Source: Bacteroidota bacterium (GTDB lineage Bacteria; Bacteroidota; Bacteroidia; Flavobacteriales_D; Crocinitomicaceae). From it: a stretch of 60,839 nt of DNA. The notes below the pieces were generated by a model. That model saw only the letters and a program-made list of their open reading frames with translations. It was not told the DNA's origin and made no database searches. Both the position numbers and the translations under genes were made by a program. Within the stretch, counting starts at the first letter, position 1, and every line of letters begins with the position of its first letter. Shown here piece after piece: positions 1 through 60,839 of this stretch. The stretch is taken from NCBI GenBank assembly GCA_947378245.1, contig CANCJF010000002.1, positions 1 through 60,839 of the forward strand, read 5' to 3'.

Positions 1-5
1 CGGCG

Positions 6-25
6 TAATGGACATTTTTTAGGCT
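6..25. repeat. Left terminal inverted repeat of the IS
   Basis: taatggacattttttaggct, exact reverse complement of 1164-1183 and 1204-1223. Confidence 0.9.
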
Positions 26-84
26 AAAAACCTCTACAACCCTTATTATAACTACGTTTGAAGCAAATCAAATACTTTGAATAA

Positions 85-990
85 AAAAAATGCTTTTACT
101 GTGGTAAGGGATTTACCAAGAAAAATGGACTCGTAAAAGGTGTTCAGCTATACAAATGTGGAAATTGTGGCAAACAATTTTTAGGTGGAAATCGTATTAG
201 TAATGAAAATATTTGGTCAGATTATGTTTTTGGAAAACAAACGTATGCTCAATTATCTGAAAAGTATTCTTGTTCAATAAAAACAGTACAGAGACGTTTA
301 GACCAAATTTCTGTTTCCCTGAAAAAGAAGAATCCGAGGAAAATAATTGTATTAACAGATACAACTTATTGGGGGCGAGTTTTTGGATTAATGCTTTTTA
401 AAGATGCACTTACAAAAGAAAACTTGTTGAAATATTATGTGAAATCAGAAACAAACGCACTTTATATTCAAGGAATTGAAGAATTAAAAACGCAAGGTTT
501 TGAAGTTATAGCAATTGTTTGTGATGGAAGAAAAGGTTTGATTACGAGCTTTAAAGATATACCCGTTCAGATGTGTCAATTTCATCAATCAGCAATAATT
601 AGACGCTATTTAACTAAGAAGCCGAAATTAAAAGCAGCGCAAGAATTAATGGAAGTAGTTGATTTACTTACCAAAACAGATAAAGAATCATTTATTGGAG
701 CATTATCTACGTGGTTTGATAAATGGGAACTATTTTTGAATGAAAGAACCATAAATGAAAATACACAGAAAAGCTTTTATACACATAAAAAACTTAGAAG
801 TGCATATAGAAGTTTGAAAAATAATCTTCCTTGGTTGTTTACTTGGTATGATAATTATGACTTACAAATTCCAAACACTACAAATGCTATTGACGGACAT
901 TTTTCTGATCTAAAAAACAAATTAAGGAATCATAATGGGTTATCAATGGAAAGAAAAAAGAAATTCATAGATGAGTTTTTAAAGGCATAA
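85..990 (+). CDS. IS256-family transposase, variant Zn-binding type; frame open from 85, no ATG until 391
   Basis: Frame-1 translation upstream of the listed ORF gives KKCFYCGKGFTKKNGLVKGVQLYKCGNCGKQFLGG... (CxxC/CxxC Zn ribbon), LTDTTYWG, VCDGRKG, CQFHQ, TTNAIDGHFSDLKNKLRNHNGLS. The frame is open from 85 after a stop at 82-84. Confidence 0.8.
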   Translation, partial: KKCFYCGKGFTKKNGLVKGVQLYKCGNCGKQFLGGNRISNENIWSDYVFGKQTYAQLSEKYSCSIKTVQRRLDQISVSLKKKNPRKIIVLTDTTYWGRVFGLMLFKDALTKENLLKYYVKSETNALYIQGIEELKTQGFEVIAIVCDGRKGLITSFKDIPVQMCQFHQSAIIRRYLTKKPKLKAAQELMEVVDLLTKTDKESFIGALSTWFDKWELFLNERTINENTQKSFYTHKKLRSAYRSLKNNLPWLFTWYDNYDLQIPNTTNAIDGHFSDLKNKLRNHNGLSMERKKKFIDEFLKA

Positions 991-1163
991 TGTTCTCAAA
1001 AAATGTGATGGAATATTGTAAAAATATCCACCACATTCATTTTCATCGAACGTTAAACCTATCCCTATTCAGGTTGCTCTCCAGCATTGCCTGCTTCCGT
1101 TTTGGAATAACATTTAAAGTTCTGAAAAAATAATATACGATTTCATATAGAATAAAAATAAAG

Positions 1164-1183
1164 AGCCTAAAAAATGTCCATTA
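1164..1183. repeat. Right terminal inverted repeat, copy 1
   Basis: agcctaaaaaatgtccatta. Confidence 0.9.
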
Positions 1184-1203
1184 GAGAGCAACATCTAAAA
1201 ATC

Positions 1204-1223
1204 AGCCTAAAAAATGTCCATTA
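1204..1223. repeat. Right terminal inverted repeat, copy 2
   Basis: agcctaaaaaatgtccatta, identical to 1164-1183 and offset by 40 bp. Confidence 0.9.
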
Positions 1224-1303
1224 TATCAAAAAAACATTTAAGGTGATTATTTTTAAGCAGATGATGTAGAAGTATTAACTTCATTGCTACTTCGCTATAC
1301 AAA

Positions 1304-1333
1304 CCCGCTCCGCTGAATTTGTAATCCTGCGGC
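1304..1333 (-). repeat. REP-like palindromic repeat, left copy flanking RAYT
   Basis: cccgctccgctgaatttgtaatcctgcggc; its reverse complement matches 2058-2087 at 29/30 positions. Confidence 0.85.
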
Positions 1334-1373
1334 ACATTCAATTAAAATTCACCAAAAAAATTTACAACATCTC

Positions 1374-1943
1374 TCAATAAGTCACCAACATTTGACTGAT
1401 TACTTCTACTTCCAAAACACTTTCTATGTCCTGATAATTACTTGCAGATGAATACTTCCAATGATATCCTTCATTAACATAACCTGCTTTCACAGGGTTG
1501 TTATGTATGTAATTAATTTTCTCCCAAGTAAATTTAGGACTATAAATTTCTATCGCGTGATTTCCAACTTGCCAAAATTTATAGTATTTATGTTTCACAC
1601 TTTGTTCTGCTTCATTTTCAAATAATTTCAACATCCATTCACGTCGACTTTCGGGTTCGTTTTGAATCTGAAAAAGTATCTTTTTGGAAGTAAACTTTTT
1701 GAAATCTCGAATCACATCTTTCAATTCAAAAGGTTCATTCGTATTGACCAACATGTGAATGTGATTACTCATAATACAATAGGCAAAAATATTCAAACCC
1801 TTTGCTTTCTGACAATATTTTAACGATTCAATAATTGCATCACAATGATTTTTTCGTGTGAAGACGTCGACCCAATTTACTGCCGTCATGGTGATGTAAT
1901 AGGTCTTATTTTCTTTGATGTTTTGCTTAACTCCTTGTTCCAT
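1374..1943 (-). CDS. REP-associated tyrosine transposase (RAYT) / Y1_Tnp IS200-like HUH transposase
   Basis: YCIMSNHIHMLV HUH motif, YIHNNPVKAGYV and W.YSSA.NY motifs typical of RAYT proteins; flanked by inverted REP-like palindromes. Confidence 0.9.
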   Translation of the reverse strand: MEQGVKQNIKENKTYYITMTAVNWVDVFTRKNHCDAIIESLKYCQKAKGLNIFAYCIMSNHIHMLVNTNEPFELKDVIRDFKKFTSKKILFQIQNEPESRREWMLKLFENEAEQSVKHKYYKFWQVGNHAIEIYSPKFTWEKINYIHNNPVKAGYVNEGYHWKYSSASNYQDIESVLEVEVISQMLVTY

Positions 1944-2045
1944 GTACTTGAAGTTAAGAAAATATAGTAGATAATAAAAATGGTTATAAATGATTTTTTA
2001 GAATGATTAACTCGTTGTTACTTCGCGATAATAATAAAACTGAAC

Positions 2046-2318
2046 GTGGAAGAAAGAGCCGCAGGATTACAAATCCAGCGGAGCGGGAAAAAATACAAAT
2101 TAGGAAATGAATTTTTTTCTTGTGCGCTGAAACAAATGAAGCGTTTAAAGAATGATTTTTTACTCTACGAAATTAAATATCAAAACGTAAGATGTGTCAG
2201 TATTGACCGTTTCCCCTATCTAATTCATTACACTATCAATGAAAATGAAAAAGTAGTTTTTATTAATGCTGTAATTGGAATGAGTCAGGATCCCGAAACT
2301 CATTGGGGAAAACGATAA
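2046..2318 (+). CDS. RelE/ParE-family toxin-like protein, 5' end formed by a REP repeat (truncated or chimeric)
   Basis: GTG start; C-terminal RFPYLIHYTINENEKVVFINAVIGMSQDPETHW resembles the ParE/RelE core; N-terminal residues RAAGLQIQRSG are encoded by the REP. Confidence 0.5.
   Translation: MEERAAGLQIQRSGKKYKLGNEFFSCALKQMKRLKNDFLLYEIKYQNVRCVSIDRFPYLIHYTINENEKVVFINAVIGMSQDPETHWGKR
2058..2087 (+). repeat. REP-like palindromic repeat, right copy flanking RAYT
   Basis: gccgcaggattacaaatccagcggagcggg; contains the imperfect palindrome CCGCAGGAT-TACAA-ATCCAGCGG. Confidence 0.85.
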
Positions 2319-2339
2319 ATTACAAAAAGTAAATTTCTC

Positions 2340-2615
2340 TCAAAAAATAACAGCATAGCTGTTTTGCAGCTCAAATACATAGGAACGAATAATAAGAAAA
2401 TCAGGTAGCTCAATTGCGCACTTTAAAAGTGCCTTTATAACATCAAATAGATATATCAATCCTATAATAATCATTCCTATTGAAACAACATAACCTCTTA
2501 TATGAGAAATATATCCAAATGAAAATGTTGCTTTTTTATGTTCTTCATCTTTGACACTAAGAAATAAAACAAATATACCGACAATTAAACAAAAACCACT
2601 TCTAATAAAATCCAT
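2340..2615 (-). CDS. Hypothetical small membrane protein
   Basis: 91-aa ORF with two hydrophobic segments. Confidence 0.5.
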   Translation of the reverse strand: MDFIRSGFCLIVGIFVLFLSVKDEEHKKATFSFGYISHIRGYVVSIGMIIIGLIYLFDVIKALLKCAIELPDFLIIRSYVFELQNSYAVIF

Positions 2616-2733
2616 TTACATAAGTTTTTTAAAGTTAAAATTAATTTTTTTTGATTGAAAAACACACATGTAAGAAAATTATACTCCGCTAGAAATGTTT
2701 CCCAGCGACACAATTCTCTAAAATTCTAACTTC

Positions 2734-2767
2734 ACAAAAAACCCGTAACAACATACATCGCTACGGG
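2734..2767 (-). terminator. Putative intrinsic terminator of the nuo operon
   Basis: CCCGTA (2742-2747) / TACGGG (2762-2767) stem; A-run on the left (+ strand) gives a U-tract on minus-strand transcripts leaving nuoN. Confidence 0.6.
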
Positions 2768-2841
2768 AAATTATCATTCAATATTTTTAGGAATAACTTA
2801 ACCAGTCATTCCGTAACTCGTCACTCTTAACTCCTCACTTA

Positions 2842-4212
2842 TTACCATCCCCCACTCATCAAATCAGGAAAAATTCCTAACGCAACAGTAAACAAAATAC
2901 AAAGTATCAATACCAATTTAACAGTACCATTCATCGGAATAACCTCTTCGCTTTCTCCTTTAAACATCGTTACGATTAAACGGAAATAGTAATAAATACT
3001 GATTGCAGAACCAATTAACGCTACTACCACTAAACCAATTCCGTGATTTTCTAAATACGAAGTAAACAAATAGTATTTTCCGAAGAATCCTGCGAATGGT
3101 GGGATACCAGCCAAAGACAACATAGAAATAATCGTTGCTAACGCTAATAAAGGATTTTTCTTCCCTAGGCCTTCAAAAGAACTAAAGTTTGTATCTCCTT
3201 TAGCATTTAAAACTAACGTAATTATTGCAAAGGCTGCGATGGTTGCGACAGAATAAGCTAGGGTATAATAAACAAGCGCATTTCCACCTGAAGCGTTATT
3301 TGCTAAAATCGCTAATAACAAATACCCTGCATGCGAAATACCAGAATAAGCCAACATACGTTTTGCTGATGATTGGAAGACTGCAATTAGATTTCCTAAA
3401 ATAATCGTGATACCTGCGATATACGATAAGGTACATTCCCAAGCGATACTTTGCGATGCGAAACTAACAGTAAACAATTTGTAAAACGCAGCAATCGCAG
3501 CTGTCTTAACAATCGTAGACATTAAACTTGTCACTTGAATTGGCGCTCCATCATATACATCCGGTGCCCAAAAATGAAACGGTACTGCTGAAATTTTAAA
3601 GGATAAACCAATTACTAATAAGGTAATCCCTGTATACACTAATTCTAAATGCTCCGGACTATTTTCCATGTACATTTTGATTTCAGCTATATCAAACGTA
3701 GCTGTAGCTCCGTAAATGAAAGCAATACCCATCAACAAGAAACCAGTTGCAAAAGCCCCCATCAAAAAGTATTTCATCGAGGACTCATTGGAAGCTAAAT
3801 CTCCTTTTTTACTACCTGCCATTACATACATACAGATAGATAAAATTTCAATTCCGATAAACAACATCGTTACATTGTTATACGACACCATGCATACAGC
3901 TCCAACCAATGCAAACAAGATCAAGGTTGTTTTATCTGCAATATGCTCGCTATCATCAAAAATTGGCGCTGAAGACAAGAACCATAAAATGGCTGTCAAT
4001 ACCAATACAGCAATGAATGAAATTGATAAATTATCAAAATTTACCATGTTTGAGAATTGCAATGGCGTTGGATTATCCCATTCTAAAAAGGTAATTCCAA
4101 GCGTTAAGATCAATCCTACAATGGTTAACTTATAAATATACTTTTTGAAATTTAGTATTTCAGATACGATTCCTAAAATACCTAATCCACTTATTAATAG
4201 TAATGCTTTCAT
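2842..4212 (-). CDS. nuoN: NADH-quinone oxidoreductase subunit N
   Basis: Proton_antipo_M-type membrane protein in canonical nuo order; PFAGFFGKYYLF motif. Confidence 0.95.
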   Translation of the reverse strand: MKALLLISGLGILGIVSEILNFKKYIYKLTIVGLILTLGITFLEWDNPTPLQFSNMVNFDNLSISFIAVLVLTAILWFLSSAPIFDDSEHIADKTTLILFALVGAVCMVSYNNVTMLFIGIEILSICMYVMAGSKKGDLASNESSMKYFLMGAFATGFLLMGIAFIYGATATFDIAEIKMYMENSPEHLELVYTGITLLVIGLSFKISAVPFHFWAPDVYDGAPIQVTSLMSTIVKTAAIAAFYKLFTVSFASQSIAWECTLSYIAGITIILGNLIAVFQSSAKRMLAYSGISHAGYLLLAILANNASGGNALVYYTLAYSVATIAAFAIITLVLNAKGDTNFSSFEGLGKKNPLLALATIISMLSLAGIPPFAGFFGKYYLFTSYLENHGIGLVVVALIGSAISIYYYFRLIVTMFKGESEEVIPMNGTVKLVLILCILFTVALGIFPDLMSGGW

Positions 4213-4235
4213 AATTATGTAATTTCCGTTAGGAC

Positions 4236-5696
4236 TTATTTAATTGTAACTTCCATGATTGTGAACAAATTCTTCACTGCTGGAGTAATAACGTCTAATA
4301 ATGGTTTTGGATAAACCCCCATCACAAAAATCAAAACGATAAGTGGGAATAAAATCACTTTCTCCTGCCATACTAAATCGAAAAATTTATCAGATACAGT
4401 CGACTTATCTCCTAGAATGGATACTTGGTAACTTTTCAACATATAAACAGCACCTAATATAGTAGATAAACCAGCAAAACCTGCTAACCAACCGTTGTAC
4501 TCATACACACCTACTAACAATAAAAACTCTCCAATAAATCCACTTGTCAAAGGTAACGCGATACTCGCCATCATGATAATCATGAAAGAGGTTGCATATA
4601 CTGGAGCAACTGATCTAATTCCACCAAGTTCGTTCAACTGTCTTGTATTCGTACGATTTACTAAGATATCCACAACATAGAATAATCCTACTGCAGAAAT
4701 ACCATGTGCAAACATTTGAACTACTGCTCCCGAAATACCATTGTAAGTCATACTAAATACACCTGCTGCAATTAAACCTACGTGAGCTGCAGAAGAATAT
4801 GCAATCAAACGTTTGTAATCTTTTTGGAACATCGCTAACAAGGATGCGTAAATAACTCCTATCACAGCCAAAGTAATCGCTATGTGTGCATTATCATTCA
4901 CTCCCATTGGTACGATTGGCAACAATATTTTAAGTGCACCATAAACACCCATTTTTGACATGACTCCAGATAATAACATCGTCCCTGGTGTAGGAGCATC
5001 CGTGTAGGTATCAGCCAACCAAGAATGAAATGGGAAAATCGGCATCTTAATTGCAAAAGCAAAAAACAACATCCAAAACACCCAATTCTGTGTTCCCTCT
5101 GTCAATTGCAAATCATACAATGCTTGTAAGGAGAAATTGTGAGGAAGTGGTGTTTGTAAATACAAATAAATTAACGCTGCTAACATTAACAAACTTCCTG
5201 CTAAAGTATAGATGAAGAATTTGAAAGTGATACGGATACGATCTGCACCTCCCCACAATAAGGCGATGAAGTAAATTGGTAATAAAGCAATTTCCCAGAA
5301 GATGTAAAATAAAAACGCATCTTGCGAAGTAAATACCCCTATCAATCCAAATTGCATTAACATCATCAACGCATACAAAGTAGATGGGTTTTTATACGTG
5401 TTGCGATTTGCAACCATAATAATAAATGGCATCAATAAAGTTGTCAATAGTACCAAAATCAAACTGATTCCATCCATACCAACATGGAAATTGATTCCCA
5501 TTCCTTTTATCCAAGGAATGTTCGTCACATATTGTGCAAGCACTTGTTTTTTATCAAATTGAACAAACGCTGTTACGCCTAATACAAGTTGAACTAAACT
5601 TGCACCAAGAGCGATTTTCTTAACGTTTTCTCCTTTTAGAAAGAATAATAATATTCCTATAACTAACGGGAAAAATAAAAGTGTAGTAGTTATCAT
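4236..5696 (-). CDS. nuoM: NADH-quinone oxidoreductase subunit M
   Basis: FKFFIYTLAGSLLML, KMPIFPFHSWLADTYTDAPTPGTMLLSGVMSKMGVYG motifs; operon position. Confidence 0.96.
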   Translation of the reverse strand: MITTTLLFFPLVIGILLFFLKGENVKKIALGASLVQLVLGVTAFVQFDKKQVLAQYVTNIPWIKGMGINFHVGMDGISLILVLLTTLLMPFIIMVANRNTYKNPSTLYALMMLMQFGLIGVFTSQDAFLFYIFWEIALLPIYFIALLWGGADRIRITFKFFIYTLAGSLLMLAALIYLYLQTPLPHNFSLQALYDLQLTEGTQNWVFWMLFFAFAIKMPIFPFHSWLADTYTDAPTPGTMLLSGVMSKMGVYGALKILLPIVPMGVNDNAHIAITLAVIGVIYASLLAMFQKDYKRLIAYSSAAHVGLIAAGVFSMTYNGISGAVVQMFAHGISAVGLFYVVDILVNRTNTRQLNELGGIRSVAPVYATSFMIIMMASIALPLTSGFIGEFLLLVGVYEYNGWLAGFAGLSTILGAVYMLKSYQVSILGDKSTVSDKFFDLVWQEKVILFPLIVLIFVMGVYPKPLLDVITPAVKNLFTIMEVTIK

Positions 5697-5706
5697 TCTC
5701 TGTTTG

Positions 5707-7614
5707 TTATTTGTTAAATAAATTAAGTGCTAATATTACCAAGATTCCAATAACCATCGCGAAGATGTAGAAACCTGTATTTCCTGTTTGTAGTTTACGC
5801 GCTTGACCACTAATAAACAAAACCAATTTTCCAATCCCATTTACGATAGCATCTACTCCTTTTAATTCTAAGAATTTGTAAGAAAAACTTGCTAATCCAT
5901 TCAATGGTTTAACGATAATAGCGTTATAGAATTCATCTACATAGTATTTGTTAGCCAACAAACGAGGAATAAATCCTTGTTTCACGCTATCATCTGCAGG
6001 AACAAATCCTTTCGTTACAAATTTGTTACGTGCAAATAAAATCATCAAAATGGTAATCGTAACCGTTACACCCATCAAAACATATTCTGTAGAATGTGAT
6101 AATTTATGACCATGTGCATAAATTTCAGACTCTTTAAATACTGGAGCTAAGAAATGTTCTAACCAATGATTTCCGCCTAATACATGAGGTATTCCGATAA
6201 AACCTGCTACAACAGCTAAAACTGAAAGAATAACCAATGGAATGGTCATTGTTTTTGGAGATTCATGTAAATGATGTTTTTGATCTTCTGTACCTCTAAA
6301 CGTACCCATGAATGTTAAGTAGAACAAACGGAACATATAGAAAGTGGTCATCATCGAACCTAACACACCCAATACCCAGAAAATTGGATTTACTTGAAAT
6401 GCATGTGCTAAAATTTCGTCCTTTGAAAAGAATCCTGAAAATGGAGGAATACCAGAAATAGCGATTGTACCAACTAAGAATGTCATGTAGGTAATTGGAA
6501 CGTATTTTTTCAATCCACCCATTTTACGAATATCTTGTTCTCCGCCCATAGCATGTATTACACTACCAGCACCCAAGAATAATAATGCTTTAAAAAATGC
6601 ATGTGTAATCAAATGAAAGACACCACCCGTAAAAGCACCTACCCCTAATGCTAAGAACATATATCCTAACTGACTCACGGTAGAATAAGCCAATACTTTT
6701 TTAATGTCGTTTTGGAAAATACCAATCGTTGCAGCAAAAACAGCAGTTGCACCACCAATAATTGCTACAAATCCAAGAGTGTCTGGAGTAAGACTATACA
6801 AAATGTTTGAACGAGCAATCATGTAAACCCCTGCAGTAACCATCGTTGCTGCGTGTATCAATGCGGAAACTGGAGTTGGCCCTGCCATCGCATCTGGTAA
6901 CCAAGTGTACAATGGAATCTGAGCACTTTTACCCATTGCTCCAACAAATAATAACAACGTAATTGCTACAATTGTTGGATCATTTTCTGTAAAATTTAAC
7001 GCTCCTCCAAATACACCACTGTATTGAATCGTACCAAAAGTAGTGTAGATTAAGAAGATTCCTAAAATAAATCCTAAATCCCCGATACGGTTTACGATAA
7101 AGGCTTTTTTCGCAGCATCGTTATATGGTTGATTTTTGAACCAGAATCCAATTAACAAGTAAGATGCTAAACCTACACCTTCCCAACCTGCAAACATTAC
7201 TAAGTAATTGTCTCCAAGCACTAACAACAACATGAAGAATACAAATAAGTTCAGGTAAGAGAAGAACTTCGCGTACCCTTCATCATCGTGCATATACCCC
7301 ATAGAATATAAATGAATCAAAAATCCGACACCTGTAATGATTAACAACATAATTGATGTCAATGAATCGACTAAGAAAGCAATATTCACATGAAAATCTA
7401 CCGTTCCGATCCATTCAAAAAGCGTTACGGTTGTTGGTTTCCCATCACCACCTAACACATCAAAAAATACACCTAACGATAATACAAACGATCCAAAAAC
7501 CATTGCACTCGCAATGATACCTGCCAAACTTTTAGAAAAGTAGGATTTACCTAAACTAATAAGCAAAAAACCTACTAATGGTAAAAGTGGTACTAACCAA
7601 ATTAATTCCTTCAT
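5707..7614 (-). CDS. nuoL: NADH-quinone oxidoreductase subunit L
   Basis: GWEGVGLASYLLIGFW, KSAQIPLYTWLPDAMAGPTPVSALIHAATMVTAGVYM motifs. Confidence 0.97.
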   Translation of the reverse strand: MKELIWLVPLLPLVGFLLISLGKSYFSKSLAGIIASAMVFGSFVLSLGVFFDVLGGDGKPTTVTLFEWIGTVDFHVNIAFLVDSLTSIMLLIITGVGFLIHLYSMGYMHDDEGYAKFFSYLNLFVFFMLLLVLGDNYLVMFAGWEGVGLASYLLIGFWFKNQPYNDAAKKAFIVNRIGDLGFILGIFLIYTTFGTIQYSGVFGGALNFTENDPTIVAITLLLFVGAMGKSAQIPLYTWLPDAMAGPTPVSALIHAATMVTAGVYMIARSNILYSLTPDTLGFVAIIGGATAVFAATIGIFQNDIKKVLAYSTVSQLGYMFLALGVGAFTGGVFHLITHAFFKALLFLGAGSVIHAMGGEQDIRKMGGLKKYVPITYMTFLVGTIAISGIPPFSGFFSKDEILAHAFQVNPIFWVLGVLGSMMTTFYMFRLFYLTFMGTFRGTEDQKHHLHESPKTMTIPLVILSVLAVVAGFIGIPHVLGGNHWLEHFLAPVFKESEIYAHGHKLSHSTEYVLMGVTVTITILMILFARNKFVTKGFVPADDSVKQGFIPRLLANKYYVDEFYNAIIVKPLNGLASFSYKFLELKGVDAIVNGIGKLVLFISGQARKLQTGNTGFYIFAMVIGILVILALNLFNK

Positions 7615-7619
7615 CGTTC

Positions 7620-7937
7620 TTAAAATTTAAGTTTATTAAGAAACCCAACATCTGTTGTGTTTGTATTTCTGTGCATCATAATTAAAATGGAAAGTCCTAC
7701 CGCAACCTCAGCTGCTGCCACTGCCATTATAAAAAATACGAATACTTGTCCTGAACCATCTCCGTGATGAGCTGAAAAAGCCACCATCAATAAATTCACT
7801 GCATTTAACATCAACTCAATACACATAAAGATGATGATTGCATTTCTTCTTAATAGAACACCCATTACTCCAATAGAGAAAAGGATCACACTTACTAAGA
7901 TATAATGATTTAAAGGAATTGCTTGTAATGTTCCCAT
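7620..7937 (-). CDS. nuoK: NADH-quinone oxidoreductase subunit K
   Basis: [20 protein letters not shown] motif, 105 aa. Confidence 0.97.
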
Positions 7938-7940
7938 AGC

Positions 7941-8450
7941 TTATTTTTTAGTGTCTTTTTTACTTAACATAATCGCTCCAATCATTGCACTCAAAAGAAG
8001 TACCGATGAAATTTCAAAAGGTAAAGCAAACTCATTGAATAAGATTTTACCCAAGTTAGCGGTAACTCCAATTTCTGGATTGTCTTGAATTAAAGGCATT
8101 GTTTCTGCTTTATGAAACGTAGCAACTAATGTCAACATCAATAATCCTCCGGAAAGTACTCCTGCAAATTTTACCCAGTTCTTCTTTACTGGCTCTGCGT
8201 CTACATTCAAGTTCAAGAGCATTAATACATACAGGAATAATACCATAATTGCTCCGGCATATACAACAATGTGAACCACCGCTAAAAACTGAGCATTCAA
8301 TAATACATAGTGACCTGCAATAGCAAAGAATGTTAATACCAAGTATAACACGCTATGGATAGGATTTTTAGAAAATACTACCATCAACGCGGAAAGTATT
8401 GCTAAAAAGGATAGGAAATAAAATACGTACTGTGTCATAGCTTCTATCAA
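7941..8450 (-). CDS. nuoJ: NADH-quinone oxidoreductase subunit J
   Basis: NPIHSVLYLVLTFF..VVHIVVYAGAIMVLFLYVLMLLN. Confidence 0.96.
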   Translation of the reverse strand: MIEAMTQYVFYFLSFLAILSALMVVFSKNPIHSVLYLVLTFFAIAGHYVLLNAQFLAVVHIVVYAGAIMVLFLYVLMLLNLNVDAEPVKKNWVKFAGVLSGGLLMLTLVATFHKAETMPLIQDNPEIGVTANLGKILFNEFALPFEISSVLLLSAMIGAIMLSKKDTKK

Positions 8451-9020
8451 TTATTTATTATGACTATATTTTTTGTTTTGTTTGAAATCCAACACATCTT
8501 GTGTTTGACGTCTTGTAACATCCACTCGGTCGTCTACTTTCTCTACCAATTTGTCTTTACCAAAAACGAAATCGCCTCTGTCAAATTCAGTTGGCACCAA
8601 ACGGTCCGTTAAGAAAATCGCTTCTTTCGGACAAGCTTCTTCACACAATCCGCAGAAAATACAACGCAACATATTAATTTCATAGTTGGCTGCATATTTT
8701 TCTTCACGGTATAATTTCTCTTCTCCTTCTTTACGTTCCGCAGCTTGCATTGTAATTGCTTCTGCAGGACAAGAAACCGCACAAAGTCCACAAGCAGTAC
8801 ATCTTTCAGCACCTTCATCATCTCGTTTTAGTACGTGGTGACCACGGTAGATAGGACTAAATTCTCTTTTTTGTTCTGGATATTGTATCGTAGCCGCTTT
8901 TTTAAACATGTGTTTAAACGTGATAATCATTCCGTTGATAATTGCAGGTAAATACAATTTCTCAGCAAATGTCATCTCTTTTTGAAGGACTGCTTTCGAT
9001 CTATTAGTTAGTGGTTGCAT
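8451..9020 (-). CDS. nuoI: NADH-quinone oxidoreductase subunit I (two 4Fe-4S ferredoxin motifs)
   Basis: CTACGLCAVSCPAEAI and CIFCGLCEEACPKEAI. Confidence 0.97.
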   Translation of the reverse strand: MQPLTNRSKAVLQKEMTFAEKLYLPAIINGMIITFKHMFKKAATIQYPEQKREFSPIYRGHHVLKRDDEGAERCTACGLCAVSCPAEAITMQAAERKEGEEKLYREEKYAANYEINMLRCIFCGLCEEACPKEAIFLTDRLVPTEFDRGDFVFGKDKLVEKVDDRVDVTRRQTQDVLDFKQNKKYSHNK

Positions 9021-9031
9021 CTCTTTCTTTC

Positions 9032-10075
9032 TTAATTTAATTTACCATTCATCCACATCACAACTCCTGTGATTAAGATGTTTAAAATTGCTAATGGAAT
9101 CAATGATTTCCATCCTAAACGCATTAATTGATCGTATCTGAAACGTGGTAAAGTCCATCTAATCCACATAAAGAAGAAGATAAAGAAGAAGATTTTACCA
9201 AACATTACTAAGGTACCTAAAGCAGTAGCCATATTTGTAGATAAACCTAATGCTTCATTAATCTCGTTTTGGAATGGGAAGTTATATCCACCAAAATAGA
9301 ACGTTACGATTACTGCAGAAGAGATAAACATATTGATATACTCCGCAAATAAGAACAATCCTAATTTCATACTTGAATACTCCGTATGGTACCCACCAAT
9401 CAACTCGGATTCAGACTCAGGCATATCAAATGGTGCACGATTCAACTCCGCAAAGGCACAGATTAAAAAGATTAAAAATCCTAGTGGTTGATATACAATG
9501 TTTGCCCATCCTGCATCTTGTTGTGCCGCGATTTCTCCCAAACTCATCGTACCAGTTGTCATGATCAACGCAATAATTGCAAGACCCATGGCGATTTCAT
9601 AACTAATCATTTGCGCAGATGCACGAATCGCACCCATCAACGAGTACTTGTTATTCGATGCCCATCCACCAATCATGATACCATAAACACCCAAAGAGGT
9701 TACTCCGAAAATGTACAATACACCAATGTTTAAGTCTGCTACTTGTAGGTTGAAAGTCTCTCCCCACAATTCAATTTTTCCTCCCCAAGGTATCAAAACA
9801 CCTGCCATCAATGCAGTTGTCATTGCCAAACAAGGACCTAAAATGAATAAGGTTTTATTAGAAACATTCGGAATAATTTCCTCTTTCATAAACATTTTGA
9901 TACCATCTGCAAGTGGTTGTAATAAACCAAATGGTCCCGCTCTGTTTGGTCCAAGTCTATCTTGCATCAACGCAGAAATCTTACGTTCAGCAAAGGTTGA
10001 GTACATAGCTACTACTAATGAAACTACAAACAATGCTATTACTAAGATGATTTTAAATAGGTAATAGTTTTCCAT
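9032..10075 (-). CDS. nuoH: NADH-quinone oxidoreductase subunit H
   Basis: ERKISALMQDRLGPNRAGPFGLLQPLADGIKMF; AELNRAPFDMPESESELIGGYHTEYS. Confidence 0.97.
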   Translation of the reverse strand: MENYYLFKIILVIALFVVSLVVAMYSTFAERKISALMQDRLGPNRAGPFGLLQPLADGIKMFMKEEIIPNVSNKTLFILGPCLAMTTALMAGVLIPWGGKIELWGETFNLQVADLNIGVLYIFGVTSLGVYGIMIGGWASNNKYSLMGAIRASAQMISYEIAMGLAIIALIMTTGTMSLGEIAAQQDAGWANIVYQPLGFLIFLICAFAELNRAPFDMPESESELIGGYHTEYSSMKLGLFLFAEYINMFISSAVIVTFYFGGYNFPFQNEINEALGLSTNMATALGTLVMFGKIFFFIFFFMWIRWTLPRFRYDQLMRLGWKSLIPLAILNILITGVVMWMNGKLN

Positions 10076-10078
10076 CTG

Positions 10079-11068
10079 TTATGCTTTATTAATATTAGCT
10101 GCAACTTGTTTCTGATATTTCTCGATATCTTCTTTGATATCTTTTAAGTGCTCATAGTGGTTAGCAGAAATTACCGACTTATTATTAATATGTCTTGGTC
10201 CTTCGATCACCCAATCGCTTACTTTTTTCTTCTCAAAACGGCAAGTATTGCAAATAAACTCTTCCACTTCATGGTAAGCATCTTTACGACCAGTTACACG
10301 AAGAATTTCTTCTCCTTTTTCCCAAACTACTACTTTACCAGAACATTTTGGGTTCTCGCAATCTCTGTGTGCATCCATCGGTTTTGTAAACCAAACACGA
10401 CTTCCAAAACGCGCTGTTTTATCCGTCAATGCTCCAACAGGACAAACATCGATCATATTTCCAGAAAAATCGCTATCAATAGCTTTCTCAATGTACGTAG
10501 AGATCTCAGCATGATCACCACGGTTGATGATTCCATGACAACGATCTCCATCTGCTACCTGATCCGCAACATAAGTACAACGGTAACAAAGGATACAACG
10601 ATCCATGTGTAACTTGATTTTGTCGCCGATATCGATTTTCTTATACGTTCTTCTTTCTTCTTCGTAACGCGTAGCAGCTGCTCCGTGCTTGTATCCTAAA
10701 TTTTGTAGGTCACACTCACCAGCTTGGTCACAAATTGGACAATCCAATGGGTGGTTGATTAATAAAAACTCCACTACTCCTTTACGCGCTTCAAGCACTT
10801 CAGGACTTGTGATGTTTTCTACCACCATACCATCCATTACCGTTGTACGGCAGGAAGGAACTAATTTAGGCATCGGACGCGGGTCGTTAGTAGAACCTTG
10901 GCTAACTTTTACCAAGCACGTACGACATTTACCACCACTTCCTTCTAATTTGGAATAGTAGCACATTGCAGGCGGAACGATATCGCCCCCTACACTTCTT
11001 GCAGCATTTAAAATGGTTGTTCCATCTGGAACTTCCATCTCTACTCCGTCGATTGTTACTTTTGCCAT
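10079..11068 (-). CDS. nuoG: NADH-quinone oxidoreductase subunit G, short form (2Fe-2S/4Fe-4S N-terminal part only)
   Basis: 2Fe-2S CR.C, HPLDCPICDQAGECDLQN, CILCYRCTYVADQV; only 329 aa. Confidence 0.9.
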   Translation of the reverse strand: MAKVTIDGVEMEVPDGTTILNAARSVGGDIVPPAMCYYSKLEGSGGKCRTCLVKVSQGSTNDPRPMPKLVPSCRTTVMDGMVVENITSPEVLEARKGVVEFLLINHPLDCPICDQAGECDLQNLGYKHGAAATRYEEERRTYKKIDIGDKIKLHMDRCILCYRCTYVADQVADGDRCHGIINRGDHAEISTYIEKAIDSDFSGNMIDVCPVGALTDKTARFGSRVWFTKPMDAHRDCENPKCSGKVVVWEKGEEILRVTGRKDAYHEVEEFICNTCRFEKKKVSDWVIEGPRHINNKSVISANHYEHLKDIKEDIEKYQKQVAANINKA

Positions 11069-11106
11069 TTCTTTACTATTATCTTATTAGTAATTCTGCA
11101 TTTCAA

Positions 11107-12462
11107 TTAAGCATTTTCCACGTTAGAACTCACAAAAGGTTCGTGTGCAAAATGTTTTGGATCTTTTACTTTTTCAGGATTCAAAATGTGGTATTCAAAC
11201 TCCTCACGGAAGTGACGAATCGCACTCGCAATCGGCCATGCAGAAGCATCCCCCAATGGACAAATTGTATTTCCTTCAATTTTTTTCGCAATATCTAACA
11301 ACAAATCAATGTCTTTCATAGTACCATGACCGTGTTCAATACGGTGTAATACTTTTTCCATCCATCCTGTACCCTCACGACAAGGAGAACATTGTCCACA
11401 TGATTCGTGGTGGTAGAAACGTGCTAATGTCCATGTATGACGAACAACACACGCTGTTTCATCCAAAATGATAAATCCTCCAGAACCTAACATTGTTCCC
11501 GAAACAAATCCACCATCGGATAAAGATTCATACGTCATTAAACGATCTTCACCGTTAGCCGTTTTTGTAATTAAATGTGCTGGTAAGATTGGAACGGAAG
11601 AACCACCTGCAATCATTGCTTTGATTTTTCTTCCTCCTTTAATACCACCACAGTATTTATCGGAATAGATAAATTCTTCTACTGTAATTCCTAATTCAAT
11701 CTCGTAAGTCCCAGGATTATTGATATGACCAGATGCAGAAATTAATTTCGTACCTGTACTTCTACCAACTCCTATTTTTGCATACTCATCGCCAGTGATG
11801 TTGATGATATGAGGAACTGCTGCTATCGTTTCAACGTTGTTTACAACCGTTGGAGATGCGTACAAACCAGAAATCGCTGGAAAAGGTGGTTTCATACGTG
11901 GATTACCACGTTTACCTTCTAGAGATTCTAATAATGCCGTTTCTTCCCCACAGATATATGCTCCACCTCCAATTTGAACGTGTACATCTAAACTATAATC
12001 TGTACCAAAAATATTTTTCCCTAACAATCCAGCTGCATACGCCTCTTCAATTGCTTTTTCTAAAATACGAAGCACATAAAAGTATTCGCCGCGAATGTAG
12101 ATATAAGATGTTTTTGCTCCTAAAGCAAAGCTAGAAACCAACATACCCTCAATCAACGCATGAGGAATTTTCTCCATCAAATAACGGTCTTTGAAAGTAC
12201 CTGGCTCACTTTCGTCCGCGTTACATACCAAATACCTTGGTTTTTCTGATTTTTTATCGATAAAACTCCATTTCATTCCCGCAGGGAAACCAGCTCCACC
12301 TCTACCTCTTAATCCAGATTTTTTAACCTCTTCCGTGATATCATCTGGTTGCATGGTTTTGATTGCTTTCTCAGCAGCCGAATAACCTCCCATTTTACGG
12401 TAAACTTCCAGCGTTTCAATTCCTGGTACATTTACGTGTTCTAATAATAATTTGCGTCCCAT
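11107..12462 (-). CDS. nuoF: NADH-quinone oxidoreductase subunit F
   Basis: GLRGRGGAGFPAGMKW; ESCGQCSPCREGTGWM 4Fe-4S motif. Confidence 0.97.
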   Translation of the reverse strand: MGRKLLLEHVNVPGIETLEVYRKMGGYSAAEKAIKTMQPDDITEEVKKSGLRGRGGAGFPAGMKWSFIDKKSEKPRYLVCNADESEPGTFKDRYLMEKIPHALIEGMLVSSFALGAKTSYIYIRGEYFYVLRILEKAIEEAYAAGLLGKNIFGTDYSLDVHVQIGGGAYICGEETALLESLEGKRGNPRMKPPFPAISGLYASPTVVNNVETIAAVPHIINITGDEYAKIGVGRSTGTKLISASGHINNPGTYEIELGITVEEFIYSDKYCGGIKGGRKIKAMIAGGSSVPILPAHLITKTANGEDRLMTYESLSDGGFVSGTMLGSGGFIILDETACVVRHTWTLARFYHHESCGQCSPCREGTGWMEKVLHRIEHGHGTMKDIDLLLDIAKKIEGNTICPLGDASAWPIASAIRHFREEFEYHILNPEKVKDPKHFAHEPFVSSNVENA

Positions 12463-12481
12463 AGTAGTACTTATAACCCTA

Positions 12482-12997
12482 TTAACAATATCTTGAGCGC
12501 TTGTTATCTGCGCGTAATTTCTCTAACAAAACATCTGCTTTCGTCTCATCCAAATTTTCATGGTAATCTGCACCACATTGTAACATCGGTGCGGTACCAC
12601 AAGAACCTAAACATTCCACTGTTTTCAAAGTAAACATCCCATCTTTCGTAGTTTCACCTACTTTGATGTTCAATTTTTTCTCGAAATGAGCCACTAAATC
12701 ATCTGCACCATTCAACATACAAGGACCTGTTTGGCATACTTCTAATAAGCATTTTCCAACAGGTTTCAAGTTATACATAGAATAAAAAGAGGCTACTTCA
12801 TATACCTCAATTGGTTTGATTAACAAAATAGATGCAACATAATCCATTACTTCCGAACTTAACCAACCATCAAATTCTGCTTGTGCTACGTGAAGTACAG
12901 GTAGTAATGCAGATTTTTGTCTTCCTTCCGGATAACGTTTTATTATTTTGTTTACAACCTCAAGTGTTTCAGCTGAAAAAACTATTTCTTTGGACAT
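12482..12997 (-). CDS. nuoE: NADH-quinone oxidoreductase subunit E
   Basis: CQTGPCMLNGAD...VECLGSCGTAPMLQ. Confidence 0.97.
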   Translation of the reverse strand: MSKEIVFSAETLEVVNKIIKRYPEGRQKSALLPVLHVAQAEFDGWLSSEVMDYVASILLIKPIEVYEVASFYSMYNLKPVGKCLLEVCQTGPCMLNGADDLVAHFEKKLNIKVGETTKDGMFTLKTVECLGSCGTAPMLQCGADYHENLDETKADVLLEKLRADNKRSRYC

Positions 12998-13025
12998 ATT
13001 CTCCTAACTTATAATTGAATAACTA

Positions 13026-14234
13026 CTATGCGTCTAATTCCCCTGCGATCACGTTCAAACTACTCAACGTCAAAACAGCATCGGACAACATAGTCCCTTT
13101 AATCATTTCTGTATATGCTTGGTAATAGATAAAGCATGGTCTTCTAAAACTCAAACGGAATGGAGTTCTACCACCATCACTAATTAAGTAAAAACCTAAC
13201 TCACCATTACCACCTTCCACTGCATGGTATACTTCACCAACAGGCACATTTGTTTCACCCATTACAATTTTGAATTGGTAAATCAATGCTTCCATGTTGT
13301 GGTATACTTCTTCTTTTGGAGGAAGGTAAAAATCAGGAACATCCGCGTGGATTGGTCCTTCAGGTAATTTTGCAATTGCTTGTTTGATAATACGTAACGA
13401 TTGGTGCATCTCTTCTTGACGAACCATAAAACGATCGTAAATATCCCCATTTGTTCCTACTGGAATATCAAACTCAAAATCTTCATAGGAAGAATATGGA
13501 GCAGCAACACGAACATCGTAATCTACACCAGTAGCACGTAAATTTGGCCCTGTAAAACCATAATTCAATGCTCTTTCTGCAGAAATTGGTCCTGCACCAA
13601 CTACACGATCCATGAAGATTCTATTTCTCATTAGTAGCTTTTCAAATTCAGCTAATAATTTAGGTAGACTTTTCAAGGAAGCATTTACTTTATCCCAAAC
13701 ACGTGGAGAAAAATCTCTTTCTAAACCTCCGATACGACCCATGTTGGTAGTCAAACGAGCACCACATAGTTCTTCAAAAATTTCGTATATTTTTTCTCTT
13801 TCTTGGAATACAAATAAGAAACCACTTAAAGCTCCTGTATCCACACCGATAACACTATTACAAACTAAGTGATCCGCAATACGAGAAAATTCCATTAAAA
13901 TTACACGTAAATATTGTGCTCTTTTTGGAACTTCGATTCCCAATAATTTTTCCATGGTCATGTGCCATCCGAAATTATTTATAGGAGCCGAACAATAGTT
14001 CAAACGGTCAGTAAGTGTAGGTATTTGATAAAAAGCGCGTCTTTCGGCTAATTTTTCAAAAGCACGGTGAATATAACCCACCGTTGGGACAGCATCCATA
14101 ATGATATCTCCATCCATTGTAAGGATGTTTTGGAAAATACCATGTGTTGCTGGGTGGGTAGGACCTAAATTTAGGATAGAATACCCTAATTTTTCTGCTT
14201 CTACTCTCTTTTTTTCTAATTCTGTTGCGTTCAT
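13026..14234 (-). CDS. nuoD: NADH-quinone oxidoreductase subunit D
   Basis: LNLGPTHPATHGIF; VGYIHRAFEKLAE; DPVVGAGP-like segment; C-terminal SLNVIAGELDA. Confidence 0.97.
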   Translation of the reverse strand: MNATELEKKRVEAEKLGYSILNLGPTHPATHGIFQNILTMDGDIIMDAVPTVGYIHRAFEKLAERRAFYQIPTLTDRLNYCSAPINNFGWHMTMEKLLGIEVPKRAQYLRVILMEFSRIADHLVCNSVIGVDTGALSGFLFVFQEREKIYEIFEELCGARLTTNMGRIGGLERDFSPRVWDKVNASLKSLPKLLAEFEKLLMRNRIFMDRVVGAGPISAERALNYGFTGPNLRATGVDYDVRVAAPYSSYEDFEFDIPVGTNGDIYDRFMVRQEEMHQSLRIIKQAIAKLPEGPIHADVPDFYLPPKEEVYHNMEALIYQFKIVMGETNVPVGEVYHAVEGGNGELGFYLISDGGRTPFRLSFRRPCFIYYQAYTEMIKGTMLSDAVLTLSSLNVIAGELDA

Positions 14235-14259
14235 AATATACGTATCTGTAACAGATTAA

Positions 14260-14766
14260 TTATCGTCCAAACTTGCTATCGTCTTTATCATCTCTTGTCT
14301 CATCTTCCAATTGGTATTGTTTACGCAATGGGAAATAAGGTTGATCATCCATGTTTAAGATTTTCGTTAAATTAGGGTGACCTGTAAATTCAATTCCAAA
14401 GAAATCATACGTTTCCCTTTCCAACCAATTTGCGGTAGAGAAAAGGGAAGTAACACTTGGTACTTGAATTTTAGCTTCTGAAGTATATACTTTTAAACGA
14501 ATACGTTGGTTTTTCACCATATCGTTTAATTGGTACACAACACAAAACTCTTCTTCTTTTACATTGTCTGGGTAATGAACACCACAGATAGATGTTAAGA
14601 ATTGAAATTTGTAGATTTCAAAATCATATAAAAAAGTTAGCACGTCTAAAATGCTTTCTTTTTTTAATGTGAACGTTGGGAAATCAACAATTAATTCTTG
14701 TTTCACCAATGCATCACCGAATTTATCGTGTAATGCTTTTCCAATAGATTCCGTTACGTTTTCCAT
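14260..14766 (-). CDS. nuoC: NADH-quinone oxidoreductase subunit C
   Basis: WLERETYDFFGIEFTGHPNLTKIL. Confidence 0.96.
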   Translation of the reverse strand: MENVTESIGKALHDKFGDALVKQELIVDFPTFTLKKESILDVLTFLYDFEIYKFQFLTSICGVHYPDNVKEEEFCVVYQLNDMVKNQRIRLKVYTSEAKIQVPSVTSLFSTANWLERETYDFFGIEFTGHPNLTKILNMDDQPYFPLRKQYQLEDETRDDKDDSKFGR

Positions 14767-14767
14767 A

Positions 14768-15337
14768 TTATTCGATTCCGTAGGATGCTAATAACTCTTT
14801 ATATTCTGGAGAACTTCTTCTACGAAGTGATTCTTTTCCAACTAATTCTTGAATTTTCAAGATACCATCAATTACTTGCTCTGGTCTTGGAGGACAACCT
14901 GGTACGTAAACATCCACAGGAATAATACGATCAATTCCTTGCAATACACTGTACGTATCAAAAATACCTCCACTAGAAGCGCATGCACCCATCGCTAATA
15001 CCCAACGAGGTTCAGCCATTTGTAAATACACTTGCTTAACAACAGGAGCTAATTTTTTAGAAATCGTTCCCATTACCATTAGTAAGTCCGCCTGACGAGG
15101 AGAAAAACTTAAACGCTCCGAACCAAAACGACCTAAATCGTAGTGAGAAGCCATGGTTGCCATAAACTCAATACCACAACAAGAAGTGGCAAAAGGTAAA
15201 GGCCAAATAGAATTCTTACGTGCTAAACCAACAACTTGGTCCAACGAAGTGGCAAAAAAACCAGCCCCTTCAATTCCTTCCGGTGCTTTGGTAATATTTA
15301 CCGAAGATTCAATGATATCTTTATTTTCTGTACTCAT
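14768..15337 (-). CDS. nuoB: NADH-quinone oxidoreductase subunit B
   Basis: PFATSCCGIEFMA; MGACASSGG; VPGCPPRPEQVIDGI. Confidence 0.98.
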   Translation of the reverse strand: MSTENKDIIESSVNITKAPEGIEGAGFFATSLDQVVGLARKNSIWPLPFATSCCGIEFMATMASHYDLGRFGSERLSFSPRQADLLMVMGTISKKLAPVVKQVYLQMAEPRWVLAMGACASSGGIFDTYSVLQGIDRIIPVDVYVPGCPPRPEQVIDGILKIQELVGKESLRRRSSPEYKELLASYGIE

Positions 15338-15340
15338 AGT

Positions 15341-15712
15341 CTAGTTGTTGTCTTCCCATTTTAAAGCACCTTTCTTAATCACATAGAAAAAGCCTAATAA
15401 AAGAAGTCCTATAAATAAAAACATTTCTAATAATCCTGTCAAACCTAAAGCTTTAAAATTTACTGCCCAAGGATACATGAAGATTACCTCCACATCAAAT
15501 AAAACAAATAAAATAGCAGTTAAGAAATAACGCACAGAATAAGGAACACGAGCATTACCAGAAGACTCGATACCACACTCAAATGGATCTAATTTTTTCT
15601 TTGATTTTCTTTTTGGTCCTAAAATATGTGTTGCAAAAATGGTCGTAACCACGAATCCGAGAGCAACAGCAAGCTGAATTAAGATAGGAACGTAACTAAT
15701 TGGTGTTTCCAT
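15341..15712 (-). CDS. nuoA: NADH-quinone oxidoreductase subunit A
   Basis: DPFECGIESSGNARVPYSVRYFLTAILFVLFDVEVIFMYPWA. Confidence 0.97.
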   Translation of the reverse strand: METPISYVPILIQLAVALGFVVTTIFATHILGPKRKSKKKLDPFECGIESSGNARVPYSVRYFLTAILFVLFDVEVIFMYPWAVNFKALGLTGLLEMFLFIGLLLLGFFYVIKKGALKWEDNN

Positions 15713-15932
15713 AAATGTGTAAATTTCAATTAATTTTTTATATGTTTCTGATAGTCAAATAGTTGAAAACACTGGCATTAGGTTGACATCTATTTACCCA
15801 AAGAAACAAACTGCTAAATTAATGAATTTTAGTTTTTTTTAACAATTTCGGAAAGAAATTAAGAGAAAAAAGAGCAAAGACTGAAAGAGCAAAGAAGAAA
15901 GACTGAAAGAAAATATGTCTTTAATCTTAAAA

Positions 15933-15985
15933 TCTTTGAGCGAAGCGGTCTTTTGTCTCCAAGTCTTTGAGCGAAGCGGTCTTTT
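15933..15985. repeat. Tandem 22-bp repeat upstream of gatC
   Basis: tctttgagcgaagcggtctttt at 15933-15954 and 15964-15985 (31-bp period). Confidence 0.85.
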
Positions 15986-15997
15986 TACTTATATTTG
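15966..15997 (+). promoter_or_regulatory. Bacteroidota-type promoter for gatC (TTTG-N20-TATATTTG)
   Basis: TTTG at 15966-15969, TATATTTG at 15990-15997, 20-nt spacer; start codon at 16014. Confidence 0.65.
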
Positions 15998-16013
15998 TCA
16001 AAAATCACGTATC

Positions 16014-16304
16014 ATGCACATTGACGAAAAAGTTGTAGACCACATTGCACATTTGGCAAGATTAGAATTTACGGGTGACAGTAAAAAAGCGATTCAGGAA
16101 GATATGGAACGCATTATTACTTTCATGGATAAATTGTCGGAGGTTAATACAGAAGGTGTTGAACCACTAATTTTCATGTCTGATGAGGTAAATGTTTTAC
16201 GTGAAGATATCCCTGTTGATTCCTTAACCCATGAAGAAGCATTGAAAAATGCGCCAAAGAGAGATTCTGATTATTTTAGAATACCTAAAGTATTATCTAA
16301 ATAG
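16014..16304 (+). CDS. gatC: Asp-tRNA(Asn)/Glu-tRNA(Gln) amidotransferase subunit C
   Basis: MHIDEKVVDHIAHLARLEFTGDSKKAIQEDMERIITFMDKLSEVNTEGVEPL. The track ORF starts upstream at 15915, but the internal Met at 16014 fits the family and the promoter. Confidence 0.93.
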   Translation: MHIDEKVVDHIAHLARLEFTGDSKKAIQEDMERIITFMDKLSEVNTEGVEPLIFMSDEVNVLREDIPVDSLTHEEALKNAPKRDSDYFRIPKVLSK

Positions 16305-16456
16305 ATAATACTTTTAAAAGCTAAAGAATTACAAGAAATTAGATTTATCGAGGCAAACAAAAAATTAAACCTGGTCCCGATTGCTATCGGGATTACAATT
16401 GTAAATGAGGATTTTAATTTTGAAGTTGAACAAGATAAAGCAATTTATTGAAATTC

Positions 16457-17020
16457 TCATTTTCCGTTCCAATTGGTCATGGTTAAGCCAATTCCAATAG
16501 TTGTAAATCCTTTGATAAATTCAGTTGCAATTTTGATTCGATCTTCCAAGGTCGCTTTTTCGTGAGCATTCCACTCTCCAAGAACGTAATCAACTTGTTG
16601 ACCCGGTTTAAATTCATCTCCTACACCAAAACGTAATCGTGCATATTCGGTCGAATTTAAAACCGCTTGAATATCTTTTAACCCATTATGTCCACCACTA
16701 CTGCCTTTTCCTTTCATGCGAAGTTTTCCAAATGGAAGCGCTAAATCATCTGTAATAACCAATATGTTTTCTCTCGGAATTTTTTCGGTTTGCATCCAAT
16801 AATTGACTGCTTTCCCGCTTAAATTCATGTAGGTATTCGGTTTTAAAAGAATTACTTGTCGACCTTTGTATTTCGCTTGAGCAACATCACCAAATTTTTT
16901 CACTTCAAAGTTTGCACTACATTCTTTCGCAAATGCTTCCACGACTTTAAAGCCGATGTTGTGACGTGTCTCTTCGTATTTATATCCTGGATTTCCTAGT
17001 CCGATGATCAAGTATTTCAT
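16457..17020 (-). CDS. pth: Peptidyl-tRNA hydrolase
   Basis: MKYLIIGLGNPGYKYEETRHNIGF; KPNTYMNLSG; GSSGGHNGLKDI. Confidence 0.97.
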   Translation of the reverse strand: MKYLIIGLGNPGYKYEETRHNIGFKVVEAFAKECSANFEVKKFGDVAQAKYKGRQVILLKPNTYMNLSGKAVNYWMQTEKIPRENILVITDDLALPFGKLRMKGKGSSGGHNGLKDIQAVLNSTEYARLRFGVGDEFKPGQQVDYVLGEWNAHEKATLEDRIKIATEFIKGFTTIGIGLTMTNWNGK

Positions 17021-17035
17021 AATGATGCAAAAATA

Positions 17036-17725
17036 CTACTTCACAATCAATTGAAATCCTTTTCCGTGTACATTCATGATTTCGATTGCTGGATCTTCCT
17101 TTAAAAGTTTTCTCAATTTAGCAATATAAACATCCATACTTCGACCATTGAAGTAATTATCATCCCCCCAAATTGCGCGTAGGGTCGCCTGACGATCAAT
17201 TATCTCGTTGGTGTTTTTGGTTAACAAACTTAACAATTGATTTTCCTTCGTAGTCAATTTAACATCTCCTGAAGGTAGGTGTAGCATACGTGTTTGCACA
17301 TCGAAGGCAATAGAACCAATATTCACTTTCCCATCTGTAGCAGGATTTTTACTGATTGCACGACGACTAATTGCTTCTATGCGAGCAAGAAGTTCTTCCA
17401 TCGAAAAAGGTTTGGTTAAATAATCATCTGCACCTGCTGCAAATCCAGCTAATTTATCTTGTTCTAATGATTTTGCTGTTAAAAACAATATTGGTATTTG
17501 TCTATTCAACTCACGAATTTCTTTGGCAGTTGCCATTCCATCCATCACAGGCATCATAACGTCTAGGATACAAAAATCAACTTTCTCCGAATTGAAATGT
17601 TCCAATGCTAATTTTCCATTACGTGCTAATTTCACGTTATATCCTTTGGAAGTAAGGTAAGTATGTAACAACAACCCTAAGTTGTCGTCGTCTTCTGCTA
17701 ATAGAATGTTTAATTTATGTTCCAT
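17036..17725 (-). CDS. OmpR-family response regulator (RprY-like)
   Basis: Receiver domain LLAEDDDNLG...FCILDVMMPVMDG...FLTAK plus a winged-helix C-terminus. Confidence 0.92.
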   Translation of the reverse strand: MEHKLNILLAEDDDNLGLLLHTYLTSKGYNVKLARNGKLALEHFNSEKVDFCILDVMMPVMDGMATAKEIRELNRQIPILFLTAKSLEQDKLAGFAAGADDYLTKPFSMEELLARIEAISRRAISKNPATDGKVNIGSIAFDVQTRMLHLPSGDVKLTTKENQLLSLLTKNTNEIIDRQATLRAIWGDDNYFNGRSMDVYIAKLRKLLKEDPAIEIMNVHGKGFQLIVK

Positions 17726-17737
17726 GTGTTTTGATTT

Positions 17738-19360
17738 TTAAGATTTACTTGGAATTTGAATGGTAAATTCCGAACCGATATTTTCTTGACTTTTAACGTC
17801 TAATTTCCAACTATTTAAAGTTACAATCGCCTTTACATAACTCAAACCAAGTCCAAAGCCTTTCACATTATGTACATTACCAGTTGGTATACGATATAGC
17901 TTGTCGAAAATTTTGGATATATGTACTTTTGGTATCCCAATCCCTTCGTCTTTAATACTTAAAAAGATAGAATTTTCAATCCGTGTAAGTCCAACGGTCA
18001 CACGAGGTATCTCCTTACTATATTTAATTGCATTATCAATCAAATTTGAAATTACATTGACCGTATGCATTTTGTCGCCTTGAATGTGTATTACTTTTAC
18101 ATCGATATTCTCAACTATTTCACCTCCTAAGTCTTTAATTCTAAATTGCGCATTTCGACACAACTCCATCACAACTTCGGTTAAATTAATGTCTTCTGAT
18201 TTTATTTCAATGTCTTTTTTATCAATTGCCGCACTTTGTAAAATTCGTTCAACCAATAGTTCTAAACGTTTATTCTCCTGATGAATCATATTTATGTAAG
18301 GGGCCGTTTTGGTTGCTTCCTCCCCCATCATGTCTTTGTCGCTCATTGCCTGACACGCTAGGGAAATAGTAGAGATTGGTGTTTTAAATTCGTGGGTCAT
18401 GTTAGAAATAAAATCATTTTTCAATTCACTTAATTTCTTTTGCGTGATAATAGTACGGAACATATATGAAATCGCGTAGACCATCAACAACACCAACAAC
18501 ATACTGATAGCAAACGGAATAAACATTTCATGAAAAATAAAGGATTTCTCTGTCGGAAACTTTAAATACAAATACAACGATTCATCAATAATATTTGATG
18601 GAAAAAGCACCGTTTTAATAGCGTCCGTAGTATCTATTTTACAGGAATAATGTGGTGTTGAACTACAAAAATGTACCGCTTCATTTCCTTCATTTTTTAT
18701 TCCAAAACGGAATTCAGTTGGTAATTTATCAGTACGTGTTTCAAAAGCTATAATAGAATCTAAAAAATGGATGTCGATGCGTTTTTCAGGTTCGATGTAT
18801 GAATTATCGTGAAATGCAACAAACAACATTTCATTGATTAACTTTGACTTTTTAAAGATTTGACGCATTACACGGTGATCCAGTTGGCTAGACACTTCTT
18901 CGTTTGCTCCTTGTTTCGATTTTACGATGTCTTGATTAAATAATTGTTGAATGTTTCTAACATCTTTTGCTAACACTTGATGATTGGTTTTTAAACCTGA
19001 AATGGTATCAAATGCTTCACCTTGTATAAGTAAATATTTATTAAATTTTCCATTTTCAAGTAGTACCGTATCCCGGATGGTAATGCTCTCTTCGGCAGTT
19101 AATAGATTCTGAAATTCTTTTTTGAGGATGTCTTTGTATTCAGGACTAAAATCTTTGTTTACAACGTGCATGTACTTGCGTAACTCGATAGCTTTTTCAT
19201 GACGAATGGCAATGCGTTCAATTAGGGTTTTTACCTTGTCCTTAAATTCTTCTGATTTGCGATCGTATTGTTGAGAAACTTGATAAAACTGAATTAGTAG
19301 TAAAGAAACCATTGCAATCGCAACAATTCCTACTATCCAATTAATTCTAATTTTACGCAT
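17738..19360 (-). CDS. Sensor histidine kinase (RprX-like)
   Basis: FISNMTHEFKTPISTISLA H-box, NVISNLIDNAIKYS N-box, DEGIGIP, GFGLGLSYVKAIV; two TM segments. Confidence 0.93.
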   Translation of the reverse strand: MRKIRINWIVGIVAIAMVSLLLIQFYQVSQQYDRKSEEFKDKVKTLIERIAIRHEKAIELRKYMHVVNKDFSPEYKDILKKEFQNLLTAEESITIRDTVLLENGKFNKYLLIQGEAFDTISGLKTNHQVLAKDVRNIQQLFNQDIVKSKQGANEEVSSQLDHRVMRQIFKKSKLINEMLFVAFHDNSYIEPEKRIDIHFLDSIIAFETRTDKLPTEFRFGIKNEGNEAVHFCSSTPHYSCKIDTTDAIKTVLFPSNIIDESLYLYLKFPTEKSFIFHEMFIPFAISMLLVLLMVYAISYMFRTIITQKKLSELKNDFISNMTHEFKTPISTISLACQAMSDKDMMGEEATKTAPYINMIHQENKRLELLVERILQSAAIDKKDIEIKSEDINLTEVVMELCRNAQFRIKDLGGEIVENIDVKVIHIQGDKMHTVNVISNLIDNAIKYSKEIPRVTVGLTRIENSIFLSIKDEGIGIPKVHISKIFDKLYRIPTGNVHNVKGFGLGLSYVKAIVTLNSWKLDVKSQENIGSEFTIQIPSKS

Positions 19361-19449
19361 CCCATCATTAGTTTGATTTAAAATTAATTTTAATTGTCGA
19401 AGAAAAAGTGTGATTAACTTTTTTTAACGAGAAAAGAAAAAGGAGTAAA

Positions 19450-20568
19450 CTACAACGTTTTACTAAAAGCAATAATTCTCTCTACAAAGTTTTCCCAAGA
19501 ATTTTCTTGTTTTTCTTTTTCGATTTCTGCTGCAAATGTTGCTTTGTAGTTTCCTTCAAAATAAGATTGGATTGTAGTCGCAATGGACTCTACCTCTGGC
19601 TTATCAACGATTAATCCTGTTTTTTGATGATGAATCGTTTCTTTTAATCCTCCAACATTGGTTGCAATGATTGGAAGATTATAATGATTAGATATGGATG
19701 TAATTCCGGATTGTGTCGCTGATTTGTATGGCAATACACAAACGTCTGCAGCAGAGAAATAATCCGCCACTTCATGATCGCCAATATATTGATTGTACAA
19801 AGCAATACGACTTTTTGCTTTAGATTGATCGATTAATTCTTGGTATTTATCAAATGAACCATAAACTTCTCCTGCAATGATAAGTTGATAAGTGTCATCT
19901 AACAAATCCATGGATTGAATCAACAAGTCTAATCCTTTGTAATCACGTATGAAACCAAAAAACAACACTGTTTTTTTAGTGGTATCTACTTTTAGCTTTT
20001 GTTGTGCAAACGCTTGATCCACAGGTGCAGGAAAATGGTTGTATACAGGGTGGTTGACACGAATAAATTTAGCATCTGGTTTAATGGAAAGTAAGTCTTT
20101 CAATACCGCATCTGACATCACTACAAATCCATCATTGTTATTTAAAAAATAGCGGTTGCAAAAACCATCAAAAAAACGCTTTTCATGTGGTATGACATTA
20201 TCTAAAATCGAAATACGTTTGACATTTTTATTTAGTTTTTTAGCTACATATCCTAAGGAAGGACCAAAAAAGGTCATCCAATATTTTGTAATAAAAATAT
20301 CTGGTGCAAACTTTTTAACCTTACGTGCTGTTGACACGTAAGTCAATGGATTAATCGTATCCAACACTTCGTCTGAAGGAATTTCGTCTGCAATATCTTC
20401 TTTGGTCACATATTGTGTTTCTCCTGGGAAAAGAAAATTAGGATATTGACGTTTAAACGTAAATGCTTTTACAGTATGTTCTTTTTCAAATGCCCGATAC
20501 ATCAAGGCATTGAATTGTGCGATACCACCTCTAAACGGATAAAACGTAGATAAAAAAGCGATTTTCAT
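19450..20568 (-). CDS. Glycosyltransferase family 4
   Basis: MKIAFLSTFYPFRGGIAQFN; VVLFFGFIRDYKGLDLLI-like; VLPYKSATQSGITSIS. Confidence 0.85.
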   Translation of the reverse strand: MKIAFLSTFYPFRGGIAQFNALMYRAFEKEHTVKAFTFKRQYPNFLFPGETQYVTKEDIADEIPSDEVLDTINPLTYVSTARKVKKFAPDIFITKYWMTFFGPSLGYVAKKLNKNVKRISILDNVIPHEKRFFDGFCNRYFLNNNDGFVVMSDAVLKDLLSIKPDAKFIRVNHPVYNHFPAPVDQAFAQQKLKVDTTKKTVLFFGFIRDYKGLDLLIQSMDLLDDTYQLIIAGEVYGSFDKYQELIDQSKAKSRIALYNQYIGDHEVADYFSAADVCVLPYKSATQSGITSISNHYNLPIIATNVGGLKETIHHQKTGLIVDKPEVESIATTIQSYFEGNYKATFAAEIEKEKQENSWENFVERIIAFSKTL

Positions 20569-20571
20569 AGT

Positions 20572-21666
20572 TTATTTATTAGCTAACATTTGAATCGCTT
20601 GTACAAAATCGTTTGGAGTAATGTCGTGCATACACGATGTACCTTTCACACATGTATTTCCGTAGAAGCACACACATTCATTTGGAGGACCAACGATTAT
20701 CCCACGATCATACAATTCAAATTCGTGCTTATTAAAAATAGTATTACACAACACCATTTTTTTACGTAAGGCTGTAGCAATATGCATCATCATCGAAACT
20801 TGAGTCACGACAATATCACAGGCGTTTGTCAAAGCGATAAATTCTTCTAACGAAAAATGTCCTGGATAATGCGCACCTGTCACACCCGCCATTTTGAGGT
20901 TTTTCTCGTGTTCTAATTCTCCGCCTAAGAAAACAGGATAATATCCTAATTCACTTAATTTCTTTGCTAGCTTTTCCCAAGATTCTTCCGACCAAAGTCG
21001 TGTGTTCCATCTTGGTCCACACCCAGTATTTAACCCAACAATCGTTTTTCCTTTTGCTAGGTCTTGTAATTTCGACTTCCAAGTTGTTGCTAGCTCTTTA
21101 TTCAAATTGATTTGGTAATCTTCTTTTCTAAAATCGAAATGACAAATTTCAAAAATTTCTTCTAGGTAACTTTTAGTATTGTTCTTAGATAATTCGTCAA
21201 AAAATCCAGTCAACAATTTATGCGTTGCTTTCTCAGTTGCTGGAGCGATGTGGTTGTTCTCCCACGTATATCCATATTTTACAAGAGCTTTTACATTTGC
21301 TAACAACATACATGCTTCAGGGTCTTTATCCAAGTTAATTGCTATGTCAAACGTTGAATGTTCGATGGTATAAACGGATGTAAAATCCCATTTGTAAATT
21401 ACATCGATTTGATCTTTTGGAAGTATCGCTGGACTTAAGGTCAACCATGTAAAATGTACACCAGGATATTCATTTCTGAATCGTTCTAACAAAGGAGTTG
21501 TACGAATTACATCTCCTAATGCACCTAACTTGATAATTAAAATGCGTGTTTGAATTTTATCGTACTGTGTACATGTTGCGCAAACAGCATTGTTTTGTTT
21601 ATTTGGGAGACAAGGAATTCCAGTTCTAAAGTGTCTGCAATCAAATTTTACGTCGGAAAGATTCAT
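20572..21666 (-). CDS. Glycosyltransferase family 9 (heptosyltransferase-like)
   Basis: ILIIKLGALGDVIRTTPLLERF; GLNTGCGPRWNTRLW. Confidence 0.9.
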   Translation of the reverse strand: MNLSDVKFDCRHFRTGIPCLPNKQNNAVCATCTQYDKIQTRILIIKLGALGDVIRTTPLLERFRNEYPGVHFTWLTLSPAILPKDQIDVIYKWDFTSVYTIEHSTFDIAINLDKDPEACMLLANVKALVKYGYTWENNHIAPATEKATHKLLTGFFDELSKNNTKSYLEEIFEICHFDFRKEDYQINLNKELATTWKSKLQDLAKGKTIVGLNTGCGPRWNTRLWSEESWEKLAKKLSELGYYPVFLGGELEHEKNLKMAGVTGAHYPGHFSLEEFIALTNACDIVVTQVSMMMHIATALRKKMVLCNTIFNKHEFELYDRGIIVGPPNECVCFYGNTCVKGTSCMHDITPNDFVQAIQMLANK

Positions 21667-21707
21667 AAGGTATACTTCTATGTATCAAAGATAAAAAATA
21701 AAAGTAC

Positions 21708-21737
21708 AAAAAAAACGCCCCACATTGCTGTGAGGCG
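21708..21737 (-). terminator. Intrinsic terminator after the SprB-type repeat gene
   Basis: Stem cgccccac-attgct-gtgaggcg (21716-21737, one mismatch), with an A-run on the + strand to the left. Confidence 0.7.
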
Positions 21738-21759
21738 CTTTCCATACGTTTTCAGTATT

Positions 21760-24700
21760 TTATTTTGAGATCATACGTGTGATACTAATAGTTTCACTAA
21801 CGATTTTCACTAAATATTGTCCTGGAGCAAGGTCTCCTAAATCCATAGAAATTGCATTTGTGTTGGCATATGAACTAGAGAATAATTCTTTTCCAGACAT
21901 ATCAATTACTTGAACGTTGTAATCTTGCACTTTGTCTAAACGGATAGATACTTTATCAGAGAATGGGTTTGGATAAACCACAGCTTCTAAAGCAGTCAAT
22001 TCGTTTACAGAAGCAGCTTGACCTTGTAATTCGTATAATACATTTTCAGTAACAGTTACGTAGTTACCAATTTGTTTTACCTCATCACAGTAAAGATCTA
22101 ACTTGATTTTGTATACTCCTTTACCTTTTGTAAATACATACGCATCTGTTACATAAACTACTTTGTTTGCGTTGTACACTGCCCAAGTAACGATTAATGT
22201 ATCTTTTTTGTAGTCTTTTTTCGCAATTTTTACTGAGTCAATTGCATTAAAGTCGATTGAACATTCTTTCGTCACAGTAGATTTCACAGTATCTGCAACT
22301 GGTTTTCCTTTCAATGAATCGTTTTTGTTGTCGATTTTGTTTGTAGGAGCAGAAATTAAGTATTTCAATTCTACTACATCGCCTTTCGCATCTTTCACGA
22401 TTACAGAGTAAACACCAGGACAAACATTTGTTCTGTACTGACCAACCTCACCATTTGAGTGATAGAAATTGTAAGGAGCAACACCACCTTCAACTTGAAT
22501 TTTCATTGCGCCATCACAGCTTCCAGCTGCAGTAACGTCTGCTGTATAAACTCTAGCTTTTAATGTAACTTTCTTAGAAGGTAATTTTGTTATTTTCGCA
22601 CCTAATTTCACTTCACAGTTATTAGCATCTTTCACTAAAACAGAATAACCATCCGCACACAAATCAGCAATTGCATTTGTTGTCGCTCCTGTACTCCAAG
22701 TGTATGTAAATGGTGCTTTTCCACCTTTCACTGCAACTTCTAATTTACCTGCACAAGTTGCATCATCTTCCGAGTAGTCAACTACCTTAGAAACATACGC
22801 AAAGTAATCTTTACATGGATTAACAATAGAATCAGAACCAACAAATTTTTCTAATTTATTAATACATCCATTTTTATCAATAACATACATGTAATAGTTA
22901 CCTGCACATAATTTAGATGCAGTATTTGTTGTGCTACCATTTGACCATTTGTAAGTAAATGGAGCTGTTCCGCCTTCTGTTTTAGTAACGATTTCACCTG
23001 AACATTCTTTGTCGCCCGCTTTATCGTTTTTCACTGAAACAACCTTAGTGAAGAATCCATCACATTTATTTTTAGTAGAATCGATATATACTTTAGCATC
23101 CAAGGTTATTTTACATTTGTTTGCATCTATAATTTCTACAGAATAATCACCCGCACAAAGATTTGTGATCGATGGAGCTTTTGCACCTGTATTCCAAGAG
23201 AAATCGTAAGGAGCTTTACCACCAACAACAGTTGTAGCTAATGCACCATTACAAGTTGCAGCATTTAATCCACAACGTTCAACTCCAGAAATTTTAGCAT
23301 AGAAGTTAGCACACGGATTTACTATTGAATCTAAACCAACGTATTTTTCAATGGTTAATTGACAGTTTAAAGAATCCAAAACTGTTAATGTATAACTACC
23401 TTCACACACATTTTTCAATGCTGGTAAGTTAGACCCGTCAGACCATTTGAATTTGTAAGGTGCTTTACCACCTCCAACATTTGCTACCAATGCACCTGTA
23501 CACGGTTTTTCGAATTTACGTGCGTTTTTCACATACACGTTTGCAAATAAACCTGCACATGTATTTTGTACGATAGAATCTTTACCAACGTATTTTTCTA
23601 TTTTCACTGCACAACCGTTAGCATCAGTCACTTTTACACCATATACACCAGTACATAAACCTGAAATATATTTATCAGTTTTACTGTTTGTCCATAAGAA
23701 AGCATAAGGTTCTTTACCACCTGTCACACTTGAATACAATACACCATTACATTCTTTTGCTCCAGCTTGTGTATTTTTTACAATAATATTTGCAGCAAAA
23801 CCAGCACATTTATTAGAATCCAATAATGCATCTTCTTTCACTTCTGTTTCAAAAGAAGAAATACATCCATTTGCATCAATCGCTTTGAACCCATATTTTC
23901 CAGTGCAAAGCATTTTGATTGCCATATCTTTCGAACCATTACTCCAGTAATAAGTATATGGTTGTTGACCACCTACGATTCCTGCAGCTAAATAACCACT
24001 ACAAACTATTCCACCTTTCAATGTGTTTTTCATTCCAACTAGGTTAGTTATGAATCCTGCACAATTTTTCTTAGTAGTTGTAGTTGTATCCGCTTTGATT
24101 GTTACAGCAACATACGTTTTACAGTTATTAGCATCAATTGCATACGCATTATACGAACCTGCACATAATTTTTCGTTGTAATTACTTTTTGCACCATTTG
24201 ACCAGATGTAAGTAAAAGGAGCTTTTCCTCCAACAGCATTTACAACTGCAGCACCTGTACAAATAGAATCTCCCGCTTGATCATTTACGAATTTCACTAA
24301 TTCAATTTTGAATCCAGCACAAGAATCAATTTTAACCACTTGTTCTGCTTTTATCTCATATTTGAAACCAGCATAACAATTGTTTGCATCTTTCGCTGTC
24401 AATGAATAAACTCCTGCACAAACACCTTCTAAATAAGGAGTTTTAACACCATTATTCCATTCAAAATTAAAAGGTTCTTTACCACCGATTGTTCTTGCAA
24501 CGATACCTCCTGTACAGATCGTATCACCCGCTTTGTCGTTAGCAGCTTTCACGAATTCAATTTTGAAACCTGTACATGGATTAGTACCAGTCGTTGTCGA
24601 GTCGGTTCCAATTTCTTTTGAAAGTGTCGCTACACATCCGTTAGAATCTTTTACATTAAGACCATATTTAGTAGCACAAAGTCCTTTGATATATGGTTCG

Positions 24701-25665
24701 TTTGCTCCGTTAGTCCAAGAATACATAAATGGTTTTTTACCACCTATCAATTTAGTTTCAATGAAACCAACACAGTTAGCAGCACCTTGTTTGTTGTTTG
24801 CAAAACCCGCAACTTCTACTTTGAAGCCATCACATTTGTTTACAACCACAGAAGAATCAGTTGTGATTTCATTCGTGAATTCAGCTTTACAATTGTTAGA
24901 ATCAGTTGCAATAACAGTATATTTTCCAGCACATACACCTTGAATATATTGAGTTTTTGCTCCATTACTCCAATCATAAGCAAAAGGAGATTTTCCTCCA
25001 ACTGGTTTTACAGCAATCATTCCTGTACAAGACGAACCTTTTTTATTGTTTTCCGATTTGTACAATTCCAATTTGAAGCCATCACATTTATTTACAACTG
25101 TTGAATCGCTTGGATTAGTAATCGTAGCCTTTGCATAAGTTGAACAATTATTTGCATCTACAACTTGAACAGTATACGTTCCACCACATAAGCCTTGAAC
25201 GGATTGCGCAGTAGCATTATTTGCATTTACCCAAGAAAATGTGAAAGGCGCTGTCCCTCCATTTACACCTGCAGATAAAGCACCATTACAATTTGGTGAT
25301 TTCCCAGTATTATTTACAGTTTGTTTAATGAGCGCACTGAAACCAGCACATTTGTCGGTAACTTGGTTTGTATTAATTGCAAAATCATAGGTGTTTTTGT
25401 TTCCTAAGGAATCAAAATACACGATTGCATACTTACCTGCACACAAAGAATCAAGCAAATCGCCTGACTTTTGTAAAAGTTTAGCATCCGCATTTTGCCA
25501 ATACCAATTTGTAATTTTTTGTTTTGTAGTTAACTTGGCAATACCATCGCATTTGCCAGGCTCACTCGCATTCTTAGTCGTTACAAATTCTTGTGCAACT
25601 ACCCAAGAAGTAAGTAAGAACACGCAACTACAGACAAAAAGAAACTTTGTAAGGTTTTTTTTCAT
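21760..25665 (-). CDS. Large secreted SprB-type repeat protein with T9SS type A-like C-terminal sorting domain
   Basis: Start refined to MKKNLTKFLFVCSCVFLLTSW (signal peptide) at 25665; about 11 full repeats of CxGF...C.G...GG..P..Y.WSNG...LC.G.Y.V...D.N.C; C-terminal VVYPNPFSDKVSIRL...GQYLVKIVSETISITRMISK. Confidence 0.9.
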   Translation of the reverse strand: MKKNLTKFLFVCSCVFLLTSWVVAQEFVTTKNASEPGKCDGIAKLTTKQKITNWYWQNADAKLLQKSGDLLDSLCAGKYAIVYFDSLGNKNTYDFAINTNQVTDKCAGFSALIKQTVNNTGKSPNCNGALSAGVNGGTAPFTFSWVNANNATAQSVQGLCGGTYTVQVVDANNCSTYAKATITNPSDSTVVNKCDGFKLELYKSENNKKGSSCTGMIAVKPVGGKSPFAYDWSNGAKTQYIQGVCAGKYTVIATDSNNCKAEFTNEITTDSSVVVNKCDGFKVEVAGFANNKQGAANCVGFIETKLIGGKKPFMYSWTNGANEPYIKGLCATKYGLNVKDSNGCVATLSKEIGTDSTTTGTNPCTGFKIEFVKAANDKAGDTICTGGIVARTIGGKEPFNFEWNNGVKTPYLEGVCAGVYSLTAKDANNCYAGFKYEIKAEQVVKIDSCAGFKIELVKFVNDQAGDSICTGAAVVNAVGGKAPFTYIWSNGAKSNYNEKLCAGSYNAYAIDANNCKTYVAVTIKADTTTTTKKNCAGFITNLVGMKNTLKGGIVCSGYLAAGIVGGQQPYTYYWSNGSKDMAIKMLCTGKYGFKAIDANGCISSFETEVKEDALLDSNKCAGFAANIIVKNTQAGAKECNGVLYSSVTGGKEPYAFLWTNSKTDKYISGLCTGVYGVKVTDANGCAVKIEKYVGKDSIVQNTCAGLFANVYVKNARKFEKPCTGALVANVGGGKAPYKFKWSDGSNLPALKNVCEGSYTLTVLDSLNCQLTIEKYVGLDSIVNPCANFYAKISGVERCGLNAATCNGALATTVVGGKAPYDFSWNTGAKAPSITNLCAGDYSVEIIDANKCKITLDAKVYIDSTKNKCDGFFTKVVSVKNDKAGDKECSGEIVTKTEGGTAPFTYKWSNGSTTNTASKLCAGNYYMYVIDKNGCINKLEKFVGSDSIVNPCKDYFAYVSKVVDYSEDDATCAGKLEVAVKGGKAPFTYTWSTGATTNAIADLCADGYSVLVKDANNCEVKLGAKITKLPSKKVTLKARVYTADVTAAGSCDGAMKIQVEGGVAPYNFYHSNGEVGQYRTNVCPGVYSVIVKDAKGDVVELKYLISAPTNKIDNKNDSLKGKPVADTVKSTVTKECSIDFNAIDSVKIAKKDYKKDTLIVTWAVYNANKVVYVTDAYVFTKGKGVYKIKLDLYCDEVKQIGNYVTVTENVLYELQGQAASVNELTALEAVVYPNPFSDKVSIRLDKVQDYNVQVIDMSGKELFSSSYANTNAISMDLGDLAPGQYLVKIVSETISITRMISK

Positions 25666-25758
25666 AGTTAATTTAGTTAATTGATTAGTACTAACATAAC
25701 TAAGTAAATTGAATTTGGTTGCCTTGGAAATGGCATACACTTAAAAAAATAAAAATCG

Positions 25759-25766
25759 TATATTTG
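25759..25766 (+). promoter_or_regulatory. TAnnTTTG -7 element upstream of the PSP1/RicT gene
   Basis: TATATTTG, 20 nt before the ATG at 25786; no well-spaced -33 element identified. Confidence 0.45.
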
Positions 25767-25785
25767 TAATTCAAAAAAAGAAAAT

Positions 25786-27120
25786 ATGGGATGTTCCAAT
25801 TGTAGCACGGGTGGTGGAACACCTGGAGGCTGTCAAAATAATGGTACCTGTAGTTCTGGAGGATGCAATAAATTAGGGGTTTTTGATTGGTTGGCAAATA
25901 TGCAATTACCAGTTGGTCAAAAAACTTACGATATAGTTGAAGTAAGATTCAAAAATAGTAGAAAAGCATTTTATCGTAACGGTAAAAACTTATCCTTACA
26001 AGTAGGAGATGTGGTTGCAGTTGAGGCTAGTCCTGGTTACGATATAGGAGTAATATCTATTGTTGGCGAATTAGCCAGAATACAAGTAAAAAAGAAAGTT
26101 TCTAATCCGAAAAATTTAGAAACTCCTGCGATTTACCGAATTGCAACGCAAGAAGATATTCAGAAATGGATGCAATCCAGAGAATTAGAAAAAGAGGTAA
26201 TGTACCAATCACGTACCTTAGCTGTGAATCTCAATTTGGATATGAAAATTTCAGATGTAGAATACCAAGGAGATTTAACCAAAGCTACTTTTTACTATAC
26301 TTCGGATGACCGTGTAGATTTCCGTCAGTTAATCAAAGACATGGCAGAAAAATTCAAGATTCGTGTAGAAATGCGTCAAATCGGTTCACGCCAAGAGGCT
26401 TCTCGCTTGGGAGGAATTGGTTCTTGTGGTCGTGAATTATGTTGTTCTACCTGGTTAACTGATTTTAGATCTGTATCTACATCTGCAGCACGTTACCAAC
26501 AGTTATCCTTAAACCCACAAAAATTAGCAGGTCAATGTGGTAAATTAAAGTGTTGCTTAAACTACGAATTAGACAGTTATTTGGATGCTTTAAAAGCGTT
26601 CCCTGCTGCTGAAACAAAATTATATACAGAAAAAGGCACTTCTTTCCACGTAAAAACGGATGTGTTTAAGCGTTTGATGTTCTTTACCCAAGAAGGTGGA
26701 GAATTCATAGCACTTACTCCTGAACGAGTAAAGGAGATTATGGAAATGAATGCACGAAAGGAAAAACCTGCTTCATTGAAAGATTTTGCAAAAGTGGATA
26801 TTGTGGTAGTTGAGCCAGCCTACGACAATGTAGTTGGTCAAGATAGTTTGAATCGATTTGATAATAATTTCAACAAAAAGAAAAATAAAAAACCAAATCG
26901 TCCAAATCCAAATGCACCTCAAGCACAAGTTAAATCACCAAAACCAACTGAAATAAAATCGGAAAAACCAACTTCTGCTTCTGTTGAACAAGGAACTAAC
27001 CCTCAATCTACTATACAACAGGGAGATAAACCTGCTTTCAAAAAGAAAAAACGTAGAAAACCACCAAGAAGAGATGGTGAACCTATTTCTCAAGGACCAA
27101 AAACGGAAACGAATGCATAA
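25786..27120 (+). CDS. ricT: PSP1 domain-containing regulatory iron-sulfur protein (RicT-like)
   Basis: Cys-rich N-terminus; RQIGSRQEASRLGGIGSCGRELCCSTWL; PQKLAGQCGKLKCCLNYE. Confidence 0.88.
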   Translation: MGCSNCSTGGGTPGGCQNNGTCSSGGCNKLGVFDWLANMQLPVGQKTYDIVEVRFKNSRKAFYRNGKNLSLQVGDVVAVEASPGYDIGVISIVGELARIQVKKKVSNPKNLETPAIYRIATQEDIQKWMQSRELEKEVMYQSRTLAVNLNLDMKISDVEYQGDLTKATFYYTSDDRVDFRQLIKDMAEKFKIRVEMRQIGSRQEASRLGGIGSCGRELCCSTWLTDFRSVSTSAARYQQLSLNPQKLAGQCGKLKCCLNYELDSYLDALKAFPAAETKLYTEKGTSFHVKTDVFKRLMFFTQEGGEFIALTPERVKEIMEMNARKEKPASLKDFAKVDIVVVEPAYDNVVGQDSLNRFDNNFNKKKNKKPNRPNPNAPQAQVKSPKPTEIKSEKPTSASVEQGTNPQSTIQQGDKPAFKKKKRRKPPRRDGEPISQGPKTETNA

Positions 27121-27574
27121 TAGAATTATAATTGCTTTTTTAGGGATAATGTTTTTGACAGCTTGTCAAGAACAACCCTATTTCCAACAGTCATATTCTT
27201 TCAAAAACAATACATGGGCAAAGAAAAACAACCCCTCTTTCACTATAGAAATTAATGATACTTCTAAAGCATATAATTTTATTTTAACACTAAGAACATC
27301 AACAAGTTACTTATACAGTAATGCATGGATATATTTGAATTCTAAGTCACCAAATAAAGAATTTGCTAGAGAACCTTTCGAAATCAAAATCACCGATGAA
27401 AAGGGGCGCTGGTTGGGGAAAAAAACGGGCTCTATTGTTGAAAATCGTTTGGTATTTCGTAATCGGAAACTTTCAAAACCAGGTAAATATACCTTTGTAT
27501 TCGAACAAGGAATCACAAAAAAAGTTTTATTCGATGTCCTTGACTTAGGATTAGAAATTGAAGAAGTGAAATAG
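27113..27574 (+). CDS. gldH: Gliding motility lipoprotein GldH
   Basis: Start refined to 27113 (MHNRIIIAFLGIMFLTACQEQPYFQQSYSF); lipobox LTAC; overlaps the ricT-like stop by 8 nt, a recurrent arrangement in this phylum. Confidence 0.85.
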   Translation: MHNRIIIAFLGIMFLTACQEQPYFQQSYSFKNNTWAKKNNPSFTIEINDTSKAYNFILTLRTSTSYLYSNAWIYLNSKSPNKEFAREPFEIKITDEKGRWLGKKTGSIVENRLVFRNRKLSKPGKYTFVFEQGITKKVLFDVLDLGLEIEEVK

Positions 27575-27926
27575 GAAATATATCTAAAGCCTACGAAAGT
27601 TTAGTTCAAAACTCGTTATCTCTAGACTCTTTCACCCCAACTTCTCTAACTATTTTTAGATAACCTAAACCACGCATCGTGTCTTCGTTGTTTTCCTTCA
27701 TGGTCCAAAAACAATTTGGTATTTATAAAATACACATAACTACATTGTTGGACTAAAATCAGCTGTTTCCCTCGGTAATTTATTAGTTTATTAATACAAA
27801 CTTGACCGTAAACAGGGGAAAATTGCCTATTTTCATAGGAATTAACGAACTTAGAAAGATTCGAAAAACAGTAAACCGTTTTTACTATTTATCTAGTTTG
27901 AATATCAACTGAAGTATCAAACAACA

Positions 27927-28610
27927 ATGTTAAAAGAAGTAAAAATAACGGTATTAATGGCTGTGTACAATACCAATTTCTTGTTGATCAAAAGAGCAAT
28001 TGATTCCGTATTAAAACAAGATTTCCAGAACTTTGAGTTAATCCTCATTGATGATGGCAGCAAAGACCATGATCGTGAGGAGTTAATGCAATACATTGAT
28101 AAACACGAAGATAAAATTGCCTATATACGTCACAGTAATCGTGGACAATCTGCATCCATAAATCGTGGTGTATTAAACAGTATCGGAGAATACATCACCA
28201 TACTTGACGGTGACGATGAATACAAACCCAATCATTTAAGTGCGTGTCTACAAGCGGTAAAAAAGGTAGATTTAATTTGTTCTACCACCGAAACAATCAC
28301 GGATACCATTGAAGATTATTTTGTTCCGGATAAAAACGACCTCACAAAACTCATACACCTAGATGAAACCATCCTTTTCGGTACTTTGTTTGGAAAGAAA
28401 AAGGTATTTAACACCATCCAATTTCGCAGTGGTTTCGCAGCAGATGCAGATTTTTACGAAAAAGCATCCAAACAATTTCGGGTCGAAAAAGTAGATCTTC
28501 GCACCTACGTTTATCACCGAAATATTCCAAACAGTATTTGTGCAACGATTAAAAAAAACAAAACGGAACAATTCACGAACAATGGGTATTCATCCAATTC
28601 CTTTGCCTGA
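27927..28610 (+). CDS. Glycosyltransferase family 2
   Basis: VLMAVYNTNFLLIKRAIDSVLKQDFQNFELILIDDGSKD. Confidence 0.92.
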   Translation: MLKEVKITVLMAVYNTNFLLIKRAIDSVLKQDFQNFELILIDDGSKDHDREELMQYIDKHEDKIAYIRHSNRGQSASINRGVLNSIGEYITILDGDDEYKPNHLSACLQAVKKVDLICSTTETITDTIEDYFVPDKNDLTKLIHLDETILFGTLFGKKKVFNTIQFRSGFAADADFYEKASKQFRVEKVDLRTYVYHRNIPNSICATIKKNKTEQFTNNGYSSNSFA

Positions 28611-29349
28611 AAATAACAACCTCATCCTGGCTTGCCATATCACGAGCGTGTACGATGTAAATCGAAAAACCACGCTGGAAGATGACAACTATGCCTTAGT
28701 TCGTGATTGGGCTACATCCATTACGGAACAAAAGCTTCAGGGAATTATTTTTCATAATAATTTCAGTCGCGAAACCTGTGAAAAATACAGCAGTGATTCG
28801 ATTTCTTTCGTGAAAATAACGTACAATACTGCATTTAATCCGAACGTATTTCGCTATTTTGTGTACTACACGTATTTGCAAGAACACCTACATCGCTACA
28901 AGCATATTTTCCTTACGGATATTTCCGATGTTACACTAGTAAAAAATCCATTTCTCGACCCTTTTTATCTCGAAAATTCGAATGCGTTATTTTGTGGAGA
29001 CGAACCAAAAACATTGAACGATGACTGGATGCAGGCACACAGCTCACATCTTCGTGAAAAAATAGCCGATTTTGCGGCCTACGAACAAACATTTGCGCAA
29101 GAAACGCTCTTAAATTGTGGGATCATCGGTGGTAATGCTCCCCTGGTATTTAAATTCATAGAACAACTTTACGCCATTCATCAATCGGCAAACTTTGACA
29201 ATAAAACAGCCTTCACGGGAGATATGGGGGCTTTCAATTATTTAGTGAGAACCCAATTTAACAAACAACTCATTCACGGTGCTCCTGTGAATACCGTATT
29301 TAAGGAGTATGAAAACGAACGGAAAGATTGTTGGTTTAGACATAAATAA
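28582..29349 (+). CDS. Putative glycosyltransferase of unassigned family
   Basis: Start refined to MGIHPIPLPENNN (28582), overlapping the GT2 stop; KHIFLTDISDVTLVKNPF and LLNCGIIGGNAP are typical of GT-A nucleotide-sugar transferases. Confidence 0.6.
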   Translation: MGIHPIPLPENNNLILACHITSVYDVNRKTTLEDDNYALVRDWATSITEQKLQGIIFHNNFSRETCEKYSSDSISFVKITYNTAFNPNVFRYFVYYTYLQEHLHRYKHIFLTDISDVTLVKNPFLDPFYLENSNALFCGDEPKTLNDDWMQAHSSHLREKIADFAAYEQTFAQETLLNCGIIGGNAPLVFKFIEQLYAIHQSANFDNKTAFTGDMGAFNYLVRTQFNKQLIHGAPVNTVFKEYENERKDCWFRHK

Positions 29350-29580
29350 TTCAATTAAAACTATCGCTTATCCTATAATTAAGTTAGCATTTCATATTAA
29401 AAGAATCCTTCATCAAGAATGAAAATCTGAAAAAATTAAACGGCAATCGAGGGTCTAAGCATTTCCTTTACATCAATCGTACTTTTTTGGCTTGTATAAT
29501 TTATTGTATGATTTGAAGGTGGAGATTGTTACGAATAATTAGAATTTATTTTAAATTTCCAAAATACCTTTTTTGTGGTA

Positions 29581-29611
29581 TTGTCTCCACCCTAGCAAGG
29601 ATATATTTTTG
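29581..29611 (+). promoter_or_regulatory. Candidate Bacteroidota promoter (TTG-N20-TATTTTTG) for the DUF4856/imelysin/HTTM/TonB operon
   Basis: TTG 29581-29583, TATTTTTG 29604-29611; start codon 29639. Confidence 0.5.
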
Positions 29612-29638
29612 CCTTGTTTAAAATCAATCTAAATAACG

Positions 29639-30847
29639 ATGAAAAAAATACATATATTTCTTGGTTCACTTGCAATGGCTTCTATACTGTTTTCAAGCTG
29701 TAAAAAAGACGAGGTTACCCCTACACCAACCCCTGATAGCTATGCTATCCCTAGTTCCTACGAATTCAAAAATGCTAGCGCTGTTTCCACCGTAGATTTT
29801 AGTGGACAAAAAACGCGCTTGGTGATGCTAGATCAAATCAGTGCGTTAATGACAGATACCTCTTTAGTGAGTGAAGCAACTCTGTTGAAAATGTTTGATG
29901 GAACTGGATTTACAGATGAAGCATTAAACATTTCAGGTAAAAAATTAAGTGATAAAACTGCTTCCTCAACGGATTATTTCTCAGGTATTAATGCAGAACA
30001 AACAAGTATACGCGATGTATTTCGTGCTCAATTTAAATTGGCAGAACTTGCTGTTAAATCAAAAGTGGAGGCAAGTGCTGGCGTAGCGGGAAAATACCTT
30101 GACGGAAGTAAATATCGCTTTTTTAGTGAGAATGGTTTAGAACCTCAACAGGTATTTGCAAAAGGTATGATGGGCGCTTGTTTGTTAGACCAAGTAGTAA
30201 ACAACTACTTAAGTAAGACTAAACTAGATGCTGCTTCAAATGTTGCTAACAACACGAATAAAGTAGTAGAAACCGATAAGACCTACACTACCATGGAACA
30301 CGCGTGGGACGAAGCGTATGGTTACATCTATGGAAATGATAACGTAACAGCAAATCCTGCGGTATACAAATATTGGTCTTCATATATCAATCAAGTAAAC
30401 GCAGACCCTGATTTCAACACGGTGAAAGACGCGATTTACAAAGCGTTCATAAAAGGTAGAGCTGCTATTTCGAATGCCGACTATTCTACGCGTGATGCAC
30501 AAATCGACATTATCAAAACGGAACTGGCAAAAGTACCTGCTGTACGTGCTGTATTTTACTTAAACGAAGGGAAAACAAAATTAGGAACTGCAAACGGAAA
30601 AGCTGCATTCCATGCATTGTCTGAAGCATATGGATTTATCTGGTGTCTACGTTTCACGCAAAATCCTACAACAAAAGCACCTTATTTCTCCAAAGAGGAA
30701 GTAGATGGCATGTTGGCTGATTTACTAAAAGGTACAAACGGTCTATACGATGTCGATTACCTTAACACGGCACTGGAAGCAATCGCTACAAAAATCGCTA
30801 CTCGTTTTGGATTTACGGTTGCTCAAGCTATTGACGCTACTAAATAG
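29639..30847 (+). CDS. DUF4856 domain-containing lipoprotein
   Basis: Lipobox ILFSSC; sequence matches remembered DUF4856 features (YEFKNASAVSTVDFSGQKTRLVMLDQI..., FHALSEAYGFIWCLRF). Confidence 0.8.
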   Translation: MKKIHIFLGSLAMASILFSSCKKDEVTPTPTPDSYAIPSSYEFKNASAVSTVDFSGQKTRLVMLDQISALMTDTSLVSEATLLKMFDGTGFTDEALNISGKKLSDKTASSTDYFSGINAEQTSIRDVFRAQFKLAELAVKSKVEASAGVAGKYLDGSKYRFFSENGLEPQQVFAKGMMGACLLDQVVNNYLSKTKLDAASNVANNTNKVVETDKTYTTMEHAWDEAYGYIYGNDNVTANPAVYKYWSSYINQVNADPDFNTVKDAIYKAFIKGRAAISNADYSTRDAQIDIIKTELAKVPAVRAVFYLNEGKTKLGTANGKAAFHALSEAYGFIWCLRFTQNPTTKAPYFSKEEVDGMLADLLKGTNGLYDVDYLNTALEAIATKIATRFGFTVAQAIDATK

Positions 30848-30917
30848 TTAAAATAGTTAACTTTTGAATTATGAATTGAAAGTCCTTTTTTAGGGGACTT
30901 TCACTAGCTAAACTACC

Positions 30918-31976
30918 ATGAGATACGCTTGGATTATAGGAATTGTACTCGTTCTTACTGCTTGTAAAGACAAAACGTCAAAAGCACAAGACGACACGTT
31001 TAAAAAAACGGAGTTATTGCAACAATTAGCGGACAATTATATTCTCCCATCATATGCTTCGTTACAACAAGATGTAACTTCTTTAGCGACTTCTTGGTCG
31101 AGCTTTGATACTCAAGCTACAGAGGTAACGTTTGATAGTATTAAAACACAATGGAAACGTGCTTACATTCGCTTTCAATACGTGAAAATGTTTGATTTCG
31201 GACCTGGAATGGAACAAAATCTATCCATGAGTTTGGGTACTTTCCCTTGCGACACAGCAGCGATTGAATCAAACATCACAAGTGGTACCTATAACCTATC
31301 GGCCATTTCTAATTACGATGCGGTTGGTTTTCCTGCCTTGGATTATTTGTTATATAAAATGGATGCATACCAATCTATTTCAGGCAATACCGCGCGTAAA
31401 AAATACGTAACCGAATTGATTCAAAAAATGAAATCGGAAGTAGATAAGACAGTTAGCAGTTGGGCGACCTATCGTACCACGTTCGTGGATGGTACAAGCA
31501 ATGCTTCTACGAGTCCGTTTTCTTTGTTTGTCAATAATTACATCCGAGATTACGAAATTTTAAAATGGACAAAATTAGGCTATCCTCTAGGTGCAAATAC
31601 TGGCAATGTAAAAAATCCAGCGTATCTGGAAGCACGAAAATCTGGAATAGGGAAAGAGTTGTTACGTGCAAATATTCATGCCCTTCAACAAGTATACCAT
31701 GGATATGGGATGAATGGAAAAAACGGAAAAAGCATGCACGATTATTTGATTGCACTTGGTAAAACAACCACCGCAACTACCCTAGAAAAAAATTGGGGAG
31801 TATTTCTAACTCAAATCGATGCATTAACGAATAATTTGGAAACGGCATTAAATACAGATACGCAGAAAATGATCGATTTATACAATGCAATTCACTATAA
31901 TACGATCGCATTAAAAACGGACATGGTGAGCGCGTTTGGGATATTAATAACCTACTCAGACAACGACGGAGATTAG
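30918..31976 (+). CDS. Imelysin (peptidase M75-like/EfeO-like) lipoprotein
   Basis: Lipobox VLTAC; FPALDYLLY and LEARKSGIGKELLRANIHALQQVYHG features. Confidence 0.8.
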   Translation: MRYAWIIGIVLVLTACKDKTSKAQDDTFKKTELLQQLADNYILPSYASLQQDVTSLATSWSSFDTQATEVTFDSIKTQWKRAYIRFQYVKMFDFGPGMEQNLSMSLGTFPCDTAAIESNITSGTYNLSAISNYDAVGFPALDYLLYKMDAYQSISGNTARKKYVTELIQKMKSEVDKTVSSWATYRTTFVDGTSNASTSPFSLFVNNYIRDYEILKWTKLGYPLGANTGNVKNPAYLEARKSGIGKELLRANIHALQQVYHGYGMNGKNGKSMHDYLIALGKTTTATTLEKNWGVFLTQIDALTNNLETALNTDTQKMIDLYNAIHYNTIALKTDMVSAFGILITYSDNDGD

Positions 31977-31979
31977 TTT

Positions 31980-33347
31980 ATGAACCGAATAAATCAATAC
32001 CTCTTTAAAGAAACATCTATCCTTCCCTTGGTTGGATTCAGAATCATTTTTGGAGTATTGATGGTCATAGGTACGCTTCGTTTTCTATTGAATGGGTGGG
32101 TAGATCAACTCTACATCCAACCTAAATTCTATTTTGGATTCATAGATGGTATTTCTCCTCTCCCTGGAAATTGGATGTACCTACCTTTTAACCTATTACT
32201 CATTGGAGCTATTGGAATTGTATTAGGCGCATATTACAGAATAAGTACCCTACTTGCATTTATCAGTTTTACCTACATTGAAGTTTTAGATAAAACAAAC
32301 TACCTCAATCACTACTATTTTGTGAGTTTGGTCTTGTTTCTACTCTGTTTTGTTCCTGCAAATGTATATTTATCTTGGGACAGCAAACGAAATCCCTCCA
32401 TCCAAAAAAGACAAGTTCCCCAATGGACCATTCGCATCTTACAACTCCAATTAGGTGTCGTATATTTTTTTGCTGGCGTTGCCAAACTAAATCCAGATTG
32501 GTTACTCCACGCACAACCTTTAGCAATTTGGTTACAAGCATACCGCGATCTACCTATCCTAGGTGATTTCTTTGCTAGCAGTTGGTTAGCATTTGCCTTT
32601 AGTTGGTTTGGCTGTATCTACGACCTTACTATCCCATTCTTTCTACTCTCCAGAAAAACGCGAACCTACGCTTATTTCTTTGTGGTTGTATTCCATATCG
32701 TTACGTGGTCTCTATTTCCTATCGGTGTATTTCCATGGGTGATGATTTTCTCTACCTTGTTGTTTTTTCCTGCTTCATTCCACGAAAAATGGTTGACAAA
32801 AATCGCAACATGGACTCGTTGGAAAGAACATGAAAATAGCTTAACCACTCATTTTCAATCTAATAAATTGATTACTATATGTGTCGTTGTGTATGTATTC
32901 ATCCAATTAGTTCTTCCTATACGCTGTTTTTTTCAGCAACCAAAAACCTTGTTTTGGCACGAAGAAGGGATGCGTTTCTCTTGGCGAGTGATGCTCATGC
33001 ATAAAGAAGGTTTTGCTACATTCTATGTACGCGATGCAAAATCGAAACGCGAACTTCAAATTCGCAATGAAAATTTCTTAACCGAAGGTCAAGTCGATCA
33101 AATGGCTACCCAACCCGATATGATTAAGCAATATGCAGACCATCTCTATGAAAAATTTAATGACAGTTTAATACAAACAAGTCAAGGTTCTTTTCGCATT
33201 CAAAATCCTTCTATCCATGCAGAAATTTTTGTGAGTTTAAATGGGAGAAATGCCCAACTATTTCTAACAAAAAAGCATAATCTACACGAAAAAAAATATT
33301 CATCTAACCCCTATAAATGGTTAGCATCCTATAATTCTAATCTATGA
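31980..33347 (+). CDS. HTTM domain-containing protein (vitamin K-dependent gamma-carboxylase-like)
   Basis: LDKTNYLNHYYFVSLV; QLGVVYFFAGVAKLNPDWLLHAQPL; multiple TM helices and a soluble C-terminus. Confidence 0.88.
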   Translation: MNRINQYLFKETSILPLVGFRIIFGVLMVIGTLRFLLNGWVDQLYIQPKFYFGFIDGISPLPGNWMYLPFNLLLIGAIGIVLGAYYRISTLLAFISFTYIEVLDKTNYLNHYYFVSLVLFLLCFVPANVYLSWDSKRNPSIQKRQVPQWTIRILQLQLGVVYFFAGVAKLNPDWLLHAQPLAIWLQAYRDLPILGDFFASSWLAFAFSWFGCIYDLTIPFFLLSRKTRTYAYFFVVVFHIVTWSLFPIGVFPWVMIFSTLLFFPASFHEKWLTKIATWTRWKEHENSLTTHFQSNKLITICVVVYVFIQLVLPIRCFFQQPKTLFWHEEGMRFSWRVMLMHKEGFATFYVRDAKSKRELQIRNENFLTEGQVDQMATQPDMIKQYADHLYEKFNDSLIQTSQGSFRIQNPSIHAEIFVSLNGRNAQLFLTKKHNLHEKKYSSNPYKWLASYNSNL

Positions 33348-35752
33348 AAATTCTAATCCTATTTTGCATTATTTTCCTTGCAGCTTCTTCAAATGCACAG
33401 GAGTATCATGGCTATGTCGAAAATGAGAATAAAGAAGCAATTTATGGCGCTAAAATTATGTGTGGATCCACGATAGTTTTAAGCGATTGGAATGGAAGGT
33501 TTGAATTAAAAAAACCAATAAATGACACCATAAAAGTCTCCTATTTGGGTTTTGAAACACAAGAAATTCTAATTTCTTCACTCACGAAAAATTTCATCCA
33601 CATCACCCTACTAGCAAATGCCAAAGAAATGAAAGAAGCAATTGTTATCAAGAATCGCTTTGAAAATTTTGATATCGGTTACCTCCCTCCAATCAAAGGC
33701 GTACAAATCACTACTGGGACTAGCACCTTAATACAAACAGAAGGTCAAGGTGGTGCCAAATCGAGTGCAAATCCACGGGAATTGTTTGCCAAAGTTCCTG
33801 GACTCAACATTTGGGAAAGTGATGGTGCAGGAATTCAAATGGGTGTTGGTGGTCGTGGTTTAAGTCCAAACCGTACTGCAAATTTTAATACGCGCCAAAA
33901 TGGGTACGACATCAGTGCAGATGCTTTAGGTTATCCTGAATCCTACTATACCCCACCCTTAGAAGCACTTTCTGCGATTGAAATTATTCGTGGTTCTGCT
34001 TCGCTACAATATGGAACGCAATTCGGCGGTTTGATGAATTTCATAATCAAAGAACCAGCAAAAAATTCTCCTTTTGAGTTTACTTCTCGCGCAACTGTCG
34101 GTAACTTTGGGTACAAGGCAGGATTTTTGCGTTTTAGCGGGACCAAAAACAAATTCGAATACCAAACCTATTACCAATACAAAGAAGGAACAGGATATCG
34201 TAATAATAGTCCGTTTAACCAACAACAATATTTTGCGCAACTTGGTTATCGTTTTAGCGACAAACAATCCATTCGCCTAGAATACACTACCATGAGCTAC
34301 GATGCGCAACAGCCGGGCGGATTAACAGACAAACAGTTTTACGAAAATCCAATACAAAGTGTCCGAGATAGAAACTGGTTTAAGGTAAACTGGAACCTGC
34401 TAGCACTGCACTATAACTTAGAAATCAAACCGGAATTACTGCTTAACATTCGTTCCTTCGGAATTCTTTCCTCCCGTCAATCCCTTGGTTTTTTAGGGAA
34501 AATTAACCAACAAGACCCAGGAAATGAACGCCAACTGATTTACGGTGATTTTAAAAATACTGGAACCGAAGTACGTCTTTTAAAAAAATATGAATTTACT
34601 ATCAAAGAAAAAACCATCAAAGGCGCATCCTTGGTCGGAGGAAGATTTTATATCGGACAAACCTCTGCTTTACAAGGAAATGCACCAGGTGGAAGCGAAG
34701 CAGATTTTCGATTTACTTCCAACAACGAATTAGAAAATTCCAACTATTTATTTCCATCGAATAACCTATCCCTTTTCACCGAACACATTTGGTTTTTAAG
34801 TTCTCGCACATCCTTCAACGTAGGATTTCGCTACGAACACATTACCAGTGCTTCTTCTGGATACTATAAAGTGTACAGCATCCATAATCTAACCCAAGAT
34901 ACACTCGCTATTCAAAAATTTGAATCCAGTAATTCTTTAACGCGTTCTGTACCTTTGGGTGGTTTTGGACTTTCTTATAAAACGACTAAACAAACCAACC
35001 TATATGGAAATTTCTGTATGAATTACCGTGCGGTCAATTTTAGCGATATTCGAGTAACCAATCCAAACTTATTGATCGACAGTGCGATGCGTGACGAATA
35101 TGGATCCACCGCTGAAATCGGTTTCCGCGGATTCATCAAACGCTATTTATATGTCGATGTAGCCGCTTTTCACTTGTATTATGGCGACAAAATTGGAATT
35201 ACTCCACTGGAAGGTAGCATCAAAAAAATCCGTACAAACATTGGAAATGCACGTAATGTTGGGGTAGAATGTTTGGTGGAATTTGACTTTATCAAAGCAA
35301 TCAATGACAGCTCTAAATACAATTCATCGTTCTATGTGAATTTCTCCTATATCCATGCGAAATATGTCTCCTCCAAAGAGGCAAACTTTATCGGTAAACA
35401 ACTAGAATATGTGAGTCCGATTATCCTGAAATCAGGAGTAAAAATCAAACACGACCGTTGGGGAGCAACCATCCAAGGTTCATACAATGCTGCACAATTC
35501 TCGGACGCTTCTAATTCCGTAGAACCGAGCGGTGATGCGGTTATCGGTAAAGTACCAGCCTATTTTGTAATGGATCTATCTGCAAAGTATAATTTCAAGA
35601 AATGGTTTACCCTTGAAGGTGGAATCAACAACCTATTAAACGAATCCTATTTTACGCGTAGAGCTACGGCCTATCCTGGTCCTGGAATTTTACCTTCTGA
35701 TGGTCGAAATTTCTACGTGACGGTGCAGTTTAAGATTGGTGAGAGGAAGTGA
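33344..35752 (+). CDS. TonB-dependent receptor, FecA-like (iron complex)
   Basis: Carboxypeptidase-like N-terminal domain, plug GVGGRGLSPNRTANFNTRQNGYDISADALGYPESYYTPP; beta-barrel C-terminus GRNFYVTVQFKIG. ATGA overlap with HTTM. Confidence 0.92.
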   Translation: MKILILFCIIFLAASSNAQEYHGYVENENKEAIYGAKIMCGSTIVLSDWNGRFELKKPINDTIKVSYLGFETQEILISSLTKNFIHITLLANAKEMKEAIVIKNRFENFDIGYLPPIKGVQITTGTSTLIQTEGQGGAKSSANPRELFAKVPGLNIWESDGAGIQMGVGGRGLSPNRTANFNTRQNGYDISADALGYPESYYTPPLEALSAIEIIRGSASLQYGTQFGGLMNFIIKEPAKNSPFEFTSRATVGNFGYKAGFLRFSGTKNKFEYQTYYQYKEGTGYRNNSPFNQQQYFAQLGYRFSDKQSIRLEYTTMSYDAQQPGGLTDKQFYENPIQSVRDRNWFKVNWNLLALHYNLEIKPELLLNIRSFGILSSRQSLGFLGKINQQDPGNERQLIYGDFKNTGTEVRLLKKYEFTIKEKTIKGASLVGGRFYIGQTSALQGNAPGGSEADFRFTSNNELENSNYLFPSNNLSLFTEHIWFLSSRTSFNVGFRYEHITSASSGYYKVYSIHNLTQDTLAIQKFESSNSLTRSVPLGGFGLSYKTTKQTNLYGNFCMNYRAVNFSDIRVTNPNLLIDSAMRDEYGSTAEIGFRGFIKRYLYVDVAAFHLYYGDKIGITPLEGSIKKIRTNIGNARNVGVECLVEFDFIKAINDSSKYNSSFYVNFSYIHAKYVSSKEANFIGKQLEYVSPIILKSGVKIKHDRWGATIQGSYNAAQFSDASNSVEPSGDAVIGKVPAYFVMDLSAKYNFKKWFTLEGGINNLLNESYFTRRATAYPGPGILPSDGRNFYVTVQFKIGERK

Positions 35753-36412
35753 TTACACTACATAAATATTCTCGGCAAACTTTTCGCTCACACTCGATTC
35801 AACCCCATTCACCTCAATCACCATCAAAGCATCGAATTCCTGACGCGATTTTACATGTATCTCATTATTAATTCCCAATCCTACCTTCACCACATACTGT
35901 AGAAAAGCGGATGAATTATCCTTCACTGCTACCATCTTACATAGCTGACCGACTGGTATATCTAACAATGTTTTACGAAATTGCTTGGTCAACTCCCCTC
36001 CTTTCGATGGAATCGGATCTCCGTGTGGATCAAACGCTGGATAATCCAAAAATTTCTCCAATTTATCAATCAACTTAGACGACTGGATATGCTCCAATTG
36101 CTCTGCTACATCATGTACTTCATCCCAACTAAACTCTAACTTTTCATACAAAAAGGTCTCCCACAACCGGTGCTTACGTATCACTTCCGTAGCAATATTC
36201 TTCCCTTCTCGTGTTAAGGTAATCTTCTTGTACTTTTCAAAATCAACCAAGGCTTTGTCGCGTAAACGCTTCAACATGTCATTCGCTGTTGCCGGTTTCA
36301 CACCTAAGTGCAATGCTAATTCATTCGTTCCGACTCCTGTTTCACCACTGTCAAAAGAAATGCGTAACAAGGCTTTTAAATAATTCTCCTCCGTAAATGA
36401 AATCATAGACAT
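35753..36412 (-). CDS. DtxR/MntR-family metal-dependent transcriptional regulator
   Basis: N-terminal HTH TEENYLKALLRISFDSGETGVGTNELALHLGVKPATANDMLKRL; HRLWETFL; FDPHGDPIP. Start refined to MSMISF (36412); the track ORF starts at 36436. Confidence 0.92.
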   Translation of the reverse strand: MSMISFTEENYLKALLRISFDSGETGVGTNELALHLGVKPATANDMLKRLRDKALVDFEKYKKITLTREGKNIATEVIRKHRLWETFLYEKLEFSWDEVHDVAEQLEHIQSSKLIDKLEKFLDYPAFDPHGDPIPSKGGELTKQFRKTLLDIPVGQLCKMVAVKDNSSAFLQYVVKVGLGINNEIHVKSRQEFDALMVIEVNGVESSVSEKFAENIYVV

Positions 36413-36461
36413 GTAGTTGTTAGTGCTTACAAACAAAGATAAAACAAATAATCAAACTAAA

Positions 36462-36493
36462 TTTGTTAGACTAGTCTAACTTTATTATATTTG
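36462..36493 (+). promoter_or_regulatory. Bacteroidota promoter TTTG-N20-TATATTTG
   Basis: TTTG 36462-36465; TATATTTG 36486-36493. Confidence 0.7.
36465..36480. promoter_or_regulatory. Perfect 16-bp palindromic operator candidate for the DtxR-family regulator
   Basis: GTTAGACTAGTCTAAC, in the divergent intergenic region and inside the -33/-7 spacer of the TonB-receptor promoter. Confidence 0.75.
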
Positions 36494-36518
36494 CACACCT
36501 AACTATTGATTAAACGTA

Positions 36519-38822
36519 TTGTATATGTTCAAATTACACCAAATTCTAACCTTGTTTTTTATCTGTGGTTCGTTTTTTCTATCTGCGCAACAAAGTGTAA
36601 TTACAGGGAAAGTAATCGCTGATAACAAACCGATACAAAAGGTTAACGTGGTACTTGTTGGTACATCCTACTCCACCATAACAGATTCTGTAGGACAATT
36701 TATACTCGAAAAGATACCAAACGCAAGCTATAAAATCAGGGTACTCTCCCTCGAACACCACAAAAATGAAAAAACGATTACCCTGAAAGATAGAGACACG
36801 CTTAACATTAACCTAGAACTCTTCTCCAATGCCAAAGAATTAGAACAAGTGGTCATTTCTGGAACCATGAAGGAAATCACTCGCTCAGAAAGCCCTGTCC
36901 CTGTGGAAGTTTATTCCCAAACCTATTTCAAGAAAAACCCAACAGCAAACATCTACGAAGCACTCCAAAATGTGAATGGTGTGCGTCCTCAACTCAACTG
37001 TGCGGTATGCAATACGGGAGATATCCACATCAACGGTTTGGAAGGTCCATACACGATGGTACTCATTGATGGTATGCCAATCGTGAGTAGTTTATCCACG
37101 GTTTACGGACTCTCGGGAATACCGAACTCGCTTGTCGATCGCATCGAAATTGTCAAAGGACCTGCCTCCTCCCTTTATGGTAGTGAAGCAGTCGGAGGAT
37201 TGATCAACATCATCACTAAAAAAACACAAAATACGCCCCGATTTAGTACGGATGTTTTTACTACTAGCTGGGGAGAAGTTAATACAGACCTAGGTTTAAA
37301 AATGAAAATCAAAGAAAAAGCGGAGGTTCTGACTGGTGTCAACTACTTCAATTTCCAACAAAAAATAGATAAAAACAAGGATAACTTTACCGATATGACC
37401 CTACAAGACCGTATTTCAGTATTCCAAAAATGGAATTTTATCAGAAAGGAAAATCGCATCTTTAACCTAGCGGGTCGTTGTATGTACGAAGATCGTAACG
37501 GCGGAGATGTTCGATGGGAAAAAAAATTCAGAGGTGGAGACAGTATTTATGGGGAAAGTATCTACACTTCGCGCTACGAAGTACTCGGTAATTATCAACT
37601 TCCAACTACAGAAAAAGTAATGCTCTCTTTCTCATACAACAGCCACGCTCAAGATTCTCGTTATGGAACAACTTCCTACATTGCGCTTCAACAAATCGGG
37701 TTTTCTCAACTTACCTGGGATAAAAAACTGGGCAAACATGATTTTTTACTCGGAACCGCTCTGCGATATACGTTCTATGACGATAACACACCGGCAACCC
37801 AAAATACGGATACCATTCAACCAACAACAATCGCTCAAAAAACCTGGTTACCTGGAAGTTTTATACAAGATGAAATTGCCATCACGGATAAAAACAAACT
37901 CTTACTCGGATTTCGGTACGACTATAACTCCTACCACGGCAACATCTTCACACCACGCATCGGCTATAAATGGGCAATTAAGGAAAATAAGAGCCTGCGA
38001 ATTAACGCCGGAACAGGATTTAGAGTGGTCAACCTATTCACCGAAGACCACGCAGCACTAACGGGTGCACGTACCGTAGAAATTAAACACGAATTACGAC
38101 CAGAAAAATCCTACAATGCAAATATCAACTACATCCATAAAATTACGCTAGAAAAGGGAACAACAATCAACCTAGATGCTACAGCATTTTACACCTACTT
38201 CAACAACCGTATCGTCGGAGATTTTGATACCGATCCCAATAAAATAATCTATGATAATTTAAACGGACACGCTGTAAGTAAAGGATTAAGCCTGAATGTA
38301 GAATTGAATCTAATACAAGGTCTCAAAATAATCACTGGTGGTACACTAATGGAAAATACCTTAACAGAAAATGGAATCACCAGACAACAAATACTTACAG
38401 AAAAATTCACGGGTGTTTGGGCAGTTTCTTACAAAATAAAAAAAGCAAAATTAGCAATCGACTATACAGGAAATGTATATAGTCCAATGCGTCTACCAAT
38501 ACTCGGCGAACTAGATCCACGTAGTTCCGTTTCCCCATGGTGGAGCATCCAAAACATTCAGTTTACCTACAACGGATTTAAAAACTTCGAAATCTATGGT
38601 GGTGTCAAAAACCTCCTCAACTGGACGCCATTTAAGGAAAAAAATCCATTCATCATCGCGCGTACCAACGACCCATTCGATAAAAACGTAAAACTCGATG
38701 CACATGGAAAAGTACTTGTAACTCCAGAAAACCCTTACGGACTCACCTTCGACCCTACTTACATCTACGCCCCAACGCAAGGGATAAGAACGTTTATAGG
38801 CGTGAGGTATTTTTTAAAATAA
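36519..38822 (+). CDS. TonB-dependent receptor with CxxC in plug domain
   Basis: CarboxypepD_reg-like domain, LNCAVCNTGDIHINGLEGPYTMVLIDGMPIVSSLSTVYGLSGIP, VKGPASSLYGSEAVGGLINIITKK, C-terminal GVRYFLK. Confidence 0.92.
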   Translation: MYMFKLHQILTLFFICGSFFLSAQQSVITGKVIADNKPIQKVNVVLVGTSYSTITDSVGQFILEKIPNASYKIRVLSLEHHKNEKTITLKDRDTLNINLELFSNAKELEQVVISGTMKEITRSESPVPVEVYSQTYFKKNPTANIYEALQNVNGVRPQLNCAVCNTGDIHINGLEGPYTMVLIDGMPIVSSLSTVYGLSGIPNSLVDRIEIVKGPASSLYGSEAVGGLINIITKKTQNTPRFSTDVFTTSWGEVNTDLGLKMKIKEKAEVLTGVNYFNFQQKIDKNKDNFTDMTLQDRISVFQKWNFIRKENRIFNLAGRCMYEDRNGGDVRWEKKFRGGDSIYGESIYTSRYEVLGNYQLPTTEKVMLSFSYNSHAQDSRYGTTSYIALQQIGFSQLTWDKKLGKHDFLLGTALRYTFYDDNTPATQNTDTIQPTTIAQKTWLPGSFIQDEIAITDKNKLLLGFRYDYNSYHGNIFTPRIGYKWAIKENKSLRINAGTGFRVVNLFTEDHAALTGARTVEIKHELRPEKSYNANINYIHKITLEKGTTINLDATAFYTYFNNRIVGDFDTDPNKIIYDNLNGHAVSKGLSLNVELNLIQGLKIITGGTLMENTLTENGITRQQILTEKFTGVWAVSYKIKKAKLAIDYTGNVYSPMRLPILGELDPRSSVSPWWSIQNIQFTYNGFKNFEIYGGVKNLLNWTPFKEKNPFIIARTNDPFDKNVKLDAHGKVLVTPENPYGLTFDPTYIYAPTQGIRTFIGVRYFLK

Positions 38823-39009
38823 ATTCTCAATGAAATAGATATTTTAAACAGTCATAAACTTCTATTAAATAATTGATTATCTATAAAATAAACCACCTAC
38901 AAATTATTGGAATTTATTTTTTATATACTACTACTTCGCTGATAAATATCAGTGTTTAACACCCAAAAACACGCTACATTTATCTATTAATTAACTTAAA
39001 CTATAAAGT

Positions 39010-39423
39010 ATGAAAGTTTACGAAGTAGAAGGGAAAATTCGTTCCGAATGGAATTCAGAAGTTAGAGCAATTATTGATACTTGGACGACTTATATGATAA
39101 GTTTAGAGGAGTTTAAGACTTCTGTACTCGACAATAGTTTGTTATTTGCAAAAGCAAATAATGGACAAGCTTGGATAGTGGATTCAAGTCAAGCAAAAGG
39201 GTTGTTTTCAAAAGAACAACTAGCATTCATTGATAAAGCAGTGTTTCCAGCATTTCATAAAGCAGGAATAAAATATTTCATTACAATCAAACCTACAAAT
39301 AGTGTGTTTACTGAAATGACAGTAAAACAATATTCCGCCCTTTCTGGACCACATGGTGTACAACTGGTAGAAGTAAGCAATGTTGACCAAGCAATTATGT
39401 GGCTGAAAAGCAATGCTAAATAA
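39010..39423 (+). CDS. Hypothetical protein, possible STAS/SpoIIAA-like fold
   Basis: 137-aa ORF; alternating beta/alpha pattern with AWIVDSSQAKGLFS and KYFITIKP; no firm family match by eye. Confidence 0.5.
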   Translation: MKVYEVEGKIRSEWNSEVRAIIDTWTTYMISLEEFKTSVLDNSLLFAKANNGQAWIVDSSQAKGLFSKEQLAFIDKAVFPAFHKAGIKYFITIKPTNSVFTEMTVKQYSALSGPHGVQLVEVSNVDQAIMWLKSNAK

Positions 39424-39590
39424 AAAATAAGGATGGTGGATAAAATAGTTTGTCCACCATTATTATTTATTCCAGATTTAGAAATTTAAAATACAATTTA
39501 ATACTAATCATTGATTGAAACCATAAATCGGCCATTTAGGAAATTTTCGTAGAAAATAAATGTAATGGAACGTAGTCAAACCCTTGTTTG

Positions 39591-39643
39591 AACTCAGCCT
39601 TCTAATTTTCAGTTTGAAAATTAGCTAAAGGCGTTTGTGAGTT
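39591..39643. other. Nested inverted-repeat structure (candidate structured RNA or mobile palindrome)
   Basis: AACTCA/TGAGTT, GCCTT/AAGGC and CTAATTTTCA/TGAAAATTAG stems nested in order. Confidence 0.6.
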
Positions 39644-39710
39644 TGGGTGAAGACAGTGAAATGAAATGTAATTTTCAAGAAAAATTCCTAGAGGCCTAGA
39701 CTTTTTGGCT

Positions 39711-39739
39711 CCACCTTTTTGGGCGATGCAAAAAGGTGG
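39711..39739. repeat. Inverted repeat downstream of selO
   Basis: CCACCTTTTTG-GGCGATG-CAAAAAGGTGG, 11-bp perfect arms. Confidence 0.7.
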
Positions 39740-39748
39740 AAAAAACCA

Positions 39749-41203
39749 TCACGTACCACAATACGTTCTATAATCTCCATCCCCATCCCTCGGTGGTTCT
39801 TGAAATTCTTCATTTCCTTTATGCTCCTCATACGGCGCTTGCAAGACTCCCAACAAACGATGAAACAAACCATAATCACTCAAATTCGCCGCTTGATGCA
39901 ATGCTTCCTCCACCAAATGATTTCGTGGAATGAACTTCGAATTAAACATGTTCAACAAACTACAAACTTCCTCCCAAACATATGTTGAAACGCGTTTTTC
40001 CCATCGCGTAAACCAAGATTGAAAATCTGCTAGCCCATAGATTCCGATGTGTTCGTTCTTAGCTTTAAGCAACTGCAAAAACGTATTCGTATAATCTACC
40101 TTGTTTGCTTCCATCCAATGCAATAAGTCCTTGATCAATGCCGCATCTCCTTCTTGCTCTTCCAAAATACCCAACTTAGAACACATCATTTTCGCCCAAC
40201 GTTGTTCATAGATGGCAGGAAATTCATTAATGATTTCTTGGCACAATTTAACTGCTTCATCCTTATCCTCACGGATAATCGGAATCAAAGCACTTGCTAA
40301 ACAAGCAATATTCCATTGTGCAATCGAAGGTTGATTTCCGTAAGCATAGCGACTATTACGGTCTATCGAACTAAAAACTGTCGCAGGATTATATGCATTC
40401 ATAAACGCGCACGGACCATAATCGATTGTTTCCCCAGGTATACTCATATTGTCGGTATTCATCACACCATGGATAAATCCAACACGCATCCAATTTACAA
40501 TCAAATCGATTTGTGTGTCCTGCACTTTTCTTAAAAATGCCAAAGGGGCATTCCCTTCTTTCGAAACTTCCGGATAATGCCGTTCGATTACATAATCACA
40601 AAATGCACATAATTCATCTTTAGGTAAATATTTGGAAGCAAATTGAAACGTTCCCACACGAATGTGACTTGCAGCAACACGTGTTAATACCGCTCCTTCA
40701 CTCACATATTCTCGATACACTTCATCGCCTGTTCCAACAACTGCCAAACTGCGCGTAGTTGGAATACCCAATCCATGCATTGCTTCACTAATAAAATACT
40801 CACGTAACATCGCACTCGTTGTAGCACGACCATCACCATTGCGCGAATAAGGTGTACGTCCAGCACCTTTTAATTGGATGTCAAAGCGTTTTCCTGTGTC
40901 TGTGATATGTTCTCCTACTAAAATCGCCCTACCGTCTCCTAAGACATTAAAATGACCAAATTGATGACCGGCATAGGCTTGAGCGATTGATTCAGTACCT
41001 TCAGGTAGTTCATTACCTGATAAAAAAGAAACAAAATCATCAACATTTTCAACACTAAGGTTAAGTTCTTCCGCTAAACGTTTGTTAAATAGCAGTAACT
41101 TAGGCTGAATAGATTTAGTTGGTTTAACCTTTGAAAATAATAACTCATTAACACGAGTGTATGAGTTATCCCATTTCCAATTTATCTTAGAAGTTGATAG
41201 CAT
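39749..41203 (-). CDS. selO: Protein adenylyltransferase SelO (YdiU/UPF0061)
   Basis: AQAYAGHQFGHFNVLGDGRAILVGE; LKGAGRTPYSRNGDGRATTSAMLREYF; MNTDNMSIPGETIDYGPCAFM; C-terminal YCGT. Confidence 0.96.
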   Translation of the reverse strand: MLSTSKINWKWDNSYTRVNELLFSKVKPTKSIQPKLLLFNKRLAEELNLSVENVDDFVSFLSGNELPEGTESIAQAYAGHQFGHFNVLGDGRAILVGEHITDTGKRFDIQLKGAGRTPYSRNGDGRATTSAMLREYFISEAMHGLGIPTTRSLAVVGTGDEVYREYVSEGAVLTRVAASHIRVGTFQFASKYLPKDELCAFCDYVIERHYPEVSKEGNAPLAFLRKVQDTQIDLIVNWMRVGFIHGVMNTDNMSIPGETIDYGPCAFMNAYNPATVFSSIDRNSRYAYGNQPSIAQWNIACLASALIPIIREDKDEAVKLCQEIINEFPAIYEQRWAKMMCSKLGILEEQEGDAALIKDLLHWMEANKVDYTNTFLQLLKAKNEHIGIYGLADFQSWFTRWEKRVSTYVWEEVCSLLNMFNSKFIPRNHLVEEALHQAANLSDYGLFHRLLGVLQAPYEEHKGNEEFQEPPRDGDGDYRTYCGT

Positions 41204-41222
41204 ACTATAAATTTAAATCAAA

Positions 41223-41248
41223 AAAGGCTACCCAATCGAGTAGCCTTT
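41223..41248 (-). terminator. Terminator after atpG
   Basis: AAAGGCTAC-ccaatcga-GTAGCCTTT with an A-run on the left. Confidence 0.75.
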
Positions 41249-41267
41249 CTTATAATTCTATTTTCTA

Positions 41268-42140
41268 TTAATTGTTCAATGCCTCAGCACCACCAACAAT
41301 CTCTAAAATTTCATTTGTAATCGCAGCTTGACGCGCTTTGTTGTAACTTAACGTTAATGAACGTTTTAATTCTTTCGCGTTATCTGTTGCTTTATGCATC
41401 GCTGTCATACGTGCTCCATGCTCAGAAGCATGAGAATCTAACAATGCTTTGAAAAATTGTGTTTTCAATGATTTAGGGATCAACTCCTCAACAATCTCAG
41501 ATTTAGATGGTTCAAAAATATAATCATTAGTAACCGCTGAATCTTCAGAAACTGTTGCAACGATAGGTAATAATTGCTCCGCTTTCACATCTTGCGAACT
41601 TGCATTCACAAATGAATTATAAACAACAACTACTTTATCGTATTTTCTTTCTAAAAACAGTTGAATTACATTTTCAGTAATTTCAGCTGCATTCGCGAAA
41701 GACAGATTTGCAAAAATATCATTTACACCAACTGTATCATTCTCTAAACGAAGTGGACTTCTTCTGAATGAATCTGTAATTTTTTTACCGAAGCAAAGAA
41801 TATTTACATTTGAGTTAGTATAATCTTTAGAAATTAATTGATTAACTCTCTTAAGTACGTTATTATTAAAACCACCACAAAGACCACGATTTGAGGAAAT
41901 TGCTAAGATTAATACATTAGATTCTTCTCTTACTTCCGCAAAAGCATTTTCAGATAAATCCAAAGTAGCACTTAAATTACCTAAAATTTCTTGCAATTTA
42001 TTTGAATAAGGCTTCATTTGCGTAATTGCATCTTGTGCTCTTTTCAATTTTGCAGCAGAAACCATCTTCATCGCTGAAGTAATCTGCATCGTAGATGAGA
42101 TAGAGGTAATCCTGTTTTTTATTTCTTTTAAGTTAGCCAT
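41268..42140 (-). CDS. atpG: F1F0 ATP synthase subunit gamma
   Basis: NRITSISSTMQITSAMKMVSAAKLKRAQ; SSNRGLCGGFN; C-terminal NKARQAAITNEILEIVGGAEAL. Confidence 0.97.
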   Translation of the reverse strand: MANLKEIKNRITSISSTMQITSAMKMVSAAKLKRAQDAITQMKPYSNKLQEILGNLSATLDLSENAFAEVREESNVLILAISSNRGLCGGFNNNVLKRVNQLISKDYTNSNVNILCFGKKITDSFRRSPLRLENDTVGVNDIFANLSFANAAEITENVIQLFLERKYDKVVVVYNSFVNASSQDVKAEQLLPIVATVSEDSAVTNDYIFEPSKSEIVEELIPKSLKTQFFKALLDSHASEHGARMTAMHKATDNAKELKRSLTLSYNKARQAAITNEILEIVGGAEALNN

Positions 42141-42148
42141 AGAGTAAC

Positions 42149-42182
42149 AAAAAAAGTGTAGCTCAATAAATTAAGCTACACT
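42149..42182 (-). terminator. Intercistronic terminator-like hairpin between atpA and atpG
   Basis: AGTGTAGCT (42155-42163)/AGCTACACT (42174-42182) perfect 9-bp stem followed (on the minus strand) by a U-tract. Confidence 0.65.
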
Positions 42183-42190
42183 AATTATAA

Positions 42191-43765
42191 TTAATATTTT
42201 GAAGCGATTTCTTTAGCAACTTTCGTTAGTACGTCAGTAGCTTCGTCTGTGTATTTACCAGCTTTCAATGAAAGCATGATATCAGCGTGTTTTACCTCTA
42301 AATAATCTAAATATTCTTTTTCAAACGCTTTTACTTTGTTTACTGGAACATTTTGGATTAACCCTTTTGTACCTACATAAATAATCGCAATTTGTTTTTC
42401 TACTGGGTAAGGATCACCATCTTGTTGTTTTAAGATTTCCACGTTACGTGCACCTTTGTCCAATACATATTTTGTTGCAGCATCTAAGTCAGATCCAAAC
42501 TTAGCGAACGCTTCTAGTTCACGGTATTGTGCTTGGTCTAATTTCAAAGTACCTGCTACTTTTTTCATGGATTTGATTTGCGCGTTACCCCCTACACGAG
42601 ATACAGAGATACCTACGTTGATCGCTGGACGAATACCTGCGTTAAACAAGTCACCTTCCAAGAAGATTTGTCCGTCTGTAATCGAAATTACGTTTGTTGG
42701 GATATACGCAGAAACGTCACCACCTTGCGTTTCGATAATTGGTAAAGCAGTCAAAGAACCACCACCTTTTACGATACCTTTCATACACTCAGGTAAGTCA
42801 TTCATGGTAGCAGCAATTGCATCATCATTGATGATTTTAGCCGCTCTTTCTAATAAACGAGAGTGTAAGTAGAAAACGTCACCTGGGTAAGCCTCACGCC
42901 CTGGAGGACGACGTAATAACAAAGAAACCTCACGGTAAGCAACAGCTTGTTTCGATAAATCATCAAATACAATTAATGCTGGTCTACCTGAGTCACGGAA
43001 GAACTCACCAACAGCAGCACCTGTCATTGGAGCGTAGAATTGCATTGGAGCAGAATCAGAAGCATTAGCTGCAACGATTACTGTATATGCCATAGCACCT
43101 GCATCTTCTAATTTCTTAACGATACCAGCTACTGTAGAACCTTTTTGTCCAATTGCTACATAGATACAGAAAACAGGTTCCCCTCTATCGTAGAATTCTT
43201 TTTGGTTAATGATTGTATCAATCGCAACAGTTGTTTTACCAGTTTGACGGTCACCAATGATTAACTCACGTTGTCCACGTCCTACAGGAATCATCGCATC
43301 GATTGATTTAATACCTGTTTGTAATGGTTCAGTTACTGGTTGACGGAAAATAACCCCTGGAGCTTTACGCTCGATTGGCATTTCATATAATTGACCAGAA
43401 ATTTCACCTTTACCATCGATAGGATTACCTAATGTATCGATAACACGACCAACAAGTCCTTCACCAACTTTAACAGAAGCGATACGACCCAATCGTTTAA
43501 CTGTGTCACCTTCTTTTACAAGTGTAGACTTACCTAAAAGTACTGCACCAACATTGTCCTCTTCCAAGTTCAATGCGATACCTTGTAAACCTCCGTCAAA
43601 TTCAATTAACTCACCGTATTGAACTCCATCAAGTCCATAAATACGAGCGATACCATCTCCAACTTGAAGTACAGTACCAACCTCTTGAAGCTCAGCTTCT
43701 GTACGGAAGCCTGAAAGCTGTTCTCTTAAAATTGCAGAAACTTCTGCTGGTTTTACATCTGCCAT
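42191..43765 (-). CDS. atpA: F1F0 ATP synthase subunit alpha
   Basis: [15 protein letters not shown] Walker [51 protein letters not shown]. Confidence 0.98.
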
Positions 43766-43802
43766 ATTGTTTTATTTTACGCCTACCTAAAGGCAAATCA
43801 AA

Positions 43803-44342
43803 CTATCGTGTTAAACGTTGTTTTAAATTCTTTAATTGATTCGCTACCGACGAATCAAACTGCGTGTTTCCTATTTTTACAACAAACCCACCAATTAATG
43901 ATTCATCGATTGTTTCTGTTAATTCAACAGTACCTTTCACACTTGGTTTTACTTTTGCTAAGATGGATTGAACAGTTGCTTCATCTAATTTTTTAGATGC
44001 TACTAAAGTAACAGGTACAATTCCTTGGTGCTCTTTAAGTAATACATCAAAAGATGCAGCAATTTCAGCCAAAATTCCTTCTCTTCTATTTTTGGTAATT
44101 AATGCCATAAAAGAAGTGGAAAGAACATCAAAGTTTTCAAATAATTGATTTAAAATAGAAATCTTTTTATCCGCTTGGATCAAAGGGCTATTTAAAAACA
44201 ATTGAAATTCGTTTGTTTCGTTTTTTGCAGCAACAACAGCACGCATATCAGAAGCAACCTTGTCGATCTTATTTTGTTCGATCGCAAGCTCTAATAATGC
44301 TTTTGCATATCTTGATGCTGATTTTGTACTATTGATAGCCAT
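43803..44342 (-). CDS. atpH: F1F0 ATP synthase subunit delta
   Basis: RYAKALLELA; C-terminal ESLIGGFVVKIGNTQFDSSVANQLKNLKQRL. Confidence 0.95.
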   Translation of the reverse strand: MAINSTKSASRYAKALLELAIEQNKIDKVASDMRAVVAAKNETNEFQLFLNSPLIQADKKISILNQLFENFDVLSTSFMALITKNRREGILAEIAASFDVLLKEHQGIVPVTLVASKKLDEATVQSILAKVKPSVKGTVELTETIDESLIGGFVVKIGNTQFDSSVANQLKNLKQRLTR

Positions 44343-44350
44343 ACAAACAA

Positions 44351-44851
44351 TTAATTCAAGTTAATATCTTCCGCTAATTTATTAGCCAATGCTTTTTGTT
44401 TATCGTCTGAAGATAATTCCGTACGAACAATTTTCTCCGCAATCTCGATAGACAATGAAGCAACGTGTAATCTTAATTCAGAAATTGCAGCAGCTTTCTC
44501 TAATTCGATTGTATGACGTGCACTTGCTAATACTTTTTCCGCTTCAATTTTTGCATTATTTTTAGAATCTTCCACCATTTTAGTTGCAGTTTCTTTTGCA
44601 TCTTTCACGATGTTGTCTCTTTCTACACGAGCTTCTTTTAATAAGTTCTCATTTGCAGATTTCAACTCAGCAATTTCTTTTCTTGCTTGTTCCGCCAAAT
44701 TGATTGCACTCTCAATTCCTTCTTCACGCTCTTGCAATGAATTCAAAATTGGTTTCCAAGCAAATTTTCTCATTAATAAAATCAATATTAATAAGATCAC
44801 TGTTTGCATTACAAATAGCCCTGGCGAAAAGTCATTTAATAAAGTTTCCAT
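44351..44851 (-). CDS. atpF: F1F0 ATP synthase subunit b
   Basis: Short TM N-terminus and long amphipathic helix; position between atpE and atpH. Confidence 0.95.
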   Translation of the reverse strand: METLLNDFSPGLFVMQTVILLILILLMRKFAWKPILNSLQEREEGIESAINLAEQARKEIAELKSANENLLKEARVERDNIVKDAKETATKMVEDSKNNAKIEAEKVLASARHTIELEKAAAISELRLHVASLSIEIAEKIVRTELSSDDKQKALANKLAEDINLN

Positions 44852-44890
44852 GGTTGTTTATTTAAATAGTTTGTAATAATAAATCAAGTT

Positions 44891-44925
44891 AAAAAGGTTT
44901 TCCATAACCAACCGTTATGGAAAAC
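44891..44925 (-). terminator. Intercistronic terminator-like hairpin between atpE and atpF
   Basis: GTTTTCCATAAC (44897-44908)/GTTATGGAAAAC (44914-44925), perfect 12-bp stem, 5-nt loop, followed on the minus strand by a U-tract. Confidence 0.7.
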
Positions 44926-44943
44926 ACTTCGTTTCTTTTTGGA

Positions 44944-45171
<228 letters not shown>

Positions 45172-45180
45172 CTAAATTTA

Positions 45181-46290
45181 TTAATGGTGGTCGTGATCTA
45201 CCACAGCCATACCAATAAATAAAGAAGATAACATTGTAAAGATAAACGCTTGTAAGAACGCTACCAATAATTCAATAACAAATATAAACGTTGAAAGTAA
45301 TAATGACATTCCAGTTGAAGCAACTGGTCCAAAAGCAACTTTCATCGTAATCATTAATGCGATCAAACTCATCAATACGAAGTGACCTGCTGTAATGTTA
45401 GCAAACAAACGAATCGTTAATGAGAATGGTTTTGTAAACATACCCAATACCTCGATTGGTGCTAAAATAATTTTCATTGGAACTGGTACACCTGGCATCC
45501 AGAAAATGTGTCCCCAATATTCTTTGTTCGCACTGAATTGAACAATGATAAAAGTAAATAAAGCTAAACATAATGTCACTGCAATGTTACCTGTTACGTT
45601 AAACCCTAGTGGGGTCAATCCTAATAAATTCAAAATCCAGATAAAGAAAAACACAGTCAATAAGTAAGGCATGAATTTTTTGTATTTCTTCTCACCGATG
45701 TTTGGACGAGCAATCTCATCACGTACATATAACACCAATGGCTCTAAAACCCTTCCTAATCCTGTTGGAATTGGACCTTTTTTATAACTTCTAGCTAATG
45801 CACTAAAGAAAATAACCATCAACAAACCTGTCAACAACATCCCTAATACACTTTTAGTGATCGATAAATCAAGCGGTCTGAAATTAGATGGATGCTCCCC
45901 ATGCATACGTAAGTGACCTTCCTTATTCGTTTTGTATATTTTTCCGTGTGCTAATTTGTAGTATGAACCATTACTCTCAACTACCGCTTCCCCATGGTGA
46001 AATTTTGCAGCTGAAAATACGTGTAAACCTCCATCTAATAAGATTACTGGCAAATCAAAACCTACGTGTTTTCCAGTTTTTCCATCTGTATACAATACAA
46101 AAGAATGCGCATCTTGTAAGTGATGTTTGATGTAAGCATTGATTTTCTCAGGAGTATCAATAGGACCTTCATTGTGACTTTCTTCATGCTTAGCATCTTT
46201 ATGAGCTGCTGTGTTTGCGAAAGAAAAAGTAGTGATTATCATGAAGATAAACCCTAAAAATAAACTGAAATATTGCTTTGTATTTTTCAT
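45181..46290 (-). CDS. atpB: F1F0 ATP synthase subunit a
   Basis: KPFSLTIRLFANITAGHFVL; signal-like N-terminal extension typical of the phylum. Confidence 0.96.
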   Translation of the reverse strand: MKNTKQYFSLFLGFIFMIITTFSFANTAAHKDAKHEESHNEGPIDTPEKINAYIKHHLQDAHSFVLYTDGKTGKHVGFDLPVILLDGGLHVFSAAKFHHGEAVVESNGSYYKLAHGKIYKTNKEGHLRMHGEHPSNFRPLDLSITKSVLGMLLTGLLMVIFFSALARSYKKGPIPTGLGRVLEPLVLYVRDEIARPNIGEKKYKKFMPYLLTVFFFIWILNLLGLTPLGFNVTGNIAVTLCLALFTFIIVQFSANKEYWGHIFWMPGVPVPMKIILAPIEVLGMFTKPFSLTIRLFANITAGHFVLMSLIALMITMKVAFGPVASTGMSLLLSTFIFVIELLVAFLQAFIFTMLSSLFIGMAVVDHDHH

Positions 46291-46391
46291 ATTAGTGTGA
46301 TGAAATAGTCAAACGTCACTTAAATTGAGTGCAAAAGTACGCAACTTAATTTAATAAAAAAAAAAGGAATTAAAGAATTTTAACAAAAACT

Positions 46392-46790
46392 TCAGTTTGA
46401 TTTTTTCAATCTAGAAATTATTGCAGCGGCCTCAATACTTAAAAAAGAAAATAAAGGGAGTAAGATGCCAATTTTTTCGGTGAAATTTAAAGGATGTTCT
46501 GCCAAACCTTTTGCAAAGAAAATCATCATAAATAAGCCCATTTTTAAAAATATACCTACTAAAAACGCATAGGCAGCACTCGTTGGATTAAAGTCGAATA
46601 ATAACTCTATTCCTGTGATTAACACAATGGAGCAAATACCAAAAAATAAGTAAATAGACAACAAACTAAATGGAGCTTTCCATGCATTTGCATCTACAAG
46701 AAAATTGTGTGTAAAATACAAGAGTAAAAAAGCGACAACTAATAGTCCGTTATAGAATAGAATACGTTTAATCGTTTTATTTTGCTTCAT
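46392..46790 (-). CDS. Hypothetical membrane protein in the atp operon
   Basis: 132 aa, four hydrophobic segments; overlaps the upstream atpZ/I-like gene. Confidence 0.6.
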   Translation of the reverse strand: MKQNKTIKRILFYNGLLVVAFLLLYFTHNFLVDANAWKAPFSLLSIYLFFGICSIVLITGIELLFDFNPTSAAYAFLVGIFLKMGLFMMIFFAKGLAEHPLNFTEKIGILLPLFSFLSIEAAAIISRLKKSN

Positions 46791-47013
46791 CGTCTTTTGA
46801 CATTTTGATTACTTGACGGATAACAGAAAACGTAGATCCGAATACTGCGAACAAAGTTAACACTTTATTATACGCAAAGATATCGCTAGGATGATTTTTG
46901 TCGAGCCAAGACCCTAACAAACTCGCTAAATAGATAGAAAGACCCATTTGTAAACCGAGCGATGAAAATTTCAACCATACTGCAGGTTTATTATCTTTTT
47001 TTGGAGTTTCCAT
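46777..47013 (-). CDS. AtpZ/AtpI-family protein
   Basis: 78 aa, LKFSSLGLQMGLSIYLASLLGSWLDKN; first gene of the atp operon. Confidence 0.8.
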   Translation of the reverse strand: METPKKDNKPAVWLKFSSLGLQMGLSIYLASLLGSWLDKNHPSDIFAYNKVLTLFAVFGSTFSVIRQVIKMSKDDEAK

Positions 47014-47087
47014 GGCGTAAACGATTCGATGTTTAATAAAAATACTATTCTGAATTGATATTTCCTAAAATTTGAAAAAGTATCTAT

Positions 47088-47095
47088 TATATTTG
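47088..47095 (+). promoter_or_regulatory. TAnnTTTG -7 element upstream of the polyprenyl synthase gene
   Basis: TATATTTG, about 10 nt before the start codons at 47104/47107. Confidence 0.45.
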
Positions 47096-47106
47096 TAAGT
47101 ACTATG

Positions 47107-48075
47107 ATGAGTGTAGAAGAGATTTTAGCGCCAATTGAGCAGGAAATGAAAGAATTTGAAGTTCATTTTCGTAACAATCTACAATCCAAAGTCCCACTAT
47201 TAGACAAAATCACCCATTACATTATCAAACGCAAAGGGAAGCAAATGCGTCCTATGTTTTTGTTTTTGACAGCGAAAATGCTGGGAGAAGTCAATGCTAA
47301 AACGTACCAAGCAGCATCCCTCGTAGAACTATTGCACACGGCAACCTTGGTGCATGATGACGTAGTAGATGATTCCAACGAACGTCGTGGTTTTTTCTCG
47401 ATCAATGCCTTATGGAAAAATAAAATCGCAGTACTTGTAGGTGACTATATGTTATCGCGAATTCTCTTGCTTTCTATTGAAAACAAAAACATTCGTGTTT
47501 TGGAGATTGTTGCGCGCGCTGTAAGAGAAATGAGTGAGGGAGAGTTACTGCAAATCGAAAAAGCTAGAAAATTAGACATAACTGAAGAAGTTTATTTTGA
47601 GGTGATTCGCCAGAAAACTGCATCCTTGATAGCAACGGTTTGCGAATCTGCTAGTGCATCTGTGGATCGCGAAGATCAAGCGGAAAACATGCGCAAATTT
47701 GGAGAATTAGTAGGTTTAGCATTTCAAATTAAGGATGATATTTTTGATTATGGAGATTCTAAAGACTTGGGAAAACCAACAGGTTTAGATATTCGCGAAC
47801 AAAAAATGACTTTACCCTTAATTTATGCGATTGCAAATTCTGAAAAGGCGGTAAAAAAAGAGTTAATCTACATCGTTAAAAATAAATATGACCATCCTAA
47901 ATCAATAAAACGTGCTATCGAATTGATTCAAAATGCAGGTGGTATAGAATATGCAACACAAAAAATGATTCAGTTAAAAAATGAAGCATTAGAATTATTA
48001 ATTGGCATTGAAGATTCTCCATCGAAAAAAGCGTTAATTGGCTTGGTAGAATATTCCATCGAACGAAAAAAATAA
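47107..48075 (+). CDS. Polyprenyl diphosphate synthase
   Basis: LVHDDVVDDSNERRG first Asp-rich motif; QIKDDIFDYG second motif. Confidence 0.95.
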   Translation: MSVEEILAPIEQEMKEFEVHFRNNLQSKVPLLDKITHYIIKRKGKQMRPMFLFLTAKMLGEVNAKTYQAASLVELLHTATLVHDDVVDDSNERRGFFSINALWKNKIAVLVGDYMLSRILLLSIENKNIRVLEIVARAVREMSEGELLQIEKARKLDITEEVYFEVIRQKTASLIATVCESASASVDREDQAENMRKFGELVGLAFQIKDDIFDYGDSKDLGKPTGLDIREQKMTLPLIYAIANSEKAVKKELIYIVKNKYDHPKSIKRAIELIQNAGGIEYATQKMIQLKNEALELLIGIEDSPSKKALIGLVEYSIERKK

Positions 48076-48084
48076 ATCAATTTC

Positions 48085-48492
48085 ATGAAAAACAAGTATT
48101 TACTTATCTTATTAAGTGTATTATTTTTTATAGCTTGTTCTCGAAACGAAGCTCCAAAAACAAAAAAAACTTCTAAAAAAGAATCATTGGTGGAGGTTAG
48201 AGATGGCATTTTTACAGAATATTATCCTGGTAAAAAACAAAAGAAATTTCAAGGCGAGCAGGATGAAAATGGTCAACGTCAAGGAAAATGGACCTTTTAC
48301 GGACCAGAGGGTTTAGAATTAAGTACTACACATTATGAGCATGGAATTCGACATGGATATTCCATCGTAAAATACCCAAACGGAGCAATACATTATAATG
48401 GTGAATATGACATGGATCAACAAGTCGGTATATGGAAATCCTATGATTTACAAGGGAAATTAACGGAAGAAAAAGACTACGGACATAAGTAA
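48085..48492 (+). CDS. YwqK/MORN-repeat-like lipoprotein
   Basis: Lipobox FIACS; GQRQGKWTFYGPEGLELSTTHYEHGIRHGYSIVKYPNGAIHYNGEYDMDQQVGIWKSYD repeats. Confidence 0.8.
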   Translation: MKNKYLLILLSVLFFIACSRNEAPKTKKTSKKESLVEVRDGIFTEYYPGKKQKKFQGEQDENGQRQGKWTFYGPEGLELSTTHYEHGIRHGYSIVKYPNGAIHYNGEYDMDQQVGIWKSYDLQGKLTEEKDYGHK

Positions 48493-50471
48493 TGGCTAGA
48501 ATACCTCCTCATATCATTGATGAAATCATGCAAACCTCTCGTATTGAGGAGGTCATTGGTGAATTCGTGAATTTAAAAAGAGCAGGTTCCAGTTTAAAAG
48601 GATTGAGTCCGTTTACAGACGAAAAAACAGCTTCGTTTGTAGTTTCTCCAGCAAAACAAATCTTCAAATGTTTTTCTACAGGTAAAGGAGGTTCGGTAGT
48701 TACCTTCCTTATGGAAAAAGAACATTATTCATATCCCGAGGCTTTAAAATGGTTAGCCAATAAATATAATATTACCTTACCAGAAGAAGCAGAACAAACT
48801 GCGGAGGAATTAGCGGCAGTCACAGAACGTGAAAGTTTACAGATTATTAATGAATTTGCAAAGACACACTTTCACGACCGTATGCATACAACCGATGAAG
48901 GAAAGGCTATCGGATTAAGTTATTTTGTTGAGCGTGGATTTCGTTTAGACATTATCGAAAAGTTTCAATTAGGTTATTGCCTCGAAAAAGGAAATGATTT
49001 CACAGAAGCAGCTTTAGGTAAGGGGTATAAATTAGAATATTTAGAAAAAATAGGGTTAGTCAAATCCAAAGACGGAAGAAATTTCGATTTTTTCCGTGGT
49101 CGGGTGATGTTTCCAATCCATTCCGTTACAGGTCGCGTACTAGGTTTTGGAGGAAGAACGCTACTTTCTGACAAAAAAATTGCCAAGTATTTCAATTCTC
49201 CAGAAAGTATCATTTACAATAAGAGTGATATTTTATATGGATTATACTTTGCAAAAGGAGATATTATCAAATACGATAATTGCTTTTTAGTAGAAGGATA
49301 TACCGATGTAATAAGCATGCACCAGGCAGGTATTACCAATGTGGTATCTTCTTCCGGGACATCTTTGACACATGGTCAAATCAAATTAATTCGTCGCTAC
49401 ACACAAAACGTAACCATTCTTTATGATGGAGATGCTGCCGGAATTAAAGCATCTTTTAGAGGGATAGATTTATTGTTAGAAGAAGGGTTAAATGTACGTG
49501 TCGTATTATTCCCAGATGGAGATGATCCAGATTCATATTCTAAAAAAGTGAGTTCCGTAGAATTAGATGATTACATCAAAACGAACAAAAAGGACTTTGT
49601 AACTTTCAAAGCGGAGATATTATTACAAGGAACGACAGATCCCATTCAGCGTTCAAAGTTAATTCACGAGATTGTACATTCGATTTCCTTAATCCCAGAT
49701 CAAATTTCAAGATCGGTTTACGCTAAAGAAATAGCGAGTAGATTTGACATCGATCAATTGATTGTCGACCAAGAGTTACTGAAATTACGAAAAACAGCCT
49801 TAACTAAACAACCATCTTCATTCTCTCCCGAAGAAGTTCCAGTTGAAGTTGACTATACAATTACACGGAAGCAACCAGTTGAACAACCTCATTCCAATGA
49901 CCACGAAGTTGGAACGGAGATAAATGCAACAGAGTATGATTTGATTCGTATTTTAGTTAAATATGGCACACTCGTTATTCCAGATGAAAAAAGAGAATTA
50001 TCATCAGAAGATGTAACGGTTGCTCAATTAATTTGCAACGAATTATTTCGTGATGAATTAACCTTTAACGACCCTACTTTTCAGAAGATTTACGAATATG
50101 CGAATGAGGGAATCAATTTAGAAAAAATCACGTATCAAGCCAAACATTACCTACGTTCCGAAGATCAAGAGATCGTAAAAGTTGTTTCCGAAATTGAAAC
50201 AGACAAACATGAATTAAGTCATAACTGGTTAAAATTGAGAAACATTGAGACCAATTATGAAATCGACAAATTAAAAGCAGCAGTGCTTAGTTCAATACTT
50301 GCTTTTAAAACTGATAAATTACAACAACGCATCAATGATATTCGAAAACAGTTAAGTCAGTTGACTGAAGAAGATGTTGATAAGATTGAAGAGTTATTGA
50401 TAGATCAAATTAATTTTGAACGTGCTAAAATGCGTTTTGCAGAACAATTAGGAAGAATAATATTACGCTAA
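48492..50471 (+). CDS. dnaG: DNA primase
   Basis: LKGLSPFTDEKTASFVVSPAKQIFKCFSTGKGG; GFGGRTL; VEGYTDVISMHQAG; ILYDGDAAGIKAS TOPRIM. Confidence 0.97.
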   Translation: MARIPPHIIDEIMQTSRIEEVIGEFVNLKRAGSSLKGLSPFTDEKTASFVVSPAKQIFKCFSTGKGGSVVTFLMEKEHYSYPEALKWLANKYNITLPEEAEQTAEELAAVTERESLQIINEFAKTHFHDRMHTTDEGKAIGLSYFVERGFRLDIIEKFQLGYCLEKGNDFTEAALGKGYKLEYLEKIGLVKSKDGRNFDFFRGRVMFPIHSVTGRVLGFGGRTLLSDKKIAKYFNSPESIIYNKSDILYGLYFAKGDIIKYDNCFLVEGYTDVISMHQAGITNVVSSSGTSLTHGQIKLIRRYTQNVTILYDGDAAGIKASFRGIDLLLEEGLNVRVVLFPDGDDPDSYSKKVSSVELDDYIKTNKKDFVTFKAEILLQGTTDPIQRSKLIHEIVHSISLIPDQISRSVYAKEIASRFDIDQLIVDQELLKLRKTALTKQPSSFSPEEVPVEVDYTITRKQPVEQPHSNDHEVGTEINATEYDLIRILVKYGTLVIPDEKRELSSEDVTVAQLICNELFRDELTFNDPTFQKIYEYANEGINLEKITYQAKHYLRSEDQEIVKVVSEIETDKHELSHNWLKLRNIETNYEIDKLKAAVLSSILAFKTDKLQQRINDIRKQLSQLTEEDVDKIEELLIDQINFERAKMRFAEQLGRIILR

Positions 50472-51580
50472 TGATGAGTCAAACCCTTTTTGAATTAGGA
50501 CCTTACAATGTTTGTTTGTGGAATATTTTTGCTTTAGCAATCATTTATCTCACTGCATTTATTTTGCGACGTGTTGTGCATCGATCGTTGAAACAATATT
50601 TAATCGGTGTTAATATACGTGTAGAAGGTAGAAGAACGACTTGGTTGCGATTAGTCAGCCAAAGTATTTATTTAATTGCTGCATACATCGCAATCTTAAG
50701 CTTTAAGATTAACAATAACAACGTTTCGTTTACAGAATTTTTAAATTTTAAATTAGTCGAATCAAAAACCATTAATATTTCATTTTTTCAAATCATCATT
50801 GTAATTGTTCTTTTTTTTGCTGCTCGAATGTCTGTCAACTTTGCGAAATTGTATTTTAATCGAAAATTTAGACAACAAAAAAATTACAATCCAAGTACTG
50901 AATACATTTATGTTCAATTGAGTAAGTACTCAATATATATATTTTCAATTCTTTTCAGTCTCAATTTATTCAATATTAATCTTGGATTACTTCTTACAGG
51001 ATCCGCAGCGTTATTAGCCGTAATTGGTTTCATTTTTCAAGAAGTGTTTAAAGATATGTTTTCAGGTTTAGTCCTGTTATTTGAAGGAACATTAAAAATT
51101 GGAGATATCATTGAGATTCGTGATGCAAAATTTAAAGAGCCTGTATTTGCACGTATTCTTAAAATCAATGTCCGTACTACTCAAATTGAAACTAGAGATG
51201 GAAATGTTTTTATTATCCCAAATGCCAAACTAACTCAGGAATATGTTGAGAATTGGAGTCAAGGAAATGAAGCTACAAGATCAATTATCTTTGTGAATGT
51301 TCAATATGGGACAGACACGGCATTAGTTAGTAATTTACTACGTCAAGCAGCGTTGAGTCATCCGAAAGTTAAAAAATCTAACCCTATACAAGTTCGATTG
51401 CGAAATTTTGGAGAAAACGGATTAGAAATGGAATTGCTTTTTTGGTTAGAAAACACCTGGGATATTAGTAATTATCAGTCTGAAGTACGCTTAGAAATTG
51501 ATCGTTTATTTAGAGAGTATCACATTATCATACCTTATCCACAAAGAACGATTCACCTAGAACAAAAAAATGCAGAATAA
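50471..51580 (+). CDS. Mechanosensitive ion channel family protein (MscS-like)
   Basis: GSAALLAVIGFIFQEVFKDMFSGLVLLFEGTLKIGDIIEI; IPNAKLTQ. Confidence 0.92.
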   Translation: MMSQTLFELGPYNVCLWNIFALAIIYLTAFILRRVVHRSLKQYLIGVNIRVEGRRTTWLRLVSQSIYLIAAYIAILSFKINNNNVSFTEFLNFKLVESKTINISFFQIIIVIVLFFAARMSVNFAKLYFNRKFRQQKNYNPSTEYIYVQLSKYSIYIFSILFSLNLFNINLGLLLTGSAALLAVIGFIFQEVFKDMFSGLVLLFEGTLKIGDIIEIRDAKFKEPVFARILKINVRTTQIETRDGNVFIIPNAKLTQEYVENWSQGNEATRSIIFVNVQYGTDTALVSNLLRQAALSHPKVKKSNPIQVRLRNFGENGLEMELLFWLENTWDISNYQSEVRLEIDRLFREYHIIIPYPQRTIHLEQKNAE

Positions 51581-52157
51581 AATCCTAATTTCATTAGTAG
51601 TACTTTTTTCATATTCAAACTTTAGGGCGCAGAATGTCGATTATATACTATTAAAAGACATAAATCACTCATATTCAGCTTCAGGAGGAAAAATTCAATC
51701 CACATTTTCAAATAGTGTAACGCCGCTTATGATTAGTGTTCCCGCAGGAATATTTGCCTATTCACTATTTAAAAAAGACAGTATATCACGACAAAAATTT
51801 TACACTATAGTATCTTCAGAGTTGTTTGCAGGAATTATCACAACATCGTTGAAATTTGCTTTTAAGCGAGAACGTCCTTTCACAACTTATCCAAACGAAA
51901 TATTCAAACATTCAGACGCAGGATCTTATTCATTTCCATCTGGACATACAAGTGCGGCGTTTTCGTTAGCAACATCCTTAAGTTTAGAGTTTCCAAAGTG
52001 GTATATCATTGCTCCATCTATGTTATGGGCAGGAACTGTTGGATATTCTAGAATGTACTTAGGAGTACACTATCCTTCTGATGTGCTGGTAGGAGCAATC
52101 ATAGGTGCTGGAACAAGTTATTTGTGCTACAAAGCAAATAGGTGGATAAGGAAGTGA
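51570..52157 (+). CDS. Phosphatase PAP2 family protein
   Basis: KFAFKRERPF; YSFPSGHTSAAFSLAT; SRMYLGVHYPSDVLVG. Confidence 0.94.
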   Translation: MQNKILISLVVLFSYSNFRAQNVDYILLKDINHSYSASGGKIQSTFSNSVTPLMISVPAGIFAYSLFKKDSISRQKFYTIVSSELFAGIITTSLKFAFKRERPFTTYPNEIFKHSDAGSYSFPSGHTSAAFSLATSLSLEFPKWYIIAPSMLWAGTVGYSRMYLGVHYPSDVLVGAIIGAGTSYLCYKANRWIRK

Positions 52158-52216
52158 TGAGTGACGAAGTGTCGAGAAACGGACAAGATTGCGACAGAGA
52201 CGCAAACATTTCGTTT

Positions 52217-53215
52217 TTACGATAGTTTGTCTGAGAGGATACGCATTTCGATTACTGGGGATATTTTTTCGTAAACGATGTTGTATACCGCTTCGATAAT
52301 AGGCATCTCCACTTGGAATTTTTTATTGATTTCCATCAAACATTTGACTGCATAATATCCTTCCGCAACCATTTCCATTTCAAGTTGTGCGCTTTTCACA
52401 GAATACCCTTTTCCAATCATGAAACCGAAGGAACGATTTCGGGAGAATTTAGAATATGCTGTTACTAATAAATCCCCAAGATAAGCACTTGATTTTACAT
52501 CGCGGTGTATTGGACTTACTACATCGATGAAATTTTCAATTTCTTGAATCGCATTGGAAATTAAAACGGATTGAAAATTGTCTCCATACCCTAATCCTGA
52601 ACAAATTCCTGAAGCAACTGCATACACATTTTTTAATACTGCAGAAAATTCAGTTCCAAATAAATCGTCTGAAACAGTTGTTTTAATATAACGACAAGCT
52701 AAAGCATGTGCCATCGTACTAGCAATTAGCTCATCCTGACAAGCAATAGTTAAATACGACAAACGTTCAAGAGCAACTTCTTCTGCATGACAAGGTCCAC
52801 AGATAATTCCAATTTTTTGGTAAGGAACATCAAAAGTTTTATGAATAAAACGAGCTGGAATTGCATTAAATTCAGGAATAATTCCTTTTACAGCTGAAAA
52901 GACAACTTTACCTTCAAATAATTTTTTGTCTACATTTTCAAACAACTTTGTTAAAAAAGCAGAAGGTGTAGCAATAATAATGTATTGCGCTTCCGCTAAT
53001 ATTTCTTCTAAATTACTTGAAACATGTAATTTATCTGTATCAAATTCGACAGACTGAAGGTATTTAGGATTGTGTTTGAAATTTAAAATATGGGCTACTT
53101 GTTCTTCAGAACGAACAAACCAATACACTTTATTTAGGTTGTTACATAGGATTTTAACTTGAGCTGTTGCCCAACTACCACCACCAATAACCGCTATTTT
53201 TTTATCTTTTACCAT
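52217..53215 (-). CDS. gpsA: NAD(P)-dependent glycerol-3-phosphate dehydrogenase
   Basis: IAVIGGGSWATAQVKIL; CGPCHAEEVALERLSYLTIA; EFSAVLKNVYAVASGICSGLGYGDNFQSVLISNA. Confidence 0.93.
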   Translation of the reverse strand: MVKDKKIAVIGGGSWATAQVKILCNNLNKVYWFVRSEEQVAHILNFKHNPKYLQSVEFDTDKLHVSSNLEEILAEAQYIIIATPSAFLTKLFENVDKKLFEGKVVFSAVKGIIPEFNAIPARFIHKTFDVPYQKIGIICGPCHAEEVALERLSYLTIACQDELIASTMAHALACRYIKTTVSDDLFGTEFSAVLKNVYAVASGICSGLGYGDNFQSVLISNAIQEIENFIDVVSPIHRDVKSSAYLGDLLVTAYSKFSRNRSFGFMIGKGYSVKSAQLEMEMVAEGYYAVKCLMEINKKFQVEMPIIEAVYNIVYEKISPVIEMRILSDKLS

Positions 53216-53345
53216 AGTAAGTTGAGCACAAATTTAAACTTTTTATTTGAATAGGGAGGGTAAAATAAACATGGATGTAGTTTGTAAAAATTGTATCTTA
53301 GCATGACAAATTCAAAATGAATCATTTGTAAATCCCATCATTGCT

Positions 53346-55244
53346 ATGAAAACATTAAAAATATCCTCCTTTTCTGAATATGAAAAACAATATGAGTTTA
53401 GTGTCTCCAATCCTGAATTATTTTGGGATGGTGTAGCTTCCACGTTTTTATGGAAGAAAAAATGGGATAAAACATTGACATGGAATTTTGAAGAACCAAA
53501 GGTTCGTTGGTTTGAAGGAGCAACATTGAATATTACCGAAAATATTTTTGAACGAAATTTACCCTTAAAAAAAGACCAACTAGCATTAATTTGGGAAGCA
53601 AATGATCCTTCACAAACAAATAGAACATACACTTTTGAGGAATTACATCACTCTGTAAATCAGTGTGCAAATGGTTTAAAAGCGTTAGGAATAACAAAGG
53701 GTGATCGCGTATGTATTTATCTTCCAATGGTTCCTGAATTGACTATTGCTGTATTAGCTTGTGCCCGTATTGGCGCTGTACATTCTGTGGTTTTCGCAGG
53801 GTTTTCAGCAACATCACTTTCCGACAGAATCAATGATGCTGATGCCAAACTGGTGATTACTTCCGATGGATTAAATCGAGGTACAAAACAAATGTCTTTG
53901 AAAGAATTGGTGGATGAAGCAATTTCCACAACAACTAGTATTGAAAAAGTGTTAGTTTTAAAAGTAACGAATGAAGAATGTCCAATCACCGAATCTAGAG
54001 ATATATGGTGGCATGAGTTAATCCAAAATCAATCCATCATCTGTCCTGCAGAAGTAATGAATAGTGAAGATAATCTGTTTATTCTTTACACATCGGGTTC
54101 GACAGGCAAACCAAAAGGCGTAGTTCATACTTGCGGGGGATACATGGTTTACACTGCCTACACTTTTATGAATGTGTATCAATATGAAGATGGAGATATT
54201 CACTGGTGTACAGCAGATATTGGGTGGATAACAGGTCACTCATATATCGTTTATGGACCATTACTATGTGGAGCAACAACGGTTATGTTTGAAGGAATTC
54301 CAACCTATCCCGAAGCGAGCAGATTTTGGGAAATTGTTGAAAAATATAACGTCACTCAATTTTTAACCGCACCAACTGCAATTCGTTCAATTATGGCATT
54401 TGGAGAAGAACCTACCCAAAAACACGACTTAAGTTCATTAAAAATTATTGGAACCGTTGGAGAACCCATCAATGAAGAGGCATGGCATTGGTATCAAGAT
54501 AATATAGGAAAAGGAACTTGTCCAGTGGTAGATAATTGGTGGCAAACAGAAACTGGTGGAATCATGATTTCAGGAATTGGTGGCATTTCTCCACAAAAAC
54601 CAACTTTTGCTGGTTATCCTTTACCAGGTATTCAACCGGTATTATTAAATCAAGAAGGCGAAGAAATTAAAGAAAATGAACAAGAAGGATATTTATGCAT
54701 AAAATTTCCATGGCCCTCTATGATTAGAACTACCTATGGAAATCACGAGCGTTGTAAAGAAGCATATTTTTCTCAATATCCAGGATATTATTTTACAGGA
54801 GACGGTGCAAAACGCGATACAGATGGAATGTATCGTATTATAGGTCGCATTGACGATGTTATTAATGTTTCTGGTCATCGATTTGGAACTGCTGAAATTG
54901 AAAATGCGATTAATCAAAATGAATTAATTATAGAATCCGCAGTAGTTGGTTATCCCCATCCAATAAAAGGGCAATCTATTTATGCATTTGTAGTTTGCGA
55001 ACATGTACCTAACGATTTAAATGAGGCGAGAAAAGCAATTCTGTTAACTGTTACCGATGAAATTGGCAAAATAGCATTACCTGAAAAGATACAATTTGTA
55101 AGTGGGTTACCAAAAACACGTTCTGGGAAAATTATGCGTAGAATATTAAGAAAGATAGCTGAAGGAGAACTTGATAATCTAGGAGATGTTTCTACCTTAT
55201 TAGATCCAAGTGTAGTTGAAGATATTGTTACAAATCGATTGTAA
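53346..55244 (+). CDS. acs: Acetyl-CoA/acetoacetyl-CoA synthetase-type acyl-CoA ligase
   Basis: LYTSGSTGKPKGVVHTCGGYMVY; DIGWITGHSYIVYGPLLCGATTVMFEG; WWQTETGG; GLPKTRSGKIMRRILRKIA. Confidence 0.93.
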   Translation: MKTLKISSFSEYEKQYEFSVSNPELFWDGVASTFLWKKKWDKTLTWNFEEPKVRWFEGATLNITENIFERNLPLKKDQLALIWEANDPSQTNRTYTFEELHHSVNQCANGLKALGITKGDRVCIYLPMVPELTIAVLACARIGAVHSVVFAGFSATSLSDRINDADAKLVITSDGLNRGTKQMSLKELVDEAISTTTSIEKVLVLKVTNEECPITESRDIWWHELIQNQSIICPAEVMNSEDNLFILYTSGSTGKPKGVVHTCGGYMVYTAYTFMNVYQYEDGDIHWCTADIGWITGHSYIVYGPLLCGATTVMFEGIPTYPEASRFWEIVEKYNVTQFLTAPTAIRSIMAFGEEPTQKHDLSSLKIIGTVGEPINEEAWHWYQDNIGKGTCPVVDNWWQTETGGIMISGIGGISPQKPTFAGYPLPGIQPVLLNQEGEEIKENEQEGYLCIKFPWPSMIRTTYGNHERCKEAYFSQYPGYYFTGDGAKRDTDGMYRIIGRIDDVINVSGHRFGTAEIENAINQNELIIESAVVGYPHPIKGQSIYAFVVCEHVPNDLNEARKAILLTVTDEIGKIALPEKIQFVSGLPKTRSGKIMRRILRKIAEGELDNLGDVSTLLDPSVVEDIVTNRL

Positions 55245-55318
55245 TACCTCTTAAAGTTAAAAAAGCCAAATACACTATATTCGAATGATATTCTATTACT
55301 TTTGAAAGTATAATAATT

Positions 55319-55675
55319 ATGTCGATGATGAATAAATGTAAAATAGCAAGATGTTTGAGCATACTGATTTGTATACTCTATATGAGCTTTTCTATTTTAG
55401 CATTTTCCTTCACATCTGAAAACGCGAATGTTAAAAGCTCTGATAAACTTCAGATTCATAAAATCAAAAAAGAAGTTCCTATAGTTTACAATGAATTAGA
55501 GGATAACGAAGAGGAAACTGATTTTTCACCCATTTTTACTTTTCAAGAGATTGATTATTTTGGTTTAGTTACTGCATTAGGAGAAGTTTCTCATAACTTT
55601 CATTTTTATAAACAACCAACGCCATTAAATATTCATTTGCCAATATGGTTGACAAATAGACATATTATTCAGTAG
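55319..55675 (+). CDS. Hypothetical exported small protein
   Basis: 118 aa with an N-terminal hydrophobic segment. Confidence 0.5.
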   Translation: MSMMNKCKIARCLSILICILYMSFSILAFSFTSENANVKSSDKLQIHKIKKEVPIVYNELEDNEEETDFSPIFTFQEIDYFGLVTALGEVSHNFHFYKQPTPLNIHLPIWLTNRHIIQ

Positions 55676-55779
55676 AATAATCTCTTTTATTTGGAATCTA
55701 TTTATTTCTTGGAGAATTCTTCTTCTTTTAACATGGGTATTACATAATGCCTATTTCAAAAATCATTAAAATATTTATT

Positions 55780-56568
55780 ATGAAAAAGTTAGTAAAAAAC
55801 ATTGCTCTATTTAGTGCATCAGCAATAGTAGTATCAAGTTGTGCAGTTATTCGTCCAGGAGAGATTGGATTTAAACAACGATTAGGGAAGTTAGTAGGTC
55901 AACCTTCAACGCAAGGTATAAAAGGCTATAATCCATTTATAAGCACTATTATTCGCATGAATGTGCGAACGGTAGAAGTGGTAAATAGTTTGATACTCCC
56001 AACTCGAGAAGGTTTAAATGTACAAGCTGACATTGCATTATTATATCATATCGATCCCGCAAAAGCGCAAGAAATCTACACAAAATTTGGAAAAAATTAC
56101 CAAGAAGTAATGGTGTTAAGTAATTTCCGTGCAACAGCAAGAGAAATCAGTGCACGTTATGAAACGAAAGAACTTTACGCGACAGAACGTCAAAAAGTAG
56201 AGACCGCAATTAAAGATGAGTTAGTTTCACATATTGGTCAATACGGATTTGTGGTAGATGCTGTTTTGTTAAAAGACTTTATTTTACCTACTCAAATGGT
56301 ACAAGCAATTCAAGATAAAGTAAATGCAGAACAATCAGCATTAAAAATGCACTATATCATTCAACAACAACAAAAAGAAGCTGAACGTTTAATCATTGAA
56401 GCTGAAGCTATCAAAAAAGCTCAGGATATTATTAATTCTTCTTTAACAGATAAATTGTTACAATACAACAATATTGAAATGTTAAAAAGCTTAGTTAATT
56501 CACCGAATGCGAAAATTATTATCACAGATGGAAAAACTGTTCCGATGATCACTACAGATAGTAAGTAA
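55780..56568 (+). CDS. Prohibitin/SPFH-domain lipoprotein
   Basis: Start refined to MKKLVKNIALFSASAIVVSSCAVIRPGEIGFKQRLGKL; SPFH core REGLNVQADIALLYHIDPAKAQEIYTKFG; lipobox VVSSC. Confidence 0.85.
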   Translation: MKKLVKNIALFSASAIVVSSCAVIRPGEIGFKQRLGKLVGQPSTQGIKGYNPFISTIIRMNVRTVEVVNSLILPTREGLNVQADIALLYHIDPAKAQEIYTKFGKNYQEVMVLSNFRATAREISARYETKELYATERQKVETAIKDELVSHIGQYGFVVDAVLLKDFILPTQMVQAIQDKVNAEQSALKMHYIIQQQQKEAERLIIEAEAIKKAQDIINSSLTDKLLQYNNIEMLKSLVNSPNAKIIITDGKTVPMITTDSK

Positions 56569-56579
56569 ATGATTTGCTA

Positions 56580-56625
56580 AATATTTCTATAAGGCGTTTC
56601 AAAGAAATCGCCTTATAGAAATATT
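56580..56625. terminator. Bidirectional terminator between SPFH gene and fabF
   Basis: AATATTTCTATAAGGCG/CGCCTTATAGAAATATT perfect 17-bp stem, 12-nt loop. Confidence 0.8.
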
Positions 56626-56630
56626 AAAAT

Positions 56631-57875
56631 TTACTCTTCAAACTTTTTAAAAATCACAGAAGCGATATGTCCTCCAAATCCAAAGGTATTACTCATTGCG
56701 TATGTTAATTTTTTTGATTCCGCTTTCGCTAGCGGAAAATGAAATAAATCCTTGAATTCAGGTTCAATTTCAGTTGTATTGATTGTAGGAGGAACAATAT
56801 CTTCTTGAAGCGCTTTTATACACGCAATTGCTTCGATTGCTCCAGCGGCACCTAAAAGATGTCCAGTCATCGATTTCGTGCCTGAAATACTTAATGATTT
56901 TCGCTCACCAAAAACACGTTTTGCGGCAATTAATTCACTTATATCTCCTTGAGGAGTTGAAGTAGCATGCATATTCACATAGTCAATGGCATCAGGAGAA
57001 ATTTCAGCTTCTTCTAATGCTAATTCCATTCCTAAAACTGCACCTTCACCTTCTGGGTGTGTACCAGTTAAGTGATAAGCATCAGCAGCCATTCCTCCAC
57101 CAACTACTTCTCCTAAAATAGTAGCACCCCGTTTCACAGCATGTTCATATTCTTCTAAGATGATCGCACCAGCTCCTTCACCCATAACAAATCCATCACG
57201 GTTTATGTCAAATGGACGTGATGCAGTTGAATAATCATCATTACGTTTAGACAACGCTTGTGCGGAAGAGAATCCACCAATTGCAGCTTGATTAATCGCT
57301 GCTTCTGAACCGCCAGAAATGATAATGTCCGCTTTGTTCCAACGGATGTAATTAAAGGCATCAATTAAAGCAGTGTTAGAAGTTGCACAAGCTGAAACAG
57401 GACAATAATTAACCCCACGTAAGCCGTATTTAATAGAAATAACACCTGAAGCGATGTCCACTAAAATACGAGGAATGAAGAATGGGGTAAATCGTGGCGT
57501 ACCATCTCCTTGACAAAATTCCATCATTTGATCTTGAAAGGATTGTATCCCTCCATTTCCAGAACCCCATATCACTCCAATACGATTGCAATTCAATGTT
57601 GAGAAATCTAAATTCGCTTGTTTGACCGCTTCATCTACTGAAACTAATGCATACTGAGTAAAAGGATCATATTTACGAATTTCTTTTACATCAAAATGTG
57701 CTTTTGGATCATATCCTTTCAATTCACAAGCGAAAGTAGTTTTAAATTTTGCTGTTTCAAATTTGGTAATTGGGCTAGCTCCGCTAACTCCATTTTTCAT
57801 ATTCGTCCAGTATTCTTCTACTGAATTTCCTATAGGTGTCAATGCACCCATTCCAGTAATCACAACTCTTCTCAT
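56631..57875 (-). CDS. fabF: Beta-ketoacyl-ACP synthase II
   Basis: MRRVVITGMGALTPIGNSVEEYW; VSACATSNTALIDAFNYIR; MSNTFGFGGH. Confidence 0.95.
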   Translation of the reverse strand: MRRVVITGMGALTPIGNSVEEYWTNMKNGVSGASPITKFETAKFKTTFACELKGYDPKAHFDVKEIRKYDPFTQYALVSVDEAVKQANLDFSTLNCNRIGVIWGSGNGGIQSFQDQMMEFCQGDGTPRFTPFFIPRILVDIASGVISIKYGLRGVNYCPVSACATSNTALIDAFNYIRWNKADIIISGGSEAAINQAAIGGFSSAQALSKRNDDYSTASRPFDINRDGFVMGEGAGAIILEEYEHAVKRGATILGEVVGGGMAADAYHLTGTHPEGEGAVLGMELALEEAEISPDAIDYVNMHATSTPQGDISELIAAKRVFGERKSLSISGTKSMTGHLLGAAGAIEAIACIKALQEDIVPPTINTTEIEPEFKDLFHFPLAKAESKKLTYAMSNTFGFGGHIASVIFKKFEE

Positions 57876-57876
57876 A

Positions 57877-59019
57877 CTATCCTTTATTATCCTCCATTTG
57901 TTTAATTATATGTGATGCTACCTTTTCACTAGCACTTCCATTTCCTAACGTTTCTATCAAAGTTGCGCAATCTTTGTCTTGTTGATCTCTTTTTCCTCCT
58001 CCTTTCAATACATACGACAACTCTTCTGCAACTTGATCTACATTACATTCATCTTGAATCAATTCTCGAACGACTTCACGGTCGAAAATTAGATTCACTA
58101 ATGAAATATACTTAATTTTTATCAAACGTTTTGCAATTTTGTATGAAATTGGGGAAGCAATGTAACAAACCACTTGCGGAACTCTAAAAAGAGCGGTTTC
58201 TAAAGTCGCAGTGCCAGATGTTACTAAAGCCGCTTCAGCAGATTCTAAAATTTCATAAGTTTTTCCAAACAAAATCTTCGCATCATACCCTTCAATAAAT
58301 GGAGTATAAAACTCTGCCTCCAACGAAGGCGCACCAGCAATCACAAATTGATACTCCGGAAATTTACCTGCAGCCTCCAACATCACAGGTAACTTAGTCC
58401 TCACCTCTTGCCTTCTACTCCCCGGTAATATCGCTACAATCGGTTTTTCATTATTTTTACTTACTTCCAAGAATTGATAATTTGGGTACTGAGGCTCTCG
58501 AAGTGCTCTAAACTCACTAATCGCGTCTACCAACGGATTCCCAACATACTCCACGTCCATATCGTATTTCTTAAAAAACGCTGTTTCAAAAGGAAAAATA
58601 GTGAATAACGTATCAACGTATTTTTTGATTTTGTGCACTCGTGACTCTTTCCAAGCCCAAACTTTTGGAGAAATGTAATAATACACCTTTATACCTTGCG
58701 ATTTAGCCCATTTGGCCATACGTAAATTAAATCCAGGATAATCTATCAAGACAAGTGCTTCGGGTTGAAAGGCTAAAATGTCTTCTTTACACTTTTTGAA
58801 ATTCTGTACGATGCGACCTAAATTCATCACCACTTCCACAAAACCCATAAAAGCCAACGCTTTGTAATGTTTTTCAGGTTTTCGTGAAGCTGCTTTTTCC
58901 ATTAAATCCCCACCCCAAAAACGTAAATCGATGGTAGAATCCTGTTGTTTTAAAGCCTTGATTAAATTAGATCCATGTAAATCTCCCGATGCTTCTCCAG
59001 CGATTAAAAAAAGCTTCAT
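57877..59019 (-). CDS. lpxB: Lipid-A-disaccharide synthase
   Basis: MKLFLIAGEASGDLHGSNLIKAL; ISPKVWAWKESRVHKIKKYVD; VGNPLVD; ILPGSRRQEV; VTSGTATLE. Confidence 0.96.
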   Translation of the reverse strand: MKLFLIAGEASGDLHGSNLIKALKQQDSTIDLRFWGGDLMEKAASRKPEKHYKALAFMGFVEVVMNLGRIVQNFKKCKEDILAFQPEALVLIDYPGFNLRMAKWAKSQGIKVYYYISPKVWAWKESRVHKIKKYVDTLFTIFPFETAFFKKYDMDVEYVGNPLVDAISEFRALREPQYPNYQFLEVSKNNEKPIVAILPGSRRQEVRTKLPVMLEAAGKFPEYQFVIAGAPSLEAEFYTPFIEGYDAKILFGKTYEILESAEAALVTSGTATLETALFRVPQVVCYIASPISYKIAKRLIKIKYISLVNLIFDREVVRELIQDECNVDQVAEELSYVLKGGGKRDQQDKDCATLIETLGNGSASEKVASHIIKQMEDNKG

Positions 59020-59024
59020 CGAAA

Positions 59025-59345
59025 TTATTTAATGTATTGAACGTAGACAATGTATGGAATAAATGCCATCGATGCTAAAATGATACCAGTAGTAAAATTA
59101 TAGCGACGTTTATTTAACGACCAATAAAACCAAGTTAAATTAGCAATTACTGAAATCGATAGAATTTTACAACGAAAAATATCATTCGTAAAAAACATAT
59201 TCCAATAATAATCAAATTTCAAAAAACTCGAATTATCCATCCAAGGATAGACAAACTCCACAATAGGTGTTGCTAAAAATACTGTCACAAAACCAATCAG
59301 TAATCCGTAAGTATGTTGTTTACTCCAATAACGTAGATTCATAAA
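59025..59345 (-). CDS. Hypothetical membrane protein
   Basis: Start refined to MNLRYWSKQHTYG (59345); three hydrophobic segments; 5 bp from lpxB. Confidence 0.55.
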   Translation of the reverse strand, partial: FMNLRYWSKQHTYGLLIGFVTVFLATPIVEFVYPWMDNSSFLKFDYYWNMFFTNDIFRCKILSISVIANLTWFYWSLNKRRYNFTTGIILASMAFIPYIVYVQYIK

Positions 59346-59559
59346 ACAAAGATAAAGAGATTTAAAGAATTTCAAATAGTTAATTTCTACGTACAAGTCT
59401 TTTTCGAACTAATACTAATTTGAAATTTACTTATAAAATGGCTTTCTGCAATTCATAATCGCTAACCCATAGTTTCTATCCAAAAAAAACCAACGAAAAT
59501 TTTATTACTCGCGGAATCTACCTATATTTACCCACTTTCCGCTAGCAATAAAATTATTT

Positions 59560-60839
59560 ATGGATAAAATTATAATAGGTAGAACTTCTGAAAAAGCCTT
59601 ATTAAAGGAGGCTTTCAACTCTAATGAATCACAATTTTTAGCTATTACTGGTAGAAGAAGAATTGGGAAAACATATTTGATAAATGCATTTTTTGAGAAA
59701 AATATTTCATTCCATTTTAGTGGAATGTTGAATGCCAGTTTTAGTCAACAATTACAAAATTTTCAATACAGTTTAAGCGATTACTTTAAATCTGAAAAGC
59801 AAACAATCATCCCAACAAATTGGTTGTCGGCATTTCAAAATTTGAGTAGATGTCTTCAAAAAAGTAAAAAAGCAGGAAAACAAGTGGTGTTCATAGATGA
59901 ACTTCCTTGGTTAGATACACACAAATCCAATTTTATAGCTGCTCTTGATTGGTTTTGGAACACTTGGGCTGTGAATAAAAATGTTTTACTCATTGTTTGC
60001 GGCTCTTCTACTTCTTGGATCATTAATAAAGTGATCAATAACAAAGGAGGATTACATAATCGTATTACAAAGCGAATTCATTTAGAGCCTTTTACATTAC
60101 ACGAAACAGAATTGTTTTTAAAATACCAAAAAGTACAACTTTCTAAGTATCAAATTACGCAATTGTACATGTCACTTGGTGGTGTGCCTCATTATTTAAA
60201 AGAAGTGAAAACAGGTGAAAGCGCATTACAAGCGGTCGACCGAATATGTTTTCAAAAGGACGGATTATTAGTAAACGAATTTGATAATTTATACAACGCT
60301 CTCTTTAAAAACTCAGAAATTCACTTAAAGGTAATTTTTGCTTTGGCTTCGAAATTAAAAGGGTTAACGAGAAATGAAATACTAGCATTAACGAAGTTAA
60401 AAGATGGAGGAAGTTTTACAACCGTTTTAAACGAATTGGAATGGTGTAATTTTATCCAACTTCAACCTGCTTTTGGTCGAACGAAAAAAGATTCCTTGTA
60501 TCGATTGAGTGACGAATATTCGCTTTTCTATATTCGCTTTATACACAAGCAAAAGTCGATAAATTGGCCTCTTTTAGCACAATCTCAAAAATGGAAATCA
60601 TGGAGTGGGTATGCTTTTGAAAATACTTGCTTTAAGCACATTTTACAATTAAAAAAAGCATTGGGTATTAGCAATGTTTTTTCTGAAACAACGAGTTATG
60701 CTCAGAAGGCAAAAAACAGTGATTCGGATGGAACGCAAATAGATTTGTTAATCGACAGAAATGACGGTATAATTAACGTGTGTGAAGCTAAATTTCACGA
60801 CAAACCCTTTGTGATATCAAAAGAATATGCTACTAAATT
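59560..60839 (+). CDS. AAA ATPase with C-terminal DUF234/PD-(D/E)XK-like domain (partial, runs off window)
   Basis: Missing from the ORF track because it has no stop. Translation MDKIIIGRTSEKALLKEAFNSNESQFLAITGRRRIGKTYLINAF (Walker A), VVFIDELPWLDT (Walker B), YFKSEK, SDGTQIDLLIDRNDGIINVCEAKFHDKPF (nuclease-like motif). Confidence 0.88.
   Translation, partial: MDKIIIGRTSEKALLKEAFNSNESQFLAITGRRRIGKTYLINAFFEKNISFHFSGMLNASFSQQLQNFQYSLSDYFKSEKQTIIPTNWLSAFQNLSRCLQKSKKAGKQVVFIDELPWLDTHKSNFIAALDWFWNTWAVNKNVLLIVCGSSTSWIINKVINNKGGLHNRITKRIHLEPFTLHETELFLKYQKVQLSKYQITQLYMSLGGVPHYLKEVKTGESALQAVDRICFQKDGLLVNEFDNLYNALFKNSEIHLKVIFALASKLKGLTRNEILALTKLKDGGSFTTVLNELEWCNFIQLQPAFGRTKKDSLYRLSDEYSLFYIRFIHKQKSINWPLLAQSQKWKSWSGYAFENTCFKHILQLKKALGISNVFSETTSYAQKAKNSDSDGTQIDLLIDRNDGIINVCEAKFHDKPFVISKEYATK

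Follow-up and report, generated by a model that had tools for sequence, protein, structure and literature searches.

To our knowledge, the passage of manganese across the outer membrane is understood in just a few Gram-negative bacteria. Operators for DtxR/MntR regulators within importer promoters are already known, and a TonB-dependent receptor under MntR control has just been reported elsewhere. The regulators MntR of Bacillus subtilis, the streptococcal ScaR/SloR, and PgMntR of Porphyromonas gingivalis contain a helix-turn-helix (HTH) domain and a metal-binding/dimerization domain, followed in ScaR/SloR and PgMntR by FeoA, share a Glu-Glu-His metal-site core, and control NRAMP or ABC-type Mn importers through operators in the importer promoters. 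The B. subtilis MntR box appears to differ in sequence from the operator described here. The DNA complex of PgMntR is destabilized by Fe (PMC4805248). A 2026 report on Stenotrophomonas maltophilia described an MntR-controlled TonB receptor with a CQNC motif in its plug, plus a periplasmic thioredoxin-fold protein (PMC13217887). This receptor was made only when Mn and Fe were both limiting and was off at 80 nM Mn, and Mn still partly repressed it without MntR; the CQNC receptor/pTFP synteny was reported for Lysobacterales, Sphingomonadales and Opitutales, with Bacteroidota unmentioned (PMC13217887).

The locus compared here lies in the window, the whole 60,839-nucleotide stretch that was analyzed, from a Crocinitomicaceae (Bacteroidota) assembly (GCA_947378245.1, contig CANCJF010000002.1). 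Genes for a DtxR/MntR-family regulator and a TonB-dependent receptor diverge from an intergenic gap of 112 bp that contains the palindrome GTTAGACTAGTCTAAC. The features are as follows, where counts out of 69 refer to orthologous loci that carry the palindrome.

35753..36412, minus strand: DtxR/MntR-family metalloregulator gene (HTH, metal-binding/dimerization and FeoA domains).
36434..36441, minus strand: TATCTTTG, a probable -7 element for the divergently oriented regulator promoter; distance to the operator, 23 bp.
36462..36465, plus strand: -33 element TTTG of the receptor promoter; TTTG at the same place in 51/69 loci.
36465..36480, no strand: predicted operator, the perfect 16-bp palindrome GTTAGACTAGTCTAAC, a predicted site for one MntR/DtxR-type dimer.
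36486..36493, plus strand: -7 element TATATTTG of the receptor promoter; TAnnTTTR conserved at this register in 58/69 loci.
36525..38822, plus strand: TonB-dependent receptor gene, predicted metal receptor (CarboxypepD-like N-terminal domain, CxxC in the plug).

An earlier note, made from the letters of the window, had placed the palindrome, the TTTG and the -7 element exactly, to the base, and had likened the palindrome to a TTAG-N-CTAA box, a likeness borne out by half-sites laid out as in the DtxR-family box. The predicted receptor promoter reproduces the Bacteroidota sigma-A pattern exactly (TTTG, about 19-20 bp, TAnnTTTG), the -7 consensus of Flavobacterium sigma-A being TAnnTTTG (PMC9723704). 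Its two elements are separated by 20 bp, and the palindrome opens on the final G of the TTTG. No other match to GTTAGACTAGTCTAAC with three or fewer mismatches occurs in the window, and across the 2.98-Mb assembly the perfect match occurs only once, the next-best matches having three mismatches. Perfect 16-bp palindromes numbered two in the window against 1.8 expected by base composition, and 0.003 would be expected in the intergenic gap alone. Palindromy by itself is therefore common in the window, and the case for an operator depends on conservation.

Regulator orthologues were gathered by protein rather than by DNA, and 79 loci had upstream sequence. The earlier note had held that its proposal would fall if orthologous intergenic regions lacked the palindrome; the comparison was made, and the consensus GTTAGRYTARYCTAAC was present between the regulator gene and its divergent neighbor in 69 of the 79, with no mismatch in 31 loci, at most one in 50 and at most two in 63. 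Shuffled upstream regions matched with at most two mismatches at a probability of 0.0014 per region, which predicts about 0.1 loci against the 63 observed; the consensus was derived from the same loci, a mild circularity, and the whole-genome searches share only part of that set. When regulators were clustered at 80% identity, the site was present in 40 of 46 clusters. Positions 2-3 (TT) and 13-15 (TAA) were identical in all 69 loci and G5 and C12 in 67, so that the outer half-site bases are near-invariant around a variable center. The ten loci without the operator likewise lacked a divergent receptor or recognized metal gene. The predicted operator keeps an equivalent position in dozens of Bacteroidota, and this conservation in orthologous loci is what takes it beyond chance. 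A functionless chance palindrome would fit the 1.8 expected in the window and the isolated near-matches elsewhere in the host genome, which fall mostly in coding sequence, and palindromy alone does leave room for it; it is contradicted by the conservation, by the fixed promoter register and by the enrichment of targets, and was rejected on the comparative evidence as having next to no probability.

The promoter elements keep their register around the operator. TAnnTTTR follows it with a spacer of 20 in 51 loci and of 19 in seven (58/69 together), and 46/69 loci combine TAnnTTTR at spacer 19-20 with TTTG; the overlap of palindrome and -33/-7 spacer, pointed out from the window alone, is thus a register conserved across loci. 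An exact operator-plus-promoter pattern gave two matches in 396 genomes of the phylum and none with a reversed control, and is specific, yet too strict for a census. On the other side, 46/69 loci have a TAnnTTTG on the minus strand in the interval from operator to regulator gene, against 4.5 expected from shuffling, mostly 22-25 bp from the operator and most commonly 23 bp. Autoregulation of the regulator gene through the operator is plausible, because the element lies at this distance in most loci that have one. The autoregulation suggested in the earlier note is in keeping with this conserved divergent -7 element; in the window, a -33 element for the regulator promoter would fall at the operator edge, where a canonical TTTG is absent.

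Searches of 98 related genomes returned the operator with at most one mismatch at 41 places. Twenty of these near-perfect sites preceded a DtxR orthologue by no more than 250 bp (expectation, 0.003), and 35 lay upstream of a regulator, TonB receptor, ZIP, NRAMP or di-haem oxidoreductase gene. Downstream of the 21 non-regulator sites were TonB receptors in six cases (L129, L179, L137, L145, L148, L150), ZIP transporters in six (L138, L140, L146, L178, L180, L182), a di-haem oxidoreductase in two (L139, L181) and an NRAMP transporter in one (L183); two sites were cut by contig ends beside ndk, the usual ZIP neighbor in these genomes, and four were unexplained, two of them within genes. In six genomes (G005, G002, G026, G058, G029, G044) the regulator gene is located elsewhere and the sites stand at receptor, ZIP or di-haem oxidoreductase genes; such sites at metal genes away from the regulator gene argue for regulation in trans. 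The divergent neighbors at the 69 loci comprised 64 TonB receptors by tblastn, a further one by its Plug domain (L097), one NRAMP (L054), two di-haem oxidoreductases and one Phenol_MetA_deg-type protein. At two loci (L153, L154) the site heads an operon for a receptor, a MetA-like protein, a ZnuA/TroA-type binding protein, an ABC ATPase and an ABC-3 permease. At L163, a related receptor gene is followed by genes for the regulator, a TroA-like protein (best solved match, TroA), an ATPase and permeases, with no matching site.

Two other gene arrangements were observed among these loci. A di-haem oxidoreductase lipoprotein gene followed by one for a small secreted protein stands under the operator at L139:1-1466 and L181:2100-3731, and the oxidoreductase would be a redox partner not anticipated in a regulon for metal uptake. 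An ABC-3 permease with a C-terminal DtxR-type metal-binding domain (Fe_dep_repr_C) is encoded at L153:3414-4688, with similar proteins in L154 and L164; this fusion, beside the regulator in several relatives, is possibly a metal-sensing transporter.

The operator could instead belong to another regulator sharing these targets, for example Fur or Zur, with the DtxR protein not the binder. The near-complete genome G066 lends itself to this reading and sits less easily with control by the neighboring repressor, since an operator-like site (L150) stands there at a TonB receptor gene and no regulator orthologue was detected. The site nevertheless adjoins a dtxR-like gene in 20 of the 41 near-perfect sites and 69 of the 79 regulator loci while the adjacent receptors and transporters vary, and its TTAG...CTAA half-sites are arranged as in DtxR-family boxes, which leaves another binder very improbable. 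Conservation and the target families across relatives indicate that the palindrome is very probably the operator of the adjacent MntR-like repressor, predicted to occlude the receptor promoter with Mn(II), possibly Fe(II), as co-repressor. The metalloregulator operator proposed in the earlier note is in this way supported by the 69 of 79 loci and by the metal-gene targets in relatives.

The window regulator has the HTH and metal-binding/dimerization domains of the DtxR/MntR family and then FeoA, in the order seen in MntR regulators (Pfam: Fe_dep_repress 3.5e-11, Fe_dep_repr_C 2.1e-31, FeoA 1.3e-11), and its conserved start is probably 36406. Its best solved relatives are 5zr4 (a metal-dependent transcriptional regulator), SloR and ScaR. 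Residue equivalences were taken from the alignment with SloR and from the ligands listed in PMC4805248. Asn10, His81, Glu85, His100, Glu104, Glu107, His108, Asp128 and His130 are invariant or nearly so in 81 orthologues (His108 in 80/81), and E104, E107, H108 and H81 supply the conserved metal ligands of the family, with the Glu-Glu-His core of MntR regulators. Glu104 occupies the position of MntR Glu99 and DtxR Cys102, and Asn10 that of MntR Asp8 and DtxR Met10. The classical MntR pair (Asp8 and Glu99, B. subtilis numbering) is therefore half retained, with Glu kept and Asp (BsMntR Asp8, PgMntR Asp19) replaced by the invariant Asn; the Met and Cys ligands of DtxR are absent, and PgMntR differs further in its Cys108 and in its second FeoA domain, two being present. 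A match of 147 bits to the NCBIfam model for Thermus-type MntR fell far under the model cut-off of 350. Because Asn replaces the Asp, the regulator is called MntR-like with no classical MntR assignment, and its predicted metal site is MntR-like with Asn at the selectivity position.

The same operator and repressor might respond to Fe(II), as an IdeR/DtxR-like iron switch. The operator does resemble the DtxR/IdeR box TTAGGTTAGCCTAACCTAA (PMC7762939) in its TTAG...CTAA half-sites with six bases between, and the site at L084, which carries GTTAGGTTAGCCTAAC, holds the first 14 box bases exactly; the metal site has Asn10 in place of the MntR Asp, and the adjoining imelysin-type gene cluster has an iron flavor. 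The full 19-bp TTAGGTTAGCCTAACCTAA was not matched, however, the conserved unit here being one 16-bp palindrome with a 14-16-bp core; the positions flanking the core are promoter elements. Glu104 replaces the iron-associated DtxR Cys in all 81 orthologues, and NRAMP and a TroA-like ABC system are among the targets. DNA binding by PgMntR, the closest regulator studied in Bacteroidota, is better with Mn (PMC4805248), and the regulated receptor type most like this one responds to Mn (PMC13217887). An iron switch thus appears unlikely, though well short of negligible. Glu104, targets of the NRAMP and TroA types and the parallel in Stenotrophomonas favor Mn(II) over Fe(II) as the likeliest co-repressor, even though Asn at the MntR Asp8/DtxR Met10 position leaves the metal choice open and ZIP and TroA-like proteins can carry other metals too.

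The window receptor consists of CarboxypepD_reg, Plug and TonB barrel domains. The plug pair C159-x-x-C162 is invariant across 34 receptor orthologues, reading CAVC in the window receptor and CNIC or CNVC in relatives. A plug CxxC and MntR-kind control are shared with the Stenotrophomonas module, from which the locus differs in that none of these motifs is CQNC. A thioredoxin-fold gene with WCxYC follows the receptor in four relatives (L156, L157, L160, L161) but is absent beside the window receptor, where the downstream gene (39010-39423) has no Pfam match; the lack of this partner counts against the preferred reading. The likeness, as judged from the published description, is one of motif, partner and regulator. 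A different type of receptor, lacking CxxC, is present at about 20 of the loci that bear the operator, so that operator and receptor type are not rigidly tied, which suggests that the receptor has been replaced under a conserved operator. CxxC-less TonB receptors are about 800-830 aa long and about 22-32% identical over the matched part (L048, L050, L052, L057, L060-L063, L071, L076, L077 and L081, and further L082, L085, L087 and L090). An AlphaFold2 model of the window receptor (pLDDT 83.8) is an ordinary TonB receptor that matched, at 13-17% identity, many receptors for siderophores, cobalamin and haem, and with structural neighbors of such mixed substrates the fold leaves the receptor substrate unfixed. 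A plasmid search for receptor relatives gave less than 30% identity among the matches listed.

Receptor residues 282-290 form an EF-hand-like DKNKDNFTD, in which D282, N284, D286 and D290 are invariant in 34 orthologues, and these residues may form a calcium site on a loop of the barrel. Positions 29639-35752 encode DUF4856, imelysin, an HTTM/gamma-carboxylase-like protein and a TonB receptor, likely an iron-uptake operon that meets the dtxR-like gene tail-to-tail; the HTTM protein additionally carries a vitamin K-dependent gamma-carboxylase lumenal domain.

The host genome, a 92% complete assembly, was scanned with consensus patterns rather than a weight matrix. A larger regulon in this genome was considered and rejected: a scan for the 14-bp core that allowed one mismatch turned up eight further sites, none beside a recognized metal gene, seven of them within coding sequence and the eighth (L122) between two genes with three mismatches to the 16-mer. 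No operator precedes the ZIP gene on contig 38, where the best match (score 8.3) falls within the coding region, and no NRAMP gene was found in the assembly, which is a point against the Mn-responsive MntR-like reading; an ABC-3 match was marginal, and FeoB is present. With no second strong site, the regulon here may be a single locus, the switch serving this gene pair alone. The wider regulon foreseen in the earlier note accordingly holds for metal genes in relatives but not for the host genome.

The following mechanism is proposed for the Mn-responsive MntR-like repressor. With enough Mn(II), or possibly Fe(II), in the cytoplasm, the dimer would load metal and bind positions 36465-36480. As the site extends from the end of the -33 element across most of the spacer, the bound dimer would cover this stretch and shut the receptor promoter by occluding RNA polymerase, although this promoter could have further inputs. 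The operator also abuts the upstream edge of the regulator promoter, for which reason regulator expression is probably adjusted by this dimer as well. Under metal shortage, the repressor would leave and the CxxC-plug receptor would be made, importing what we infer to be the scarce metal across the outer membrane.

A TonB receptor as target sets this locus apart from the MntR regulators outlined above. The literature searched, with RegPrecise and subscription papers outside its scope, contained no description of this operator or regulon for Bacteroidota and no Mn regulon with a defined operator for the phylum. It is an even call whether these loci form an undescribed Bacteroidota-wide Mn regulon, in which an Asn-site MntR-like repressor and one 16-bp operator in the -33/-7 spacer would govern CxxC-plug TonB receptors together with ZIP, NRAMP and TroA-type ABC importers and a di-haem oxidoreductase. 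By pointing to receptor, importer and redox genes throughout the phylum, the operator makes both Mn entry and the Bacteroidota Mn regulon testable in culturable relatives such as Pedobacter, in which loci L100 and L102 carry GTTAGACTAGTCTAAC, and it offers a cheap route to substrate classes for anonymous TonB receptors.
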